A stretch of 64,000 nucleotides of DNA from the NCBI GenBank assembly GCA_040755755.1, contig JBFLZW010000022.1, positions 175,654-239,653 on the forward strand, read 5' to 3'. Position numbers and translations under genes: made by a program. Source of the stretch: a bacterium (GTDB taxonomy: Bacteria; SZUA-182; DTGQ01). Positions 1 through 64,000 of the stretch are shown here, piece by piece. How positions within the stretch are numbered: the stretch's first letter is position 1; the number at the start of each line of letters is the position of its first letter. The notes beneath the pieces were generated by a model, which was not told the DNA's origin, made no database searches, and saw only the letters and a list, made by a program, of their open reading frames with translations.

Positions 1-352
1 TGAATTCCCACTCGCCATGCTCTGACAGTTCCTCGGTCTCAAGACCATGCAGTATCACGCCATCCTGAATATTGGCCGCCTCACCCACAAAGATGGGCTG
101 GCCTTCATCACCCCGCACCGATGCGGCGGGAGAGATCATGATATGACCCTCCAGGGTAACATTGCCTATTACCGAGGCCAGAGGGTGAACAAAGGTTGTC
201 CCGGCAATGTGTGGAGAGGAAACCTTCCGGCTGAAATCCGTGGATACGCTGGAGGCAATATGGTCCATGCCGGCGAAGGCTGTGCCTGCCAGCAGGGCGG
301 TGGCTATTACCAGATGCAAGATAAAATGCTGCCATGTTCTTCGCTGAATCAT
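1..352 (-). CDS. Exported gamma-class carbonic anhydrase, partial (3' end off the left edge)
   Basis: This gene starts at ATG 352 on the minus strand and runs off the window, so only the first 117 codons are visible. An AAGGAG Shine-Dalgarno lies 6 nt before the start. Residues 1-28 are a signal peptide ending in a TAFA-type cleavage site. The rest matches the left-handed beta-helix of gamma carbonic anhydrases (Cam): the segment SVRGDEGQPIF carries the equivalents of Arg59, Asp61 and Glu62 of Methanosarcina Cam, NIQDG matches Gln75/Asp76, and VILHGLE gives the first zinc-ligand His and the Glu84 equivalent (numbering recalled, not computed). Cam interconverts CO2 and bicarbonate. Export would place it in the periplasm, as in the archaeal prototype. 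The other two His ligands lie outside the window, so activity cannot be fully checked. Confidence 0.85.
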   Translation of the reverse strand, partial: MIQRRTWQHFILHLVIATALLAGTAFAGMDHIASSVSTDFSRKVSSPHIAGTTFVHPLASVIGNVTLEGHIMISPAASVRGDEGQPIFVGEAANIQDGVILHGLETEELSEHGEWEF

Positions 353-1473
353 AACTACTCCTTGTACATCCCTGTAGTTGTTAACGGAAAAATTGATAAC
401 TACGCATTGAGGCAGAAAAATTTCACGGTTTGGAGAGACTGGTCGATGAGTTTCAGACCAAAAAAGAATCTGCCGCCATCAGCTTCGGTACGATGGTACT
501 CTTTTTGTAAGGACAATGTGTGGAGATCAACGGGGAATAACTCCAGGAAATAAGGCCGGGAAAAATAATCGCTGCCGGGGAAAAATGGTCAATCACTGGA
601 CGAGTGAATACAAGGGCCTGTCATGCACCACCAACCTCTCTTGGTTAATTCTTACAAACAATGCTCGATCTTGCAATCACCTCCTTTGGATGAATGAATT
701 CGAGGCCCCCCCGATTCCCTTCCATAAGAGAATGCCTTCACAAGCGAGAAATCATAACTATAAATGGCTTAGGCTGAGAACTGAACTTTTCCTGAGGAGT
801 CAGGAGTCAGAATTCAGAATTCAGAATAAGCAAGCGTCTTCTCCTGACTTTCTGATCCCCGCTTAAAACCTGCGGGGACAGGCTTTTTGGATTCTGACTC
901 CTGAATCATTGGTATTGTTATGGTTCAGGCTGAAAACAGCCATACTTACAGGGAAGCAGGGGATTTCAGATGGCGGAGGTCTTACCTGTCGTGCCAGTTT
1001 CAAGGCCGCAAGTGACAGCCTGCTGCACTCACCAGGAGAATTGAATCTGCACAACGAGAGAGATATGGCAGCAATCACTCGGAAAATAGTCACATCAGTA
1101 TTAACTTACTCAAACAGCGGGGAGAACTATCTTATCCCGCTTGTTTTCATCTCCTCCTGCCTTAGCTAAGGTATTAATTTTGTTCAGACATAGCCTTTCC
1201 CTTCCTTCCCTGTAATTACTATACTTTATTTTTCAGCAAAAAGTCAAAGGTTTTCGATTATCTCCAGATATCTGTTACCATAAATTACCTTGAGGATCGC
1301 AGATCAGAGGGCGCATCTCATGGAGAAATGGTGGTTGCGGACAAGAGAAAAGATACCGATTTACCCTGACCTCACCATCTCCTCTTGACTGAACAGCATT
1401 GCCCCTTGAGGTGGAGGAGGATAGGAGAGGCTCATATACAAGATGGGGAGCATCTGGCAGAAAAACAATGTGG
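353..1473. other. Long intergenic region without a convincing gene
   Basis: About 1.1 kb separates the divergent carbonic anhydrase and rimO genes. Short open frames occur on both strands but none has a recognisable family, a ribosome binding site or biased codon use. The one clear structure is the heptad inverted repeat near 790-907. The rest looks like degraded or non-coding sequence. Confidence 0.5.
790..907. repeat. Heptad inverted-repeat element, copy 1
   Basis: The left arm (about 794-827) is built from TCAGGAG and TCAGAAT units and ends in TCAGAATAA. The right arm (about 889-906) is the reverse complement, ATTCTGACTCCTGAAT. The core includes a small GC hairpin (CCCCGC...GCGGGG). The same architecture recurs at 17215, 33222 and 44487, so this is a dispersed intergenic family. 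Confidence 0.7.
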
Positions 1474-1501
1474 TTGATTATGGAAGGATTTATGATATAA
1501 T
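1474..1501 (+). promoter_or_regulatory. Sigma-70-type promoter of rimO
   Basis: TTGATT (1474-1479) and a perfect TATAAT (1496-1501) are separated by 16 nt. Transcription would begin near 1508, giving a leader of about 65 nt before the rimO start. Confidence 0.6.
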
Positions 1502-1573
1502 TTGCTCGTAATTTGAAATTGCCTTCAGCAGTAAGGCTCTCGCACAGAAGGATACAGAGAAGGATTGTTTTTC

Positions 1574-3010
1574 TTGAAATCTGAAAACTCTCCAAAGGTA
1601 GCTCTGATCAGTCTTGGGTGTCCGAAAAATCTGGTGGATTCCGAGATTGCATTAGGCCAGCTTCAGCAGGCTGGCTTTACCATCACCTTCGATGAAAATG
1701 AAGCTGAGGTTGTAGTTATCAATACCTGTAGTTTTATCGAGGATGCCAAACAGGAGTCCATAGACACCATTCTTGAAGTGGCTGAAGGGAAAGATACCGG
1801 CAGTCTCAAGCAACTGGTGGTCATGGGATGTCTGGCCCAGGATTTTGGTGAAGAGCTTCGCCGCCAGATCCCGGAAATCGACCTTGTCATCGGCACCGGC
1901 ATGATTTCCCGAATCGGTGAGATCTGCCGGGAATCCATAACTGGAAAATCTGACCGGTCATCTGTCTGGATCGAGGAGCCGGACTTCCTCTATACCGAGC
2001 ACATGCCCCGGATCCGGGCAACCCTTCCCCATGCCGCTTATGTAAAGATAGCCGAAGGATGCAGCAACTGCTGCTCCTACTGCCTCATTCCCCGGCTGCG
2101 GGGAAAACTTCGAAGCCGTCCGGCAGACTCCATCGTGGCCGAGAGCCGCGCTCTGGTCCGGCAGGGGGTCCGGGAAATAAACCTCATCGCGCAGGACACT
2201 ACCGCCTACGGACGGGATCTTCCTTCCGGGCAGGACAAACTGGTTCCGCTGCTCAGGAGGCTGGCCGGGCTGGAAGGCATCCACTGGATCCGGCTGCTCT
2301 ACACCTACCCGGATTCCATCAGCCGGGAGCTTCTGGAATGTATGGCTGAAGAGCCCAGGATCTGCAATTATCTCGACATTCCCATTCAGCACATCAATGA
2401 CGGCATCCTTCAGGCTATGAACCGCAGAAGCAGCAGATCCGGCATTGAAAACACCCTTGGTCTTATCCGGGAAATCCTTCCTGATGCCATCTTGAGGACC
2501 TCGTTGATGGTCGGCTTTCCCGGAGAGGGGAAAAAGCAGTTCGAGGAGTTGCGAGACTTTGCCGCTGCCGCCCGGTTTGACCGCCTGGGGGTTTTTGCCT
2601 TTTCCCCGCAGGAAGGAACGCCTGCCGCCAGGATGAAGGACCAGGTCTCCCGGAAGATCAAAGAGCAGAGACGAAATGAAATCCTGCGCCTCCAGGCCGA
2701 AATTTCCCGGCAGAAGAATCAGCAGCTCGTCGGAACTGTTCAGGAGGTCATCATCGATTGTGCCGGAGCGGGAGAAGATAACGCCGCTGACCCTGCGGTC
2801 GATGACAGGACTGCCGGTGACGGGGTTGCCGGTGACAGAGCTCCTGCTGACAATACCTTCGCCATTGGCAGGACCTTCGGCCATGCCCCGGACATCGATG
2901 GAGCAGTGTACCTTATGCCGGGAGATATCCCCTGCGCTGCCGGAGAGATCCATCCGGTCAGAATTATCCGGGCCACGGATTATGACCTGTTTGCAGAAAT
3001 TTTGAAGTAG
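1574..3010 (+). CDS. rimO: Ribosomal protein S12 methylthiotransferase RimO
   Basis: RimO is a radical-SAM enzyme that adds a methylthio group to an Asp of ribosomal protein S12. The N-terminal UPF0004 domain has Cys at about residues 16 (SLGCPKN), 52 (NTCSF) and 86 (VMGC), which hold the auxiliary cluster. The radical-SAM motif near residue 160 is CSNCCSYC: it fits C-x3-C-x2-C with one extra Cys inside the spacer. The C-terminal TRAM-like domain ends in DYDLFAEI. The protein (478 aa) is longer than usual because of an Ala/Asp/Gly-rich insertion in the TRAM region (about residues 395-425). The frame opens at TTG 1565, but TTG 1574 has the better spacing to GAGAAGGA, so it was chosen. A promoter lies upstream; the next gene follows after 60 nt. 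Confidence 0.92.
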   Translation: MKSENSPKVALISLGCPKNLVDSEIALGQLQQAGFTITFDENEAEVVVINTCSFIEDAKQESIDTILEVAEGKDTGSLKQLVVMGCLAQDFGEELRRQIPEIDLVIGTGMISRIGEICRESITGKSDRSSVWIEEPDFLYTEHMPRIRATLPHAAYVKIAEGCSNCCSYCLIPRLRGKLRSRPADSIVAESRALVRQGVREINLIAQDTTAYGRDLPSGQDKLVPLLRRLAGLEGIHWIRLLYTYPDSISRELLECMAEEPRICNYLDIPIQHINDGILQAMNRRSSRSGIENTLGLIREILPDAILRTSLMVGFPGEGKKQFEELRDFAAAARFDRLGVFAFSPQEGTPAARMKDQVSRKIKEQRRNEILRLQAEISRQKNQQLVGTVQEVIIDCAGAGEDNAADPAVDDRTAGDGVAGDRAPADNTFAIGRTFGHAPDIDGAVYLMPGDIPCAAGEIHPVRIIRATDYDLFAEILK

Positions 3011-3070
3011 CGGAGCGGTTAGTTAATGATATACTTTTATTTCTCCTGAATTCTCATGTGAGGTGATCCT

Positions 3071-4666
3071 ATGGAAAATAACTGGCAAAACAAGGCCGTT
3101 TGCCTTCCGGTTTTTTGCCTGACGGTTTTTCTGCTTTCTCTCATTTTTCATGTCTGGACCGAAGGCCCTGCCTTCAGTCAGCAGGACAGCGATGTGCATA
3201 AAGGTGATATTTCCATCGCCCTTTTTGGTGCCGAAGGCTGTGATGTCTGCCAGGAGATTAAAGAGCACTTTCTTCCCGGTATTCAGGCCCGGTATCCTCA
3301 GCTCAAAGTTCACTATTTCAATATCGATGATCTCAAGAACTATCAGCTCCTGGTTCAACTGGAAAAAAAGTACAACCGCCAGACTTTTGAATCTCCCGTA
3401 TTCGTCATTGGAGACAAAATCCTGGAAGGCCGGGAGGAAATTGAGCAGCACCTCGAAGAATACATCAGGTTTTATGCCGGACAAGGGGGGTGCCGCCTGC
3501 CGGAGTTTGAAAAGCCAACGCCTGGCGGTTCGCAGGCAGAGCAGGCTGCATCTGCCCCCAATAATACAGCAGCCCCTCCCATCCACCTGGCCTTATTTAC
3601 CAAGCCGGGCTGCCAGAAATGTGACCGGACCCAGGCCAGTCTGAAGCTTCTGAAAAGCAGGTACCCGAACCTGATGGTGAAGCAATTCGATGTTACCCGG
3701 CCCGAAAATATCATGGCCCAGGAGGCCATGGCCGAGCAGGCCGGTATTCCGGAGAATCAGGCCCTTTTAGCTCCCATGGTCATGATAGGCCAGGATTTTC
3801 TGGCCAAGAACATGCTGACCTTCGGAAACATGGAATTGCTCATCAAGAAATATCAGGCCACAGGGAGCGCCTGTATTTGGGAAAAAATCAATGTTCAGCA
3901 GGATTCCTCAAAATTTTACCATAAAATTGCCGACCGGTTCCAGAAACTGGGACCTTTGGCTGTTCTCGGCAGCGGCCTCCTGGATGGGGTCAACCCCTGT
4001 GCGTTTGCCACGATCATCTTTCTGATTTCCTGGCTGGCTTTCATCGGCAAGAAAGATAAAGAACTGCTCTGGGTGGGAAGCTCATTCACTTTGGCCGTGT
4101 TCCTGACCTACCTGCTCATCGGACTGGGCATGCTGCAAGCCCTGAAAAAACTGAGCGCGGTGAAAGGCGTGCGCTTCGTAGTCTTTCTGGCCATGGCCCT
4201 GGTCACCTTTATTTTCGGCATCCTGAGTATCAGTGATTACATCAAGGTCCGGCAGGGGAAAACCCGGGATGTGGCTCTGCAATTGCCAAAGCGTATCAAG
4301 ATGCTGATACATAAGGTAATCAAGGAGAAAACCAATGTCAAAGGGATCGCCGCGGCTGCCTTCGTCATGGGAGTAACCGTATCCCTGCTCGAACTGGCCT
4401 GCACCGGCCAGGTATACCTGCCGACCATTATCGCCGTCACCGGCATTCCAAGCCTCAAACTGCACGCCACCCTCTATCTGATTCTCTATAATCTCGCCTT
4501 CGTTTTGCCGCTGGTAGTCGTGTTTCTGATTACCTACAAAGGAACATCTTCCAAGCAACTGGCCGGAATCATGGAACGGCACCTGGCAACGACCAAGCTC
4601 CTCACTGCGGTGTTTTTCTTCCTCATGACAGCAGTCCTGGTGGCCAGTCTCTATCTGCGGCTGTAG
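3071..4666 (+). CDS. Double thioredoxin-like domain fused to a DsbD/CcdA-type membrane domain
   Basis: The 531-aa protein has an N-terminal membrane anchor or signal (residues 9-29), then two thioredoxin/glutaredoxin-like domains with redox motifs CDVC (57-60) and CQKC (181-184), an Ala/Pro linker between them (about 149-170), and a six-helix membrane domain from about residue 295. That domain has the family marks DGVNPCAF and LELACTGQ, whose cysteines shuttle electrons across the membrane in CcdA and DsbD. The inferred role is moving reducing equivalents from the cytoplasm to periplasmic thiols, for example for cytochrome c maturation, which would suit the multiheme cytochromes at 45-47 kb. 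Two thioredoxin modules ahead of the membrane domain is an unusual order: DsbD carries one at each end. An RBS (GAGGTGAT) precedes ATG 3071. The gene ends 17 nt from the convergent neighbour. Confidence 0.82.
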   Translation: MENNWQNKAVCLPVFCLTVFLLSLIFHVWTEGPAFSQQDSDVHKGDISIALFGAEGCDVCQEIKEHFLPGIQARYPQLKVHYFNIDDLKNYQLLVQLEKKYNRQTFESPVFVIGDKILEGREEIEQHLEEYIRFYAGQGGCRLPEFEKPTPGGSQAEQAASAPNNTAAPPIHLALFTKPGCQKCDRTQASLKLLKSRYPNLMVKQFDVTRPENIMAQEAMAEQAGIPENQALLAPMVMIGQDFLAKNMLTFGNMELLIKKYQATGSACIWEKINVQQDSSKFYHKIADRFQKLGPLAVLGSGLLDGVNPCAFATIIFLISWLAFIGKKDKELLWVGSSFTLAVFLTYLLIGLGMLQALKKLSAVKGVRFVVFLAMALVTFIFGILSISDYIKVRQGKTRDVALQLPKRIKMLIHKVIKEKTNVKGIAAAAFVMGVTVSLLELACTGQVYLPTIIAVTGIPSLKLHATLYLILYNLAFVLPLVVVFLITYKGTSSKQLAGIMERHLATTKLLTAVFFFLMTAVLVASLYLRL

Positions 4667-4683
4667 GCTTTGGCAGCCTTAAA

Positions 4684-5322
4684 TCATTTACCCGCGACAC
4701 CCGCCTTTTCCGTTGTGTAAAAGGCGTCCGGCTCGATGCATTTGACGAGGGCCACGATGCGTTTCAAGTCGCTCTTTCTGCACATAACGTACAATTCCGT
4801 GACCGGCCCGGATGCTCCTTCCCCCTGAAAGGTGGTCACTGCATGTCCCAGCCCTCTGATTTGCTCGGCCATCTCCCTGCTTCTTTGGGGACTGATAATC
4901 CGCAGCACAATGTGACCGAACGAAACCCGATCCTCAAGCAGGATACCGACGGCATTACCCGTCGAGAAGCCGAGGGCATAGAAAACTCCGAGGATCGGTT
5001 TCTCCTTTACCCTGTCCATGACAGAAGCTATGACCGCCAGCCAGACACTGACTTCCACAAAACCCAGAAGAAATGCAGTCTCGACCCTTCCCTGGACAAT
5101 GCTGATTGTCCTCACCGTTCCCAGGGAAACATCGACAATTCTGGCCAGAAAGATCAAAATTCCAGTAAGCAGCGTGCCTATGCCCATACCAGTGTATATA
5201 ACATAGTTGGATGAGATAGGGAAGCCCGAATTTGATTTTTCCTGCGAGAAGATACCAATCCACGCTTCTCTATCGAATTTCCATATAGACTCCTGGATGA
5301 TAATCGGATACAGTATGGACAT
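4684..5322 (-). CDS. DUF2179/UPF0316 family membrane protein
   Basis: Two to three hydrophobic helices (about residues 46-120) contain the family segment ARIVDVSLGTVRTI. They are followed by a soluble C-terminal DUF2179 domain (about 135-205) with GHAVTTFQGEG, a stretch typical of the YitT/UPF0316 families that may bind a nucleotide; the function is unknown. The N-terminus is uncertain: ATG 5322 has no clear ribosome site, and ATG 5187 (MGIGTLLTG) would start directly before the first helix, as in most relatives. The gene is convergent with the thioredoxin-CcdA gene and divergent from recD. Confidence 0.75.
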   Translation of the reverse strand: MSILYPIIIQESIWKFDREAWIGIFSQEKSNSGFPISSNYVIYTGMGIGTLLTGILIFLARIVDVSLGTVRTISIVQGRVETAFLLGFVEVSVWLAVIASVMDRVKEKPILGVFYALGFSTGNAVGILLEDRVSFGHIVLRIISPQRSREMAEQIRGLGHAVTTFQGEGASGPVTELYVMCRKSDLKRIVALVKCIEPDAFYTTEKAGVAGK

Positions 5323-5384
5323 AAAATGGATGAGATATGGACTATCATGATTAAGGAGGTAATCCTACGAGGGGAATAAACGGA

Positions 5385-7412
5385 ATGGAGCGACTCATGA
5401 TTAATGATTGGATGGCGGTTTTTGACTATCGGGAGGGAGGCATGGACATAAGCAGGCATTTTGCCCGGTTCATGCTCAATCTGGCTGGAGAGAATTGCCC
5501 TGAGCTCTATCTGGCTGCCGGTCTGGTCAGCCGGTATACTGAAGAGGGCCATGTATGTCTTGACCTGTCCCGTGCTGCCGGGCAGCCATTGGCCGAGGTC
5601 CTTGGTGGAGTTGAATGCCGGGAGAAATGCCCGCCGTTACCCCACTGGATCAAGACATTGAGGAACACTTCCGTTGTGGGCTCACCGGGTGAATTTAAAC
5701 CCCTGATCCTGGATAATGCAGGAAGGCTCTATCTTTACCGCTACTGGGAATACGAGCGGATCGTAGCTGAAAGCCTGGCGGAGAGGGCTGCCAGATTGTG
5801 CCCTGATCTTGACGAAGCGCTCCTTGAGGATGGGCTTAACCGGCTTTTCCCCGATTCTCCAGGTTCTGCCGGAGAGTGTGAGTCCAGGAGTGAACCTAAC
5901 TGGCAGAGGATCGCTGCCCTGACCGCTGTCCGCCGGATGTTCTGCGTTATTTCGGGCGGCCCCGGAGCAGGGAAAACTTCCACGGTGGTCAAGGTTCTGG
6001 CGCTTCTTCTTGAGCAGGCCAGGGGAAAACCCCTGCGCCTTGCCCTGGCCGCGCCTACGGGCAAAGCCGCAAACAGGCTCAGGGAATCCATCCGCCAGAC
6101 CAGAGGGAAACTGGCCTGCCCGCCCGAGATCCGCAGCCTGATTCCCGATGAGGTGTCAACCATTCACCGGCTGCTGGGCATCGTTCGTACCCTGTCGTTC
6201 CTGCGCTATCATGAAAATAACCCTCTTCCCTACGATGTGGTGGTCGTGGATGAAGCCTCGATGATTGATCTTCCTCTCATGGCCAGACTGGTGCGGGCCG
6301 TCTCGCCGAAATCCCGCCTGATCATCCTTGGGGACAAGGACCAGTTGGCCTCGGTGGAAGCTGGAACCGTTCTGAGTGATATCTGCGGCCTCGGCCCGGG
6401 CTGGTATTCATCCCGGATACTTGCGCAGCATCCACAACAGCCACAGCAGCCGTCCGCCGGTGAGCTGCCCTCAGCCGGGGGGCTGCCGCCGCTGCCAGCC
6501 ATGACTGCCGGTCGAGAGGCAGCCGTGAGCGCAGGTACAGAACAGGCCACAGCTCCCGGCAGGGAGCCTGCCACAACCACTGGCCAGGCTGCTGTGCAGG
6601 GCAAGGAAGTCAGCGGCAAGGGAGGACTTCGGGACTCACTGGTCATCCTGGGCAAAAGCTACCGATTTGGTTCGGACAGCGGCATCGGGCTGCTCAGCCG
6701 CTCGATCAACGCAGGAGAAGGAGAGCGGGCGCTCAGCCTTCTCAAAGGGCTCAGCCGCGCTGGATACCGCGATATTTCCTGGCGGCGCTCTCCGCCTCCG
6801 GGAGCGATGGCTAAAGCCATTGCCGAGCGGGTCATTCAAGAGTATGCCGCTTATCTCACCGTGGATGACCCCGATGAGGCTTTCCGGCGCTTTAGCCGTT
6901 TTCGCCTCCTGTGCGCCGTGCGCCAGGGAGCCTATGGTGCCAACCAGGTGAACGCCTTGATCGAGGATGAGCTCCAGCGGGCCGGTCTGATCAATGCCAG
7001 AGGCCGCCGGTACCGGGGACAGCCGGTCATGATCACCTGCAATGACTACCAGCTTGGGCTCTTTAACGGCGATGTCGGTCTTATCCTGCCTGACCCGGCT
7101 TCAAACGGGGCCCTGGCTGCCTACTTTCCCACCTCCGACGGGGCCATGCGAAAGATCCCTCCCGGCAGGCTTCCCGGACATGAGGCCGTGTATGCCATGA
7201 CCGTTCATAAAAGCCAGGGATCGGAATTTGACCGCGTGCTTCTCCTCCTGCCCGATACCGATGCCAGAATCCTCACCCGCGAGCTTATCTATACCAGCAT
7301 CACCAGGGCCAGAAATTATGTCGAGGTGTGGGGCAGGGAAGAGGTATTCCTGAATGCTGTTTCACGGCGTATCCAGCGGCAATCGGGATTGCAGGACGCG
7401 CTGTGGGGATGA
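5385..7412 (+). CDS. recD: Exodeoxyribonuclease V alpha subunit RecD
   Basis: RecD is the 5'-3' superfamily-1 helicase of RecBCD, used in double-strand-break repair. The N-terminal RecD domain is recognisable (ARFMLNLAG, GHVCLDLSRAAG, RLYLYRYWEYE). Helicase motifs follow: Walker A GGPGAGKTS near residue 191, APTGKAA, VVVDEASMIDL, LGDKDQLASVEAG, and the C-terminal MTVHKSQGSEFD and YTSITRAR. Between motifs III and IV a low-complexity stretch rich in Pro, Gln, Ala and Gly (about residues 346-410) is an insertion relative to typical RecD. The start has GAGGGG 9 nt upstream. No recB or recC is adjacent in the window; the neighbours run the opposite way or are unrelated. RecD2 is less likely, because the N-terminal domain is of the RecBCD type. 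Confidence 0.88.
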   Translation: MERLMINDWMAVFDYREGGMDISRHFARFMLNLAGENCPELYLAAGLVSRYTEEGHVCLDLSRAAGQPLAEVLGGVECREKCPPLPHWIKTLRNTSVVGSPGEFKPLILDNAGRLYLYRYWEYERIVAESLAERAARLCPDLDEALLEDGLNRLFPDSPGSAGECESRSEPNWQRIAALTAVRRMFCVISGGPGAGKTSTVVKVLALLLEQARGKPLRLALAAPTGKAANRLRESIRQTRGKLACPPEIRSLIPDEVSTIHRLLGIVRTLSFLRYHENNPLPYDVVVVDEASMIDLPLMARLVRAVSPKSRLIILGDKDQLASVEAGTVLSDICGLGPGWYSSRILAQHPQQPQQPSAGELPSAGGLPPLPAMTAGREAAVSAGTEQATAPGREPATTTGQAAVQGKEVSGKGGLRDSLVILGKSYRFGSDSGIGLLSRSINAGEGERALSLLKGLSRAGYRDISWRRSPPPGAMAKAIAERVIQEYAAYLTVDDPDEAFRRFSRFRLLCAVRQGAYGANQVNALIEDELQRAGLINARGRRYRGQPVMITCNDYQLGLFNGDVGLILPDPASNGALAAYFPTSDGAMRKIPPGRLPGHEAVYAMTVHKSQGSEFDRVLLLLPDTDARILTRELIYTSITRARNYVEVWGREEVFLNAVSRRIQRQSGLQDALWG

Positions 7413-7468
7413 TGTCCCTCCCGGATGCAGCAATAACCAGTATGCAATGATCACTGGACCATGCGCGG

Positions 7469-7606
7469 TTATTTATTCCTCACTTGCTCCTGATTTACAC
7501 TTCCCTGTCCTTTATCTCCTCGATTTTGGTCTCCACCGGCAAAGGCAGGAGCTGTTATCGCGCCTGACAATATCACAACCAGCAAAATCAAAGCTGCTTT
7601 TTTCAT
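7469..7606 (-). CDS. Small secreted peptide (45 aa)
   Basis: The longer open frame begins upstream, but ATG 7606 has a perfect AGGAG 8 nt away and starts a classic signal peptide (MKKAALILLVVILSG, then APAFA cleavage). The predicted mature peptide is about 22 residues, rich in Gly, Asn, Gln and charged residues (GGDQNRGDKGQG). No family is recognised. It is convergent with recD. The signal peptide plus the good ribosome site argue that it is real; the function is unknown. Confidence 0.55.
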   Translation of the reverse strand: MKKAALILLVVILSGAITAPAFAGGDQNRGDKGQGSVNQEQVRNK

Positions 7607-7655
7607 TTGGTATTTCTCCTTCTGTATCGAGAATGGATGAACGCTTGATCTCCTC

Positions 7656-7715
7656 AGTATAGTTTTGGCTTCATGGTTATAAGAATAATACCGATTCGGG
7701 GGAAATGCAAGCTTA
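7656..7715. repeat. Duplicate of the 5' end of the PIN-domain gene
   Basis: This stretch is nearly identical to 11662-11722, which covers the first codons and upstream region of the PIN gene (shared AGTATAGTTTTGGCTTCAT, then ATAATACCGAT and GAAATGCAAG). It is a remnant of a second PIN locus or of a duplication, and marks the left edge of a recombined zone. Confidence 0.7.
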
Positions 7716-7756
7716 TTTGTAACTCGACAGTGATAAGTTCTCAAAGGAAGCTGACC

Positions 7757-8023
7757 TTATACTACCCGTATGGGGGATGTGAGCAGCCGGCCGGTCTTGA
7801 TGCTGAAGGCCCGGGAGGGGCAGACGATAAGGTGGTCGTGCAGGACGATGTTGAATTCAGAGGCAAGATTGTCGATCCGCCGGGTCATTATAATGGTTCT
7901 CACTGACTTGCCAATTGAAGAGGCAACGATCTCAACACTAACCCCTTGGGCGAGCATGAGCAGGGCAATAGAGCGTACCTTAAGGCGAACGTCCTGTTGT
8001 TCATCTCGGTATCTGTTGAGCAT
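7757..8023 (-). pseudogene. Chimera: transposase-like N-terminus fused to the radC C-terminus
   Basis: The 88-aa open frame has two origins. Its first 45 residues contain a helix-turn-helix of IS630/homeodomain-like transposase type (ALLMLAQGVSVEIVASSIGK). From about position 7893 down, the sequence is nearly identical to the last 40 codons of the full radC at 12296 (RIDNLASEFNIV and FSIKTGRLLTSPIR). The junction lies just before MTRRIDN, where radC reads MTQRIDN. No complete JAB domain or transposase catalytic core is present, so it is a recombination product, not a working gene. Confidence 0.8.
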
Positions 8024-8123
8024 TTGGATTTCATCTATGTTACAATATATGCTGTGTTTCTACCAGCAGTCAAGAACTTTGTTTTTAGAGTAGCGAATTG
8101 CTTTAAGGTAAATTCCAACCTAT

Positions 8124-8140
8124 CACAGACTCTGTGATAA
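8124..8140. promoter_or_regulatory. Palindrome ahead of the ATPase-nuclease gene
   Basis: ATCACAGACTCTGTGAT is a 17-nt inverted repeat 21 nt before the next start codon. It could be an operator or a small hairpin in the leader. Confidence 0.35.
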
Positions 8141-8161
8141 CCGAAGGAGGTGTGTTGACAG

Positions 8162-9739
8162 ATGCGCTATTTTAATACGGCTGGACCGATAAAATGCGAA
8201 GAACATTACTGTTTACCTCCACTTGGACGGTTTAACCTCACGGAAATACTATCCCTGATTTCCCAGAAGAAATACTTTGTGTTACATGCCCCCCGGCAGA
8301 CTGGAAAAACGAGCTATCTTCTCGCATTGATGGATTATCTCAACGCCAGGGAGAGCTATCGATGCCTTTACTTGAATGTCGAAGCGGCTCAAGCTGCCAG
8401 AGAAGATGTCCGGCAAGGCATGAGGGCCATACTGAGCGAGATGGCTTTGAGCGCTGTAGCCTTCCTGAAAGATGATTTCCTCGAATCCTGCTGGGACCAG
8501 GTTTTTGAAAAGAGCGGGGAATATGGTGCCTTAAACATGCTGCTATCCCTCTGGGCCAAAGAGAGTCATCTACCTTTGGTTATTTTAATTGATGAGATCG
8601 ATTCACTGATTGGGGATACTCTGATTTCCCTCTTACGTCAATTACGGGCAGGGTATTCCAAACGTCCGGATATGTTTCCCCAGAGTATCGTGTTGTGCGG
8701 TGTTCGGGACGTGAGAGACTACCGGATACATTCTGCCAAAGATAAAGCAATCATTACCGGAGGAAGTGCTTTCAACATAAAAGCAGAATCTCTGCGGCTT
8801 GGGAACTTCTCCAGAGACGAGGTATTGGCTCTTTATGGAGAGCATACAGAAGAAACGGGTCAGGAATTTACGCATGAAACCCTGAACCTGGTTTGGGACT
8901 TGACGCAGGGGCAGCCCTGGCTGCTCAATGCCCTGGGCTACGAGGTATGTTTTAAAATGGAAGAGGGGCGTGACCGAAGCAAGCCAATTACAGCCGAGAT
9001 GGTGCAGCAGGCCAAAGAAAATATCATTCTCAGGAGGGATACCCACATCGACCAGTTGGCCGACAAGCTGCAGGAAGCGCGGGTCCGCCGGGTGATTGAG
9101 CCAATATTGGAGGGGCATAAAGAACCGGAGCAGATTCCTGTCGAAGACTTATCATATGTTATAGACCTGGGATTGGTGAGAGTTGATGGCCAGTTGCAGA
9201 TAGCAAACCGGATATGTCAGGAGGTGATTCCCCGGGAGCTGACCTATAGCACCCAGGTCACTATCTCGGAGCAGCCTTCATGGTATATCGGTCCGGATGG
9301 CCAACTCGATATGGACAAGCTTCTCGGCTCATTTCAGGAGTTTTTCCGCGAACATTCGGAACATTGGGTAGAGCGGTTTCAGTACAAAGAGGCAGGCCCT
9401 CAACTGCTGCTGCAAGCCTTCCTCCAGAGGATTATCAATGGCGGAGGGAGAGTAGAAAGAGAATACGGCCTTGGCAGAATGCGGACAGACCTTCTCGTTA
9501 TCTGGCCTTTTCAAGCCGGTGTTCAGAAAGTGGTGATTGAGCTGAAAGTGCTCTATAAATCGCTTGACGATACAATTGCCGAGGGGCTGAAACAGACCGT
9601 GGAATATATGGACCGATGCGGTACTGATCAAGGCCACCTGGTGATCTTTGACCGGAGTGAGGGGAAAAGGTGGGAGGATAAGATATTCAAGCGGAAAGAA
9701 AAATACCAAAACAAAAGTATTACCGTATGGGGGATGTGA
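8162..9739 (+). CDS. AAA-type ATPase with C-terminal PD-(D/E)XK nuclease-like domain
   Basis: The 525-aa protein begins after a strong GAAGGAGGTG site. The ATPase domain has Walker A APRQTGKTS (about residues 43-51) and Walker B LVILIDEIDSL (about 139-149). A helical region follows, then a C-terminal nuclease-like domain (about 415-520) with an RTDLLVIW strand followed by VVIELKV, i.e. the D...ExK pattern of PD-(D/E)XK folds. Proteins of this type (AAA_14/PDDEXK_9-like) are abundant, often multicopy, and spread by recombination; their role is unclear, possibly defence or selfish DNA. The last codons (ITVWGM) lie in the sequence repeated next to radC at 12296 and 7767. The ancestral order was therefore probably this ATPase convergent with and touching radC. 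Confidence 0.75.
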   Translation: MRYFNTAGPIKCEEHYCLPPLGRFNLTEILSLISQKKYFVLHAPRQTGKTSYLLALMDYLNARESYRCLYLNVEAAQAAREDVRQGMRAILSEMALSAVAFLKDDFLESCWDQVFEKSGEYGALNMLLSLWAKESHLPLVILIDEIDSLIGDTLISLLRQLRAGYSKRPDMFPQSIVLCGVRDVRDYRIHSAKDKAIITGGSAFNIKAESLRLGNFSRDEVLALYGEHTEETGQEFTHETLNLVWDLTQGQPWLLNALGYEVCFKMEEGRDRSKPITAEMVQQAKENIILRRDTHIDQLADKLQEARVRRVIEPILEGHKEPEQIPVEDLSYVIDLGLVRVDGQLQIANRICQEVIPRELTYSTQVTISEQPSWYIGPDGQLDMDKLLGSFQEFFREHSEHWVERFQYKEAGPQLLLQAFLQRIINGGGRVEREYGLGRMRTDLLVIWPFQAGVQKVVIELKVLYKSLDDTIAEGLKQTVEYMDRCGTDQGHLVIFDRSEGKRWEDKIFKRKEKYQNKSITVWGM

Positions 9740-9978
9740 GCAGTCGCCCGGTCTTTGTGTCTCTTGTCCTGTCTCTGTCTCAGGGCCAGACCAAGACATC
9801 ATATTGTTTTATTTACGATAGATGTTCCCCAAATAGGTATTTTTATGCCTTAGAAGGCTATTTTGGGGGGCAAAAATAAGAGGTAGGGTGGGGGGAAGCC
9901 CCCCGCGTTACCCGCTCTTGGCAGAGTCCACCGCAGGGTGATGCATGTGCCCAAGTAAACCTGTTGCGGGAACATCCT
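9740..9978. other. Scar region after the ATPase gene: radC tail, shared repeat, hairpin
   Basis: The first 25 nt repeat the radC 3' end. 9781-9825 is a near copy of 11877-11923 (shared TATTGTTTTATTTACGATA). A half hairpin CTTAGAAGGCTATTTT and a GGGGGGAAGCCCCCC hairpin near 9890 follow. No gene is supported. Confidence 0.6.
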
Positions 9979-10240
9979 TCAATTCTCGTATGCGCCGATA
10001 TCATATCCGCTACCTTGGGGTCTGACTGCACCATTACAATCGTCGAAAGGAGCACGTTGTCGAGCGTATTCAACCATACCGGCGTCTTTGGCAGGGCTAT
10101 TCCGCGTAAGCCGGTAGTCTCCTGACGCGGGATTTAAAAATATATTACCCACTGCATTCCTTTGCAGATTCGAGGTTGAATCCACATCATTACCAGTTCC
10201 CCCAGAAAATTGAACACTACATTATTCACATTACCATCAA
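9979..10240 (-). pseudogene. C-terminal fragment of a right-handed beta-helix secreted protein
   Basis: The frame ends with the signature of choice-of-anchor-Q/parallel beta-helix proteins: PASGDYRLTRNSPAKDAG, then D-x-x-G-x-x-RP-x-G and YDIGAYE. About 20 codons upstream of the first Met the frame meets a TAA, so the long N-terminal helix is missing. Full-length relatives run to several hundred residues. It is a decayed leftover from a surface or secreted carbohydrate-binding protein. Confidence 0.7.
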
Positions 10241-10321
10241 GAATGTGGATAGCGAACATTCTGGGCTCTTCAATATCTGGACTCCATAGCGCTTTTTTGA
10301 CTCAAACAACCACCTTAGCCA

Positions 10322-10596
10322 GAATGGCACTTACATAAGCCAAGCTTATAATATAGAGAGGACACAAAGCACACAGGGAAAAAAGATCTCCCGCAGAAGA
10401 CGCAGAGACGCAGAGAACAACCAATCCGGCAAGGTCCTGATGAAAGTCGGGATATATCGATGTGTCAACGGCCTGGAAGCAAGCAAAAAGTAAAAAGGCA
10501 CAAGGAGGAACTTGTTTTACTTTTACTTTTCAATGATATCCTCTGCGTCTCAGCGTCTCTGCGGGAGAATTACTAATTCTTATGTAAGTGCCATTC
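10322..10596. mobile_element. 275-bp MITE with 18-bp terminal inverted repeats and 10-bp target duplication
   Basis: The ends are GAATGGCACTTACATAAG (10322-10339) and its exact reverse complement (10579-10596). The same 10 bp, ACCTTAGCCA, flanks both sides (10312-10321 and 10597-10606), which is direct evidence of transposition. The interior has no gene. It contains an inverted pair related to CGCAGAGACGCAGAG (near 10400 and 10545). A long target duplication of about 10 bp would fit mobilisation by an IS4/IS231-type transposase, which is an inference. A related element sits at 35388 and a solo end at 56637. Confidence 0.85.
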
Positions 10597-10618
10597 ACCT
10601 TAGCCAGCTTCGCCGATC

Positions 10619-10856
10619 GTGGGCAAACTTCAGCAGGAATTCTCTCTCATGGCACCTGTGGGTAATATGCCAGATATAACCTGGCAGATAATGCCTGTTT
10701 GCTCTTGGCATTCTTTACACACCACACTCTCTTTTCTGACTTTTTTAGAAGGGCAATTTTTAGCCCCAAAATGACCTTCTAAGGCCAAAAGTGAGTGTCT
10801 GTTTTGGCATTATCTGTTTTCATACCATATACTACCCTGGTCCGACCCGGTAGCAG
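10619..10856. repeat. 240-bp diverged repeat, copy A, with hairpin
   Basis: It aligns by eye along its length with 12041-12294 (shared TCTCTCAT, CACCTGTGGGTAATATGCCA, TTTGCTCTTGGCATTCTT and TGGTCCGACCC). It contains a hairpin at 10745-10782 (TTAGAAGG ... CCTTCTAA) whose counterpart in copy B has paired changes, which suggests the structure matters or is old. Confidence 0.75.
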
Positions 10857-11041
10857 AGGTAGCACGGTACCTCAAACGACGAGTGGCATATTCTTATCCC
10901 TCCCCCATTATATAGGGGGATCGGGAGTCTGGGGTGATCTGCCTCTCGATATCTGCCATTTTGGGATAGACTCATTGGTTATTACTCCATTGTTAGAGAA
11001 AGTATCCGGCAGTAATATCCCCTTTTAAATCACCCATAAAA
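10857..11041. other. Intergenic sequence, nothing recognised
   Basis: AT-richer sequence between the repeat and the PIN partner gene. No supported gene. Confidence 0.4.
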
Positions 11042-11212
11042 TTAGACTTTTTCTTTAAGTTTTATCCAATTTTGATATTTTGCCAATGCACTATTATTTA
11101 TTTCATCTAATGTTTTATTTTTAAATTCCTTGTGCAATTTATGTCTTATCTCGTGCAGTTCCCATAAAGCCTGATCTTCATCTTTTGTATAATCATTTTT
11201 ATAAATTTCCAT
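11042..11212 (-). CDS. Small charged partner of the PIN protein (56 aa)
   Basis: ATG 11212 has GGAGG 10 nt upstream and starts MEIYKNDYTKDEDQALWE, followed by a helical, Lys/Glu-rich protein (HEIRHKLHKEF). The start overlaps the end of the upstream PIN gene by 14 nt, so the two are translationally coupled. Size, charge and coupling suggest an antitoxin-like partner, although toxin-first order is the reverse of most vapBC loci. No DNA-binding fold is evident. Confidence 0.6.
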   Translation of the reverse strand: MEIYKNDYTKDEDQALWELHEIRHKLHKEFKNKTLDEINNSALAKYQNWIKLKEKV

Positions 11213-11681
11213 ATTGGGAACCTCCAAATAATTCCAGTGAACCAATTTCGATAATCGGATAGTTAAACTCTCTGTTAATTTCGTGGATTTTTCTAATAGG
11301 ATTTATGCTTACGATATGCTTAAAGTTCCAGGAAGCTAAAGCCTCGATCCTGTTTACCGTTGCAACGGCAATATGGTAAGCATCCTCAGGCTCTGTTTTC
11401 GGAATTGCCCCTCTCTTTAAGTATTCATTGGCCAGAGTTATTGCTTTGTCAGTCAATTCCAGGATTTTTGTATCAGTGTCTAATATGAGACTTTTGATAC
11501 TATCCCTCTTGCGAATGTTTTCCAGTTGCTCAACTTCTTCAATTGTAATAATTGATATAAATAGCTCGTATCCTGATTTCTGGTTTTCAAACCATTTTTG
11601 AGTTATTAATTGCCTTAAGGGTTTAGAATAATCAAAATACGCACTGGGTATACTTGTGTCTAAGTATAGTTTTGGCTTCAT
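11199..11681 (-). CDS. PIN-domain protein (VapC-like toxin candidate)
   Basis: The frame can start earlier, but ATG 11681 gives the family N-terminus KPKLYLDTSIPS, with the first PIN Asp. Further acidic positions are in TIEEVEQL, EPEDAYHIAVA (the conserved E/D-x-x-HIA motif) and a C-terminal strand WNFKHIVSIN. About 160 aa is usual for this PIN subfamily. PIN domains are Mg-dependent RNases, and the coupled small partner supports a toxin-antitoxin role. The 5' end is duplicated at 7656. The surrounding sequence is more AT-rich than the housekeeping genes, in line with transfer. Confidence 0.75.
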   Translation of the reverse strand: MKPKLYLDTSIPSAYFDYSKPLRQLITQKWFENQKSGYELFISIITIEEVEQLENIRKRDSIKSLILDTDTKILELTDKAITLANEYLKRGAIPKTEPEDAYHIAVATVNRIEALASWNFKHIVSINPIRKIHEINREFNYPIIEIGSLELFGGSQYGNL

Positions 11682-11740
11682 AATTATAAAAATAATACCG
11701 ATCTGGATGAAATGCAAGTTTATTTTTTCTCTGTATTTAT

Positions 11741-11882
11741 TTTAGCGGCTCCAGTGGCCCGGTCCAGCTCTGGCTCCTGCCGGTCGGCTCCAGCGGCTCC
11801 GGCTCCAGGGTGCGGCTCGGCTCAGTCGGTTCAGGGTTCGGCTCGCGGCTCGGTCGCGGCTCAGCGGTGCGCGGCTCAGGGT
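11741..11882. repeat. GGCTC-rich low-complexity tract
   Basis: The sequence is a degenerate string of GGCTC, GCGGCTC and GGCTCC words. It is not coding and not a clean tandem array. It separates the PIN promoter region from repeat copy B. Confidence 0.6.
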
Positions 11883-12294
11883 CAGACCAAGACATTATAT
11901 TGTTTTATTTACGATATATGTCCCAAGAATATGTCCCTTTACGCGACCTTGCCTTTGATTGTACTCCTGTGCGGTCCGCCCGGCTATAAGCTGCATCGCT
12001 TTTGGTATTGTCTTATGACAGCCTCCGTCCATCACCAGTAGGTGGGGCAAACTCAAGCAGAAATTCTCTCTCATAGCACCTGTGGGTAATATGCCATAGA
12101 TTATAGATAACCTGGAAGATAATGGACCCTCTTTGCTCTTGGCATTCTTCACACACCGACCTTTCTCCCCTGCCTTTCCTTAGGAGGGCAATTTTGGGCT
12201 AAAAATCGCCCTCCTAAGGCTAAAACTGAGCATCTATTTTGGGATTATCTGCTTTAATACCATATAGTTACCGTGGTCCGACCCCGGTAGCTTT
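11877..12294. repeat. Diverged repeat, copy B, with strong hairpin
   Basis: 11877-11923 matches 9781-9825, and 12041-12294 matches 10619-10856. At 12178-12219 a long stem pairs CCTTAGGAGGGC with GCCCTCCTAAGG around an AT-rich centre. The block ends at the radC stop. No gene lies inside. Confidence 0.75.
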
Positions 12295-12295
12295 A

Positions 12296-12991
12296 TTACC
12301 GTATGGGGGATGTGAGCAGCCGCCCGGTCTTGATGCTGAAGGCCTGGGAGGGGCAGACGATGAGGTGATCGTGCAGGACGATGTTGAATTCAGAGGCAAG
12401 ATTGTCGATCCGCTGGGTCATATAGTGATCCTGTTCGGAAGGGACCGCCCGGCCGCTGGGATGGTTGTGAACAAGGATCAGGGCCGTAGCGTTGTGCATT
12501 AAAGCGGGTCTGAATATCTCCCTGGGATAAACCGGGGCCTGATCCACCGTCCCTTCCACCAGGATTTCATGGTGAACCAGGCGGTTGGCGGCATTCAGGC
12601 ACAGAACCATCAGGCATTCCCGCTGACTGGCTCCGATTGCCAGACGGACGAAATCCGTTACATCTTCAGGGGAGGAAATCGCGTTGGCCCGCTCGGCCTG
12701 CTGTTCCAGATAGCGGGTTAAAACAGCCCGGATCGAGACTAAAAATGTGGCTGCGAATGGTCCTATGCCGGACACGGTTTGGAGCTTTTCGACCGGCTGG
12801 TCAAAAACAGCGGCAAAGGTGCCAAAGCTGGAAATCAGCTCTTTGGCAATGATCTTGGTATCCTTGCGGGGAATGGCGTACGACAGAATCATTTCGAGAA
12901 GCTCATAATCAGCCAGGGCAGACCGTCCATTTTTCAAGAAACGTTCGCGCAGTCTTGTCCTGTGACCGACCTGCGAATCCGAAACCTTCAT
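12296..12991 (-). CDS. radC: RadC family JAB1/MPN-domain protein
   Basis: ATG 12991 follows AAGGATGG at a good distance; a longer in-frame extension upstream is unlikely. The N-terminal helix-hairpin-helix part (ELLEMILSYAIPRKD, VSGIGPFAA) precedes the JAB domain with LVHNHPSG and S/D at the end of the E...HxH-S-D metal site (PSEQD). RadC proteins are common, often near mobile DNA; their biochemical role is still debated. The 231-aa length is normal. The stop overlaps the 3'-end sequence of the ATPase-nuclease family, and its tail is repeated at 7757 and 9720. Confidence 0.9.
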   Translation of the reverse strand: MKVSDSQVGHRTRLRERFLKNGRSALADYELLEMILSYAIPRKDTKIIAKELISSFGTFAAVFDQPVEKLQTVSGIGPFAATFLVSIRAVLTRYLEQQAERANAISSPEDVTDFVRLAIGASQRECLMVLCLNAANRLVHHEILVEGTVDQAPVYPREIFRPALMHNATALILVHNHPSGRAVPSEQDHYMTQRIDNLASEFNIVLHDHLIVCPSQAFSIKTGRLLTSPIR

Positions 12992-13120
12992 CGGTTTTCC
13001 ATCCTTAAAAATAAAAATACGGCAAAATACCTCTCTCCTCAATATCAGTACCTAGTAAATATACAAAAATTATGAGATAAATGTCAAATTTAAGTTCATC
13101 TCGCAGCAATAAGGATTTAG

Positions 13121-13149
13121 TTTACATTTTCAGGTGTAAATGGTATAAA
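13121..13149 (+). promoter_or_regulatory. Promoter of the grpE-like/hsp70 operon with overlapping palindrome
   Basis: TTTACA (13121-13126) and TATAAA (13144-13149) are spaced by 17 nt. The -35 hexamer is half of an inverted repeat TTTACA-N8-TGTAAA, a possible operator. No CIRCE-like heat-shock element is visible. Confidence 0.55.
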
Positions 13150-13186
13150 AAACCTGCATGGGTGTAAACAGATGAAAGGAGGCTTG

Positions 13187-13867
13187 ATGGTATCCCGGAA
13201 GAAGAAGGTCAGAAGAAAAAGATTTTTTGCCAGCTCTCAGCCTGCACTATTGATCAAGCTAGATAGTGCTGAAGAAGAAATCACCACAGGGGAGGAGGTC
13301 CTTCAGATGGAGAAAGAATGTGCCTGTCAGGCAGGAGAGACTTTTCAAGAAAAGACAGAAGAATCTTTGAAAGAAGAGACAGTGAAGGCTTTTCAAGGAG
13401 GAAGAGAGGAATTGTCCGAAGAAGGCGGTGATGCCCTGACCATTCGGGGTTCCCGGATCGCCGATTCCCTGCTCATGCAGCTTGAGGATGAGGTCATCGG
13501 CTTCATCAACCATCGGCTGGAGGAGCATGTCGTCAAGAGAATCAAAGGCTTATTGGTTCCGGTAGCCAAATTGTCCCTGAAGGTGCACAAGCTGCGAAAA
13601 ACCATGGACAAAGAGACTGCCGAGTGTCTCTCGGATCTTGAAGATGATCTGGATTATATTCTCGAAAACAGCAAGCTGCAGCGGATATCCCCGCAGGCTG
13701 GAGAGAAATTCAATCCCACCCTCCATGAGGAGGTCGATTTTGCCTGGAACCCGGATCGGGGGGAAGCGGAAATTCTGGCTACTGTGCGGGATGGATATTT
13801 CTGGGAATACAACCAGGAAATGATCGTTAAACCTCAGGTTACGGTCAACAGGAGGCTGTCAGCATGA
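13187..13867 (+). CDS. GrpE-like nucleotide exchange factor
   Basis: ATG 13187 is preferred over ATG 13172 because AAAGGAGG sits 6 nt before it. The 226-aa protein has a basic start (SRKKKVRRKR), an acidic variable region (to about residue 85), a helical segment (about 95-160), and a C-terminal part like the GrpE beta domain: FNPTLHEEVDF, then a strand with VRDGYFW and ending in VKPQVTV. GrpE releases ADP from Hsp70. The next gene, an Hsp70, overlaps by ATGA, supporting a dedicated pair. Similarity is remote and mostly in the C-terminal third, so the call rests partly on context. Confidence 0.65.
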   Translation: MVSRKKKVRRKRFFASSQPALLIKLDSAEEEITTGEEVLQMEKECACQAGETFQEKTEESLKEETVKAFQGGREELSEEGGDALTIRGSRIADSLLMQLEDEVIGFINHRLEEHVVKRIKGLLVPVAKLSLKVHKLRKTMDKETAECLSDLEDDLDYILENSKLQRISPQAGEKFNPTLHEEVDFAWNPDRGEAEILATVRDGYFWEYNQEMIVKPQVTVNRRLSA

Positions 13868-15378
13868 AGATCGGCCTTGACTTTGGCACTTCCAACACCG
13901 TAGTCGCCTATCTGGAAAACCATACTCCGGTGGCCATGAAGTTCAAACATGGCGGTCTGGCAAAAGATGTATTCCCTTCGGTCTCGTTCTATCCGGAGGG
14001 GGAGGAAAAAGGAGTACATGGCCTCGAGGCCCTGGAGTACGCTTTTACCCGGCGGGGCACGCTGGTCCGGTCCCTGAAGCGAAGCCTCAAGAATTATCAT
14101 CCGGGCTCACAGCTTCTGGAGGGAGAATTCCAGCGGGGAGTCAGAGAGCTTCTGGTGGATTTCCTCCTCCATCTTAAGGAAACCATTGTTTCGACCCAGC
14201 ATCTTGGCAATGAAGAGCTTGAGGTCCTCCTGACCGTACCGGCCAACGCCAATGGCGCCCAAAGGTTCGTTACCCGGGAATCTTTCCGGGAGGCAGGTTT
14301 TATAGTCTCACCCCGGATCATCGACGAGCCGACAGCTTCAGCCATCGAGTTCTCCTATTCCGGTCTGTCCGGACGACTGTCCTCGCAGGGCAAACCCGTT
14401 TATGTCCTGGTCTACGATCTGGGAGGCGGAACCTTCGATGTTTCCCTGGTCCGGATCGAGCCGGAGCACTACCGGGTCATTGCCTCATCAGGCATCGAGC
14501 AACTGGGGGGGGATGATTTTGACCGCTGCCTGTATCAGATGGTCATAGAAAACAGGGAGTTGACAGATATCACTCCCTTGCAGGAAAAACTGCTGCTTCA
14601 CCGCTGCTGTGAGGCCAAGGAGTCCCTGTCCAATATCATCGATCCCAAATACCTGCGCATCGATCTGGAAGATGCCCATATCGGTGAAGGGTCGGTAAGG
14701 ATCCGGGTGGAGGATTACTATGAGCGCATCCTTCCCCTGGTCAATCAGACCCTTGGCAAGCTCGAAGAAGTGCTGCGGTCACCGAACGCTCAGGCCGAAG
14801 GGATCAGCAGCCTCGAGCAGATCGAAAAAATCTACCTGGTGGGCGGAAGCTCCCAGCTCCCCCTGATCCTGAAGCGGGTGCAGGGGAAGTACGGCCAGGA
14901 CAAGGTGCACCTTTCAAGCCTTCCCTTCGCCTCCATAGCGCTTGGAGCCTGTCATATGGCCCAGCAGAAGATCCAGGTCGAGCAGGTCTTGAACCGGACC
15001 TTCGGCGTCATCCGTACAGCCGGTGGACGAGAGTATTTCGATCCGATCTTCGAGAAGGGGACCAGGATCCCTACTGCCAAACGGTTCGAAATTTATCCTG
15101 AACACAACATCGGCTACTACCGCTATCTGGAATGTGCCGAGCACCGCGATGGCCAGGCCATAGCACCACGGATGTGGAGCGAGATTTTCTTCCCCTACGA
15201 TCCTGCCTGGAACCTGTCCCGAATGCCGCAGCCAGGCGATATTGAGGTCAAGCACTACGGGATGAACAGGAACAGGGTCATTGAGGAATTTTCCTGCGAT
15301 GAAAACGGTATCATTACCGTAAATCTCATTCGGGAGGCTGATTCCGTATCGATGAATTATGAGATCTGGGAAGTATGA
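13864..15378 (+). CDS. Hsp70-family chaperone with shortened C-terminus
   Basis: The ATPase domain is clear: phosphate-1 loop IGLDFGTSNTVVAY (residues 3-16), phosphate-2 loop DLGGGTFDVS (about 182-191), and adenosine loop YLVGGSSQLP (about 327-336). The C-terminal 125 residues form a reduced beta-type substrate domain rich in Tyr and Trp (IGYYRYLE, FPYDPAW). The alpha-helical lid and the acidic tail of DnaK are absent (504 aa against about 640). It is translationally coupled to the GrpE-like gene. No dnaJ is nearby. It resembles HscC/YegD-type specialised Hsp70s rather than housekeeping DnaK. It ends 4 nt from the convergent HD-GYP gene. Confidence 0.85.
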   Translation: MKIGLDFGTSNTVVAYLENHTPVAMKFKHGGLAKDVFPSVSFYPEGEEKGVHGLEALEYAFTRRGTLVRSLKRSLKNYHPGSQLLEGEFQRGVRELLVDFLLHLKETIVSTQHLGNEELEVLLTVPANANGAQRFVTRESFREAGFIVSPRIIDEPTASAIEFSYSGLSGRLSSQGKPVYVLVYDLGGGTFDVSLVRIEPEHYRVIASSGIEQLGGDDFDRCLYQMVIENRELTDITPLQEKLLLHRCCEAKESLSNIIDPKYLRIDLEDAHIGEGSVRIRVEDYYERILPLVNQTLGKLEEVLRSPNAQAEGISSLEQIEKIYLVGGSSQLPLILKRVQGKYGQDKVHLSSLPFASIALGACHMAQQKIQVEQVLNRTFGVIRTAGGREYFDPIFEKGTRIPTAKRFEIYPEHNIGYYRYLECAEHRDGQAIAPRMWSEIFFPYDPAWNLSRMPQPGDIEVKHYGMNRNRVIEEFSCDENGIITVNLIREADSVSMNYEIWEV

Positions 15379-15382
15379 TTAA

Positions 15383-16750
15383 TTAATTATCCAGGCACTC
15401 TCTCCCCGAACACTTTTTCTCCGGGAAATGCCGGCAATAGAGGGGGATGTCCCGAAAGGTTTTGTTCCAGTTCCTGGCCAGCTCTTCAAGGGAGGAGTTG
15501 CGCTCCTGAGATTCCCTCTCCCAGACATCCAGGTTATCAGCGAGACATTTTTCCAGCAGCTCAACGGCTCTGGGCAGGATAATCCTGGGGGAGATGCAGC
15601 TTCCAGTGCCGGAATTCTGGCATTTGAACTCGATCAGGGCGTCGGTCAGGCTTAAAATTTTTTCCTTGGGTTTATAATACCGCCAGGAAGTCATGGCATC
15701 AAAGCAGTCAGCCAGAATGAGAATGCTCAGCGACAGGTCCATGTCTCCCCTCGGCTTGCGGTAGTAACCCATGCCATCGCACCGCTCATGGTGGTTGGTA
15801 ATGAGCCGCAGCACCTGCGGGCTGACATTCACCATGTCGAGGAGCTTGTAGGCATAGAAGGGGTGCCGCTTGATTTCCCGGTACTCCGATTCGGTAATCC
15901 TGCCCGGTTTGTTGAGAATGCCGTCAGGAATACTGATTTTCCCGACATCATGCAGCTCTGCAGCCAGAATGAGATTGTCGGCATCCTCCTCCCGGAAACC
16001 GGGGTCTTTCTCCTGAAGGGCCTTCTGGCTGATGGCCCTGACATATTTGGTAACAAAATCCGCGTGCATGTAGGAATAGATGTCCTTGGCCTCGAGCGCC
16101 TTGAGAAATGCTTTTTTGATGTTTTGTCCCTGCTCTGCCTGAAGCTTGAAGATTAAGAACTTGTTGAAGATCTTACTGATGTAGTAAAGATCCCTCCACT
16201 GGTTTTCAATCTCGGAGGCATACCGGCTGCTGGTTTTTTTCTCGCAGGCAAAGAACAGCATCCCTTTTTTCTGGCTGGTGGCGTCGCAGATCGGGAAGAA
16301 GCCATACACAAAGCTGACGAACTGATTATTGATGACCACCTGGTCCTCATCAGGGAAACAGAACGGAATATGAGGCAGATCATCCCCTATGCCCAGAAGG
16401 TTCTGGACCATATGAGAGCTGGTCTGGTTTTTAAAATTATAGAGCGTGCGGACCCTTTTTTCCCAGGGCAAATAACCGGTACCGAACGGGAGATAATGAG
16501 TCTGGCCTTCCTGGTCGGTTTGAATAAAAAAACCCGCTTTCAGGTGAAAAAACTTCTGGCAGATGCGGTCAACTCTGGACAGAAAGTCCTGCATCGAGGT
16601 CTTATAGTAATCTACGTCAGTGTATAATTCCTTGAGAATCTCGTAAAACTCAATGTCCTTGAACTGATCCACAAAAACCAACCTTTTACCGTTCACAGTA
16701 TATAGTATTGTTGTATTGTCCGCTAGTATTGTTGTATTGTCCGCGGCCAA
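15383..16750 (-). CDS. HD-GYP domain protein, predicted c-di-GMP phosphodiesterase
   Basis: An N-terminal GAF-like sensory region (about residues 30-200) precedes an HD-GYP domain (about 215-400). Key motifs are ELHDVGK (metal HD pair near 267), ISIPDGILNKPG, IKRHP, NHHER and CDGMGYYRKPRG, the GYP-type loop in variant form. HD-GYP enzymes hydrolyse cyclic di-GMP. The C-terminus has Cys-rich YCRHFPEKKCSG. The start is TTG 16750, 1 nt after the receiver gene's stop, so the two are coupled. The first codons contain a 21-bp tandem duplication (16700-16742) that encodes the repeated ADNTTIL, placing the repeat at the translation start. Confidence 0.82.
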   Translation of the reverse strand: MAADNTTILADNTTILYTVNGKRLVFVDQFKDIEFYEILKELYTDVDYYKTSMQDFLSRVDRICQKFFHLKAGFFIQTDQEGQTHYLPFGTGYLPWEKRVRTLYNFKNQTSSHMVQNLLGIGDDLPHIPFCFPDEDQVVINNQFVSFVYGFFPICDATSQKKGMLFFACEKKTSSRYASEIENQWRDLYYISKIFNKFLIFKLQAEQGQNIKKAFLKALEAKDIYSYMHADFVTKYVRAISQKALQEKDPGFREEDADNLILAAELHDVGKISIPDGILNKPGRITESEYREIKRHPFYAYKLLDMVNVSPQVLRLITNHHERCDGMGYYRKPRGDMDLSLSILILADCFDAMTSWRYYKPKEKILSLTDALIEFKCQNSGTGSCISPRIILPRAVELLEKCLADNLDVWERESQERNSSLEELARNWNKTFRDIPLYCRHFPEKKCSGRECLDN

Positions 16751-16751
16751 A

Positions 16752-17171
16752 TCAGATGCTCAGCGGATTTTGCTTCTGTGAAATGTATTTGAGCATGTTT
16801 TCCTTTTGAAAGGACTTGTTGAACAGAGGACAATCGATTTTTCTGGCTGCACCCTCGATCCAGGGGTCTTCCCAGGAGCTCATGAGAATGACCTTATCGA
16901 GCATCTCCTTATTCTGCCCCCACTTCTCAGCGACATAGATAATTCCATAGGGTCCAACGTACTCCTCTTTGGTACCCATCTTTTGGGCAAGCTTCTTGGA
17001 GCGGCAAATAACATCCATGATAATAATGTCGTTATTTTCGATCTGACTGATCTTTTCATCCATCTCATCGAGATTGTTAATAACGACTACATTATTGCCC
17101 ATCTTTTCCAGATCATTCACCATAGCTTTAGACATTTGGATATCATCGTCGAACAAGATTATAGATGCCAT
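16752..17171 (-). CDS. Stand-alone response-regulator receiver protein
   Basis: The 139-aa protein has the receiver acidic pair (FDDD, residues 7-10), the phosphoacceptor Asp in IIIMD (about 53), Ser in ILMSS and the conserved Lys in FNKSF (about 119). A linker of about 35 residues between beta-3 and beta-4 (RSKKLAQKMGTKEEY) is longer than usual. No output domain is present. AGGAGGG precedes the ATG by 8 nt. It is coupled to the downstream HD-GYP gene, which is probably its output partner. Confidence 0.78.
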   Translation of the reverse strand: MASIILFDDDIQMSKAMVNDLEKMGNNVVVINNLDEMDEKISQIENNDIIIMDVICRSKKLAQKMGTKEEYVGPYGIIYVAEKWGQNKEMLDKVILMSSWEDPWIEGAARKIDCPLFNKSFQKENMLKYISQKQNPLSI

Positions 17172-17214
17172 CCATTTTCCCTCCTGAGAGATTTTCCTGT
17201 AGTATGAGTGTTGA

Positions 17215-17500
17215 AAATTCAGGAGTCAGGAGTCAGGAGGCAGGAGTCAGGAGTCAGAAGTCAGGAGTCAGAATAAAAACTCTCTTTCCCTGGCTCCTGC
17301 CCGCTTTTCACTGACCACTGCCCACTGATCACTCCCTCCTGACTTCTGTCTCCTGTTTTACATTATCGGGCCCTTTTCAGCCCGACTTCGGGCTCCCGGC
17401 TTCTGGTTACATTTCTCCGGCCCCCGGCCTCTGTCCCTAGAAATAAACCAGACTTCTGACTTCTGACTTCTGACTTCTGACTCCAGACTTCTGACTCCTG
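17215..17500. repeat. Heptad inverted-repeat element, copy 2 (largest)
   Basis: The left arm (17218-17270) consists of CAGGAGT/CAGAAGT heptads ending in TCAGAATAA. The right arm (about 17452-17500) consists of ACTTCTG/ACTCCTG heptads. Inside are further pieces: a CACTGACCACTGCCCACTGA tract of the second heptad family near 17310, another CTCCTGACTTCTG tract near 17337 and a GC-rich centre. The two arms could pair into a long hairpin. It fills most of the gap between two divergent transcription units. Confidence 0.75.
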
Positions 17501-17644
17501 CTAAAAGTTATACCAAACATTTATTAAATAGTTATTGTTTATCGAATTGCCCGATAGATGTATGCTCACTCATAGAGATCCACGGACATCAATAGGCCGT
17601 ATAAAGGCAACAAAATCAGACTCTCAAAGAATAAGGAGCTTGCC

Positions 17645-19687
17645 ATGAACAAGAGTAAGAAATTTCTCCTCATTCCGATCATTATTTTTTTTATCAGCAG
17701 ATTACCGTTGTATTCCCGGCCAATGGCCGAAGCCGCCTTTCTGTCCGGAAGAAAAGAATGGTCACCCGGCTTTTCCACCAGTGGGATTCAAATTACCAAT
17801 ACCGCGGATGAACCGGGACTTCTTTCTTCCTACGCCCAGACTTGCTGGCCATCCATTCACCGGGATTCCAGGAATTCAAACTATGTCCCGTTTGTTACCG
17901 CCGCTCAGTTGGAGCCAAAGTGGCATGCTCTCATGGATGAGTATTCGGCAGTGCTGACCGCTGCAGTTATCGGGCCGGAGGGGAACGTGTATTTTACTAC
18001 GGGAAAAGAGGAAAGTTATGGCAATCTCCATGCCTTTGACCGGCAGGGAAATGAGTTGTGGAGAAGCTACCTGCCGGACAATGGAGCCCTGTGCAGCGCC
18101 CCCCTGATAGACCGCCAGGGAGATATCTACCTTGGCGATTCGGATGAATTCTTCAGCTTCCACCCCGATGGAAGCCTGAAATGGAAAAATTCCGGGATTA
18201 ACGGGCCTTTTGCCTCCGCCGCGTTCACCCGTGATGGTTATATCGTCGGCATCGGCGCAAGCGGCTGGACGTATGTGTTTGACCCGGAGAATGGGCATCT
18301 GGCCGCCCCGCCGATGGAGATCCCCGGCCAGTCGCCGGGAAAGAGCTATAAAGTCTTTACTCCTCCCGGCCTGTGGCAGGGAATGATCTGCGATGGAGAT
18401 CATCTCACGATCAATGAGATCTTCAATGGCCTTCTGGGCTTTGAATTTAAAATCGCCAATACTCCCGGAGTCAATCCGGTCAATGGACGAATCTATATTA
18501 CCGGCAGCATAAAGTCTCCTGTTTCACTTGAAATTCAGGGCAGGTTTTATGGTATAGATTTTATCCCCCCAACCTCCCAGGAGTCCGGCAGGCTGCAACT
18601 GGCCTTTCAAACGCCGATGGAGCCGGGCAGCGGATCGAGCCCGGCAATTTCAGCCGACGGCTCTCGCATCTATGCTCTTGATAATAAAGGCACTCTCTAC
18701 GCTTTCGATGCGGATGGAACGAAGGCATGGACCCTCGGAATGAAGGCCAAGCCAGCATCTCCAACCATCGGGCCGGATGGAACAATCTATGGGGTGAGCG
18801 AAGGTCTGCTCTATGCAATCAAAGACCGGGGCAGTTCAGGAGAAATTCTCTGGAAAATGGATTTTTCCGAGACAATGATCGCCACTCTGTTTAACTCTCT
18901 CTCGTCCCTGGTCGAAAATTTGCCCTATCAGGTAATCAAATCTGCCATCCAATGCAACAGTGTTGTCACGGCCAGTAAAAATCACCTCTATCTTACTCTG
19001 GCTCTCGGTTATGAGTTCGCTCTTGGCGAAAGCAATTTATCGAACGTCTATCCCCTGAAAAGTTACCTGGTGGTCCTGACTCCCTCCAGCAAGCAAAAGA
19101 AAACTCTTCCCCTGATCACCTCGATCGTGGAAATACCGGACACTTCCGAAAGTGTGATCTCATTGGACAAAGATGGAACGGTCTTTTGCGCGCACGCCTC
19201 GATCACCAGTTCAATCGCTTATTCCATTGCCCAGAGGTTGGGCTTCGATCCGGAGAAGCCATCGGGAGGAGTCAGTGTACTGGCGCCGGTTAATACAAAA
19301 GATATGATCCGCTCGCATATCAGGTGGGTGCGGGATCTCATCCTCCAGGTCTTGCAGGCCCTGCGACAGAACGATGTTGAATCGGCATGGGCAAACCTGG
19401 AGGAGCCGATGGCTCATCTCCAGCTTCTGATGGAAACTTTCAGCAGGGAGGCAAACTCCGATGCGAACACAGTAATTGAAGCCGGGAAGCAAGATGTGGT
19501 CAGGGCCTATGCTCAACTGGAGGCTGCACAGTCCATTCTGGAAGAGATCAGGAACACTATGCCCGCTGGTGGTACTGCCCCCAGAAGGCAAAGCGCTGTT
19601 ACCACAAAGGCCAGGATGCACCTTCGGTCAGCCTTGAATACCTGCCGGTCCCTGGAGGTAAAGTGGTCAGTGGCCAGTGGCCAGTGA
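17645..19687 (+). CDS. Secreted PQQ-repeat beta-propeller protein
   Basis: A signal peptide (residues 1-28) leads into repeated blades of the outer-membrane-assembly/PQQ type: GNLHAFDRQGNELW, GDIYLGDSDEFFSFHPDGSLKW, RIYALDNKGTLYAFDADGTKAW and GTIYGVSEGLLYAI. Each couples a Gly-x-[IVL]-Y strand to a W-ending strand. A helical, Ala/Glu-rich C-terminal part follows (about 560-670). Such proteins bind partners or ligands extracellularly; the ligand is unknown. AAGGAG precedes ATG 17645 by 7 nt. The final codons (WSVASGQ) are made of the GTGGTCAGTGGCCAGTGG repeat at 19667, so the repeat has captured or created the stop. Confidence 0.72.
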   Translation: MNKSKKFLLIPIIIFFISRLPLYSRPMAEAAFLSGRKEWSPGFSTSGIQITNTADEPGLLSSYAQTCWPSIHRDSRNSNYVPFVTAAQLEPKWHALMDEYSAVLTAAVIGPEGNVYFTTGKEESYGNLHAFDRQGNELWRSYLPDNGALCSAPLIDRQGDIYLGDSDEFFSFHPDGSLKWKNSGINGPFASAAFTRDGYIVGIGASGWTYVFDPENGHLAAPPMEIPGQSPGKSYKVFTPPGLWQGMICDGDHLTINEIFNGLLGFEFKIANTPGVNPVNGRIYITGSIKSPVSLEIQGRFYGIDFIPPTSQESGRLQLAFQTPMEPGSGSSPAISADGSRIYALDNKGTLYAFDADGTKAWTLGMKAKPASPTIGPDGTIYGVSEGLLYAIKDRGSSGEILWKMDFSETMIATLFNSLSSLVENLPYQVIKSAIQCNSVVTASKNHLYLTLALGYEFALGESNLSNVYPLKSYLVVLTPSSKQKKTLPLITSIVEIPDTSESVISLDKDGTVFCAHASITSSIAYSIAQRLGFDPEKPSGGVSVLAPVNTKDMIRSHIRWVRDLILQVLQALRQNDVESAWANLEEPMAHLQLLMETFSREANSDANTVIEAGKQDVVRAYAQLEAAQSILEEIRNTMPAGGTAPRRQSAVTTKARMHLRSALNTCRSLEVKWSVASGQ

Positions 19688-19712
19688 TCAGTGGTCAGTA
19701 AAGGCAGCGGCC
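19667..19712. repeat. CAGTGGY-type heptad repeat
   Basis: Tandem AGTGGTC/AGTGGCC/AGTGATC heptads, the second repeat family of the window. It spans the 3' end of the PQQ gene; related tracts are at 17310, 54948 and 59757. Confidence 0.7.
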
Positions 19713-19872
19713 AGTGGCCAGCAGGGCAGTTGTCGAGTGAACCACGGTCGACTCGGCCATCACAATCTGCTGAAAATTTCGGTAACGAGAAGTAAAATAT
19801 TTTCATTTAGACCGATAGAATAATTGTAAGAGGTATCTTTATGAGAAGGTTCAACCTGAGGAGGTGAGATTC

Positions 19873-20544
19873 ATGGGTGTTGTTTCGAATATCATAGGTG
19901 CCTGGAACGCTGTCTCTAACAAGGTTATGCTGTTTCTGCCTAACCTTATGGCAGCGATTATCGTTTTTCTCCTGGGCTGGCTTTTGTCCAGAATCGCCAG
20001 GACTTTGATCATCAAGGTCCTCGGTGCATTACGGTTTGATGTCCTGACCGAAAGAGCAGGAATCAACACCCTTCTGGCCAAAGGGAACATCCAAAAGTCG
20101 CCCAAGGAAGTGCTTGCCATGCTGGTCTACTGGTTTCTCATGCTGATAGTGATCATCGCTGCTTTTGATGTCCTGGGGCTGCCTATTATCTATGATCTGC
20201 TGAACAAGATAGTTCTCTATATTCCGAATATCATTGCGGCAGTGGTGGTCCTGATCTTCGGAGGGATCCTGGCTAATTTCCTGGAAACCATCGTCAAGAC
20301 GGTAAGCGCAGGATTAGGCACAGATACAGCCACGCTGCTGTCGAAAATCGCCAAATACTCGGTTGTGATTCTGGCCATAACCATGGCCCTTCAACAACTC
20401 AACATTGCCAGTTCTGTAGTTACGGTAGCTTTCGCCATCCTCTTTGGTGCTTTTTCGCTGGCCCTGGCACTGGCCTTCGGATTGGGCGGCAGAGATGCTG
20501 CCGCAAACTACTTACAAAAGATGCGACAGGCAAGACAGAAATAA
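19873..20544 (+). CDS. Conserved TM-helix protein related to mechanosensitive channels
   Basis: ATG 19873 is chosen because GAGGAGGTGA lies just before it; the upstream GTG 19864 falls inside that site. The 223-aa protein has about five hydrophobic helices. It contains two copies of the TM_helix motif: LPNLMAAIIVFLLGWLLSRI and IPNIIAAVVVLIFGGILANF, each followed by a KVL/KTV segment. A Gly/Ala-rich last helix resembles the MscS pore region (ALALAFGLGGRDAA). The cytoplasmic MscS vestibule is absent. A small ion-channel or osmotic role is plausible but unproven. Confidence 0.78.
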   Translation: MGVVSNIIGAWNAVSNKVMLFLPNLMAAIIVFLLGWLLSRIARTLIIKVLGALRFDVLTERAGINTLLAKGNIQKSPKEVLAMLVYWFLMLIVIIAAFDVLGLPIIYDLLNKIVLYIPNIIAAVVVLIFGGILANFLETIVKTVSAGLGTDTATLLSKIAKYSVVILAITMALQQLNIASSVVTVAFAILFGAFSLALALAFGLGGRDAAANYLQKMRQARQK

Positions 20545-20553
20545 CATTATATG

Positions 20554-20581
20554 CTGGAAGAGGGGATATCCCCTCTTCCAG
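20554..20581 (+). terminator. Perfect 28-bp palindrome after the TM-helix gene
   Basis: CTGGAAGAGGGGAT is followed immediately by its reverse complement, 10 nt after the stop codon. No T-run follows, so it may be a stabilising hairpin or an inefficient terminator. Confidence 0.5.
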
Positions 20582-20640
20582 CAGTTCCCGCCTGTTCCGC
20601 TCCTGTCAAAACTCAAGCACTCCAGTCGGAAAAATTGTTA

Positions 20641-20669
20641 TTGAGATTAGGTCTTATATTTAGTATAAT
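20641..20669 (+). promoter_or_regulatory. Promoter of inositol-phosphate synthase
   Basis: TTGAGA (20641-20646) and TATAAT (20664-20669) with 17-nt spacing. This leaves a leader of about 75 nt to GTG 20750. Confidence 0.6.
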
Positions 20670-20749
20670 ATCCTAACCCGTATAAAAATCCATTCATGTC
20701 GGATTATCCAGCCGATTCACTTATGAGGTGCCTCAGGAGGTCATCAGTT

Positions 20750-21853
20750 GTGGATACCATCAGAATTGCCATAGCAGGTGTTGGTAACTGCGCAAGCTCA
20801 TTAATTCAAGGTATCGAATATTATAAAAAAAATGACTGCCAGGAACCCGTTGGATTGATGCATTGGGATATTGGCGGATATAAGCCCTATGATATCGAAG
20901 TGGTCGCTGCTTTCGATATCGATACCAGGAAAGTTGGCAAGGACATATCCGAGGCAGTCTTCGCCCTGCCAAACTGTACAGCCGTATTTTGCAGGGATAT
21001 CCCCCGCACAGGCGTCAACGTAAGGATGGGAAAAATCCTGGATGGTTTTTCCAGCCATATGCGAAATTACGACGATGCCCGCACCTTTGTCCTGGCGAAT
21101 GAAAGGGAATCCTCCCAAGAGGAGGTAACAGCCACGCTGAGAGATTCAGGGGCACAGATACTGTTAAACTATCTGCCCGTCGGCTCCGAGCAGGCTACCC
21201 GCTTTTATGCCGAATGTGCTCTCGATGCAGGGCTGGCCTTCATCAATAACATGCCGGTCTTTATTGCCAGCGATCCCGAATGGGCCGAGAGGTTCAGGAG
21301 CAAAAACCTGCCGATCCTGGGCGATGATATCAAGGCCCAACTGGGTGCTACCATCACCCATAGGGCCCTGGCTGATTTATTCAGGAAACGGGGGGTTAAG
21401 CTGGAGAGAACTTATCAGCTCAATACCGGCGGCAATACCGATTTTCTCAACATGCTCAACCGAAGCAGGCTGGCCTCAAAAAAGACATCGAAGACAGAGG
21501 CTGTCCAGTCAGTCCTGGCCGAGCGGCTTGATGCCGCCAACATCCATATCGGACCGAGCGACTACGTACCCTGGCAGAACGATAACAAGGTTTGCTTCAT
21601 CAGGATGGAAGGCAGGCTGTTTGGCGATGTGCCGATGAATCTGGAATTGCGGCTGTCAGTGGAGGATTCTCCAAACTCTGCCGGAGTGGCCATCGATGCC
21701 ATACGATGCTGCAAGTTAGCCCTGAACAGAGGCAAAGGCGGAGCCCTGTATTCTCCCGCCGCCTATTTCATGAAGCATCCGCCCCGGCAGTTCACCGATG
21801 ACGAAGCCTACCGCATGACCGAGGAATTTATCGCCGGGATGAGGGATGAGTAA
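20750..21853 (+). CDS. ino1: myo-Inositol-1-phosphate synthase
   Basis: This NAD-dependent enzyme makes inositol 1-phosphate from glucose 6-phosphate, feeding inositol lipids or compatible solutes. The frame opens at 20696, but GTG 20750 has AGGAGG 9 nt upstream and directly precedes the Rossmann start [15 protein letters not shown]. Other family marks are [65 protein letters not shown] and [13 protein letters not shown]-like [13 protein letters not shown]. The 367-aa length fits the short prokaryotic class. It is monocistronic here. Confidence 0.92.
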
Positions 21854-21999
21854 AGTAGCCCGGCTTAAATCCGAGGTGCTGTGCTTTGTTGTGAATCAAA
21901 TTACCAACCAAATATCCGGTCTGTTATCCCCTGAAGGGGGATGGTAGGCGGGGCTTTATTCCACCGGCCAGGCAACTTTCACGGTCAGGAGTGCGGTCA

Positions 22000-23124
22000 T
22001 CAATCGGCGATGGTCGCCTCTTGCGGGCTTCGAATCAACATCAATAGATAGTGAACCAGGAGGCCTGCGGCAAAGCCTGCGGCCATATTCAGGACTATAG
22101 TGCCTGCCATCGTGGCAGCCACCGGCACAAGGTCACGGTTTGGCCGAAGGTCGCGGGCGAATTTCATGAGCCCGATCCCGACCATGAGCATCATGGCTCC
22201 TACAATGGCCATCGGGAAGGAAGTGAAAATCGCGGCTATGTTGCCGGCCAGAAACACGCCGAGGCTTATCTCGATCAAGCCCTCGATAATATTGGTGCCG
22301 CCGGTGCGTGCGCCAAAGTAGTATTGTCCGGCCAGCCCCCCGGCACCGTGGCACAGGGGCATCCCGCCGAAGAAGGGAAGAATCAGGTTCATCACGCCCA
22401 TATTGAATGACAACTGCCGCTCCGTAACCCGGCGGTCCGGCCAGTATTGAGAGATCAGGGCCGAGGTGGCTATGACCGCATTGGCAGCGGTGAGAGGAAT
22501 CTGGGCCAGGCCCGCATCCCGCAAGACCGGCCAGATCTGGCGCGGATCGAAGAGAGTCAGGGGAGGGAGCGAAAGTCCGGGGCTGGCTATGTCGGCCAGT
22601 TGCCCTCTGAAGGCCATGATGACAATGCCGAGGATGATCAGATCAACGGCTGCCGGTGCATAGCGGTTCCGGCGAAAGAGCAGGGTTATGATAATGGCCG
22701 CACACCCAAGCAGCCACCAGGAACTGGCCATTTTGAGGCCCTCGACGACCAGTAAGACCCCCAGTGAGAGCTGAATTCCGGTTACCACGGTTTTCGGTGT
22801 CCAGCGGGCTACCCAGGTCATGGCTGAAGTTGCTCCCATGAGCAGCCAGACCACACCCATGACTATTCCAGAGGTATACACCTTGTGCGGACTCCAGCCC
22901 TGGGTAATGGCGACTATGGCCAGCACCTTCATCGGCTCGATCGGCATCGGCAGGCGATAAACGAGGCCGGTGACGATATTGGCCAGTCCCATCATCACCA
23001 GAAGACCCGATGGATTCATCCGGCAGACGGTGATATAGCCGACAGCCAGAGGCAGCAGGGTTCCGAAATCGCCCATCGATCCGGCCAGCTCGCGAAGATT
23101 GAATTCAAAAGAGCCGATTTTCAT
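22000..23124 (-). CDS. SulP-related MOT1-type molybdate/sulfate transporter
   Basis: ATG 23124 (MKIGSFEFNLRELAG) has AGGGGAAG 7 nt upstream. The longer frame upstream enters an unrelated pseudogene and was trimmed. The 374-aa protein has about ten membrane helices with the MOT1 marks ELAGSMGDFGTLLPL, YRLPMPIEPMK near the start and PLCHGAGGLAGQY in the second half. Plant and bacterial MOT1 proteins import molybdate. Sulfate or another oxyanion is possible. No Moco riboswitch or mod genes were seen next to it. Confidence 0.85.
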   Translation of the reverse strand: MKIGSFEFNLRELAGSMGDFGTLLPLAVGYITVCRMNPSGLLVMMGLANIVTGLVYRLPMPIEPMKVLAIVAITQGWSPHKVYTSGIVMGVVWLLMGATSAMTWVARWTPKTVVTGIQLSLGVLLVVEGLKMASSWWLLGCAAIIITLLFRRNRYAPAAVDLIILGIVIMAFRGQLADIASPGLSLPPLTLFDPRQIWPVLRDAGLAQIPLTAANAVIATSALISQYWPDRRVTERQLSFNMGVMNLILPFFGGMPLCHGAGGLAGQYYFGARTGGTNIIEGLIEISLGVFLAGNIAAIFTSFPMAIVGAMMLMVGIGLMKFARDLRPNRDLVPVAATMAGTIVLNMAAGFAAGLLVHYLLMLIRSPQEATIAD

Positions 23125-23189
23125 GTGCGCTTCCCCTAAAAAATAGACACCACTGAGACACAGAGCCACAGAGAAAAGCAGGGGAGAAA

Positions 23190-23395
23190 ACTTTTCGGTA
23201 ATCCTCTGGGCATCTTTATGATGGTAAAATCGTCCGGTTTGTCTCCCAGCCGGTGGCGTTGCCGCAGGCCCTGCCTGATTCCCTGCTCGGCAGGCTTTAA
23301 GCCCTCGATACTTTTGGCCTGGCCATAGATCGTCTGCACACAGGTCACATTCAGGAGCCTGCGCATCGCGGTTTGACCGGAAAGCCACATCCTGA
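23190..23395 (-). pseudogene. Fragment of a MacB-type ABC transporter permease
   Basis: A short frame reads TAMRRLLNVTCVQTI and later LRQRHRLGDKPDDFTI, which fits the periplasmic domain of MacB/LolC-like permeases just before the FtsX helices. Neither the N-terminal helix nor the FtsX membrane part is present. It is bordered by a CACAGAG-type simple repeat on one side (23147-23173) and the heptad repeat on the other. Confidence 0.5.
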
Positions 23396-23402
23396 ATATA
23401 CT

Positions 23403-23460
23403 GTGAAGGGGTGAATATTGAACTTTTTGCTCAGGAGCCAGAAGCCAGAAGTCGGATCAG
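23403..23460. repeat. Heptad repeat with unique flank, short copy
   Basis: GTGAATATTGAACTTTTTGC followed by TCAGGAGCCAGAAGCCAGAA. The same 20-nt flank followed by the same heptads starts the block at 33230, so the flank belongs to the repeated unit. No inverted right arm is evident here. Confidence 0.65.
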
Positions 23461-23619
23461 GCATCAGCACAGGGTTTTTCGCTGGTGTGGATACCGAGGC
23501 TGCCATGCAATTCCCCGAAAGAGGGAACAATAAATCTGTCCGCCCCTTCGCCATCAAGGGGGAGGAGTATTGGATGCTTCTCTGCAAGATGGGGAACATC
23601 TGACCTTGGCAGTTTATAT
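23461..23619. other. Intergenic sequence, nothing recognised
   Basis: No gene or strong structure is supported before the hicA promoter. Confidence 0.35.
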
Positions 23620-23649
23620 TTGACATTTATCAGCAAATGACCATATCAT
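23620..23649 (+). promoter_or_regulatory. Promoter of the hicA-hicB locus
   Basis: TTGACA (23620-23625) and TATCAT (23644-23649) with 18-nt spacing. The first ATG (23657) lies at or next to the expected start of transcription, which suggests a leaderless message. Confidence 0.55.
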
Positions 23650-23656
23650 AATAACT

Positions 23657-23716
23657 ATGGCTATGAAAGTGCGTGATATTATAAAATTGATGGAAGCTGA
23701 TGGCCTGGTACTTTAA
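23657..23716 (+). pseudogene. hicA: Truncated HicA toxin remnant
   Basis: ATG 23657 starts the typical HicA N-terminus KVRDIIKLMEADG, then stops after 19 codons. One extra base after GGC shifts the frame: in the +1 frame the sequence continues WYFKQHPETGKI, which recalls the HicA GWY...HP-x-x-GK segment with the catalytic-His region in the middle deleted. HicA is an mRNA interferase with an essential His; this remnant cannot be active. Confidence 0.75.
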
Positions 23717-23972
23717 ACAGCATCCTGAAACAGGCAAAATTGAAGGAGAAAACATAACCATCTACCGCTTCCCTGTTGTGATTGAAAAGGCAAACAATAA
23801 TTATTCAGCATATTCACCGGACTTGCCGGGCTGCGTTGCAACCGGTGCTACCCGCGAAGAAGCGGAACAGAACATGCACGAAGCGATTGAAATGCATGTT
23901 CATGGATTACTTGAGGACAACTTGCCTGTTCCTGAATCCAGTTCCTTCGCCGAATATATCGCTGTCCGATAA
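23700..23972 (+). CDS. hicB: HicB-type antitoxin
   Basis: The partial RNase-H-like HicB fold is clear: YRFPVVIEKANNNYSAYSPD, LPGCVATGATREEAEQN and EAIEMHVHGLLEDN. The usual HicB would begin near ITIYRF. GAAGGAG stands 6 nt before an ATA codon there, so the ordinary ATG may have been lost. The open frame now begins at ATG 23700 and includes about 17 residues left over from hicA (AWYFKQHPETGK). With its toxin broken it is an orphan antitoxin. The short C-terminus lacks a DNA-binding domain. Confidence 0.78.
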   Translation: MAWYFKQHPETGKIEGENITIYRFPVVIEKANNNYSAYSPDLPGCVATGATREEAEQNMHEAIEMHVHGLLEDNLPVPESSSFAEYIAVR

Positions 23973-24054
23973 GGTTTTTCAGTGAGGGGATTCCCACGGG
24001 GAGCTTTGATACTTTCCCTGTCTTCAGTCAGGAATCGTCTCGCAGCATGCTGCC

Positions 24055-24192
24055 TTACTTTTTCTCATCTTTCTTGCAGCACGGATGCTTCCTGGCCGTG
24101 CCGTGGCACTTTTTGATCTGTTCATCCTGGCAGTTCTCGGGTTTATCGGCTGCGTCCTTTGGCTTCTGGCATTTCTTGTGTCCGTCACACAT
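24055..24192 (-). CDS. Small Cys/Lys-rich protein (45 aa)
   Basis: A minus-strand frame from ATG 24192 encodes MCDGHKKCQKPKD, then single Cys at 21 and 29, and ends HPCCKKDEKK. It has six Cys and three His in 45 residues with no membrane segment. AAAGGA lies about 11 nt before the start. The composition suggests metal or cluster binding. No family is recognised and the short length leaves doubt. Confidence 0.4.
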   Translation of the reverse strand: MCDGHKKCQKPKDAADKPENCQDEQIKKCHGTARKHPCCKKDEKK

Positions 24193-24460
24193 ATCCTGCT
24201 TTTTCCTTTCTTGCCTCTGTATCAATATGGCAGTTGTAATACGTCGTCCTTTGGTATGTTTTAGGGCATGCTCCTTGGCATGCCTCCCGGCATTATCACT
24301 GAAACATTCCTATTATGCTAATCCAGAGCCCGGCGTTTCGTCAAGCATTATTCCTCTGTCATACAGAAAACCCTCTTTATCCGAATAGCAAGATATTCCG
24401 TATTTTTCGCTGGCAGGGTAAAAAGCCCTGGCTGGCATATCAATCACGCGAGGACGAACT

Positions 24461-25009
24461 ATGGAGGAGAGAAAAGTGCAGGAAAGAAAAGGTGTAGTTA
24501 CTGTTCGTGGAAAACCGGCTACGCTTCTTGGCGCGGATCTGAAAGTCGGAGACAAGGCACCCGATTTCAAAGCCCTGAGCTGCATCACCCTTATTGACCA
24601 GGAGCCAAAGGAAGTCAGCATGAAGGACTTTACCGGGAAAACAGTGCTTATCAGTGCAACCCCGTCGCTTGATACGCCTGTCTGTGATTTACAGGTCAGG
24701 AGATTGAATCAGGAAGCGGTAACTTTTCCGCAAAATGTGGCCATGATCAATATCAGCATGGATCTTCCCTTTGCGGCCAAAAGGTTTTGCGCAACCGCAG
24801 GCATTGAAAATGTGGAGGTCCTGTCGGATCATCGGGACGCATCCTTCGGCCTGGCCTATGGAGTGTTGATCAAAGAGCTCAGGCTCCTGGCCCGTTCGAT
24901 TTTTGTCATCGACCAGAAAGGCATTATCCGCTATAAGGAAATAGTCCCGGATACGACCAAGCACCCCGATTACGATCGTGCCCTTGAGGCAGTGAGAAGC
25001 ATGCTGTAA
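24461..25009 (+). CDS. tpx: Thiol peroxidase (Tpx, atypical 2-Cys peroxiredoxin)
   Basis: Tpx reduces hydroperoxides with thioredoxin. The peroxidatic Cys is in ATPSLDTPVCD (about residue 75) and the resolving Cys in KRFCATAGI (about 109). Other marks are KVGDKAPDF, NISMDLPFAAKRF, DHRDASFGLAYGV and FVIDQKGIIRYKEIV. ATG 24461 has GAGGA upstream; GTG 24476, with GGAGGAG just before it, would give a family-typical N-terminus and is equally possible. A strong hairpin terminator follows. Confidence 0.92.
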   Translation: MEERKVQERKGVVTVRGKPATLLGADLKVGDKAPDFKALSCITLIDQEPKEVSMKDFTGKTVLISATPSLDTPVCDLQVRRLNQEAVTFPQNVAMINISMDLPFAAKRFCATAGIENVEVLSDHRDASFGLAYGVLIKELRLLARSIFVIDQKGIIRYKEIVPDTTKHPDYDRALEAVRSML

Positions 25010-25015
25010 ATAATT

Positions 25016-25058
25016 GTGCGTGGTGCGTTTTTTCCCACACCACGCACTTTCTTTCTTT
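25016..25058. terminator. Bidirectional Rho-independent terminator
   Basis: The stem GTGCGTGGTG (25016-25025) pairs with CACCACGCAC (25038-25047) around a T-rich loop, followed by TTTCTTTCTTT. It lies between convergent tpx and the M6 protease and could serve both. Confidence 0.8.
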
Positions 25059-25066
25059 AAATCAGG

Positions 25067-26470
25067 TTAATTCCCCCCGCTGATGTAAAAGTCAGCAGCC
25101 ATTGTCGGTGCCGAGCTACTGATATTCTTTATGGCAACCTGGGTCTTTTGGCCATTATAATCCGTGCTGTTCGGAGTGCTGTTCTGGTTGAAATTCCTTC
25201 TGCCCCTGGTTCCCGGCCAGGGATCGCCGCCATCGCCGCCATTTGTGCCATTGTTCAGGTCATAATCACCGTCGGCCTGCTCGACATCCACCTTATAGTG
25301 GGCCGGATTATCCTGCCGCTTGACCTGATTATCGACATGATAGATCAGGAGGCCATCTCCGGGCAGGCTGTCATCAAAGGACACCTTTTGCCGGTTTTCC
25401 ACCAGGAAATACTGAGTCCCCACCTCCCCGTTCGTCCACACAAGGAATATGGAACCCTGAGTTTCCACCTGAGGTATATTTACCGCGGTCTGGTTCGATT
25501 TGAGGACAAAAGGAGTCACCCAGCCAAGCTGTACTTTCGACCAGGCGCAAAAATGAGCTGGCCGGGAACCCGAAGGGTTTCCGTTCCAGCTTCCTCCACC
25601 CATCACTCCCCAGTTTCCGATGCCTTCTCCCCCGCTGTGGCCCACGTCATACAAATCCGGAAGGCCCAGTTCATGGCCGTATTCGTGGCAGAAAACTCCG
25701 ATCGTGCTGTCACCCGGGCTTCTGGTATACTCAGGCTCCATAGAATAGCCTCTGAATCTCATGCCATCCAGAACAGGCGGATGTTCCATCTCCCACCGGT
25801 GTGACCAGATGTAAGCATCGGGATTGGTTGAAGCCTCCGCGCATGCTCCGGCATGGAGAATAAAGAGGCTGTCCACCTCGCCATCTCCGTTATTATCGTA
25901 TAGTCGGTAATCGACATAGGGGTCAGCGGCTATGACAGCATCTTCGGCAAGCTTCTGGGCATTGGTCGGGTAGGAACCCAACCCCGATTGTCCGCCGAGG
26001 TAATAGCTATAGGTATGCGGCATCCTGAGCCAGTCGGAAGGTGTCCCGGTTGTGCCGTTCACATCACCTGTAAGATCAAACTGGCGGTAGGATACCTCCT
26101 GATAATAATCCCTCATGCTGCCTGTCGGATAGGTTCCCAGACTGAACAGCATCTTCCGGTATTGATCCTGGCTGGTCCGCCCCAGATTATCGGGAAAATC
26201 CACCAGCAGTACCAGCGCCCGAAAGGAGCCTGAAGGTGCAGTCAGCATCCCTGGAGCATCAAGCCGGGGGGAGCGCTCTTTCGCCTGCCGGTATATTTCC
26301 AGGGCCCGGACCCTTACTCCGGTTTTCAGGTCAGGGTGCACGGGCATGGCCAAAACACAGGATACCCGGCAAAATATTGCAGCAGGCAGGAACACGGCCA
26401 GGAGAATCCCGGCCAGGGCAGGGATTGAGGCCGCTGTCCGATGGCAGGCTCTTTGGATTATGCTTATCAT
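25067..26470 (-). CDS. Secreted M6-family metalloprotease
   Basis: ATG 26470 starts a long signal peptide (ALAGILLAVFLPAA). The catalytic zinc motif HEYGHELGLPDLYD is near residue 262, followed by NWGVMGGGSWNG, the M6 (immune inhibitor A-like) continuation with the Met-turn. Upstream blocks typical of the family are ALVLLVDFPDN, GSMRDYYQEVSYRQF and LFILHAGACAEAS. The C-terminal portion has a DGLLIYHVD segment. It probably degrades extracellular protein. The gene follows the membrane protein at 26478 in the same direction with only 7 nt between them. Confidence 0.9.
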   Translation of the reverse strand: MISIIQRACHRTAASIPALAGILLAVFLPAAIFCRVSCVLAMPVHPDLKTGVRVRALEIYRQAKERSPRLDAPGMLTAPSGSFRALVLLVDFPDNLGRTSQDQYRKMLFSLGTYPTGSMRDYYQEVSYRQFDLTGDVNGTTGTPSDWLRMPHTYSYYLGGQSGLGSYPTNAQKLAEDAVIAADPYVDYRLYDNNGDGEVDSLFILHAGACAEASTNPDAYIWSHRWEMEHPPVLDGMRFRGYSMEPEYTRSPGDSTIGVFCHEYGHELGLPDLYDVGHSGGEGIGNWGVMGGGSWNGNPSGSRPAHFCAWSKVQLGWVTPFVLKSNQTAVNIPQVETQGSIFLVWTNGEVGTQYFLVENRQKVSFDDSLPGDGLLIYHVDNQVKRQDNPAHYKVDVEQADGDYDLNNGTNGGDGGDPWPGTRGRRNFNQNSTPNSTDYNGQKTQVAIKNISSSAPTMAADFYISGGN

Positions 26471-26477
26471 TTGTCTC

Positions 26478-27371
26478 TCACCGTGAACCATTATTTTCCA
26501 CCTCGCTTTCCTGAGGGACCCGCTCAAGGTCGGAAATAACCCAGGTGAGTCTGCCGTTACCCGGATACAGGCTCGCTTCAGCCTCTATGATATCTCCGGT
26601 TACAAGATAATAGGCCAGAAGATTCCTGCTGTTACGCGGTTCAGTAGGTACAAATGTATCTTTTTCATAGACATACTCCGGCCTGGCGGTAATGGTTACT
26701 CCAGGTCCAAGAAAATTGTAAAAATCGCCGATGTCCCTGGACTCCATAACCCTGAGAGTCAGCTCGACCTGGGGGTAATCCTTCCTCTCAACTTTCAACA
26801 CACTGCCGGTTATCCTGCTCTTGTTGGGAGCTATCGGGGCAGGCGATGGAGAAACCACCGGCCCGAACACAGGCTCCTGCCCGGCGATGCGGGTAATGTC
26901 CGTTATTGACCAGTTCAGGTTTCCGGGGCCGCCCTTAGCCCAGGCCATAGCTCTGAACCGGTCTTTGGGGAATAGGTAATAGGCCTGAAAATTCCGGATA
27001 TTCTGCGGATCGGTCAATACGATTTGCCGGGCACCGGCACGATACTCATAGACATACTGCGGAGAAGCCTCGATTGTCCTGCCCGGCTCAAGGAGATTAT
27101 TGAACTCGCTGATATCCCTGGATTCAATGATCTGAAGGGTAAGGTGCACGATCGGAAAGTCACCTTTTTCAACGCCTTCAACTTCAGCCATAATCTCACT
27201 CCTGTTCGGAGCCACTGGAACTGCGGCACTCCCGTGAAGTATATTCATTCTCCTTTGAATCTGCTCTTCGGAAAGATTGCTCCGGTGATTCACGAGACAT
27301 ATCAGCATAGCCGCGGCCAGAACCAGCAGCAGACTTCCGATGGACAGAAGGATAAGCTGTCTTTTATTCAT
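26478..27371 (-). CDS. Membrane-anchored protein with two tandem copies of an unknown domain
   Basis: ATG 27371 has GGAGG 12 nt upstream. Residues 6-26 form a membrane anchor. The rest is an internal duplication: APNRSEIMAEVEGVEKGDFP / APNKSRITGSVLKVERKDYP, ESRDISEF / ESRDIGDF, PQYVYEY / PEYVYEK, and LNWSITDITRI / LTWVISDLERV. Each copy is about 105 residues. No family is recognised. It is in a likely operon with the M6 protease, so a role in its secretion, anchoring or control is possible. Confidence 0.65.
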   Translation of the reverse strand: MNKRQLILLSIGSLLLVLAAAMLICLVNHRSNLSEEQIQRRMNILHGSAAVPVAPNRSEIMAEVEGVEKGDFPIVHLTLQIIESRDISEFNNLLEPGRTIEASPQYVYEYRAGARQIVLTDPQNIRNFQAYYLFPKDRFRAMAWAKGGPGNLNWSITDITRIAGQEPVFGPVVSPSPAPIAPNKSRITGSVLKVERKDYPQVELTLRVMESRDIGDFYNFLGPGVTITARPEYVYEKDTFVPTEPRNSRNLLAYYLVTGDIIEAEASLYPGNGRLTWVISDLERVPQESEVENNGSR

Positions 27372-27598
27372 GATAGTTACAACCTCCATATTTCAAGAGA
27401 AGGCTCTCGATTTCGACAGAAAGCTCCTGATTCCACGGAGCTCGTAATAGTGCACAGGGCACTGTTCAGAAGTCTATCGGAAGTCAGGAGGGAAAGATCT
27501 GCACTGTGATTCCTGATCCTTCAGGAGCTGAAGGATACAAAGGGAACATGCGGGCGAGAATTATTTTGGGATTATTCGTTCACTGCTTTCGTTGTACT
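27372..27598. other. Gap between two minus-strand operons
   Basis: No gene is supported. Sequence composition shifts toward AT at its right side, where the defence-like cassette begins. Confidence 0.4.
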
Positions 27599-28405
27599 TT
27601 ACCATCCTCCAACTGCATGCCAAGTCTCTTCGGCTGCATTATCAATCCAGTCTGGAAAGTGTTCATCAAGGTAATCGACAACGGTAGCACCTATTTGCTC
27701 CTGCACATCGAGAATCTCTCTGGCGATTCGTATAACACCAGGGCCGCACTTTACTGGTCCTTCAGGTACAGTTGTCCAGTGAAACAATTCCTTAATAACG
27801 CTTTGAAGTGAACGGCACGCCCAACAGATGCGATCACGAACAACATCGCAATCTGCTGAACTCAGACACTCCGCAGCACCTCGTGCCACAGCCTCGTATA
27901 AAAGTGGCACTGGTAAACGGAAAGGCTCAATGACCATGATGCTCCACAGTATAGCAAAGTATCTGCATTCATCGCGCAGGTTTGAGCCGGTAAGCAAGAA
28001 GCGAAGGACTGGCGTTTGGGCCAAGTAAGGCTGGCTTCCCTGGAGGAAGTCGAGACATTTCCCGTTGAATATAAGTAGCTCATTTTTCGGGACTTCAGTG
28101 CTCAGGTGCTTGAGTTCCCACTGCGTAACGCACGCACTGGAATGTATGATCCCATCAACTTCATGAGGTAAACGAGATGCACTTCTATTTCCTGCTACTG
28201 TTCGTGCCCCGGCCTTTTCACAAAGATGGATACTGCGGCTACGGCAGAGTTTGTAAAAGAGTTGTTCAAAATTCCTGCCGCGTTGTGCTCCACAGCCGGT
28301 CAGTCCTCCAACCTCAATGAGGGCATAAGCCCGGGCAACAATATCCAGGAGATTTGGAGATAAGAGTGGATTAAATTCTCGAAGTACTGGTTTGAACCAC
28401 CACAC
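27599..28405 (-). CDS. Putative PD-(D/E)XK nuclease, third gene of a candidate defence cassette
   Basis: The 268-aa protein has the ordered acidic/Lys pattern of restriction-like folds: GRNFEQLFYKL (Glu47), LPHEVDGII (Asp84) and QWELKHLS (Glu97-x-Lys99). The rest is alpha-helical and unrecognised. The start is GTG 28405, with GGTGG just ahead. It sits 11 nt after the ATPase stop in a three-gene minus-strand unit. It is expected to be the effector that cuts nucleic acid, with the ATPase and winged-helix protein as sensor or regulator. No known named system was matched by eye. Confidence 0.6.
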   Translation of the reverse strand: MWWFKPVLREFNPLLSPNLLDIVARAYALIEVGGLTGCGAQRGRNFEQLFYKLCRSRSIHLCEKAGARTVAGNRSASRLPHEVDGIIHSSACVTQWELKHLSTEVPKNELLIFNGKCLDFLQGSQPYLAQTPVLRFLLTGSNLRDECRYFAILWSIMVIEPFRLPVPLLYEAVARGAAECLSSADCDVVRDRICWACRSLQSVIKELFHWTTVPEGPVKCGPGVIRIAREILDVQEQIGATVVDYLDEHFPDWIDNAAEETWHAVGGW

Positions 28406-28416
28406 GACTCCACCTG

Positions 28417-29730
28417 TCAGGCAAGTCGATCATAATTCATGACGGGTCCACTTTCACCATCTATCTCACGGACTGAAGAGACCAACTTTTCCAGTTTCGG
28501 TTTCACAAATGAGTCGTCAATTTGGGGCTGACGTTCATTTTTTCCAAGATCGAGTAATCCATAAAGTACACTAAGATAATTACGTGGCTTAGGTTTAGTG
28601 GCTTCCCATACCTGCTTCAGGGCTGAATCAGTAAATGGGTAAATACCTCCCTGGCGAGTCGGCAGGGCAACAGATGCATCATTCAGACAGCGATCAGCAA
28701 GCAGACGTGCTGAATCAAAAGTCTCCAGACCCTTGAGAACAACTACAACCGATGCATTTAAAGGATCATCTGGATGAAGCGATCGAAGATCTTCGTGTGT
28801 CCAGGCAACACTCAACCGTTCCCATGCTATGGGATGAAGCTGAAATACAAAGGAAGCACGGGAAGAGAAAGGCTCAGTTTCAAGAAGGGCGTCCCTGATA
28901 ATCTTAACGTTCTTCAGTATCTTACCGGAGTTGGCATTTGCGGTAAAATCTTCAACCTGATCGATAAAAAAGGTAAGATGCTCGATCCCCGCAAGTTCCG
29001 TAAATATAACAAGTAGTTGTAAATACTTAAGGCCATTACGATCGTGGTGCCAGGTACCAACTTCATCTACAAGAAATCGTTGAAGTTCATCGGTATCGGG
29101 TGACGCCAAAAGGAAGAGATAATCCTCAAGTAGATTTCGTATATCAATCGGTACAGCAAAACTACGAACCTTCTCTCGCACTGAAGCAACAAGAGCATCT
29201 CTTTCATTGACTGCTGATGCTTTCCCCTGAGCAATCAAGCGCGCTGCGGCTAATTCAAAAAGTCGCTGATGCACGCTCTCTCCGGACGCATCTTTCCCAC
29301 GGAGGATAAATCGGGCAAGATGGAAAGCAACAGCATCAATACTTGCAATTCCCCCATAGGCTTTGGCGTTAAAAGAAGCATAACTTGCAAGGACTGGATT
29401 AGCCTGTGCATCCTCCTCAGATACACCAAGACCTACCAAGGTGCTTCGACCCAAGTCACAGTTTATGAGTTTCGCCTCTTCTCCCATGAGCGTTGATTTG
29501 CCAAATCCACGTGCCTCCGGATCACCAGGTACAATTGACCACACTGCACCGATGAGGGGTTGTCCGTTCTCAAGAGGTGCAAGAATAAATTTCCGGAGGA
29601 ACTCTTCTCTCTGATGTCCAAACATTTCAGGTACATAGATGCCCTGTGTATCCTCGCTGTATGTTGCCCTGCCCGGAAAAGGGTTCTTCTTAAGACCGTA
29701 TTGAGTTTCGTAATATGATTTCAGCAGCAT
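28417..29730 (-). CDS. P-loop ATPase of the candidate defence cassette
   Basis: ATG 29730 is preferred (AAGGAG 8 nt upstream). The N-terminus YGLKKNPFPG recalls ExeA/TniB-type AAA ATPases. The Walker A-like loop is ARGFGKST (residues 73-80), with the leading Gly replaced. Walker B-like LTFFIDQVEDF is near residue 255. A further conserved-looking block is FQLHPIAWERL, possibly sensor-1. The C-terminal quarter is helical (LLADRCLNDASVA, KPRNYLSVLYGLL), as in a lid or winged-helix region of AAA proteins. It overlaps the upstream wHTH gene by about 41 nt, so it is translationally linked. Confidence 0.7.
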   Translation of the reverse strand: MLLKSYYETQYGLKKNPFPGRATYSEDTQGIYVPEMFGHQREEFLRKFILAPLENGQPLIGAVWSIVPGDPEARGFGKSTLMGEEAKLINCDLGRSTLVGLGVSEEDAQANPVLASYASFNAKAYGGIASIDAVAFHLARFILRGKDASGESVHQRLFELAAARLIAQGKASAVNERDALVASVREKVRSFAVPIDIRNLLEDYLFLLASPDTDELQRFLVDEVGTWHHDRNGLKYLQLLVIFTELAGIEHLTFFIDQVEDFTANANSGKILKNVKIIRDALLETEPFSSRASFVFQLHPIAWERLSVAWTHEDLRSLHPDDPLNASVVVVLKGLETFDSARLLADRCLNDASVALPTRQGGIYPFTDSALKQVWEATKPKPRNYLSVLYGLLDLGKNERQPQIDDSFVKPKLEKLVSSVREIDGESGPVMNYDRLA

Positions 29731-30895
29731 GTTCATTCTCCTTAGGTACGCTGATCTTGATCAGGCCGATCCGTTTATTGCCGATTGATACATAGTCTTC
29801 ACCTGGAGGCGGCGGTTTAAAAGGTAGTTCTGTGTAAATGACTAAACTACTCGCTTGACCTGCGTGAATAATATCTTCTAAGCAGAGGTTGAAGACACGG
29901 GGTTGGATTCCCAACCCAAGGCAAACTAAGGCGCGAAGCGAATAGGCATCGACATAACCTCCCTGAGTACCTGCAAGGTGATAATAGCTCTGCCAAAGTG
30001 CATGCTCAAAATTACCCTGCGCAAAAGTCCTTCCGTGGTGAACCACCTGTTTTACAGGTACTTGCTCATTCAGTATATCTGGCCGAAACTCGCACGTGGC
30101 GAATACTATGCGCCCATCAAAATCGGGATGCGAGGAAGTCCATGATGCTGAGAAAAAATTTTGAGACACTTTAATTAAGTGCTGAAAAGTTACTGTGTCA
30201 AAGGGCAGTTCTTCTGCCGCCAGAAACGAGGGGATAACGACACCATCTTCAATAGCATCAATCCTTTTCTTCGGATCAAGGTCGTTCAGTGAAAACTTGG
30301 CACTCAGATATTCTATGCGCTCATGGACTACTTGAGAAAATATCTCTCTCTTACTTTTCTCAAAACCAATTGCTTCAAGCCGAGTCATGCAGCTCACTAT
30401 AACGCGTTCCGCAACATGCTCACCTTGCGCCTGGCTAGGGTTTAATTGCTTTATACTTGTAATATCTGGTATGTAGAGCGGGCCACGGAGCAAGCGTGTC
30501 ATAAGGATTCGAAAGTATGGATGTTCATTCATCCACGTAATTAAGAGTTCATCGAAAGCTCGCTCTGAGTTATCTAAGTACAGACGAGCAAGAGTATATC
30601 CGCGATCAGTCAATTTACACGGGGTTTCACGCAGGCAGCTTACTTCAGATCGTTTACGTGGCAAGACGCCGATTGTTGCGTAGCCAAGCCTCTGAAGGTC
30701 AGAAAGAGCGTCGCGAGCGGCCGTCCACATGGCCTCGCGGGAGGCAGGTGCTCGACGTACCGATCTTTGATGCAAATGCTGGCGTACCTGATCGAATGTA
30801 TAAATACTATCTGATCCAGAAAGCAGGGCAGCAACCTCAAGTATCTGCTCAATGGTCACGCGCGGGATCGAGTCAGTAATTTTTTCTCCACACAT
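29690..30895 (-). CDS. Winged-helix-like protein, first gene of the candidate defence cassette
   Basis: The 401-aa protein starts at ATG 30895. Its N-terminal third looks like a winged helix (VTIEQILEVAALLSG, then WTAARDALSDLQRLGYATIG and CKLTDRGYTLARLYL). The middle and C-terminal parts are unrecognised, with IRQ-like SYYHLAGTQGGYVDAYSLRAL and a final beta-rich part with PFKPPPPGED. The coding sequence is AT-richer than the flanking ArsA genes, suggesting transfer. As the first gene of the unit it could bind DNA, either as regulator or as the recognition part of the system. Confidence 0.55.
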   Translation of the reverse strand: MCGEKITDSIPRVTIEQILEVAALLSGSDSIYTFDQVRQHLHQRSVRRAPASREAMWTAARDALSDLQRLGYATIGVLPRKRSEVSCLRETPCKLTDRGYTLARLYLDNSERAFDELLITWMNEHPYFRILMTRLLRGPLYIPDITSIKQLNPSQAQGEHVAERVIVSCMTRLEAIGFEKSKREIFSQVVHERIEYLSAKFSLNDLDPKKRIDAIEDGVVIPSFLAAEELPFDTVTFQHLIKVSQNFFSASWTSSHPDFDGRIVFATCEFRPDILNEQVPVKQVVHHGRTFAQGNFEHALWQSYYHLAGTQGGYVDAYSLRALVCLGLGIQPRVFNLCLEDIIHAGQASSLVIYTELPFKPPPPGEDYVSIGNKRIGLIKISVPKENEHAAEIILRNSIRS

Positions 30896-30960
30896 TATCG
30901 ATTTACCTTGAGAAATTAGTATTATTAAAATAACCTTCCGAATGTAACAACTCTTTTTAT

Positions 30961-30998
30961 GGATATCATATAATGGGAACGTTTGTCAATAACGTTTT
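30961..30998 (-). promoter_or_regulatory. Promoter region of the candidate defence cassette with repeated AACGTT
   Basis: Read on the minus strand, TTGACA (30984-30989) is followed 16-17 nt later by an AT-rich GATATC/ATATCC stretch. Two AACGTT palindromes flank the -35 hexamer (30979-30984 and 30991-30996), a likely operator. The first winged-helix gene is a candidate to bind it. Confidence 0.4.
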
Positions 30999-31039
30999 AA
31001 ATTGATATTAGCCTATTATAGTCTACTGAAGCTAGTTGC

Positions 31040-32020
31040 CTAAACAAACAGCAAATCAGCCGTCCGCGAGAGCATGGGCACGCCTCGGACTTCGGTCTCA
31101 AGGAGCGGCAAAACGGCCCGGACCTGGCCGCCAAACTTCTGCCTGATGCTCTTCATATGCTCATCCTGCATTCTGGCGCGGCTTTGGACAAACTCGGCTG
31201 CGCCTTCCGGTATCATGGACCTGTCGATCATCATGTTGACAATAACACCGCCCACGGGAATCCCAAAGTCATGAAACCACTCCACAAAGCGGGAAATTAC
31301 GGCGATGGGCAGGGCCTCAGGCAGGGTCACGAAAAAGAAGCTGGTCCTGGCCGCATCGGTAAGAAGGACGCGGGCATGCTCCATGCGGTCCCGGAAACCG
31401 GTCAGGTAATCCATCAGGGGATCCGCCTCCTTTTTCCTGCTGAAGGAGAGCATCTCACGCAGGGACCTTGCTTCCTGCCGGGATTTCATCATCTTGTTGA
31501 CCCAGAGACTGTAGACCTTTGACATGCCAAGCAGCCTCCGGGCATTGGCCGTCGGAGCGGTATCGAAGACATAGATCTCGTATTCGTCCCGGAACATGAG
31601 ATCGATCATGTTCTCGAACATGGCCGACTCTTCAAAGGCAGGGTTCATGGTGGCTGACTCCACAAATTCATCCGCCTTGGTCCTGATGTCGGCGAACTTG
31701 AGGAACCACTGGATCTTATCCCTGATTTCCTGCTTGGAGCGGCTGATAGTGTCTTTTGTGTCGATCTCATAGGCAGAGAGATTGGCTGCGCCGGTCACCG
31801 GCGTGGGACGGCCAAAGACATCCTGGGAGAGAAGCCCTGACAGGCTGTGCACCGGGTTGGTCGAGGCCAGCAGGGTCCGCCGGCCATGCCTGGCGTACCA
31901 GAGGGCAGTGGCCCCGGCCATGACGGTTTTTCCTACCCCGCCCTTGCCGCCGAAAAAGATATACTTGAGAGTAGAAATATCCCGGACGTAGGATTTCATT
32001 GATTTATCAATATCACTCAT
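31040..32020 (-). CDS. ArsA/Get3-family ATPase, copy 1 (Asn in switch I)
   Basis: The deviant Walker A FGGKGGVGKT (residues 23-32) marks the ArsA/Get3/MinD class. Switch II is intact as FDTAPTANARRLL (about residue 151). Switch I, normally STDPAHSLSD, reads STNPVHSLSG: Asn55 replaces the Asp. In yeast Get3 the equivalent Asp-to-Asn change blocks ATP hydrolysis (recalled). No CxxC zinc pair and no second ArsA half is present. It follows copy 2 by 43 nt on the same strand. A heterodimer with copy 2, targeting the small hydrophobic proteins encoded upstream, is inferred. Arsenite efflux is unlikely: no arsB, arsR or Cys triad is visible. Confidence 0.82.
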   Translation of the reverse strand: MSDIDKSMKSYVRDISTLKYIFFGGKGGVGKTVMAGATALWYARHGRRTLLASTNPVHSLSGLLSQDVFGRPTPVTGAANLSAYEIDTKDTISRSKQEIRDKIQWFLKFADIRTKADEFVESATMNPAFEESAMFENMIDLMFRDEYEIYVFDTAPTANARRLLGMSKVYSLWVNKMMKSRQEARSLREMLSFSRKKEADPLMDYLTGFRDRMEHARVLLTDAARTSFFFVTLPEALPIAVISRFVEWFHDFGIPVGGVIVNMMIDRSMIPEGAAEFVQSRARMQDEHMKSIRQKFGGQVRAVLPLLETEVRGVPMLSRTADLLFV

Positions 32021-32063
32021 GGTTGTGTCAACTCCTTGGAGAGAGCGTGAGACAGAAGATCGC

Positions 32064-33038
32064 CTAAAAATCGCCGTACATAATATGGGCCAGCTTCTCG
32101 ACCATAGCCAGACCGGTCACATCCCGCTCAAGCTCCGGTACGAAAGCTTTGACCTTGTCGCCGAAGACCTCGCCGATTTTATCCACATAGGTTTTCTGCA
32201 TGGCTATGCGGTGCCTGAGATAACCGGGGATATTCTGCTTGAGCAGTTCATCGGGTATCAGGCGGTTGACCACATACCCGGCAATGGGCACGTAATCGGC
32301 AAAAAGCCGGGCAGCGTTCTGAGTATCGAGAATAATCATTTCCTCCGGCACGACCACGAAGAAAAAGGCGGTCTTTTGCCTGTCCGTGAGGATCTGCGAC
32401 GAGGTATTGATGCGCTGCTTGATGTATACCAGCTCTTCGAGGATTTTATCCTCTTCCGTCTCCTGGCCGCGCTTCATCACCGAAGCCATCCGGTCGTATT
32501 CGGCCATCTCTTCGCGCAGGCTGGTGATCTTGTTGATCCACTCGTCATAGATGCGGGCCATTTTCAGGTAATAGAGCGCATGCCCAAGGGGCACCAGATC
32601 GTAGATGTAGTAATCATAGCTGCCTTCCTTGATAATGTCCACCACCGCGTCAAAAATGGCCGACTCCTCCATTGCCGGTTCCGCACCGGCGGCCTGAAGA
32701 TAATTTTCGATCTCGTCAGGCACTTTGTCAAAGCCGTACATGTCCAGTATCTTCTGGCGGATTTCCTGCTGATACTCCCTGATGCGCCGGTCTGCATCGA
32801 CTTCCTGAGCCCAGAGGTTATCCATGATCTTCACCGGCCCCCGGCCAAAGATATCCTGCTGAAAGATATCAGTCAGACTGGCCTGGGGATCCACGGAGAA
32901 AACCAGCACCTTTTTGCCGGTTTTGGCCAGCCAGTAGGCCGTGGCCGCGGAAAATGTAGTCTTGCCAAGCCCCCCTTTCCCGCCGAACATGATATAGCGG
33001 CGGTCGGGGTTTTGCTCAAAAACTTCTCGTAACGACAT
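32064..33038 (-). CDS. ArsA/Get3-family ATPase, copy 2 (degenerate switch II)
   Basis: ATG 33038 follows AAGGAG. Walker A is FGGKGGLGKTT (residues 18-28) and switch I keeps its Asp (SVDPQASLTD, Asp50). Switch II is altered: IYDLVPLGHALYYL instead of DTAPTGHTLRLL. It shares the QDIFG, AMEESAIFD and C-terminal plan with copy 1 but is clearly diverged. The complementary losses in the two copies suggest an obligate pair. Upstream on the same strand lie a coiled-coil fragment, a repeat block and the two small membrane-protein genes. Confidence 0.82.
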   Translation of the reverse strand: MSLREVFEQNPDRRYIMFGGKGGLGKTTFSAATAYWLAKTGKKVLVFSVDPQASLTDIFQQDIFGRGPVKIMDNLWAQEVDADRRIREYQQEIRQKILDMYGFDKVPDEIENYLQAAGAEPAMEESAIFDAVVDIIKEGSYDYYIYDLVPLGHALYYLKMARIYDEWINKITSLREEMAEYDRMASVMKRGQETEEDKILEELVYIKQRINTSSQILTDRQKTAFFFVVVPEEMIILDTQNAARLFADYVPIAGYVVNRLIPDELLKQNIPGYLRHRIAMQKTYVDKIGEVFGDKVKAFVPELERDVTGLAMVEKLAHIMYGDF

Positions 33039-33060
33039 GGTATTTTTTTCTCCTTGAGGA

Positions 33061-33206
33061 TCACGAGTCCTTGTCAACCAGTTGCTTGCACATTGCCTGA
33101 ATCATATCCTGGGTCTCGATGAATTTTTGATCAATCTTTCTGCCTAACTCATCCATTCGTCTATCAAGCTTTTCATCTAAAGCGGCTATTTCCTCGGCTA
33201 TAAACT
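33061..33206 (-). pseudogene. 3' fragment of a coiled-coil gene
   Basis: A frame bounded by an upstream TAG reads AALDEKLDRRMDELGRKID and FIETQDMIQAM and ends in LVDKDS. It matches the central part of the coiled-coil protein at 33503 (VNEKLDRRTDELDQRIN, ETQAMMVKM). It is a leftover of a duplicated gene, cut by the heptad repeat block on its right. Confidence 0.6.
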
Positions 33207-33221
33207 AAAGCTTATTATACC

Positions 33222-33422
33222 GTGAATAGGTGAATATTGAACTTTTTGCTCAGGAGCCAGGAGTCAGGAGTCAGAAGCCAGAAGTCAGGAGTCAGAAGCC
33301 AGAAGCCAGGAGCTAGAAGCCAGAAGTCAGAAGTCAGAAGCCAGGAGCCAGGAGAAGGTAAAAGAACTCCTCACTTAAGACAGCCCATACCTTCTTCTGA
33401 ATTCTGACTCCTGACTCCTCTG
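33222..33422. repeat. Heptad inverted-repeat element, copy 3
   Basis: It begins with the GTGAATATTGAACTTTTTGC flank also seen at 23412, then a long left arm of CAGGAGT/CAGAAGC/CAGAAGT heptads (33251-33356). The core contains AAGACAGCC, the complement of the core word GGCTGTCTT at 44513, and the right arm (33396-33420) is TTCTGAATTCTGACTCCTGA. It separates the coiled-coil gene from its fragment. Confidence 0.75.
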
Positions 33423-33502
33423 GATCGGTAAGTATGCAGCCCTGATGGAGAATATCGTTGATATACTTTTTGATCGAGATGTTTCCTCTTGGTTTTTGCC
33501 TG

Positions 33503-34000
33503 TCAGAAGCGATGCATAATCCTTTCATGCTCTCCGAGCCTGCCATCGATTGTTTCTACTTTGTCCTCAACCCTATGGATATCAGCTTTGAGCTCTTTCA
33601 TATCAGATTTAATTTCTGTTACATCAGCCTTAAGTTCCCTTACATCAGCCTTAAGTTCAATTACATCAGCCTTAAGTTCAATTACATCAGCCTTAAGTTC
33701 AATTACATCAGCCTTTAATACAGTTACATCAGCCTTAAGTTCCTTTACTTCTTTGGTGGTTTCATCTATCTTTTTATTCAGATGCTTGTTCATCTTAACC
33801 ATCATAGCCTGGGTTTCATTGATCCTTTGGTCCAATTCATCTGTCCGCCTATCGAGCTTTTCATTTACAGTGGCTACTCCCTCAGCTACTACTTGAACCT
33901 TACTAACAACATCCTCAGCTATGATGTGAAACTGATGGACAATCTCTTTTTGAAAACAAGTCAATCTTTCATCAATATAATCTCTTGTCTCTTTGTCCAT
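33503..34000 (-). CDS. Coiled-coil protein with ELKADVI heptad repeats
   Basis: The 165-aa protein is almost wholly predicted coiled coil. Residues about 85-130 repeat ELKADVI (seven residues, 21 bp) about six times. There is no catalytic motif. Relatives are usually short proteins of unknown function that vary in repeat number. It lies between the ArsA genes and the small hydrophobic-protein genes on the same strand, but a paralogous fragment at 33061 suggests it belongs to a mobile or duplicating family rather than to the ArsA unit. Confidence 0.6.
   Translation of the reverse strand: MDKETRDYIDERLTCFQKEIVHQFHIIAEDVVSKVQVVAEGVATVNEKLDRRTDELDQRINETQAMMVKMNKHLNKKIDETTKEVKELKADVTVLKADVIELKADVIELKADVIELKADVRELKADVTEIKSDMKELKADIHRVEDKVETIDGRLGEHERIMHRF
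33617..33745. repeat. 21-bp tandem repeat inside the coiled-coil gene
   Basis: About six copies of a 21-bp unit containing TTACATCAGCCTTAAGTT. Several adjacent copies are identical, so recent expansion or slippage is likely. It changes coiled-coil length in steps of one heptad. Confidence 0.8.
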
Positions 34001-34084
34001 ATCTTAATCCATGCCTCCATTACCTTCTCTTTAACCTCAAGTCACCATTTCAAATCCATCCTGACATTGTCGCAGCCTTCGGGC

Positions 34085-34396
34085 TCAGGCCATAGCGTCG
34101 GTCAGGTCTTTCTCCCGCAGCATCCGGCGCTTCCAGGTGCTGATCTGGGGTACCACATAGGGCAGGAGGCGCAGGGAATAATACGGCGGCAGAATGGGCA
34201 CACCCAGGAGGTCACCCATAGTGATCAGGATGAAAAGGTGCTCCATGCTGGCCCGCGTCTTCATGGCCTGGCGGGTCATGTCGTGGGCAGCCATGCCGTA
34301 AACCAGCTCTTTGGCCCGGCTTAAGGATTTGCGGAAGAAACCTGCTTTCTTTGGCGATTCTGAGTTTGGCGTTTTTGATTTTGGTGCTTCTGACAT
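34085..34396 (-). CDS. Small hydrophobic protein A, paralogue pair next to the ArsA ATPases
   Basis: The 103-aa protein (GAGGAG 10 nt before ATG 34396) has a basic N-terminus, then a hydrophobic core HLFILITMGDLLGVPILPPYYSLRLLPY (split here as HLFILITMGDLLG and VPILPPYYSLRLLPY), then a basic helix WKRRMLREKDL. The same plan occurs in protein B at 34732. The hydrophobic segment near the C-terminal half recalls a tail-anchored or hairpin client of Get3-type ATPases. No database family is recognised. Confidence 0.65.
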   Translation of the reverse strand: MSEAPKSKTPNSESPKKAGFFRKSLSRAKELVYGMAAHDMTRQAMKTRASMEHLFILITMGDLLGVPILPPYYSLRLLPYVVPQISTWKRRMLREKDLTDAMA

Positions 34397-34731
34397 AGCG
34401 ATTGACTCCTCTCATTCAGCAGATGTTTTCCAACTCGTATGAGAGCTCCAACTTGTATGGGAGCATCCCCTGCCTGCCTTGGGGTGGGAGCTTCCCTTAC
34501 ACTCCTCCCCCTTGAGGGGGGAGGCCGGGTGGGGGTGATGGCTGGTATTCACCCTCCTCATCAAGAAACAGGGAGCCCCTCTGGCAGGGGAAATGGAGAA
34601 CATCTACTTGCTCAGAGTTAAAGTTGCCTATTTTGAATGTTGACTCCTGGATTTTGATCTAATGCTTTTTAAGACGGGATCTAAATGCTTATCAAATAGT
34701 GTGTTGTCTTATCAATATGAGCGATCTTGAT
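34397..34731. other. Intergenic gap with GC hairpin
   Basis: It contains CCTCCCCCTTGAGGGGGGAGG-like inverted sequence near 34504-34524 and imperfect CAACTYGTATG repeats at 34430 and 34449. No gene is supported. Confidence 0.4.
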
Positions 34732-35031
34732 TTATCCGATACTCTCTCCTTCCCCCAGGATATCGACAATGTCCCGCTCGCGCAGCATCCCGGCCCGCCA
34801 GCGGTTGATCGAAGGCAGAATGTAGGGGATGATGCGCAGAGAGTAGTAAGGCGGCAGAATGGGCAGGCCAAGAAGATCGCCCACCAGCATGAGCATGAAT
34901 ATCCGCTCCACATAGGCCCGCTCATGCTTCAGGCTCACGACAAAGCCGTAGGCAGTCATCCCGTACCAGACATCGCCCAGCACCCTGGCCCACCGGCGCA
35001 GGGTGGCCACGATTTTCTTTATCGTCGGCAC
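34732..35031 (-). CDS. Small hydrophobic protein B, paralogue of protein A
   Basis: GTG 35031 has AAGGGG 8 nt upstream and gives 99 aa, close to its paralogue; the longer frame to 35088 is less likely. The shared core is IFMLMLVGDLLGLPILPPYY, then SLRIIPYILP, ending RAGMLRERDIVDIL. The conserved motif GDLLG[LV]PILPPYYSLR[LI][LI]PY is the most constrained part of the pair. Context and inferred role as for protein A: two small membrane proteins for two ATPases. Confidence 0.65.
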   Translation of the reverse strand: MPTIKKIVATLRRWARVLGDVWYGMTAYGFVVSLKHERAYVERIFMLMLVGDLLGLPILPPYYSLRIIPYILPSINRWRAGMLRERDIVDILGEGESIG

Positions 35032-35387
35032 GCTTTTTCCCCTTATCCATGAGGCTGCTGAAGAATTTGGTGAGACAAAAACCCCCACCCCTCTCCGTCA
35101 GCGACCATCGAATACATCTGTTTGCCTTATAAGTGGCGGAACTTACTGTATAGGGTACCTGCAGTGCAGGGTAGATGTTTTGGAACGCAGCGGTAAAACG
35201 CCGACTTCCTCAACCGGGTAACACCCATTCTTCAGAATCAGATTTTCAGGAAATTATACACCACGCTCTGAGAATGAGCAAGGCAGGAACAATCCCTGGC
35301 TGATTTTCAAACCTTGGCAGATATGCAGACCTCTCAGGATTGTTGGGATTGGGGCTTTCAGGAGGACCAGCCTTTACAGGTTAACAC
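35032..35387. other. Intergenic gap, no gene supported
   Basis: GC-mixed sequence left of the second MITE. A partial palindrome GGTACCTGCAGTGCAGGGTA lies near 35154. The expected continuation of the broken nucleotidyltransferase is not found here. Confidence 0.4.
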
Positions 35388-35532
35388 GAATGGCACTTAC
35401 AGAACGAATCATACGGCTAATCCGATCTCATCTCCCTCTTGGGGGCAATGATGCTCTTACACCCTGAAAGATAACGCTCCTGCCTTCTGCCGCGGTGGAT
35501 GAGTTCCAACTAGGCTTCTGTAAGTGCCATTC
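35388..35532. mobile_element. 145-bp MITE related to the element at 10322
   Basis: The ends are GAATGGCACTTACAGAA (35388-35404) and its exact complement (35516-35532); the outer 13 bp are identical to the first MITE. No target duplication is visible, so one flank was probably lost by deletion. It sits directly after the DSDYD codons of a nucleotidyltransferase frame. Confidence 0.75.
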
Positions 35533-35669
35533 ATCATAGTCGGAATCCTGAGCCTCATCTTCCCGGGCTCTTGATCCAAATAAGATAGTCAGTTTAAGGT
35601 GGTCACAGAGCCGTTCTCGAATCTGATGCAAAAAAAATCTAACACTTTGTCTTCTTTGATATGTTTCAT
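35533..35669 (-). pseudogene. MNT-type nucleotidyltransferase, broken by a MITE and a frameshift
   Basis: ATG 35669 reads KHIKEDKVLDFF, then a run of eight T shifts the frame. The next frame reads IRERLCDHLKLTILFGSRAREDEAQDSDYD, given here as LTILFGSRARE and AQDSDYD, the G-S-x(n)-D-x-D catalytic signature of minimal nucleotidyltransferases (MntA/AbiEii-like antitoxins). The frame is cut at the MITE end. One T added to the run would restore the frame up to the insertion. No HEPN partner is seen. Confidence 0.72.
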
Positions 35670-35759
35670 TATCTATTCCTGTTTTCCACCTCTGAGGCTA
35701 ATGGCATTGCCCCTCAAGGTGAGAAATGGTAATGCTCGCCCCTAAGTCTCCCCGCAGCC

Positions 35760-37547
35760 TTACGCCGCCACCGGCCCCACCGCCGGGGCCTTGGCCCTGG
35801 CCTTGAGCCGCAGGTATGCCTTCCAGCCTTCCCATGCCAGGAAGAGGGCTGCGCCTACCAGGAAGAAGGCCAGCACCACCAGGATCAGTGCGCCGGTAAT
35901 GGCCAGTCCGCTGTAGTCGGGTTTGCCCCAGTTGGGGGCCACGACGGTGATGTACAGGTTCCAGGCGGTAATCAGGTTGGCGACAACGGTGGTTACATAC
36001 ATGAAGAACATGGGCAGGGCTACCCAGAGGGCTTTTTTCCCCTCCGAAACCAGCCAGAGGGTTATCAGCATGAGGGCCAGTGAGGCCATGAGCTGATTGG
36101 CTCCGCCAAAGAGCTGAAACAGGTAGGTGAAGGTGCCGGAGAGCACCACGAAGAACACCAGGGCTGAGGAGATGATCGTGCCCAGGTGGATATTGTGGAT
36201 GAAGGGAAGGCTCTGGCCCAGCCACTCGGCCAGGGAGACGCGCATGAAGCGGATGGCAAGCTGCAGCATGGTAATGATGATGATCACGAACGCGGCAAAG
36301 GCGATCGAACTGCCGTATTTGGGGTCCAGCCCGAAGATGGACAGGAAGTTGCCCACGCCCTCGGCAAAGGCTGCGGCCCCGCCGCCCTTCCCGGCAACCG
36401 AAATGGCCATCAGGGAAAGAACAGCCAGCAGCATCTCGCTGAACATGGAGCCGCTGCCGACGGGCAGGGCATCGGTTTCATTCTCCAGTTGCCGGGCCGT
36501 ACCCACGGTCGAGATCAGGCCATGCCAGCCGGACACAGCGCCGCAGGCAATGGTGATGAAGAGCATGGGCCACAGCGGCTGGAATGCGCCTTTGGTCCCC
36601 ACATCCCAGGCCTTGAAGGCGGGCATGGTGAAGGTAGCCAGCTCCGGCCTGACAAAGAAGGCCAGGGCTGCGCCCAGAAATCCGCCGATCAGGGTAATGG
36701 CCATAACCCAGAAGCCGATATAGTTGATGGGCTGAGCATAGCGCCAGATGGGCAGGGTGGCGCCAAGATAACAGAAGAGAATGGTGAACAGCAGCCAGAA
36801 AACATAGCTGGGAGTAACTTTCAGATAGCCGTTGGCCATAGGATCAAAGACCGAGTAGAGGGGCTGGCCGCCCGTCAAACCGTTCAGAGCGTTGTTCACC
36901 CCGTTCACCAGCCCGCTCACCTGCGGCGTGGGCCCAAGGATAATGGCCAGAAGGGTCAGCCCGACGATAACCGCCGTGGTCACTGCCAGGCCAATCCGCC
37001 ATCGGTAGAGCATCTGGCCGCCCAGAAGACCGGCCACGACCAGGGCAACAATGCCCATCGGCACACCCGGCGTGCTGGAAAAGACCGAAGCCATCAGATT
37101 GCCGAAGGCCCCGGCCACAACAAGAAGATAGGCAAAGATAAAAATCAGCAGGATGGAGCGGCTGGCCGGAGAGACCAGCTTGTGGGCCGTGGCGCTGAGC
37201 GAGTCACCATCGCGGCGCACCGACATCATCATGCTGCAATAGTCCTGCACCCAGCCGATGAAGCTGACGCCGACAAGCAGCCAGATGAGCGCCGGCATCC
37301 ACCCCCACAGACTGACCGCGGTAATGACCCCCACAATGGGACCGGCAGCGGCAATGGACTTGAACTGGAATCCGTACAAAACATAGCGGCTGGCCGGAGA
37401 AAAATCCACACCATCCATGTACATCCTGGCCGGTGTGATCTTCCGGGGATCAGCCTTGATAATGTTTCGGTCAATTCTCCTGGCATAGCAGTTATGGCCA
37501 AGGTAAAATGTCATCGCCCCAAGGGCCAGTGTGAACAAGGTATTCAT
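35760..37547 (-). CDS. cstA: CstA-family carbon-starvation transporter
   Basis: ATG 37547 has AGGATGGG upstream. The 595-aa protein has about 16 membrane helices with CstA marks DGVDFSPASRYVLYGFQFKSIAAAGPIVG (given as DGVDFSPASRYVLYGFQF), GWVQDYCSMMMSVRRDG, SGWHGLISTVGTARQLENE and FGGANQLMASLALM. CstA proteins import pyruvate or peptides under carbon limitation. The length is between the short (BtsT/CstA about 700) and minimal forms. It is monocistronic here. Confidence 0.9.
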   Translation of the reverse strand: MNTLFTLALGAMTFYLGHNCYARRIDRNIIKADPRKITPARMYMDGVDFSPASRYVLYGFQFKSIAAAGPIVGVITAVSLWGWMPALIWLLVGVSFIGWVQDYCSMMMSVRRDGDSLSATAHKLVSPASRSILLIFIFAYLLVVAGAFGNLMASVFSSTPGVPMGIVALVVAGLLGGQMLYRWRIGLAVTTAVIVGLTLLAIILGPTPQVSGLVNGVNNALNGLTGGQPLYSVFDPMANGYLKVTPSYVFWLLFTILFCYLGATLPIWRYAQPINYIGFWVMAITLIGGFLGAALAFFVRPELATFTMPAFKAWDVGTKGAFQPLWPMLFITIACGAVSGWHGLISTVGTARQLENETDALPVGSGSMFSEMLLAVLSLMAISVAGKGGGAAAFAEGVGNFLSIFGLDPKYGSSIAFAAFVIIIITMLQLAIRFMRVSLAEWLGQSLPFIHNIHLGTIISSALVFFVVLSGTFTYLFQLFGGANQLMASLALMLITLWLVSEGKKALWVALPMFFMYVTTVVANLITAWNLYITVVAPNWGKPDYSGLAITGALILVVLAFFLVGAALFLAWEGWKAYLRLKARAKAPAVGPVAA

Positions 37548-37735
37548 GATATTTTCCCATCCTGTGAAAGACCAAGCCAAATGGTGCCATTTTGGAAAAA
37601 TTATATTCTATGTGCGGAAAAGTTACAAGCAGATTGTAGCGTTTCAGCTATGGCTCAGGTGTCCGGGAGCCGCCCGATACTTCGTTTTCCAAAGGCTTGC
37701 TTTCCGGATACCATTTTTGTAATGTCCTTTTAAAT

Positions 37736-38167
37736 TTTATGAATGCGTCGTCAGTGCATTTATGGAAAGAAACAAGTTTAGCCAGGCGGAGAGCCAGCTC
37801 TACCGCCTCTTTGGGATCGGCTGGTTTGAGAGCATTTTCCTGCCAGAGCCCCTGGTTGCAGAGCCAGGTCCGAAGGTTTGGATTTTTCCCCTCCCATTAT
37901 CCCTTCCAATGATTCTCTTGATTTATCTTCATGCCCGCAACCATGCCGATCAAACAGGACCAGAGCATGAGCATAAAGTTTTGTAAAAGTGCGAAGAAAA
38001 ATGTGGCTCTCTCGAAAGCATCCGGAATCACGTCCAGGATGGACATAGGGTATAAATTTCAGTTGTCGTATGCTCAGAGATCGGCGCCGGGATAGCAGTC
38101 CTTTCACGGTCGCTTCCAGATTTTTATCTGGAACCAGAATAACCAGATCTGATTCCCCCCTTCTCAT
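37736..38167 (-). pseudogene. Decayed partner of the OLD-like ATPase
   Basis: It starts with ATGA overlap at the ATPase stop and reads SDLVILVPDKNLEATVKGLL and ALVLFDRHGCGHEDKSRESLE, as in the small proteins that follow AAA_21-type ATPases. After that the frame is lost. A second frame then resumes the family C-terminus (LRTWLCNQGLWQENALKP, DPKEAVELAL, VSFHKCTDDAFIKF). The middle (the usual IDPELE-x-WVW region) and the RKPRSS-like part are missing. It has multiple deletions and is not functional. Confidence 0.6.
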
Positions 38168-39428
38168 CCGGGGACTCCTGCGGCGAAAATTATTCCCAGA
38201 TTGGTTTCCCCCTTCCAGTCACGGAGATTCGGATGTTCTTTTCCCCGTACAATATCTACAGCCCCGCTTTCTGTTTTTGAGAAACATAAGATCTGATCAG
38301 GTTCGGCCATGCTGAGAATCACTGGAGAATGCGTGGCCAAAAGAATCTGTGCCTCATAGACCGAGGATAAGGATTGGAACATAGTTTCTATTGCACGTGG
38401 ATGGATGCCGTTCTCCGGTTCTTCAATGAGATATATACCGGAGAAATCAGGAAGATATGCTGGAAGGGTGAGGGCCAGGAGCCGCAGGGTTCCATCCGAA
38501 ACCATCCACGACGGTACTTCCAGGTTGCCCGAATAGCAAATTTTCAAATACCGGTGTTTATCGTCCGGCCGTTCGACCGTGCGTATATCTTCAAGGTCAG
38601 GAAGTGCGGTCCGCACATGACCAATCCATTCTTTGAACCGTTCGGGAGATGTTTTTTTAAGGTTTTCAATCACCCAGGGGAGGTTAGAACCATCCGGCTT
38701 GAATCCCCTCGGTTGTCCGGGAGGGCTTGCTTTGCGTATCAGGAGACTGTTCAGCATCAATTGCTGAACCCCATCGGTCAGAAGATCCTTTAACCATGTG
38801 GTTACCGGAAACTTCGATTCATCCGCGGGCAGGTTTCCGAGGGCCGATTTCCGGGGACCAAGCCGAAAGGCAGGTGCCCACCCCCTGCCCCCCTTCTTAT
38901 AAACTTCTGAGTAGAAATTATCATTTCCCCCCTGACCTTGTTGACCACTGTCCTGATGTTCTTCTTCGCCCTCGTTGTGATTAACGTGTCCAGAGGGGTG
39001 GGCTCTACAGGAAAGAAAAGCCTCATCTGCATACCCTGGCGGTTTTCGTCCTCTTCTTCCTTGAGAAGGACTTTTTCAGCTAGAATTGACGGTTCCTTAT
39101 CCATGCTGTCGAAGCCAACGGAAACCTCATATCGTATGATTGAAAACGACCTGGCAATCTGTTTTTGCAGTTCATCAGGGATTTTCAGCTCTATGGCCAA
39201 CTCGAACTTATCACCGGAATGGTTCCATATCAGGTCCTCGAAATTTTCCGTTCGATTCCGGATGGCAACATCCAGGCCACTGGTGACAAGATCCTTCAAA
39301 AAGGCCACTCCATCAAGGAATGTCGTTTTCCCGCTGGCATTCGGACCCACCAGTACCTCGAAATTTGCTAATCGCTGATCAATATATCGTAAACATCGAT
39401 AATTCAATGTCTCTATCCGGCAAATCAT
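38164..39428 (-). pseudogene. AAA_21/OLD-like ATPase with a frameshift
   Basis: The N-terminal part has Walker A GPNASGKTTFLDG (residues 28-40) and the C-terminal part has Walker B IYLIEEPENGIHPRA and the H-loop LLATHSPVIL. The two halves are in different frames. Adding one G to the run of six G at about 38927-38932 joins them through DNFYSEVYKKGGRGW and LTDGVQQLMLNS. Such ATPases occur in anti-phage and DNA-repair modules. The break could be a real mutation or an assembly error, but the partner gene is also decayed. Confidence 0.75.
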
Positions 39429-39690
39429 TGAATTTCTCCCTCAACAGCCTGCAATATTTTTATTATACCATTTTTCTCTTAATTGAGATAATGCGGTTAA
39501 GCAGACCTTATCAAGAAATATTGTCCGAGTTTATATCACGAATGCATAATTGCAGGCAAGTACTCCTATGTCCGGCACGGGTTCCCAATATTAGTTAAAA
39601 ACAGGAATATTAATAAAGGTAATAATTTGCTATAATAATTATGACAAGGAGATTGCGTGTCATTGTTTTCATCTGCACAGGAGGGAAAAA
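39429..39690. other. Divergent intergenic region with promoter-like TATAAT
   Basis: TATAAT at 39631-39636 with a weak -35 and GGAGGG before ATG 39691 would serve the dockerin gene. AT-rich, nothing else seen. Confidence 0.4.
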
Positions 39691-40632
39691 ATGAAAAAGC
39701 TTTCGGCTTTACCCATGCGCCTCATGCGCATGGCTTCCATCATAGCCATACTCTTACATGTTCCATGTGCCTGGTCACTATCGCTCGCCCTTCCATCTGA
39801 TATCACGGTTTCTACAACCGGCATTTTAACGCCGGTAACGTATCCCCTGCCAGCGGATTCCAATGATGTCAGGTTTATCTATGATCCGCCTTCCGGATCC
39901 GAATTTCCGGTCGGGGAGTCAATAGTCAGAGTCACAGGCATTGATAGCTTTGGCCGCTCCAGCGAATACCATTTCACGGTAACTGTCTGCAACGGTGATC
40001 TCAACGGGGATGAAGTCATCAGCCCGGCGGATGCTCTCATCGCTTTCAAGTGTTACCTTGTGTCCGGCCCCTGTCCGAAATGTGCTGATGTAAACCAGGA
40101 TGGCCATATTACCCCGGCGGATGCCCTGTGTTTATTTCAAAGCTACGTGGGTCAGGCATCCTGTCTGGAAATTGAGGAAGAGCAGTTATCCGTGACCTAC
40201 GGCTTTACAGCCGAGGCAACATATGTAAACATCAGGATAGACCAGGCAAAACTGGTTTACACCTATTTTGAAGACACCGATCAGAAGTGCAGGTATTGGG
40301 TTGCTCAATCTCCCTGCTGGACACAACAGGACCTTACGACCATGGAGACACCTTTATCAAAGGATGAAGTCAACGGGTTAATCGGCCTGATATATCAGAC
40401 ACGTTTTGTGGATCTTGAAGATACTTACGGGGGAGCGGCCCCTGGGCAGAGATATTACCCCTATACGCTATCTGTCAGGATCACGCAGGGCGAGCAGCCT
40501 GTGCAAAGAGAGAAGACAGTGGTTTACCAAAGCTTCCCAACGTCCTCTCCGAGGCCGGAGGCATTTCAGGTCATCGAATCCCGGCTGTTAGAATTAGTAA
40601 GACAGAAGTTTCCCATGCCGGGAAAGTTGTAA
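39691..40632 (+). CDS. Secreted protein with HYR-like and dockerin type I domains
   Basis: A signal peptide (residues 1-31) is followed by a beta-domain with SGSEFPVGESIVRVTGIDSFG, typical of the HYR/Ig-like fold. Next comes a dockerin I pair: DLNGDEVISPADALIAF and DVNQDGHITPADALCLF (about 106-150), each a calcium-binding D-x-[ND]-x-D loop. The C-terminal 150 residues are unrecognised. Dockerins attach proteins to cohesins; no cohesin gene is in the window. GGAGGG sits 6 nt before the ATG. Confidence 0.78.
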   Translation: MKKLSALPMRLMRMASIIAILLHVPCAWSLSLALPSDITVSTTGILTPVTYPLPADSNDVRFIYDPPSGSEFPVGESIVRVTGIDSFGRSSEYHFTVTVCNGDLNGDEVISPADALIAFKCYLVSGPCPKCADVNQDGHITPADALCLFQSYVGQASCLEIEEEQLSVTYGFTAEATYVNIRIDQAKLVYTYFEDTDQKCRYWVAQSPCWTQQDLTTMETPLSKDEVNGLIGLIYQTRFVDLEDTYGGAAPGQRYYPYTLSVRITQGEQPVQREKTVVYQSFPTSSPRPEAFQVIESRLLELVRQKFPMPGKL

Positions 40633-40687
40633 GGGGCTTTTGGTGGAGGTACTTTCCAGGTGGGGAGTGAGAGAAAGAGGCTGCCCG

Positions 40688-41860
40688 TTACCAGGGATAC
40701 TGGAGCGAGAGCATGAGGCCGAGGAATTGGGTGGTGTTGATATCGGTATCGCTTCCCGATATGGTCAGTGAGACCTTGCCGTAGGCTACTCCCAGGGAGT
40801 AAGCCCGATAGTCGGGGTTGTATCCTGTATGAAGGGAGAAATTTTTTCCTCTCCGGTGGCTCACTCTCCGGTAGCTCAGGTCGATCCAGGGGAATGGCCT
40901 GCTGTCGATGAAACTGACCGAAGGGGTCAGGGCAAAAGGTCCGGCCTGGCAGGAGATGAGTATATCGGTTTTCAGCGGGATCTTCTGGACATAGTCCTTG
41001 TAGCTCTCATAGCCGCGAATGGTCGGGCGGTAGATCTGGTAGCCCTGGCTGTCGTATTCTCTGTTCTTCGAGCTGGCATTGGCGTCGGTGTAGGGTACAT
41101 CTTTCCAGAACATCCTGCCTCCGATATCCCTGCACAGGATCTCTCCCCGGAACCATGTGTTCATGACATATTGCAGGCCAAAGTCGAAGCTGTACCCGGT
41201 ACCCGTTCCGGGGATCGTTTCCAGGCGGTCATAGACAAGGTTATCGTCATAAACATAGTCAATGGACAGGTCGAAATTATAGCTTTTTTTGCTTACGGGT
41301 ATTATCCTGCCTTCGATCTTCCCCTCCTGAATCATCTCGCCCTGCAGGTAACGGGCCGTGAATCCTGCGGTTAATCCGGGGACCAGGATGTTGAATTTCA
41401 TCCCTTTCGACACTTCGACACCGAAAGCGGAAAATCCTCTGGCCTGAATGTCTATCTTGTATTCTCTTCCAACGGGCAGGTTCTTCTTCTGGTCTATCAG
41501 CCGCAGGATCTCCAGAGTGTCACGGTTGGCTTTCAGGTATATCTCGCCGCGGTAGAGGGCTGCAAACTTCCAGCCGTGCCAGATAAGGCCGGATGCGGTT
41601 TTCCATGCTCCATCGGCTGTATTGCTGCTGCCGGGCCTGAATGGTCTTTTTTTCTGATCCCCGATGAGCAGCGGCTGGAGGGTGAGGGTATTCTCTGCGC
41701 AGAAAGCCCTGGCCTCCAGGAAGACACCCCTGGTCTCACCTGCCAGGGTGGCGGGGTTGAAACCTGAGAGGGGATTTTGGGCACGGGCGGAGGATGGCAG
41801 GAGGAGACAGAAGGAGAGAGAGACCCAGGAAATAAGGGCGGCCCATGGGGCCGCCCTCAT
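40688..41860 (-). CDS. Outer-membrane beta-barrel protein
   Basis: ATG 41860 starts a clean signal peptide (WAALISWVSLSFCLLL, then SARAQ). An in-frame TTG at 41896 overlaps the previous gene's end. The body alternates aromatic and polar residues in strands (FDFGLQYVMNTWFRGEI, YSLGVAYGKVSLTISG) and ends LSLQYPW, a C-terminal aromatic typical of barrels inserted by BamA. No plug or porin family is recognised. It follows the lipoprotein gene closely and may form a surface complex with it. Confidence 0.68.
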   Translation of the reverse strand: MRAAPWAALISWVSLSFCLLLPSSARAQNPLSGFNPATLAGETRGVFLEARAFCAENTLTLQPLLIGDQKKRPFRPGSSNTADGAWKTASGLIWHGWKFAALYRGEIYLKANRDTLEILRLIDQKKNLPVGREYKIDIQARGFSAFGVEVSKGMKFNILVPGLTAGFTARYLQGEMIQEGKIEGRIIPVSKKSYNFDLSIDYVYDDNLVYDRLETIPGTGTGYSFDFGLQYVMNTWFRGEILCRDIGGRMFWKDVPYTDANASSKNREYDSQGYQIYRPTIRGYESYKDYVQKIPLKTDILISCQAGPFALTPSVSFIDSRPFPWIDLSYRRVSHRRGKNFSLHTGYNPDYRAYSLGVAYGKVSLTISGSDTDINTTQFLGLMLSLQYPW

Positions 41861-41879
41861 GTGGCTGGCAACCGGTTTG

Positions 41880-44165
41880 CTAAAAGACTGATTCAATATA
41901 ATCGTCCGCAGTGTACTTGACAGTCGGCATACCGCTTATGGTATACAGGTCCGCCATTTTTGTGCCATTGGCGGTAGTGATCGAACCGCTGAGCTTGCTG
42001 TTCTTCGGCTTGGTGTCATCATAGCAGATAGTCACCTGCATGTTTTCCTGGTTGCTGAGGGTGGCTGTCAACTGTTTGGTCTGGTCGTTAATCGTGGCGG
42101 TTCCCTCAAGTGATATGACCGTCCCGTTACTATAGGTTTTCCGGTAGGAGACTTCCACTTCAGCTAGCCGGTATCCGGTCTGTTCCACGCTCAGGAATGC
42201 AGTCAGGACAGGCTGCGAGGGTATGGCGACCGTACCATCGAAGGTAGCTGTCCATTCCGGGTAATTGGTCGGGCTTTGCGGGATACAGCAATTGAAAGTA
42301 TCAGCATTTTGCCAGGTGCCGACTATGCTTCCGGCAAATTTAGCGCCGGTTGAGGCGTTGTTTTTCAGTTCCTGGAATGTTCCCTCAAAGCGGACTGACT
42401 GGGGCACGACAGCGACAACCGACTGATCATCCGACTCAGCTTCGTACCAGGTCATATCCGAGATGATGATATTGCCATCCATCTGAGCTGTATTACTCTT
42501 GGCTCTGCCTGAAAAGAAAAGCCTGGTGGGATAGAAGGATGCGAACACCTTGTCCGGGATGCTGGCAGTGTCCGGATAAGGCGGGAGGGCATTTTCCATC
42601 TCAGGATTTTCCTGAAGGTATTCCTCCGTCCATGCATTCCATTCATCTTCACTGGGCACGGGTACATCAGGCAGGGGGATATACTTGCCCTCAGGGGTGC
42701 TGGCAAAGTTTACTTCGAGCTTTCTCCCGTCATTGGCGAAATCAAACGTGAACCCTCCGGGGATTATGATGGAACCTGTCAGGATTATCCTGGCCAGCAG
42801 GGTATCTTGATAGATGCCGCTATAATTCAGATTAACCACCAGTTTCTCATTCGACAGGGTTGTCATGAAGCCGGTAAATACGCCGACGACAATTTTTCCG
42901 GCTGAATTGGCGGTCAGGGTCAGAGCGCCGCTGTCGAGAACTGCATCGGGCTCCTGACCCGTATCGGTAACCGTAAAGGTTACGGAACAATAGCCGACAT
43001 TATTGTCACACTCAACTAATGTCAGTTCCAGCTTCAGGTCGCCTTGCGTATAGGTATAGGTGGGTTCGGGGTCCAATTTCCGTTCTGCCGCCAGGGGCTC
43101 ATCAGTCGTGATATCCTGGATTATCAGCTTGGTGCAATCTACTATCCAGCCTATCCGCTGGGTATTGAAGGCAAGGTTTGGACCAAGACCGCTCTCCAGT
43201 TCCTGGGCGAGATTGACGAACGGTGTCTTTACTACATCCTTTACTTCGCCGGTCTGGTAATTGTAAAGAGAAAGGGCGGTATTGCGAAGGTCTGCCACGA
43301 GCCGTTTGGCTTTTATCAAGCCTGCCGCCGCCGGGTCGGGCTCCCAGTTGGGAGGAGTGATCGGGTTTTCGATAGCATCACTGATGGCATTCGCTATCAA
43401 TAGAGGCACTGCCCTGATCTGGGTACGGTTTTGGTTAGATGCGGCAAAAGTAGTGAAAGCGTTCAATAGCTTAGGCCCTTCAACATCGGGTTTCTGATCA
43501 AGCAGATCGGTCCTGATATCGCTGATGACCTCCCCTACGTTTTTCCCCTCGGTCTGGGCCATTTGAGACAGGGATGCAAGGAGGAGCCCATACCTGATGC
43601 CGCCATCCGGCGCTCCCAATTGCGGTACCCTGGTGGCATCGTGAGGTCTGGTGCCGATGATATCCTGGATGCCGAAGGCTGCGCCAACCAGGTAATTGGC
43701 ACCTTCGATCTTGTCTCCGGTCAGGGCGCTGCCTGCGCACTGGACTGCAATATCAGTCAGGGGAGTAATGGCGATTGAAACGTTCCCCTGAGCATTGGTC
43801 AATGCTGCCCGCAGCGGAGGAGCCGGAACGTTAGCGTCACCCGACGCCTCGTCGGTATATACGCCGCCGGTTGTTTCAACCAGAACATTACCGGCGTACG
43901 ATCCAAGATTGATGGAGTAATAGCCTTCCTGATCAGTCACCGCTGTGCCAAGTTGAGCTCCTGTGCTTCCATCCGCATTCAGAGCATAGGCTCTGACATT
44001 TCCTCCCTTGATAAGACCTTTGGATGCAACCCCGCTGATAACCGTGGTTCCGGTTTGAGGCGGATTATCATCATCTTTGTCACTGCTGCTGCCGCATCCT
44101 GCCAGAATGAGAGTAAAGGCATTCAGGAAAATGATGAGTGCACAACCTGTCTTTAAACTCTTCAT
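41880..44165 (-). CDS. Large cell-surface lipoprotein
   Basis: ATG 44165 (GGAGGT 8 nt upstream) starts a lipoprotein signal with lipobox LAGCGSSS (Cys at about 19). After an Asp-rich linker comes a carboxypeptidase-regulatory-like fold (VISGVASKGLIKGGNVRAYA, TDQEGYYSINLG), common at the start of surface lipoproteins. The remaining 600 residues are beta-rich and unrecognised, with repeated LTA.LSNQ-like blocks near the end. A large surface or outer-membrane protein, possibly adhesive or ligand-binding. Confidence 0.7.
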   Translation of the reverse strand: MKSLKTGCALIIFLNAFTLILAGCGSSSDKDDDNPPQTGTTVISGVASKGLIKGGNVRAYALNADGSTGAQLGTAVTDQEGYYSINLGSYAGNVLVETTGGVYTDEASGDANVPAPPLRAALTNAQGNVSIAITPLTDIAVQCAGSALTGDKIEGANYLVGAAFGIQDIIGTRPHDATRVPQLGAPDGGIRYGLLLASLSQMAQTEGKNVGEVISDIRTDLLDQKPDVEGPKLLNAFTTFAASNQNRTQIRAVPLLIANAISDAIENPITPPNWEPDPAAAGLIKAKRLVADLRNTALSLYNYQTGEVKDVVKTPFVNLAQELESGLGPNLAFNTQRIGWIVDCTKLIIQDITTDEPLAAERKLDPEPTYTYTQGDLKLELTLVECDNNVGYCSVTFTVTDTGQEPDAVLDSGALTLTANSAGKIVVGVFTGFMTTLSNEKLVVNLNYSGIYQDTLLARIILTGSIIIPGGFTFDFANDGRKLEVNFASTPEGKYIPLPDVPVPSEDEWNAWTEEYLQENPEMENALPPYPDTASIPDKVFASFYPTRLFFSGRAKSNTAQMDGNIIISDMTWYEAESDDQSVVAVVPQSVRFEGTFQELKNNASTGAKFAGSIVGTWQNADTFNCCIPQSPTNYPEWTATFDGTVAIPSQPVLTAFLSVEQTGYRLAEVEVSYRKTYSNGTVISLEGTATINDQTKQLTATLSNQENMQVTICYDDTKPKNSKLSGSITTANGTKMADLYTISGMPTVKYTADDYIESVF

Positions 44166-44486
44166 AACTGAGACCTCCTTTTTCAATGCTAATGATTGCC
44201 TGGAAATTAGACGATAACTACCAGGAAGTGTTGGTGTATCTCCGCTCATATGATATGATTTGGTAACAGGCTCACTGTTCACCCCGATGGCACTCTCTCG
44301 GTAAGTATCTATTCGATAACGTATAGCTATCTTACATAGGGAAGGCGGCCCTCCAGGGCCGCGCGCACCGCCAAATGGTGTATTGCTCACGAAAGATAAA
44401 CAAGACAGTATGCAAGCAGGGACTACTTTTTATTCGGCACCATTCTGTAAATCCTACGGAAGAAATTGAAGAGAAAAGGGGGGTAA
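44166..44486. other. Upstream region of the lipoprotein gene with GC palindrome
   Basis: GCGGCCCTCCAGGGCCGC (44345-44362) is a near-perfect hairpin. Its distance from the lipoprotein start leaves a possible leader of about 180 nt. Confidence 0.45.
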
Positions 44487-44552
44487 GAGTCAGGAGTCAG
44501 GAGTCAGAATAAAGGCTGTCTTTTCTTCTGACTTCTGACTCCTGCCTCCTGA
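44487..44552. repeat. Heptad inverted-repeat element, copy 4 (compact)
   Basis: The left arm GTCAGGAGTCAGGAGTCAGA runs into AATAAAGGCTGTCTTTTC, then the right arm TTCTGACTTCTGACTCCTG. This is the simplest complete example of the family: two arms and an 18-nt core. Confidence 0.8.
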
Positions 44553-44562
44553 TAAAATGGAG

Positions 44563-44582
44563 GGTGGGGCTTATGCCCCACC
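44563..44582 (-). terminator. Hairpin downstream of the cytochrome c3 gene
   Basis: GGTGGGGC-TTAT-GCCCCACC forms an eight-pair stem; on the minus strand ATTTTATC follows a few bases later. A related sequence occurs near 54676. Confidence 0.5.
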
Positions 44583-44614
44583 AAAATACCGCCGGAGCGG
44601 GTTCGCATAGGCGC

Positions 44615-45019
44615 TTATCTTTGCTGATGGCAATCCTTGCAGGAGGTTGGACCTTTTCCCCGGGTTTTGTGGCAATCCAGACAACTGCGGTCGTGCTGTT
44701 CAAACACGTTATGGAAGGCACCATAGAATGAATCGGTCCCTTCTCGCTTTTGGGCATTGGAATGGCAGCCATTCGCGGAGCATTTATTCATGACCAGGGT
44801 TTCATAAGCATTATGGTGGCACAGTGTGCAATCGAAGTCTTTATGTTTGGCATGGGGGAAGGGAACAGGTGCTTTTCTGTTTTTCACTCCCTCCGGTACT
44901 TTCATGATAACCTCCGGGGGTATCCGGGTCCCCGAGCTCGGACTTTGCGCTGAACCTGCTGTGATCATTGAAAGACTGAAAATCAGAGCAACTGTCAGGA
45001 GCATGAACCTGCGATTCAT
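44615..45019 (-). CDS. Tetraheme cytochrome c3-type protein
   Basis: ATG 45019 gives a signal peptide (RRFMLLTVALIFSLSM ending TAGSAQ); ATG 45055 with AAGGAG is an alternative. Four heme sites are visible: CTLCHH, CSANGCH (the C-x4-CH type usual in cytochrome c3), CLDCH and CKDCH. Additional His (PFPHAKHKD, FHNVF) would be axial ligands. Class III cytochromes carry electrons in the periplasm of anaerobes. The gene follows the octaheme cytochrome on the same strand. Confidence 0.87.
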   Translation of the reverse strand: MNRRFMLLTVALIFSLSMITAGSAQSPSSGTRIPPEVIMKVPEGVKNRKAPVPFPHAKHKDFDCTLCHHNAYETLVMNKCSANGCHSNAQKREGTDSFYGAFHNVFEQHDRSCLDCHKTRGKGPTSCKDCHQQR

Positions 45020-45055
45020 TCTTTTTGCCTCCATACCTTTTATGCCTCTCTCCAT

Positions 45056-45423
45056 ACTGTTCTCCTTAAAGATACTATTTCTCCCTTTCCCTTGTCCAGT
45101 GAGAATTTGGAATGAGAAACCATCAGTCAAAACGCAAACTTCACAATTCAGAATGTGCATCCTGCTGTTTCTATCGTTTGAGGACCTTGAAGCAGACTCA
45201 TCTAAAGGTTTTTCTTCCGAAAATCTGCTCCTGGCTCATGATAATCATGGCCTCCAGGCCCTGCCGATAAATTTAGGTTATGTAATTATATAAAAAAATC
45301 GTCAGCTTAGTAAGAAAATTATCAGTTCGAGATTAAAAAAATGCAAAAAGCATACAAAGAAGCTGCTGAGGAGGCAAAAATCATGATACCGCTCGAGATG
45401 TTCCCTCTGTCCCTTTGATGCCG
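45056..45423. other. Intergenic region between two cytochrome genes
   Basis: AT-rich near 45280-45350. No gene or clear terminator. It may hold the promoter of the c3 gene. Confidence 0.4.
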
Positions 45424-47346
45424 CTATTCAAGGGGATTTTGGGTAAGAGTCCTGATCTCTTCCCGGGTATAGCCAAGGTCTTTCCAATCAAGGACTCCAT
45501 CCGGCCTATGGCAGTCCGCACAGGAGAGAGCGCCGTTGCGTCTGATTGCGTGACTGATCTCGAGGCAGGCATCCTGCGGTATCCACCGCGCTTCCACTTT
45601 CCCCCTGGCCATGGTCAGAACATCCTGATATGAACGGGTATTCCACCCCGGGAGATACTTTCCGGATCCATCATCCATAAAGGTCATGAACTTATTCATC
45701 AGGTAGAGGTCGAACATCCATCCGTACAGGCGATTCATCATGCTTTTTTCCATTTCCTTCGAGGCTGCCAGATCGGGTTTTCCGTACGCATAATAGGCGG
45801 GCAGGTTATAGGGAACGTACATCCCGCCGAAAGGTCCGATATTCTGAAGATCGATATGCTGTTTGCCGTTAAAGAGCTTCATGGGGTAAATTTTGGACGC
45901 TCTTCCCTGTCTGGCAATAGGACGCATTACCGTTTCATACCATGCCTGATAGTCAAAGCCGGTAAATTCGGGCCATATGTGGGCGGGTTTATAAAATCTG
46001 TAGAGGTTGGCGCCATTGGGATTATCGCCGATAGGATTGCCAAGGAAGCTGGCATCACCGTTCCACCAGACATATACGATTCCCTTTCCCGGCTCGGTAT
46101 CTTTTTTCAGATCGTGGTACAGGTAAATCCCCGGATCTTCCTCAAAAACAGGATTGCTGAAATCCCGCAAGGTGGCGTTATCCGGGTGAAGAGAAGGGAT
46201 ATGACAGGTTTGGCAGGCTATTGTTGCCGTATGCCCGTTCAGATAGTCCGCCAGTTCCCGGTTGGATTTATGGGGCTCGGCAGTATGACACTTTTCGCAG
46301 GAAACCTCCACGTTAGGCAGGTCGTTGGCCATGATGGTCGTGGTGTGGGTCCCCCTGGCCATGAGATGGCCTTCGGCCAGGTGGCAGTCGATGCATGAGA
46401 GCCCGGCAGCAGCATGCACATCCCAGGATGGTGAATAGGGCGTCCCTCGCTTGGAGCCGGGGTGCCTGATCCGCGGCCGCTCATGCCCAAGGTTTTGGGT
46501 ACTCTGCATGTATGACGGATCTTCCGGATCGATGTAGATATCGCCGCCCATGTTATGCTGATGGCAACGCAGGCAGTTCTGGGCCGTCGGTCTGATGACC
46601 GACAGGGCAGCCTTGAGGGAGCGGTCCTGGTCCCATCTGAGCCGCCCGGCATCACCGGCAATAACCTGCTTTTTATTCATGTCGTAAGCCGCCGCGTGAC
46701 AGATGAGGCAGTCGATGGTTTCCTTCTCCCTGGCCAGGGTGGAATAGAATGGCATCATCTCTCCCAGCGGAGCCTGATACTGGCTGCCGATGTGGCACTG
46801 CCCGCAGCCTTCGGACAGGGTCTTGCCTTTTTTGGTTATTACCAGCTCAGCCCAGGCAGTCATGGCAAAGGAGCCGGGCTTGGGACAGGGGCGGTTGATT
46901 TTCCCCATCGGGAAATCATCAGCCAAATGGCCGTTGAAACCATAGACATTCGGATGATTTTTCGTGAAAAAGCGATAGTGCGCCGAGCTGGTGATATTGT
47001 CCATCAGGTCAACTTTTTTCTCTTTCCCGCTGACTGCATCCTGAACAGTGATCTTCTCGTGACAGCGGAGGCAGGTCCCGGGTCCCTCATAGCCAAGAAG
47101 ATTCGCTTTCCGGAACTGTTCGATATGATTGAATCGGTAAGAAAAATCTTTGCTCAACTGCGAGGCGATGGTGTCAAATTCCAGCGGCGTGACCTTATTC
47201 ACCGCAAATTCAGCCCTGCCAGGCCGGCTGTCAGCCGGCATCATCAGGTTAATTGATCCTGACCACATCGAACAGCCACTGATCAGGACTGTGGACACCA
47301 AAACAGCAAATACTAAAGAATAATACTGCCGATAATTTTTTTCCAT
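45424..47346 (-). CDS. Octaheme c-type cytochrome lipoprotein
   Basis: A lipoprotein signal with LISGCSMW (Cys at about 25) is followed by eight CxxCH sites: CLRCH, CGQCH, CLICH, CLRCH, CIDCH, CEKCH, CQTCH and CADCH. Wide spacing and many extra His point to bis-His hemes. The C-terminal domain has WIPQDACLEISHAIRRNG before the last heme. The plan recalls octaheme tetrathionate reductase-like cytochromes, but this match is uncertain. It should be on the outer membrane or periplasmic face. It begins 33 nt after the stop of the Cys-PAS kinase, probably in one operon. An AGGAAGGG site precedes ATG 47346. Confidence 0.85.
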   Translation of the reverse strand: MEKNYRQYYSLVFAVLVSTVLISGCSMWSGSINLMMPADSRPGRAEFAVNKVTPLEFDTIASQLSKDFSYRFNHIEQFRKANLLGYEGPGTCLRCHEKITVQDAVSGKEKKVDLMDNITSSAHYRFFTKNHPNVYGFNGHLADDFPMGKINRPCPKPGSFAMTAWAELVITKKGKTLSEGCGQCHIGSQYQAPLGEMMPFYSTLAREKETIDCLICHAAAYDMNKKQVIAGDAGRLRWDQDRSLKAALSVIRPTAQNCLRCHQHNMGGDIYIDPEDPSYMQSTQNLGHERPRIRHPGSKRGTPYSPSWDVHAAAGLSCIDCHLAEGHLMARGTHTTTIMANDLPNVEVSCEKCHTAEPHKSNRELADYLNGHTATIACQTCHIPSLHPDNATLRDFSNPVFEEDPGIYLYHDLKKDTEPGKGIVYVWWNGDASFLGNPIGDNPNGANLYRFYKPAHIWPEFTGFDYQAWYETVMRPIARQGRASKIYPMKLFNGKQHIDLQNIGPFGGMYVPYNLPAYYAYGKPDLAASKEMEKSMMNRLYGWMFDLYLMNKFMTFMDDGSGKYLPGWNTRSYQDVLTMARGKVEARWIPQDACLEISHAIRRNGALSCADCHRPDGVLDWKDLGYTREEIRTLTQNPLE

Positions 47347-47379
47347 CTCTTACCCTTCCTAACCTGCTTTCTATCCTCT

Positions 47380-49536
47380 TTAACCTGCTTCCCTGCCATG
47401 TCTCACTACCTTGTGCAATACCTCACTCAATTCCCTGATGCCGTAAGGTTTGGCCACCACTTCGCAAAAGCCGTGCTGCTGGTATTCGGCCATGATGGGA
47501 TCCTGGGAGTAGCCGCTGGAAACGATAGCCTTAACCGAAGGATCGAGCTGGTGGAGTTTCTTGATTGCTTCTTCGCCTCCCATTCCACCGGGAATGGTCA
47601 GATCCAGGATAACGGCATCAAAAGGTTTGTCCGATTCCCTGGCCTGCGCGTAGAGCTCGATAGCCTCGTCACCCTCTCGGGCAAGATCGACCTCGTATCC
47701 AAGGTCATTCAGCATCTCGCCGACCATATCTCTGAGGCTTTCCTGATCATCCATAAACAGGATTCTCCCCCTGCCTGCATGGAGCTTTTGTTTTGCGGCT
47801 TTCTCCTCCGGTACGGCCTTTTTCGCTGAAGCGGGAAGGTAAATGTGGAAAGTCGTCCCGACGCCGACCTGAGATTCCACGGTAATATGGCCCCCGTGTC
47901 CCTTGACGATGGCATAGGTGATCGACAGGCCCAAACCGCTCCCCTGCTCCTTGGTAGTGAAATAGGGATCGAACACCTGGTGGAGATACTTTTCCGGTAT
48001 CCCGCTTCCCTGATCCTGTATGGATATCTTGATATATTCTCCCTGACCCAGCGGCAGGCCCTCGCTTGCCTGAACGACCACATTTTTCGCCCGTATGGTA
48101 ATAACTCCACCTTCGGGCATGGCCTGGATGGAGTTAATCAGCAGATTATTGAGGGCCTGGCTCATCTGCCCCTCATCGATTTCAGCCCACCATAAATCAT
48201 CCGGCAGCACAAACTCACTCCTGATCTTGGAACCGCTCAGAGCAAAGGCCGTGGTATCGTTTAACAATTCGGTGATCGAGGCGGTTTTCTTGACCGGTAC
48301 CCCGCCCTTGGAGAAGGTGAGAATCTGGCTGGTCAGGCGCTTGGCCTGCTGAGCCGCTTTTTCGGTCTCTTGTAAGATTCTGGCAACGCTAGGGCTGGCC
48401 TGCATGTACAGCTCAAGCAGGGAAATATTGCCAATGACGGCGGTCAGCAGATTGTTGAAATCATGAGCGATACCGCCAGCCAGCACCCCGATCGATTCAA
48501 GCTTCTGGGCCCGCTGAAGCTCTTCTTCGGCCTTCTTATGTTCGGTGATGTCCTTGAAATTTTCCATGAACCCGACCACTTCGCCTTCAGGGTTACGAAA
48601 AGGAGTTGCCGTCAGGATACAGGTTAGTTTTTTGCCATCGCTGCGCTCTATTTCAACATCACGCTCAAAATGCTCATCACCGCTGTACATGAGTGAAACC
48701 GGACAGGCAAAGGCTTTGCAAAGGTTCTGATGGAATGCTTCGTAGCAGCTTTTGCCTTCCACATCTTCTTTTTTCAAGCCAAAGAGGGTACAAAAAGTCT
48801 CGTTGACCCGAATCACCCGAAGGTCCTTGCTGATCAGGCACATGCCGTCAGCAGCGGCATTGAATATCTGATTCAGTTCCGCATAGGCTACCCTGGTCGC
48901 TTCCTCTGCCCGCCTGCGGTCGGCTATCTCCTGCTGAAGCCGTTCGTTGGCTGCGGTCAGTTGGGCAGTACGCTCCCTTACGAGCTCTTCGAGCCGGGAG
49001 CGGTGGTCCTGTAAATCTTTCTCGACCTTCCTGCGTTCGGTGATGTCGGTAAAATTCTCGACGATTCCTAGAATCTCCCCCTTCAGTCCCAGATAGGGGA
49101 CAGCCGTTATCAGGCAGGAAATAGTTTTACCACTTCCCCCGTCGAGCTTTTTATCAACTTCATGCGAACTGATCTTTGCACCGTTCAGTACCTGCTGCAG
49201 TGGACACGCAGGAGTATTACAGAACGGACCCTGCCAGACCTCGCAGCAGTCATGGCCGATTATTTCATCTTTCTTCAGGTGAAAAAGGGAACAGAAGGAA
49301 TCGTTAACCCGGAGTATGGTGCGGTCCCTGGCAATAACGCACAGGGGGACAGCCGCGTTGAATATCTGATCGAGATCAGAGCGTGCGCGCTCGATCTCTT
49401 CCTCAGCCTCGCAATGATCTGTTTCCCATTTTTCCAGCTCAGTCACCCTCTGGCGCAGGAGTCGCACCTGCTCTTTGAGTTTCTCTCTGGCCTTATCACG
49501 ATGTATCATTTTCTTCCTGCCAAAATCTCCGAACAT
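47380..49536 (-). CDS. PAS-PAS hybrid histidine kinase with receiver
   Basis: Domains in order: coiled coil (10-50), PAS1 (about 50-165), coiled coil, PAS2 (about 215-335), HisKA with GGIAHDFNNLL (His near 353), HATPase with GSGIPEKY and GSGLGLS (440-560), and a receiver with FMDDQ and phospho-Asp in VILDLTIPG (about 642). Both PAS domains carry the same Cys pattern: CCEVWQGPFCNTPACP and CYEAFHQNLCKAFACP. This kind of Cys-bearing PAS probably senses redox or metals. No transmembrane segment is seen, so it is cytoplasmic. ATG 49509 with AGGA is an alternative start. Co-transcription with the octaheme cytochrome suggests redox control. Confidence 0.85.
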   Translation of the reverse strand: MFGDFGRKKMIHRDKAREKLKEQVRLLRQRVTELEKWETDHCEAEEEIERARSDLDQIFNAAVPLCVIARDRTILRVNDSFCSLFHLKKDEIIGHDCCEVWQGPFCNTPACPLQQVLNGAKISSHEVDKKLDGGSGKTISCLITAVPYLGLKGEILGIVENFTDITERRKVEKDLQDHRSRLEELVRERTAQLTAANERLQQEIADRRRAEEATRVAYAELNQIFNAAADGMCLISKDLRVIRVNETFCTLFGLKKEDVEGKSCYEAFHQNLCKAFACPVSLMYSGDEHFERDVEIERSDGKKLTCILTATPFRNPEGEVVGFMENFKDITEHKKAEEELQRAQKLESIGVLAGGIAHDFNNLLTAVIGNISLLELYMQASPSVARILQETEKAAQQAKRLTSQILTFSKGGVPVKKTASITELLNDTTAFALSGSKIRSEFVLPDDLWWAEIDEGQMSQALNNLLINSIQAMPEGGVITIRAKNVVVQASEGLPLGQGEYIKISIQDQGSGIPEKYLHQVFDPYFTTKEQGSGLGLSITYAIVKGHGGHITVESQVGVGTTFHIYLPASAKKAVPEEKAAKQKLHAGRGRILFMDDQESLRDMVGEMLNDLGYEVDLAREGDEAIELYAQARESDKPFDAVILDLTIPGGMGGEEAIKKLHQLDPSVKAIVSSGYSQDPIMAEYQQHGFCEVVAKPYGIRELSEVLHKVVRHGREAG

Positions 49537-49666
49537 TGTCTGCTTAATCCTTTTTTTTATAGTGCCTCCTCAACACTATCACTATAACACTCATTATAGC
49601 ATAACAGACGGATAGTATATAGCCTTTTTAGGCAATTAATTCAAATTATTATGCAGCCTCCTGCCC

Positions 49667-50548
49667 CTAAAAGCTTTCAAGCAGCCTGGCGGGGAGAGGG
49701 ACATTCAGGTGAAGACCAAGGTCGGCGATTGGATCTGCGCCCAGGGCCAGGCCAAGGAGTTGAGGATAGAGGAGGGCAGGGAGGTTGTATGGCGGCTGGC
49801 CGAGTTTTTTGGCAATATTGGTCTGATTCAGGCCATACATAACGTAGCAGGTATTGCAGTGCAGGGTGATAAAGTCCACTCCCTTGTCTTTGAGGTTTTC
49901 AAGTTTCAATCCAGCCAGGGAAAAGGCAACATCCGGAGAGTTCGGAAAGGTTTTTCCGCCGCAGCACAGGAGCAGGGTCTCATAGTCGATGAGTGAGGCT
50001 CCGGTGGCAGCGATGAGCTGATGGAGAGTCCTGGGATTTTCCGGCTCGTCAAATCCGTTGTAGACAGCTTTTGGTCTCAGGTAGTGACAGCCGTAATGGG
50101 GGGCGGTTTTCAGCTTCGACAGATTTCTGGTCACTTTCTCTTTCAGCCGGTCCGGGCCGATATCCTCGGAGAGGACCCGCGAGAAGTGCCTGACCGTGTA
50201 CTTTCCCTGGTAGGCGAGGCCAATGGCTGAAAGTTTCCCGTTGATGCGGTCCCGGACTCTTTCATCCTTCAATGCTTCCCTGGCTTCGGTCAATGCCCCG
50301 GTACAGCCGCTGCACAGGGTTATCATGTCAAGCTCATGGCTTTCAGCCAGGGCCAGGTTCATGGCTGCCATTAAAAGCCCTGCTTCAAGGCTCAGGTTGA
50401 TCTGATTGGAGCCGCAGCAGGCCATATCCGGAAGGTCAACCAGCTCGATGCCCAGATTCCTGGCCACCCACCGCGCCGAAAGCTCATACTGCGGCACCCT
50501 GGTGGGCGTGGTGCAGCCTAAAAACAGAGCATATTTTTTCCCCGTCAT
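49667..50548 (-). CDS. hdrB: Heterodisulfide reductase subunit B
   Basis: HdrB holds the noncubane [4Fe-4S] clusters that reduce the disulfide. Two CCG domains are present: PDMACCGSNQ and TLCSGCTG in the first; LLLCCGGKTFPN and HCNTCYV in the second, with GCHYLRPK between. The 293-aa length is normal. It starts inside the hdrC stop (ATGA overlap), so hdrA-hdrC-hdrB is one operon. The physiological substrate in bacteria without CoM/CoB is unknown. Confidence 0.9.
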   Translation of the reverse strand: MTGKKYALFLGCTTPTRVPQYELSARWVARNLGIELVDLPDMACCGSNQINLSLEAGLLMAAMNLALAESHELDMITLCSGCTGALTEAREALKDERVRDRINGKLSAIGLAYQGKYTVRHFSRVLSEDIGPDRLKEKVTRNLSKLKTAPHYGCHYLRPKAVYNGFDEPENPRTLHQLIAATGASLIDYETLLLCCGGKTFPNSPDVAFSLAGLKLENLKDKGVDFITLHCNTCYVMYGLNQTNIAKKLGQPPYNLPALLYPQLLGLALGADPIADLGLHLNVPLPARLLESF

Positions 50549-51090
50549 GGCCGGTTTCCCTTCGGTTCGATTTCAGGTTCGATTATCGGTGCACAACCTG
50601 CGGCTGTCAGCAGCCTGGACAGCCTGTCCCCATTGTTCCTGAGCGGCGGGAGAGAAAGCTCTTCCCTCCTTTTTACCCATGCCTCTTCGGTTGGAAAGAC
50701 CAGCCCGGTTTGCCCAACCTGTCTGGTCTGGTTGATCCAGGCAGGAGGGGCATATCCTTCCCTGGCAGCCATATTTTTTATCAGATTCAGGATATCAAAA
50801 AATTGCACCCCCTGCGGGCATCGCTGCCCGCAGGTATGGCAGGTGGCACAATACCAGATATATCCGCTGCTGAAAAGTTCCTCCCGCATCCCAAGGTGAA
50901 TCATCCTGAGCATCTTAAGCGGGTCATACTCAGGATACACCCGGTGAATCGGGCAGCCTGCCGAACAGGTTCCGCAGGTGAAGCAGGCATTCAGGTCCTG
51001 GGCGATGGGGTGGCTGGCAGCCACTTCAAACCTGAAATTCCGGTCAAGCCGTGATACCAGGATTGATTCCTGCAACGGTTCTGGCGGCAT
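50545..51090 (-). CDS. hdrC: Heterodisulfide reductase subunit C
   Basis: ATG 51090 is preferred to the longer start at 51147, which would overlap hdrA. Two 4Fe-4S motifs are present: CFTCGTCSAGCP and CATCHTCGQRCP, with the usual helical spacer (PLKMLRMIHLGMREE) between them. HdrC relays electrons from HdrA to HdrB. The 181-aa length is typical. AGGAG lies 11 nt upstream. Confidence 0.9.
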   Translation of the reverse strand: MPPEPLQESILVSRLDRNFRFEVAASHPIAQDLNACFTCGTCSAGCPIHRVYPEYDPLKMLRMIHLGMREELFSSGYIWYCATCHTCGQRCPQGVQFFDILNLIKNMAAREGYAPPAWINQTRQVGQTGLVFPTEEAWVKRREELSLPPLRNNGDRLSRLLTAAGCAPIIEPEIEPKGNRP

Positions 51091-51115
51091 GGTGTCAGTA
51101 TCTCCTTTTCTCTCA

Positions 51116-54100
51116 TTATCCGGCCCGGCTGAAAGGATTTGGTCCAAGCTGGCGGATGCGCTCAGTCATCTCATGAGCGATCTGGACGAACCGCTGGCCC
51201 ATGGATGAAGACAGGTTATACATCTCCAATCGCTCGCTGCCCAGGCCGATCTCATCGAGTATTTTTTTCACTGCCTCGACCCGTTTTCTGGCATGGCAGT
51301 TTCCCTGGAGAAAGTGGCAGCTTCCTTCCAGACATCCGGCCACAAACACGCCGTCGGCACCATGCTCGAAAGCCTGGATGAGCACCTGCTCACCGGCGTC
51401 TCCCGAGCAGGGTACTTCGATGATCCTGATATTGGGAGGATACTGAAGCCTCATCGTACCTGCCAGGTCAGCGGCAGCGTAAGCACAATAGGTGCAGCAG
51501 AAGGCCACGATTTTCGGTTCGAATTTTCCATCCGTAATTTGCACGCCGGCTGGCAGGCATCCGGTCATGGCCAGGTAGATATGGTCATTATACCCTTGCA
51601 GGCTGATGGCCTGGTTGGGGCATTCATCCACGCAGGTGCCGCAGCCCTGGCAGATCGAGGGATCGATTTCAGTCACCGAATTTTTTACCTTCGGAGCATT
51701 GAACAGGCAGAGCCGCATGCAGGTAAGGCAGGCCACGCACCGGTCCGGGTTGACTCTGGCTACCACGCCCTGAGACTCAAGGACGTTTTTGCTCAGGATG
51801 CAGGCTGCCCGTCCCGCGGCCGCTTTGGCCTGGATCAGGTTTTCCTCTACGTTTTTCGGCCCATGAGCGACACCGGCCAGAAAAACGCCTTTGGCTGCAA
51901 AATCCACCGGACGAAGCTTCAGGTGCGCCTCGAGGAAAAATCCATATTCGTCGAGAGGAACCTTGAAAATCCGGCTGAGCTTCAGGGTATCCTCGCCGGG
52001 CAGAACAGCCGCAGCCAGACCGACAATATCCGGTTCGATAACCAGGGGCCGCCTCAGAACATGATCAATGACAATAACCCTCGAGCCCCCCTGCCCGGTT
52101 TTTTCAACCACGGGTTTTTGCTCAGCTTCATAGCGGACGAAGGTGACACCCATCATGCGCGCCTGCCGGTATTTATCCTCCAGGAAGCCATAGGTGCGCA
52201 TGTCGCGGTAGAGTATGAAAATATCCATGTCAGGGTACCTGCCCTTGAGCGCCAGAGCCAGCCTGACCGATGTATTGCAGCATACCCGGCTGCAATAGGG
52301 CCGCTCAGGCTCCCGCGAGCCGACGCAGTTAATCAGGACGATGCTCCGGCTTTTTTTCAGCCGCTCATCTTCTTCAGCCAGGGCTTTGTCCAGCTCAAGA
52401 TAGGTCATGATCCGGTCACTTTCGCCATACCGGTATTCTGCAGGCTGGTATTCCCGGCCTCCGGTAGCCAGGATGATTACACCATGCCTGATCTTCTGGC
52501 CATTATCCAGGGTGGTGATGCAGTTGCCCACCCCGCCGCAGCTTTCCACGGGCCCGGTGGAAAGATAGGTCCTGATGAGCGGTTGAGCGCCGACCCTGGC
52601 AACCAGATCGTCAACCAGGGCGGGGATATTCTCGCCGTTAAATCCCTGGCGGACCTTTCGGGCCATGCCCCCCAGGGCCTTTGACTTTTCCACCAGATGG
52701 ACTTCGAAGCCAGATTCTCCGGCCAGGTTCAGGGCGCAGGTCATGCCCGATATGCCGCCGCCGATAACCAGGGCTGCCCTGGTCAGGCCGACCGATGTCT
52801 GCCGGATGGGCTCCTGCAGGATGAGTTTGGCCACCTTCATTCTGACCATCTCCGTGGCCTTCTCCGTAGCCTTTTCCGGCAGATCTTTATGCACCCAGGC
52901 ACACTGATTGCGGATATTGGCCATTTCGCACAGGTACTTGTTCAGGCCGGCTTCCCGGGCAGTCTCCTGAAACAGCGGCCAGTGGGTGGCCGGGCTGCAG
53001 GCGGCAATCACCAGGCGGTTCAGGCCGTGTTCTTTTACCGCTTCCCTGATGCCTGCCTGACTGTCCTGCGAGCAGACGTGGGGATACTCCGCCGCATAAA
53101 CCACCCGGGGAATCCGGCTGGCTGCTTCGACCACTTCCGCTACCCGGACCGCCTGGCTGATATTGGTGCCGCAATGGCAGACGAAAACGCCGATGCGGGG
53201 CTTCTCGGCATCCCTGCTCTTTTCCGGAGGAAATATTTTCCCCCTGACCAGACTTCCCCGGGCCGGGGCCAGCCAGCTTCCGGCAGCACCGGCACTGGCC
53301 ATGGCCTGGGTTACGGTTTCGGAAATGCATTTTGGTCCGGCAAAGGCACCGGCCACAAAGATCCCCGGACGCACAGTCTCCACGCCGGAGGGCGGTGCAG
53401 GCTCGCCAAAGCCGTAGCGGTTGAGGTCGATCCCAAGCTTTTGATAAAGCTCCGCAGCTCTGACCGGCGGCCTGAAACCGACAGCGAGAACAACAAGGTC
53501 AAATTCTTCAGCCTTGAGGCTGTTTTCTGCCGGGTCAGCGAAGCGGATCAGCAGATTTCTTCGCCCGTCCTGAATTTCGATCACCTCGGAAATGCGCGAC
53601 CGTACGAACCGCACGCCGTGGAGATCTCTGGCACTCGTATAATATTTCTCCAGCCCTTTGGTATATGCCCGGATATCCATGAAAAATATGACCGTGTCGA
53701 TGTCAGCCTGGCTGTGCTCTCTGGTCAGGACCGCCTCTTTGATGGCAAACCGGCAGCAGACCGAAGAGCAGTATCCCCGGCCCTCAGAAGTATTGCGCGA
53801 TCCTGCGCATTGGATCCAGGCTATTCTGGCGGGCTTTTGGCGATCGAACGGCCTGACCAGATCACCATGGAATGGGCCTCCGGCGCTCAGAATCCGCTCG
53901 AATTCAAGGCCGGTGAGCACATTGGGAAATCTCCCGTAGCCATAGGAGAGCAGCCCCCGTGGATCGATCAGCTCAAAGCCGGGAGCAAGGATAACCGCAC
54001 CGGCAGACACGGTAACGATCTCCTCCTTTCGGTCAAGATCGATTGCCCCGGCTGGACAGACCTTCTCACAGGCCCTGCACATTTTGCAGTTCTCCCGGTC

Positions 54101-54574
54101 AATGGCATAGGAATCGGGAAGTGCCTGGGGGTAAAGCTTGTAAATGGCAGGCCGGAAATCAAGCCCCTGGTTGAACTCATTGGGCACATGGCCGGGGCAG
54201 ACCTCGGCACATTGCCCGCAGTTTCTGCACGTGGCCGGATCGACGAAGCAGGGCTGACAGTGCAGGGTGAGCTGAAAATTTCCCGGCTCACCCTGGATAT
54301 CGGTCACTTGTGCGCCGGTATAGATTTTGATGTTCGGATGACGGCCGCACTCGACCAGTTTCGGTGAAAGGATGCACAAAGAGCAGTCATGCGTGGGAAA
54401 GGTTTTGTCCAGCATCGGCATGGTGCCGCCGATGGCCGCAGATCGCTCCGCCAGGTAAACGAAATAGCCCGACTCTGCCAGGTCAAGCGAGGCCTGAATA
54501 CCGGCAATCCCTGCCCCCACTACCATAACCGACCCGGTTTTCCCCTTCGGCTGAGACTCCATACTTGGCTCCAT
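51116..54574 (-). CDS. hdrA: Double HdrA fused to an MvhD-like C-terminal domain
   Basis: The 1152-aa protein contains two HdrA-type FAD modules. The first has GAGIAGIQASLDLA (18-31), HDCSLCILSPKL, and ferredoxin motifs CRNCGQCAEVCP (113) and CKMCRACEKVCP (161). The second starts near 603 with VIGGGISGMTCALNLA. GVFVCHCGTNIS lies between the two (about 461). Two further 4Fe-4S motifs follow (CVACLTCMRLC at 946; CQGCGTCVDECP at 975), then an MvhD domain (FCCTYCAYAAADLAG, CSGDAGEQ, CLEGSCHF). Such proteins take electrons from a hydrogenase or dehydrogenase via MvhD and bifurcate them at flavin. No electron-donor gene is in the window. Confidence 0.9.
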   Translation of the reverse strand: MEPSMESQPKGKTGSVMVVGAGIAGIQASLDLAESGYFVYLAERSAAIGGTMPMLDKTFPTHDCSLCILSPKLVECGRHPNIKIYTGAQVTDIQGEPGNFQLTLHCQPCFVDPATCRNCGQCAEVCPGHVPNEFNQGLDFRPAIYKLYPQALPDSYAIDRENCKMCRACEKVCPAGAIDLDRKEEIVTVSAGAVILAPGFELIDPRGLLSYGYGRFPNVLTGLEFERILSAGGPFHGDLVRPFDRQKPARIAWIQCAGSRNTSEGRGYCSSVCCRFAIKEAVLTREHSQADIDTVIFFMDIRAYTKGLEKYYTSARDLHGVRFVRSRISEVIEIQDGRRNLLIRFADPAENSLKAEEFDLVVLAVGFRPPVRAAELYQKLGIDLNRYGFGEPAPPSGVETVRPGIFVAGAFAGPKCISETVTQAMASAGAAGSWLAPARGSLVRGKIFPPEKSRDAEKPRIGVFVCHCGTNISQAVRVAEVVEAASRIPRVVYAAEYPHVCSQDSQAGIREAVKEHGLNRLVIAACSPATHWPLFQETAREAGLNKYLCEMANIRNQCAWVHKDLPEKATEKATEMVRMKVAKLILQEPIRQTSVGLTRAALVIGGGISGMTCALNLAGESGFEVHLVEKSKALGGMARKVRQGFNGENIPALVDDLVARVGAQPLIRTYLSTGPVESCGGVGNCITTLDNGQKIRHGVIILATGGREYQPAEYRYGESDRIMTYLELDKALAEEDERLKKSRSIVLINCVGSREPERPYCSRVCCNTSVRLALALKGRYPDMDIFILYRDMRTYGFLEDKYRQARMMGVTFVRYEAEQKPVVEKTGQGGSRVIVIDHVLRRPLVIEPDIVGLAAAVLPGEDTLKLSRIFKVPLDEYGFFLEAHLKLRPVDFAAKGVFLAGVAHGPKNVEENLIQAKAAAGRAACILSKNVLESQGVVARVNPDRCVACLTCMRLCLFNAPKVKNSVTEIDPSICQGCGTCVDECPNQAISLQGYNDHIYLAMTGCLPAGVQITDGKFEPKIVAFCCTYCAYAAADLAGTMRLQYPPNIRIIEVPCSGDAGEQVLIQAFEHGADGVFVAGCLEGSCHFLQGNCHARKRVEAVKKILDEIGLGSERLEMYNLSSSMGQRFVQIAHEMTERIRQLGPNPFSRAG

Positions 54575-54999
54575 TTGGCTTTTCCTGCCTGATAGTATTC
54601 CTTTGAGTATTCTTTTTCGGCTTATGGCCAGGATTATTATTACTCAATACCTGAACAAGGCACGATAGCACATCTAGGGTAGGGCTGCTTTTTTGCCCCA
54701 CCAAATACCGCACGCGATCTCATGGTCAGTCCTGACTTGGCCGTGGATTTGCCGCGGAGGGTACTGAGAACGAAATGTGCGGCACCCGGTAAGGTATTTT
54801 TGAAAAACGCGGACACTTTTGAATTTGGGGAAGCGGACTTTGGAAGGCGGGCGGAAGCCGCTTCCACTATAACTGCATCGGCTAAATACAACTGTCCGCC
54901 CCTGAAGCCTGAGGGGGGAGAGGGAGCATGGCTGCCCTCAGAGAGGGCACTGATAACTGACCGCTGACCACTGTTTTACTGACCACTGGCCACTTTTTC
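54575..54999. other. Intergenic region with CAGTGGY-type repeat
   Basis: A small GGTAGGGCTG-type hairpin lies near 54676. At 54948-54999 CTGATAACTGACCGCTGACC and CTGACCACTGGCCACT form the second heptad family, ending at the phoH2 stop. Short frames here have no support. Confidence 0.55.
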
Positions 55000-56349
55000 C
55001 TACAGCAGATTACTGGCCAGTTCAGCCAATTCGGACCGCTCGCCTTTTTCGAGGTTGATGTGGGCATAGATTTTCTGGCCCTGCATTTTCTCGATGAGAT
55101 GGCTGAGGCCATTGGATTGGGTGTTAAGGTAGGGATGATCGATCTGGAAGATATCACCCGTGAACACGATTTTTGTTCCTTCACCGGCACGGGTGATAAT
55201 GGTTTTGATTTCATGGGGGGTAAGATTCTGGGCTTCATCCACGATGAAGTAAATTTTCACCAGACTGCGTCCCCGGATATAAGCCAGAGGGGAGATGACG
55301 AGTTTTTCATTTTCAAGGAGTTCCTTGATCTGGCTGTGCTTGTGATCTGATTCGGGGAACTGGTTCTGAATCACCCCAAGGTTATCGTAGAGCGGCTGCA
55401 TGTAGGGATCGAGCTTGGAGTGGATATCGCCGGGCAGGTAGCCGATGTCCCTGTTGCTCAGAGGGATAATCGGCCGGGCGAGAAAGATGCGCTGATAATA
55501 CCGTTTTTTCTCCAGGGCCGCGGCCAGGGCAAGGAGGGTCTTGCCGGTCCCCGCTTTGCCGGAGATGCTGACCAGTTGCAGATCGGGGTTCATCAGGGCA
55601 TGCAGGGCAAAGGTTTGCTCTGCATTGCGGGGAGTAATCCCATAGGCAATGGTCTTATCCACCCGCCTGATTTTCTGGGTAAAGGGATCATAGGTTCCCA
55701 GGGCTGACTTTTTCCCTGAGCGCAGAATAAGAAATTCATTCGGCTGGAGTGGTTTCTCCGGGGTCAGCTCAGATGCATCGATCTCGAAAGGTTCAGCATG
55801 AATCCGGTTAATCAGCTCCTCGGTGACTTTTTCTTCGATCCGGTGTCCGGTATAGAGTGACGAGATATCCTTCACATGGTCTGTGCGGTAATCCTGGGCC
55901 AGCAGCCCGATGGACTTGGCCTTCATGCGAAGGTTTACATCTTTCGATACCAGAATGACCTGCTTGGAAGGGTTCTCTTTGGCAACATGATAGGCGATAT
56001 TTAAAATGTGGTGATCCGGCTTGTTGTTGGTGAAATTGAATGCCAGATCCTGATGGAATTCCTGCTCCAGCTTGATGGAAATGCGGCCGCGATCCGGACC
56101 TATTCTGACCCCGCCGTCGAATAGGCTGTCACCGCTGAGCGAATCCAGTGCGCGCACAAATTCGCGGGCATGAAAGTTCAGGGTTTCATTGCCCTTTTTA
56201 AACTGGTCAAGTTCCTCCAAAACAGTGATCGGGATAAGGATATCATGTTCCTGGAACTGGTAGATGCAGGTGCTGTCATGAAGAATGACATTGGTATCGA
56301 GGATGAAAATTTTTCCCCGGCTGTCCGATTTTCCCTGGTTATCTGGCAT
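55000..56349 (-). CDS. PhoH2-type protein: PIN domain fused to PhoH ATPase
   Basis: The PIN domain (residues 12-150) starts FILDTNVILHD and has VLEELDQFK and LVSKDVNLRMKA. The PhoH domain (about 225-449) has Walker A ISGKAGTGKTLLA and Walker B YFIVDEAQNLTP, plus FTGDIFQID. PhoH2 proteins are ATP-dependent RNA helicase/RNases. The 449-aa length is standard. It is monocistronic and its stop touches the repeat on its left. Confidence 0.92.
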   Translation of the reverse strand: MPDNQGKSDSRGKIFILDTNVILHDSTCIYQFQEHDILIPITVLEELDQFKKGNETLNFHAREFVRALDSLSGDSLFDGGVRIGPDRGRISIKLEQEFHQDLAFNFTNNKPDHHILNIAYHVAKENPSKQVILVSKDVNLRMKAKSIGLLAQDYRTDHVKDISSLYTGHRIEEKVTEELINRIHAEPFEIDASELTPEKPLQPNEFLILRSGKKSALGTYDPFTQKIRRVDKTIAYGITPRNAEQTFALHALMNPDLQLVSISGKAGTGKTLLALAAALEKKRYYQRIFLARPIIPLSNRDIGYLPGDIHSKLDPYMQPLYDNLGVIQNQFPESDHKHSQIKELLENEKLVISPLAYIRGRSLVKIYFIVDEAQNLTPHEIKTIITRAGEGTKIVFTGDIFQIDHPYLNTQSNGLSHLIEKMQGQKIYAHINLEKGERSELAELASNLL

Positions 56350-57013
56350 AATGGAGATAAATTAGCATAAGAAAGCCTTATCTGCAAGCAATAAATTCAG
56401 TGAGTTCTCGATAAGCTTTCCTGCCCGGGCCATGCCAGATGCATACCCGGAGAAAAAAGGGGAACCCGATCTCCCCATGAAAATCAGGTTCCCCGAAAGA
56501 GAGCAGGTAATAATGAAAAGTGCTCTCACACTATATTTTCGACTTTGGCAGGGAGCATGATCGGGAATTATTTACTATGATGGTAAAATTTGGATTTGGA
56601 TTTTCAATTGTGAATCATTTGCCTGCCAGGGGAGGCGAATGGCACTTACCTTAGCGATCCTCGCGCCAAGTCCATGATAGCGGCAACCGGAGGGGGCAGT
56701 GCCCCGTCTTTACTCCCTCGCCCCTTCGCTGAATAATTTCAGTATATTATATTTATATTTCCGGCCACCTGCGATAAATAGGACGGTCGATCATACTTAA
56801 GTTGTTGTGAAATTATCAGTTGAGGTGTATAATTGTGTTCTGGAGCTGGAAAAAATTTCTCAGAGGATACCTATGCGGTGTATCCTGATAACCTATCCGA
56901 AAAGTCCTGAGATATGGCATTGTTGACCATTCAGTTCGCACCATCTGCGACAGGGGCTTTTGGGGTAAGTAATCGTTAAGGTTCAGCATGAGTCAGGAGG
57001 AATAGAGAGAGTA
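56350..57013. other. Divergent intergenic region with hairpin and solo MITE end
   Basis: GGGGAACCCGAT (56459-56470) pairs with ATCAGGTTCCCC (56483-56494) in a 12-bp stem. GAATGGCACTTAC at 56637-56649 is identical to the MITE ends, but no second end is seen nearby. The right part presumably holds the stressosome promoter; no hexamer pair was convincing. Confidence 0.5.
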
Positions 57014-57895
57014 ATGGGAAATCCAACAAATAAGACAAGAATACCGGACATTCTGCAAAAGTATCAGCAGGAATTATTAATCGACTGGATGAAGGAGCAA
57101 ACGGCCTCGATCACGCTGAGGCTTGATCTCATCAGTGAATCGGAGCTGCGGCAGCAGTCGTCCGAATTCCTCAACCTCTTGACGAAAGGGGCACGGAGCG
57201 GGCAATTGACTGATATTACTGCCCCCGAATGGGATGACATGAGGGCAATGCTGGTCCGTCTGTCGCGTATCAGAGCGGAGCAGGGTTTTACCTCTTCGGA
57301 AGCCGCAACCTTTATCTTCTCCCTCAAACAGCCTCTGTTCGCTTACCTGTTCAGGGAGACGGGGCAGGACAGCGAGGCGCTGAAGGCTGAGATATGGCTG
57401 GCCACAGTCTTTCTGGACAAAGTGGGACTTTTTGTCACCGAGAAGTATCAGGAGAGCCGTGAGGGGATAATCGCCCGGCAGCGCAAAGAGCTTCTGGAGC
57501 TTTCGACACCGGTAGTTAAATTATGGGAGGGTGTTCTGGCCCTGCCGCTGATCGGCACACTTGACAGCGAGCGCACGCAGACAGTCATGGAGAGCCTCCT
57601 GAACGTGATTGCCGAGACCGGCTCGGCCATTGCCATCATTGACATCACTGGTGTTCCGACCGTAGACACCCTGGTTGCCCAGTATCTGCTCAAGACCGTG
57701 GCCGCAGCCCGGCTGATGGGCACCGAGTGCTTCATCAGCGGCATCCGCCCGCAGATCGCCCAGGCTATCGTTCACCTTGGGGTTGATATCAGCGATGTGA
57801 CCACCAGGGCGAATCTGGCCGATGCCTTTGCCCTGGCTTTGAAGCGGGTTGGAATCGGTCTGGCGAGAATTCAGTCTCAGCAGGGCCAGTCGTGA
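57014..57895 (+). CDS. rsbR: RsbR stressosome protein
   Basis: An N-terminal helical RsbRD-type domain (1-155) is followed by a STAS domain (about 165-285). The two phosphorylation positions known in Bacillus RsbRA correspond by alignment to Ser185 in TLDSERT and Thr219 in PTVDTLV; the first is Ser instead of Thr. Other marks are ELSTPVVKLW, ALPLIGTLD and IDITGVP. The protein would form the stressosome shell with RsbS. The ATG has GGAGG 9 nt upstream. The stop overlaps an in-frame GTG of rsbS. Confidence 0.9.
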   Translation: MGNPTNKTRIPDILQKYQQELLIDWMKEQTASITLRLDLISESELRQQSSEFLNLLTKGARSGQLTDITAPEWDDMRAMLVRLSRIRAEQGFTSSEAATFIFSLKQPLFAYLFRETGQDSEALKAEIWLATVFLDKVGLFVTEKYQESREGIIARQRKELLELSTPVVKLWEGVLALPLIGTLDSERTQTVMESLLNVIAETGSAIAIIDITGVPTVDTLVAQYLLKTVAAARLMGTECFISGIRPQIAQAIVHLGVDISDVTTRANLADAFALALKRVGIGLARIQSQQGQS

Positions 57896-57912
57896 GGAAG
57901 AAGGAGATTTCC

Positions 57913-58314
57913 ATGGAACGTACCTACGGGAGCAGGATTCCTATCCTGAAAGTCGGTCATCTCCTCCTGGTGAGCATCCAGTTCGATCTGCACGATCAGA
58001 TGGCCATGGACCTTCAGGCTGACCTGCTGGAGAGCGTCAGAAGAACCGGAGCCCGCGGCGTGCTGCTGGATATTTCAGCCCTGAATGTAGTGGATTCTTT
58101 TATCGGCCGGATGGTGGCAAATATCGCCAAGATGTCGAGGATACTTGGCGCCGAGACTGTAGTGGTCGGCATGCGTCCGACAGTAGCCATCACTCTGGTC
58201 GAGCTTGGTGTCTCCCTGCAAGGAGTTCATACCGCTCTGAACGTTGAAAAAGGGGTGAACCTCCTCCGGTCCATACTCGATGAGCAGATCAGAGGGGGGC
58301 AATGGCAGCCATAA
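57913..58314 (+). CDS. rsbS: RsbS stressosome scaffold (STAS)
   Basis: ATG 57913 with AAGGAG 8 nt upstream is preferred to GTG 57892. The 133-aa STAS protein keeps the phosphorylatable Ser in NVVDSFIGR (Ser62) after LLDISAL. RsbT phosphorylation of this Ser disassembles the complex. It overlaps rsbT by 13 nt. Confidence 0.9.
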   Translation: MERTYGSRIPILKVGHLLLVSIQFDLHDQMAMDLQADLLESVRRTGARGVLLDISALNVVDSFIGRMVANIAKMSRILGAETVVVGMRPTVAITLVELGVSLQGVHTALNVEKGVNLLRSILDEQIRGGQWQP

Positions 58315-58712
58315 GGAAGCAGGAGACCTTGTCGGTCAGCTCTTCTGAAAGCGTTGTCCGGATACGGCAGGCCGTCCGCGCCTGGGCTATTGAGCTGGGT
58401 TTCAGCCTGGTGGACCAGACCAAGATCGTTACAGCCGCCAGCGAACTGGCCCGCAACATCGTGGACTATGCAGGCAGCGGAACCGTGCTGCTGGAAGCCG
58501 TCACCGGCGAAACCGGACGGCAGGGACTGCGCCTGACCTTCGAGGACCACGGCCCCGGTATTCCTGATGTTGAGCTGGCCCTGAAGGATGGCTACAGCAC
58601 GAGGGGAGGTCTTGGCCTGGGTCTTGGCGGCTCCCGGAGGCTGATGAATGAGTTTCAGATCACCTCCCGCGTGGGAGAAGGTACGCGGGTGGTCGTTACC
58701 AAGTGGAGGTAA
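58302..58712 (+). CDS. rsbT: RsbT switch kinase
   Basis: A GHKL-type kinase of 136 aa with N-box ASELARNIVDYA, G1 box EDHGPGIPD and G2 box GGLGLGLGGSRRL. It phosphorylates RsbR and RsbS and, once released, activates a downstream partner; in Bacillus this is RsbU. No rsbU, rsbV, rsbW or sigma factor gene follows in the window, so the output here differs. Confidence 0.9.
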   Translation: MAAIRKQETLSVSSSESVVRIRQAVRAWAIELGFSLVDQTKIVTAASELARNIVDYAGSGTVLLEAVTGETGRQGLRLTFEDHGPGIPDVELALKDGYSTRGGLGLGLGGSRRLMNEFQITSRVGEGTRVVVTKWR

Positions 58713-58758
58713 GGCAGGGGGTGGGAGAAATACGAAGGGAGGGGATTATTGAAAAAAC

Positions 58759-59799
58759 ATGCTTAGGCAAATAGCCTGGCCGATAATCAACCAGAGTCAG
58801 GCCGCTGAAGCGCGGCGGATGGCTGTTGAGATGGCGAAAAATCTAGGCTTCGATGAGACCGTTACCGGAAAGGTAGCGATTGTGGCTACCGAGGCGGCGA
58901 GGAACCTGGTCAAGCATGCCGGGAGGGGTGAGCTGATTATCCGGCATCTCGAAGTTGAGAGCATGAAAGGTATTGAAATCATGACCCTGGACAGGGGGCC
59001 GGGCATGGCCAATGTCAGCCAGTGCATGGCTGACGGCTATTCCACGTCCGGCAGTCCGGGGATCGGCCTTGGGTCGATCTGCCGCCTTTCCAGCCTGTTC
59101 GACATCTATTCCGAACAGGGAACCGGAACAGCCCTGGTGGCACAAATATGGGCAAAGCCCCTGCCCAAAGGCCATCCGCTATCCGGTATCGAGACAGGTG
59201 CGATTTGCCTGTCCAAGCCCGGCGAGGACGTCTCCGGCGACAGTTGGGCGCAGGTCTGTCAGCCGGGGAAATGCCTCTTTCTGGTGACCGACGGCCTGGG
59301 GCATGGCCCATTGGCAGCCGAAGCTTCTCTGACCGCGCAGAGGGTATTCAGGGCGAATACCCGCCTTGATCCCGGTAGAATACTTGAAGCTATCCATGCC
59401 GCCCTCTGGAGCACACGGGGGGCAGCCGTAGTTGTGTCGAGACTGAACCTGGCCCGGCGGATTGTTGTCTTTACCGGAGTGGGGAATATTTCCAGTCAGA
59501 TTATCACTGCTGAAAAGACCACTCATCTGGCCTCATATAACGGCACCGCAGGAGGAGAAATCAGCAGGATCCGGCAGCTTACCTATCCCTGGCCGGAAGG
59601 TGCGGTTCTGATCATGCACTCCGATGGACTGGCTGCCCACTGGAAGCTCAGCCAGCATCCCGGCCTGATACGCAAACACCCCAGCCTGATCGCCGGCATC
59701 CTGTACCGGGATTATACCAGGGGGACCGATGATGTTACTGTGCTGGCAGTGAAGGAAAGTGGCCAGTGGTCAGCAAAGAGAGTGATCAATGGCCAGTAG
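58759..59799 (+). CDS. RsbT-like kinase domain fused to an RsbX-like phosphatase
   Basis: Residues 1-130 repeat the RsbT fold (ATEAARNLVKHAG, LDRGPGMANV, SGSPGIGLGS). Residues 140-335 are a SpoIIE/RsbX-type PP2C domain with VTDGLGHGPLAAEAS, MHSDGL and GTDDVTVLAV. One polypeptide therefore has a kinase-like and a phosphatase domain acting on opposite sides of the same STAS targets. The last 12 codons (SGQWSAKRVINGQ) come from the CAGTGGY-type repeat. The start follows GAGGGGATT weakly. Confidence 0.85.
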   Translation: MLRQIAWPIINQSQAAEARRMAVEMAKNLGFDETVTGKVAIVATEAARNLVKHAGRGELIIRHLEVESMKGIEIMTLDRGPGMANVSQCMADGYSTSGSPGIGLGSICRLSSLFDIYSEQGTGTALVAQIWAKPLPKGHPLSGIETGAICLSKPGEDVSGDSWAQVCQPGKCLFLVTDGLGHGPLAAEASLTAQRVFRANTRLDPGRILEAIHAALWSTRGAAVVVSRLNLARRIVVFTGVGNISSQIITAEKTTHLASYNGTAGGEISRIRQLTYPWPEGAVLIMHSDGLAAHWKLSQHPGLIRKHPSLIAGILYRDYTRGTDDVTVLAVKESGQWSAKRVINGQ

Positions 59800-59812
59800 T
59801 CAGTAAAAAAGG
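59757..59812. repeat. CAGTGGY-type repeat across a gene end
   Basis: GTGGCCAGTGGTCAGC, then GATCAATGGCCAGTAGTCAG. It contributes the C-terminus of the kinase-phosphatase fusion and most of the 21-nt gap to the next gene. Confidence 0.65.
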
Positions 59813-59820
59813 TTGACATC

Positions 59821-62025
59821 ATGAGCATTACCATTTTCAGCATGGAGATTCATTCAGAGCGCGATGTCGTTCTGGTGCGGCAGCGGGCCGGGCAGATAGC
59901 CGGGGCTCTTGGGTTCAGGGACCTGGATCAGACCCACATCTCTGCCGCTGCCTCGGAGATCGCCCGCAATGCCCTGATACATGGGGGAGGAGGCAAGGCT
60001 GCATATCTGATCGAAGGCCGGGCGCCGCAGATGTTCCTCATGCGAATCAGTGACCAGGGGCCGGGGATCATCGATGTGCAGGCTGCTCTGGAAGGACGAT
60101 GTGTGAAAGGAACCGATGAACGATATGTGAAAGGGGCCGAAGGAACCGAAAAGGGGATGGGCATTCTCAGGGCCAGGCGCCTGGTGGAGTATTTCCATAT
60201 TGAATCAGGCCCTGGCCGGGGAACGATCGTGCTGCTGGGAAATCCCCTGCCGGCGGGTGCGCCGCTCGTGACCGGGGATAACCTGACCAGGATCGCTCTC
60301 ATCCTGGCGGAGAAGACGCCGGAAGACCCGTTTGCCGCAACTATCCGGCAGCAGCACCGGGAGCTTCTGCGCACGCTGGATGAGCTTCGCCGTCGCCAGG
60401 ACGAGCTGGCCTGCGTGAATCGCGAACTGGAAGACACCAATCGCGGGATCATGGCCCTGTATGCCGAGCTTGAAGAAAAGGCCGAGCATCTGCGCCGGTC
60501 CGATCAACTGAAGTCCCGCTTCCTCTCGGACATGAGTCATGAATTCCGTACCCCGATCAAGTCGATCCTGGCCCTTGGTCAGATTCTGCTCGACCGCACC
60601 GACGGGGACCTGACTGGGGAGCAGGAAAAGCAGTTGAACTTTATCATCAAGGCAGCCCAGGGTCTCCTGACCCTGATTAACGATCTTCTGGACCTGGGCA
60701 GGATTGAGGCCGGCAAGACCACGCTCAATCTGAATAAATTCGAGGCGGCTGACCTTTTTGGCGGTATACGGGGGATTATACGCCCGCTTTTGGTTAATGA
60801 AGCCGTGGACCTTATATTCGAAGATCCCGTGGATATACCTGCGCTTTACACCGATGAAGGCAAGGTTTCCCAGATTTTGAGGAACTTCCTCTCCAATGCC
60901 CTTAAATTTACCGAGGCAGGCGAGGTTCGCGTATCGGCAGGCTACAATGACGTGGACAGGAGCGTAACCTTTTCCGTGGCTGATACGGGGATCGGGATTG
61001 CATCCGAGGACCAGGAGCGGATTTTCGAGGAATTCATCCAGTTGCCAAATCCTCTTCAGCGAACCAGGGGGACGGGCCTTGGGCTGTCGCTGTCCCGGAA
61101 ACTGGCTGCGATGCTGGGAGGCACTATCACCCTGAAAAGCCAGCCGGGAAAGGGATCGACCTTTTCCCTCACTATCCCGGCGGTCCATGGGGAACTGGCC
61201 CGGCAGATACCCCGGGAAGTGGAGAAACAGCAGCAGCGAATAGATCTGACCCGTTATCCGGTGCTGGTGATTGAAGATGACCCGACAACTCTGTACACAT
61301 ACGAGAAGTTCCTCGCCGGATCAGGTTTTCAGCTCATCCCGGCCACAGGTCTGGCGGAAGCCCGGCAGTCGCTCAAGCAGGTCCGGCCAATGGCCGTCAT
61401 TCTGGATATTCTGCTGCCGGATGAGTGTGGCTGGTGTTTCCTGGCCGAGTTGAAGGAGAACGAGGCCACCTGGGACATTCCTGTCCTGATAGTCAGTAAT
61501 GTCAATGATCCGCAAAAAGGGATGGTCCTGGGAGCGGAAGACTATTGTGTCAAGCCGGTACGGCGGCAATGGCTTTTGAACAAGCTCCGGCTCCTGGAGA
61601 GCCGGATGCCGATGGATAAGGTTCTGATTATTGACGACCAGGAGATTTCCCGCTACCTGCTGAAAGGTTTGCTGGCTGATACGCGCTACAGGGTTATCGA
61701 GGCAACCGGCGGGCAGGAAGGGCTTCGCCTGGCGGCCAGCGAGCAGCCGCAGGTTATTTTCCTCGACCTGATCATGCCGGAAATGGATGGCTTCGAAGTC
61801 CTGGACCGGCTGAAAGCTGATCCCGCTACCCGCGATATCCCGGTTATCATTGTCACGGCCAAGGACCTGGAAGAAGAAGACCGCAAGCGCCTGGCTCAGG
61901 GGGCATTGGATATTATCTCCAAAGGAGTGCCGCGCAATGAGGCCATTGACCGGATCAGAGAGACCCTGCTGAAGGTCTTGCAGTCGAAGGAGCCAGGTGG
62001 TAATACAAGTAGTAATAATGTTTAG
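59821..62025 (+). CDS. RsbT-like domain fused to a hybrid histidine kinase with two receivers
   Basis: Domains: RsbT-type GHKL (1-145; AASEIARNALIHGG, SDQGPGIID, KGMGILRARRLV), coiled coil (170-235), HisKA with MSHEFRTPIKSI (His near 240), HATPase (ADTGIGIASED, GTGLGLSLSRKL), receiver 1 (VIEDD, phospho-Asp in VILDILLPDE, near 525) and receiver 2 (LIIDDQE, IFLDLIMPEMDG, near 650). An anti-sigma-like kinase domain at the head of a histidine kinase would let the stressosome feed directly into phosphorelay. It is in tandem with the other rsb genes. Confidence 0.85.
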   Translation: MSITIFSMEIHSERDVVLVRQRAGQIAGALGFRDLDQTHISAAASEIARNALIHGGGGKAAYLIEGRAPQMFLMRISDQGPGIIDVQAALEGRCVKGTDERYVKGAEGTEKGMGILRARRLVEYFHIESGPGRGTIVLLGNPLPAGAPLVTGDNLTRIALILAEKTPEDPFAATIRQQHRELLRTLDELRRRQDELACVNRELEDTNRGIMALYAELEEKAEHLRRSDQLKSRFLSDMSHEFRTPIKSILALGQILLDRTDGDLTGEQEKQLNFIIKAAQGLLTLINDLLDLGRIEAGKTTLNLNKFEAADLFGGIRGIIRPLLVNEAVDLIFEDPVDIPALYTDEGKVSQILRNFLSNALKFTEAGEVRVSAGYNDVDRSVTFSVADTGIGIASEDQERIFEEFIQLPNPLQRTRGTGLGLSLSRKLAAMLGGTITLKSQPGKGSTFSLTIPAVHGELARQIPREVEKQQQRIDLTRYPVLVIEDDPTTLYTYEKFLAGSGFQLIPATGLAEARQSLKQVRPMAVILDILLPDECGWCFLAELKENEATWDIPVLIVSNVNDPQKGMVLGAEDYCVKPVRRQWLLNKLRLLESRMPMDKVLIIDDQEISRYLLKGLLADTRYRVIEATGGQEGLRLAASEQPQVIFLDLIMPEMDGFEVLDRLKADPATRDIPVIIVTAKDLEEEDRKRLAQGALDIISKGVPRNEAIDRIRETLLKVLQSKEPGGNTSSNNV

Positions 62026-62042
62026 GGAGAAAATACATAACG

Positions 62043-64000
62043 ATGACGAAATTAATTTCATCAGACAAGACATCAAACAATTCACCCGATGAGCGGAATG
62101 TTGACAAATTCACTATCCTGAACGTCGATGACGATGATGCCGGACGCTATGCCATTGGACGGATCCTGCAAAAGGCCGGGTTTGCGGTCAAGGAGGCGGC
62201 AACCGGCAGGCAGGCGCTGGAGATGGCCGGAAAGATTATGCCCGATCTGGTCCTGCTCGATGTCCATCTTCCCGATATCAGCGGATTCGAGGTCTGCAAG
62301 ATGCTCAAGGCTGATCCAGCCACGGCCCTGATACCGGTCCTCCACCTGTCGGCAACCTATATGGACAGCCATTCCCGAGTGGCAGGTCTGGAAGGGGGGG
62401 CGGACGCATACCTGACTCACCCGGTCGAGCCGCCGGTATTGATTGCCACGATCAAAGCCCTTCTCCGGATGCACCAGGCGGAAACGCGGGTGGTGACCGC
62501 TGCCCGGAAGTGGCAGATTACCTTCGACACCATCAGCGACGGTGTTTGCCTGCTGGATGAAGAAGGGAAAATCGTTCAGTGCAACCAGGCCATGATAAAG
62601 CTGCTGGACAAACCGCCGGATGAGATCACCGGCAAAAAGTGCGGGGAGCTCATCGGGTGCGAGAAGCTCGATTCGGAAGGGGCCTGTTATCAACACCTGC
62701 GGGAGACCGGTCGCCGGGAGTCGTTCGACTGGCAATTCCATGACCGGTGGTTCCATATGAGCCTTGATCCGGTCATGGACGAAGCGGGCCTATTCAGCGG
62801 CGCTGTCCAGATCATCACCGACATCACCCTGGAAAAGAGGTCTCAGGAGGAGCGCGAGCGGCTGTATAGGCTGCTGGAAGCGGAGCAGAGCCGGCTTGAG
62901 GCCGTGGTGCAGCAGATGCCTGCCGGTGTGAGTATTGCAGAGGCCCCCTCGGGAAAGCTCGTGCTCAGCAATGAGCAGGTGGAGAAAATCTGGCGGCACC
63001 CTCCCCTGAAATCTGCTTCCATCGAGCAGTACAGCGAGTGGAAAGGGTTTCACCCTGACGGCAGGCCCTATCAGCATGAGGAATGGCCGCTGGCACGTTC
63101 CATCCGCACCGGCGAGGTGGTCATGAACGAGGAGATTGCCATCCTTCGCGGTGACGGCTCCTGCGGCACCATAAGCATCAGTTCTGCACCGATCCGGGAC
63201 CGGGACGGGCAGATAGTGGCCGGAGTAGTGACCATTTCCGATATCACCGAGCGCAGGAAGGTGGAACTGGAACTGGAGCGCTACCACCATCACCTTGAGG
63301 AACTGGTGAAGGAGCGAACCAGTGATCTTATGGCAGCCAACGAGAAGCTGCGTCAGGAGATCGAAGAACGCCGCCGGGCAGAAGAGAAACTGCGGGAGTC
63401 GGAATTGAAGTATTCGACCGTGGTCGAGCAGGCCAGGGACTGGGTGGTCATCGTCCAGGATGGAGTTTTTCAATTCAGCAACCAGGCCGTAACCTGTCTT
63501 ACCGGCTATTCTGTGGAAGAGATCCTCGGCAGGCCCCTGCTGGATATCATTGCCCCCGAATACCGGAATCTGGTAGCCGAACGGTATGCTTTGCGCTCGG
63601 TCGGTAAAGATGTTCCTTCTCCCTGCGAGGTGAAAATTCAGGCAAAAGATGGTGCGGTCAAAGATGCCGAAATATCTGCCGGAACTATCCAGTATCAGGC
63701 CAGGCCTGCCACCGTGATCATTATCCGGGACATCACCGAGCGCAAAAGACTGGAGGAGGAGAGACAAAGGGCTGAGAGACTTGAATCGATCGGGATTCTG
63801 GCCGGAGGGATAGCTCACGACTTTAACAATATCCTGACCTCCATTATCGGCAATATCTCGCTGGCGAGAATGTATGCCAAATCTGAGAGCAGAATTCACG
63901 GGCTGCTGACCGAAACGGAAAAATCATCCTTTCAGGCCAGAGACCTGACTCAGCAACTGCTTACTTTTTCCAAAGGCGGAGCACCGGTCAAAAAAACCGC
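62043..64000 (+). CDS. Receiver-PAS hybrid histidine kinase, partial (3' end off the right edge)
   Basis: ATG 62043 starts a protein with a receiver domain (ILNVDDDDAG, phospho-Asp in LVLLDVHLPDISG), then PAS domains near 150-260 (GKKCGELIGCEKLDSEGAC, again with Cys), 285-400 and 450-560, with an ERRRAEEKLRE coiled coil between. A HisKA domain begins ILAGGIAHDFNNILTSI at about residue 588. The ATPase domain lies beyond the window. An N-terminal receiver could accept phosphate from the preceding kinase. The 17-nt gap indicates the same operon. Confidence 0.85.
   Translation, partial: MTKLISSDKTSNNSPDERNVDKFTILNVDDDDAGRYAIGRILQKAGFAVKEAATGRQALEMAGKIMPDLVLLDVHLPDISGFEVCKMLKADPATALIPVLHLSATYMDSHSRVAGLEGGADAYLTHPVEPPVLIATIKALLRMHQAETRVVTAARKWQITFDTISDGVCLLDEEGKIVQCNQAMIKLLDKPPDEITGKKCGELIGCEKLDSEGACYQHLRETGRRESFDWQFHDRWFHMSLDPVMDEAGLFSGAVQIITDITLEKRSQEERERLYRLLEAEQSRLEAVVQQMPAGVSIAEAPSGKLVLSNEQVEKIWRHPPLKSASIEQYSEWKGFHPDGRPYQHEEWPLARSIRTGEVVMNEEIAILRGDGSCGTISISSAPIRDRDGQIVAGVVTISDITERRKVELELERYHHHLEELVKERTSDLMAANEKLRQEIEERRRAEEKLRESELKYSTVVEQARDWVVIVQDGVFQFSNQAVTCLTGYSVEEILGRPLLDIIAPEYRNLVAERYALRSVGKDVPSPCEVKIQAKDGAVKDAEISAGTIQYQARPATVIIIRDITERKRLEEERQRAERLESIGILAGGIAHDFNNILTSIIGNISLARMYAKSESRIHGLLTETEKSSFQARDLTQQLLTFSKGGAPVKKT

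Follow-up and report, generated by a model that had tools for sequence, protein, structure and literature searches.

The locus and its setting

The window considered here, that is, the whole stretch of 64,000 nucleotides that was analysed, corresponds to positions 175654-239653 of contig C22 in a bacterial genome (G000) of 5.26 Mb in 88 contigs. Both open reading frames of the GrpE-like/Hsp70 pair predicted from the letters at 13187-15378 are present, one of 226 aa (13187-13867) and one of 504 aa (13864-15378), and their ATGA overlap together with their Pfam matches confirmed that the pair is real. The features of the region are as follows:

12296 to 13042, minus strand: radC, the divergent neighbour upstream of the pair (Pfam RadC, 132.5 bits, and synteny)
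13121 to 13149, plus strand: promoter-like TTTACA-17-TATAAA with TG before the second box (same spacing in all four relatives, read by eye)
13187 to 13867, plus strand: GrpE-like protein, 226 aa (Pfam GrpE, profile-profile match, orthologues in G001, G002 and G003)
13864 to 13867, plus strand: ATGA overlap of the GrpE-like stop and the Hsp70 start (window sequence)
13864 to 15378, plus strand: Hsp70 of a short, lidless type, 504 aa (Pfam HSP70, 124.4 bits; nucleotide-binding domain tree, 100/97)
13864 to 14961, plus strand: nucleotide-binding domain (NBD), residues 1 to about 366 (PDB profile match of residues 3-365 to DnaK NBDs)
15013 to 15375, plus strand: divergent beta part of the substrate-binding domain (SBD-beta) with no lid behind it (hhalign, 87.2%, 98 columns)

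As also anticipated, no DnaJ accompanies the pair: the Pfam DnaJ model has five matches in the genome, all on other contigs, and detects no J-domain gene on contig C22. Next to the pair, radC carries a TTGACA-18-TATATT match at 13087-13058, whereas on the other side an HD-domain protein and a receiver-like protein without Pfam match (15383-17171) are convergent with the pair; these last two genes are kept in G001 and are not near the pair in G002. Farther upstream, at 8162-9739, the window encodes an AAA-type ATPase of 525 aa (AAA_35), with a candidate nuclease-like C-terminus as judged by eye.

When close matches to either protein were searched among 60 relatives, they were found in G000, G001, G002 and G003 only. 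The pair is thus present in four of the nine genomes examined of the phylum, all four of one family and all four matched by a C-terminal profile of the Hsp70, and both genes occur in every genome of that family examined. A fifth GrpE match, in G010 (E 1e-4, 21% identity, containing a stop), was dropped, and the Hsp70 of G003 is split across two contig ends. The four-base overlap is repeated in G001 and G003 and replaced in G002 by a gap of 2 bases. A check for conserved neighbours, as the original prediction had suggested, showed that radC stands divergent upstream of the pair in the four genomes and is the only neighbour kept beside it in all of them. In G001 the genes downstream of the pair correspond to those of the window too, and in the stretches of G002 and G003 that were compared no other near-neighbour was found; some genes of these two genomes match window genes lying far from the pair, one of them at 68% identity. 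Between G000 and G001 both genes are under purifying selection, with dN 0.113 and dS 1.14 for the Hsp70 and dN 0.239 and dS 1.16 for the GrpE-like gene, values which rule out a reading of the pair as pseudogenes.

The sequence upstream of the pair had been described as a TTTACA/TGTAAA palindrome without a heat-shock element, and here the comparison of relatives gave a different picture. The letters of the palindrome occur once in the window (0 expected), but its TGTAAA arm sits in the spacer of the promoter, a place where it is found in the window alone; a further TGTAAA closer to the start codon exists in G000 and G001 and not in G002 and G003. What the four genomes share is not the palindrome but a TTTACA or TTTACT box followed 17 bases on by a TATAA box. 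In the window these boxes are TTTACA (13121-13126) and TATAAA (13144-13149), and across the four relatives they read TTTACA/TATAAA, TTTACA/TATAAA, TTTACA/TATAAC and, in G003, TTTACT/TATAAA. A pattern built from the four promoters is expected 0.02 times per window, and a scan with a generic consensus missed this promoter because the sixth base of its second box had to be T. An operator role for the palindrome was discarded, its right arm being missing in the three relatives and its TTTACA being the -35 box of the kept promoter. As for the heat-shock element, the statement holds for CIRCE, which was not found anywhere in the 64-kb window by a search whose positive control was the perfect CIRCE preceding hrcA in the same genome.

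A GrpE family protein with a basic tail

The 226-aa protein is, by its sequence, a member of the GrpE family, as had been proposed. Pfam PF01025 matches its residues 117-221 with 37.4 bits against a cut-off of 25.8, and its orthologues score 40.8 (G001), 28.2 (G003) and 26.2 (G002, with neighbours in frame). Moreover, in a profile comparison by hhalign the four orthologues matched seven further GrpEs from their own bacterial family at 92.6% over 69 C-terminal columns, and the alignment reveals positions of the beta-domain common to both groups. From its N-terminus the protein comprises a basic tail (residues 1-24), an acidic stretch (28-85), helices and the C-terminal GrpE beta-domain. The acidic stretch, with 18 D/E and 5 K/R, bears out the long acidic region first noticed by inspection, while the tail ahead of it was absent from the original prediction; in the four orthologues, K and R together account for 9, 9, 10 and 14 of the 24 N-terminal residues. 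A structure model shows long helices and then strands, as in GrpE, in a model of low quality (pLDDT 42.4), and a PDB search with the profile of the GrpE-like protein returned no match up to E 10. Among the NCBIfam models matched, neither this protein nor the 504-aa Hsp70 attains the cut-off of any.

A short Hsp70 lacking the lid

The 504-aa protein scores 124.4 bits with PF00012, for which the cut-off is 20.6, and remains far below the NCBIfam cut-offs of the DnaK equivalog PRK00290 (131.2 against 648 bits) and of HscA (147.5 against 708.55 bits). Three features of canonical DnaK are not found in it: the alpha-helical lid, the VLLLD linker and a score above the PRK00290 cut-off. Judged by its sequence, it belongs to the Hsp70 superfamily and is neither DnaK nor HscA. 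Searches among plasmid records gave matches below 60% identity in all cases listed (15 of 239 and 15 of 192 matches), either named DnaK, HscA, HscC or Hsp70 family protein or left without name.

The absence of the lid was correctly predicted, since the three window-family Hsp70s inspected have 0 residues at or beyond position 509 of Escherichia coli DnaK, compared with 0 to 13 in 14 short solitary relatives (see below) and 22 to 259 in 17 canonical Hsp70s, the eighteenth being cut by the end of its locus and so left out of the count. The terminal domain had been called Tyr/Trp-rich, and the enrichment is there (the C-terminal 121 residues include 8 Y and 3 W; no Y and no W at 393-507 of E. coli DnaK), but the domain is a divergent SBD-beta instead of an unrelated module. 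A profile of 18 rows compared with 25 full-length Hsp70s matched the SBD-beta at 87.2% over 98 columns, with control values of 0.14% for both the lid and the NBD; with the four window-family rows alone the match is weak (34.9%, 17 columns). An unrelated C-terminal domain was also considered and rejected, as there is no Pfam match in that part, a single insignificant PDB row (E 1) and a profile comparison that gives SBD-beta. The two structure models have pLDDT of 42.4 and 38.6 and are too poor for reading a fold.

An intact ATPase site with altered interdomain residues

Residues were compared in E. coli DnaK numbering for three window-family Hsp70s. All three keep the nine catalytic and switch residues, namely the catalytic set of the NBD (D8, T11, K70, E171, D194, T199 and D201) plus P143 and R151. 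On the other hand, the residues with which DnaK transmits the interdomain signal or contacts the J domain are mostly changed. D148 is replaced by G in the three proteins (D in 20 of 20 canonical-like Hsp70s compared), Q378 by M in the three (Q in 19 of 20), D393 by Q, Q and P (D in 19 of 20) and N170 by D, D and E, whereas R167, a J-domain contact, is kept in two of the three. The VLLLD linker is missing in all four window-family Hsp70s. In DnaK, replacement of the hydrophobic linker residues or of D393 abrogates or greatly reduces the rise in ATPase activity given by the linker, as reported in PMC8215388. The short solitary relatives have D (7 of 14) or E (7 of 14) at position 393 and L at position 391 in 13 of 14, so that loss of the linker is no mark of the whole clade; at R167, 10 of the 14 have A.

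The stretch from E267 to the next helix, which holds the GrpE signature of DnaK (290-295), is altered as well. It has 39 residues in the window Hsp70, whereas 17 of 18 canonical Hsp70s have 45 and the other one 41; HscA has 35, HscC 37 and the solitary relatives 28 to 40, hence the shortening belongs to the clade. Moreover, both salt bridges of the nucleotide cleft are lost (K55 to L and R56 to E in all three proteins), and ADP may therefore leave unaided. HscA and HscC lack DnaK's GrpE signature and are believed to work without GrpE (PMC8215388). In these traits the window Hsp70 looks like a GrpE-free Hsp70, yet its lineage is the only one of its clade seen with an adjacent GrpE gene. Either both proteins have changed together or the GrpE-like protein has another job.

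A wider clade of solitary relatives

The C-terminal profile found relatives of the window Hsp70 in 22 of 195 genomes of another phylum, of which the match in G225 (E 0.02, containing a stop) was dropped, and no match in the two genomes of the phylum of G052. An enlarged profile had matches in nine of 386 diverse genomes, the four of the family together with G283, G449, G550, G552 and G381. The protein of G381 turned out to be an ordinary Hsp70. In total, 25 short solitary relatives were considered (loci L088-L107, L116 and L131-L134). Their C-terminal domain is that of the window Hsp70, with HNxGxxRxxEC, FPFDP-like and VEE...G motifs, and at most 13 residues follow the SBD-beta. A tree of the NBD, built from 358 columns without the C-terminus, joined three window-family proteins and 14 of the 25 short relatives, the other 11 being left out, with support of 100/97. 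Five other Hsp70s of G000 fall apart from this short clade, and E. coli HscC lies on the canonical side, although its long branch makes this place unsure. A clade of short Hsp70s thus exists in several phyla, and the NCBIfam models scanned match it far below their cut-offs only.

An earlier search for GrpE genes next to these Hsp70s had relied on cruder gene lists and on small loci, in which only about 0.4 kb of DNA precedes the Hsp70 gene. In wider stretches, every open frame of at least 50 aa from stop to stop was compared with three GrpE profiles, from window-family and E. coli GrpEs, at E 0.1. None of the 25 short solitary Hsp70s has a GrpE gene nearby (upstream DNA being absent for the partial gene of G550 and limited to 0.6 kb in G088 and 0.9 kb in G089), while the positive controls, the window, G001, G002 and G003, all matched. 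The GrpE partner consequently appears to be specific to the window lineage.

Other Hsp70, GrpE and J genes in the family

The pair is one of several Hsp70 systems in its genome. In G000, Pfam gives five matches each for GrpE and DnaJ; the genome has a classical dnaK-grpE-dnaJ set, three J proteins with the HPD motif, on contigs C2, C6 and C13, and J proteins without it on C1 and C53. Among the 19 Pfam DnaJ matches of G000 to G003, HPD is present in 13 and missing in six. These six are two proteins of the C1 type described below and four longer J-domain proteins of 213-229 aa (L073, L173, L174 and L175, one in each of G000 to G003), which have QPD, QID or QED in place of HPD.

Two further cassettes combine these functions in G000. 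The one on C1 (L048, 7072-12715; also L086) encodes a TPR protein, a J-like protein, a GrpE and an Hsp70, and the one on C60 (L081, 7168-13455; also L084) an Hsp70, a LysM protein, a TPR protein, a J-like protein and a GrpE. The J-like proteins of both cassettes are without HPD in the four copies; the C60 type lies below the Pfam DnaJ cut-off (23.0 against 27.8), so its name is tentative. The Hsp70 of the C60 cassette, of 788 aa (L081, 11089-13455), has a zinc-ribbon-like stretch, just below its Pfam cut-off, at residues 418-441, where the linker is expected. Contig C31 carries an hrcA-grpE operon with a perfect CIRCE and no dnaK (L082, 7564-9256), in whose place contig C17 of G002 has hrcA-grpE-dnaK (L085, 6517-10373). 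Finally, contig C55 encodes two Hsp70-like proteins (986 and 619 aa; L083, 5938-13437) that are highly divergent and separated by three listed genes; in the tree they lie at a great distance from every other Hsp70, and no GrpE was seen beside them.

Interpretation

By its anatomy, the pair resembles a reduced Hsp70-GrpE machine and would be a specialised offshoot of the Hsp70 system. This part of the original prediction, a specialised Hsp70 with a GrpE homologue of its own, stood up: the partner is a GrpE by Pfam and by profiles, the contig has no J gene and CIRCE is lacking. J proteins are generally held to be the obligate partners that choose the clients of Hsp70s. With some hesitation, we favour a dedicated two-protein chaperone unit, probably constitutively expressed, because both genes occur in the four genomes of the family and are under purifying selection between G000 and G001; because the ATPase residues are kept while D393, D148 and Q378 are replaced and the VLLLD linker and the lid are absent; and because no J gene lies on the contig, the promoter is kept in all four genomes and CIRCE is missing. 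A GrpE-Hsp70 operon of Myxococcus xanthus and the linker data of DnaK argue in the same direction (PMC11019930, PMC8215388).

In such a unit the Hsp70 would bind one or few clients through its open beta domain, acting less to refold them than to hold or regulate them, and no J partner of its own would take part in its ATP cycle. The dimer of the GrpE-like protein would be an obligate partner that resets the nucleotide state, and its basic tail may, as a guess, place the pair in the cell, a job done elsewhere by J proteins. A dedicated client or signalling role for the pair can be inferred, and the neighbour RadC offers the only lead to a client. The main doubt concerns the role of the GrpE-like protein, in view of the shortened GrpE-signature stretch (39 against 45 residues) and the loss of both cleft salt bridges. 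It also counts against a dedicated unit that R167 is kept in two of three proteins and that linker loss is not clade-wide; moreover, HPD-bearing DnaJ proteins encoded elsewhere could serve in trans.

This last point leads to an ordinary Hsp70 side system, with the usual cycle run by the DnaJ of C6, C13 or C2 and the GrpE-like protein as a normal nucleotide exchange factor, a reading that is possible if somewhat doubtful. G000 does encode three J proteins with HPD on these contigs, R167 is retained in two of three proteins, and in M. xanthus a GrpE-SglK operon has no J gene, J proteins common to both DnaKs having been described there (PMC11019930). Such a cycle is harder to reconcile with the loss of D393, Q378 and the VLLLD linker, with the shortened GrpE-signature stretch and with the lack of a lid.

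A J-free Hsp70 machine, in which the GrpE-like protein alone would set both the cycle of the lidless Hsp70 and, through targeting by its basic tail, its place in the cell, is rather unlikely. In the same family, two other Hsp70-GrpE pairs stand next to J-like proteins that lack HPD, so the lineage would show a tendency to lose control by J proteins, and a pair without any J fits that trend.

A signalling Hsp70 comparable to StkA of M. xanthus, working as a nucleotide switch on a pathway such as exopolysaccharide or surface behaviour with little chaperoning and with GrpE as exchange factor, is still less probable. StkA, with 540 aa, is of similar size, is not heat-induced and acts as a negative regulator of exopolysaccharide (PMC4319316), and the allosteric residues of the window Hsp70 are degraded; against this, stkA adjoins stkB and stkC, and among 27 loci of SCP2, the family of StkB, in six genomes, a single one has an Hsp70 near it, of the ordinary type. 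Least probable of all is a GrpE-like protein that has lost nucleotide exchange and serves as a structural subunit covering or positioning the lidless beta domain, since its C-terminal beta domain, where the matches to Pfam and to the profiles fall, is well conserved, even if the short GrpE-signature stretch and lost salt bridges recall HscA and HscC, thought to be GrpE-free (PMC8215388), and its gene is nonetheless under purifying selection between G000 and G001.

A natural Hsp70 that has a GrpE but has lost the linker, the lid and some J contacts would offer a direct test of what J proteins, lids and exchange factors each contribute.

Comparison with known systems

The closest layout is that of M. 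xanthus, where the GrpE MXAN_6672 and SglK (MxDnaK2, MXAN_6671) are encoded in a bicistronic operon with the GrpE gene upstream and no J gene; heat shock reduces expression of this operon, its two products interact, and recognition of the exchange factor by the NBD is documented (PMC11019930). The window pair is likewise a two-gene unit with the GrpE gene upstream. However, SglK is a canonical DnaK, with a PRK00290 domain and the ability to let an E. coli strain mutated in dnaK grow again (PMC8265645), whereas the window Hsp70 is short, lidless and of another clade than E. coli DnaK. This tested precedent makes the layout less novel and does not affect the novelty of the protein type. No paper naming both grpS and sglK was found, and the titles and abstract openings of the matches listed contained no matching system for lidless Hsp70s, non-canonical Hsp70s with GrpE or J-like proteins without HPD.

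Compared by its description, StkA resembles the window Hsp70 in being short and specialised and differs in that no GrpE neighbour is named there (PMC4319316). The short solitary Hsp70s share the NBD clade and the C-terminal domain of the window protein but have no GrpE nearby and a less degraded linker. HscA (with HscB) and HscC (with DjlB/DjlC) of E. coli are specialised too and have a shortened GrpE-signature stretch (PMC8215388), yet both retain a lid, of 111 and 81 residues respectively, as well as J partners, and are believed to work without GrpE. In the window pair the situation is reversed, with no lid, no J gene and a GrpE of its own. With the DnaK-GrpE-DnaJ system it has in common the ATPase site and GrpE homology, and it departs from that system in the absence of the lid and of a J gene in the unit and in its changed linker and allosteric residues.
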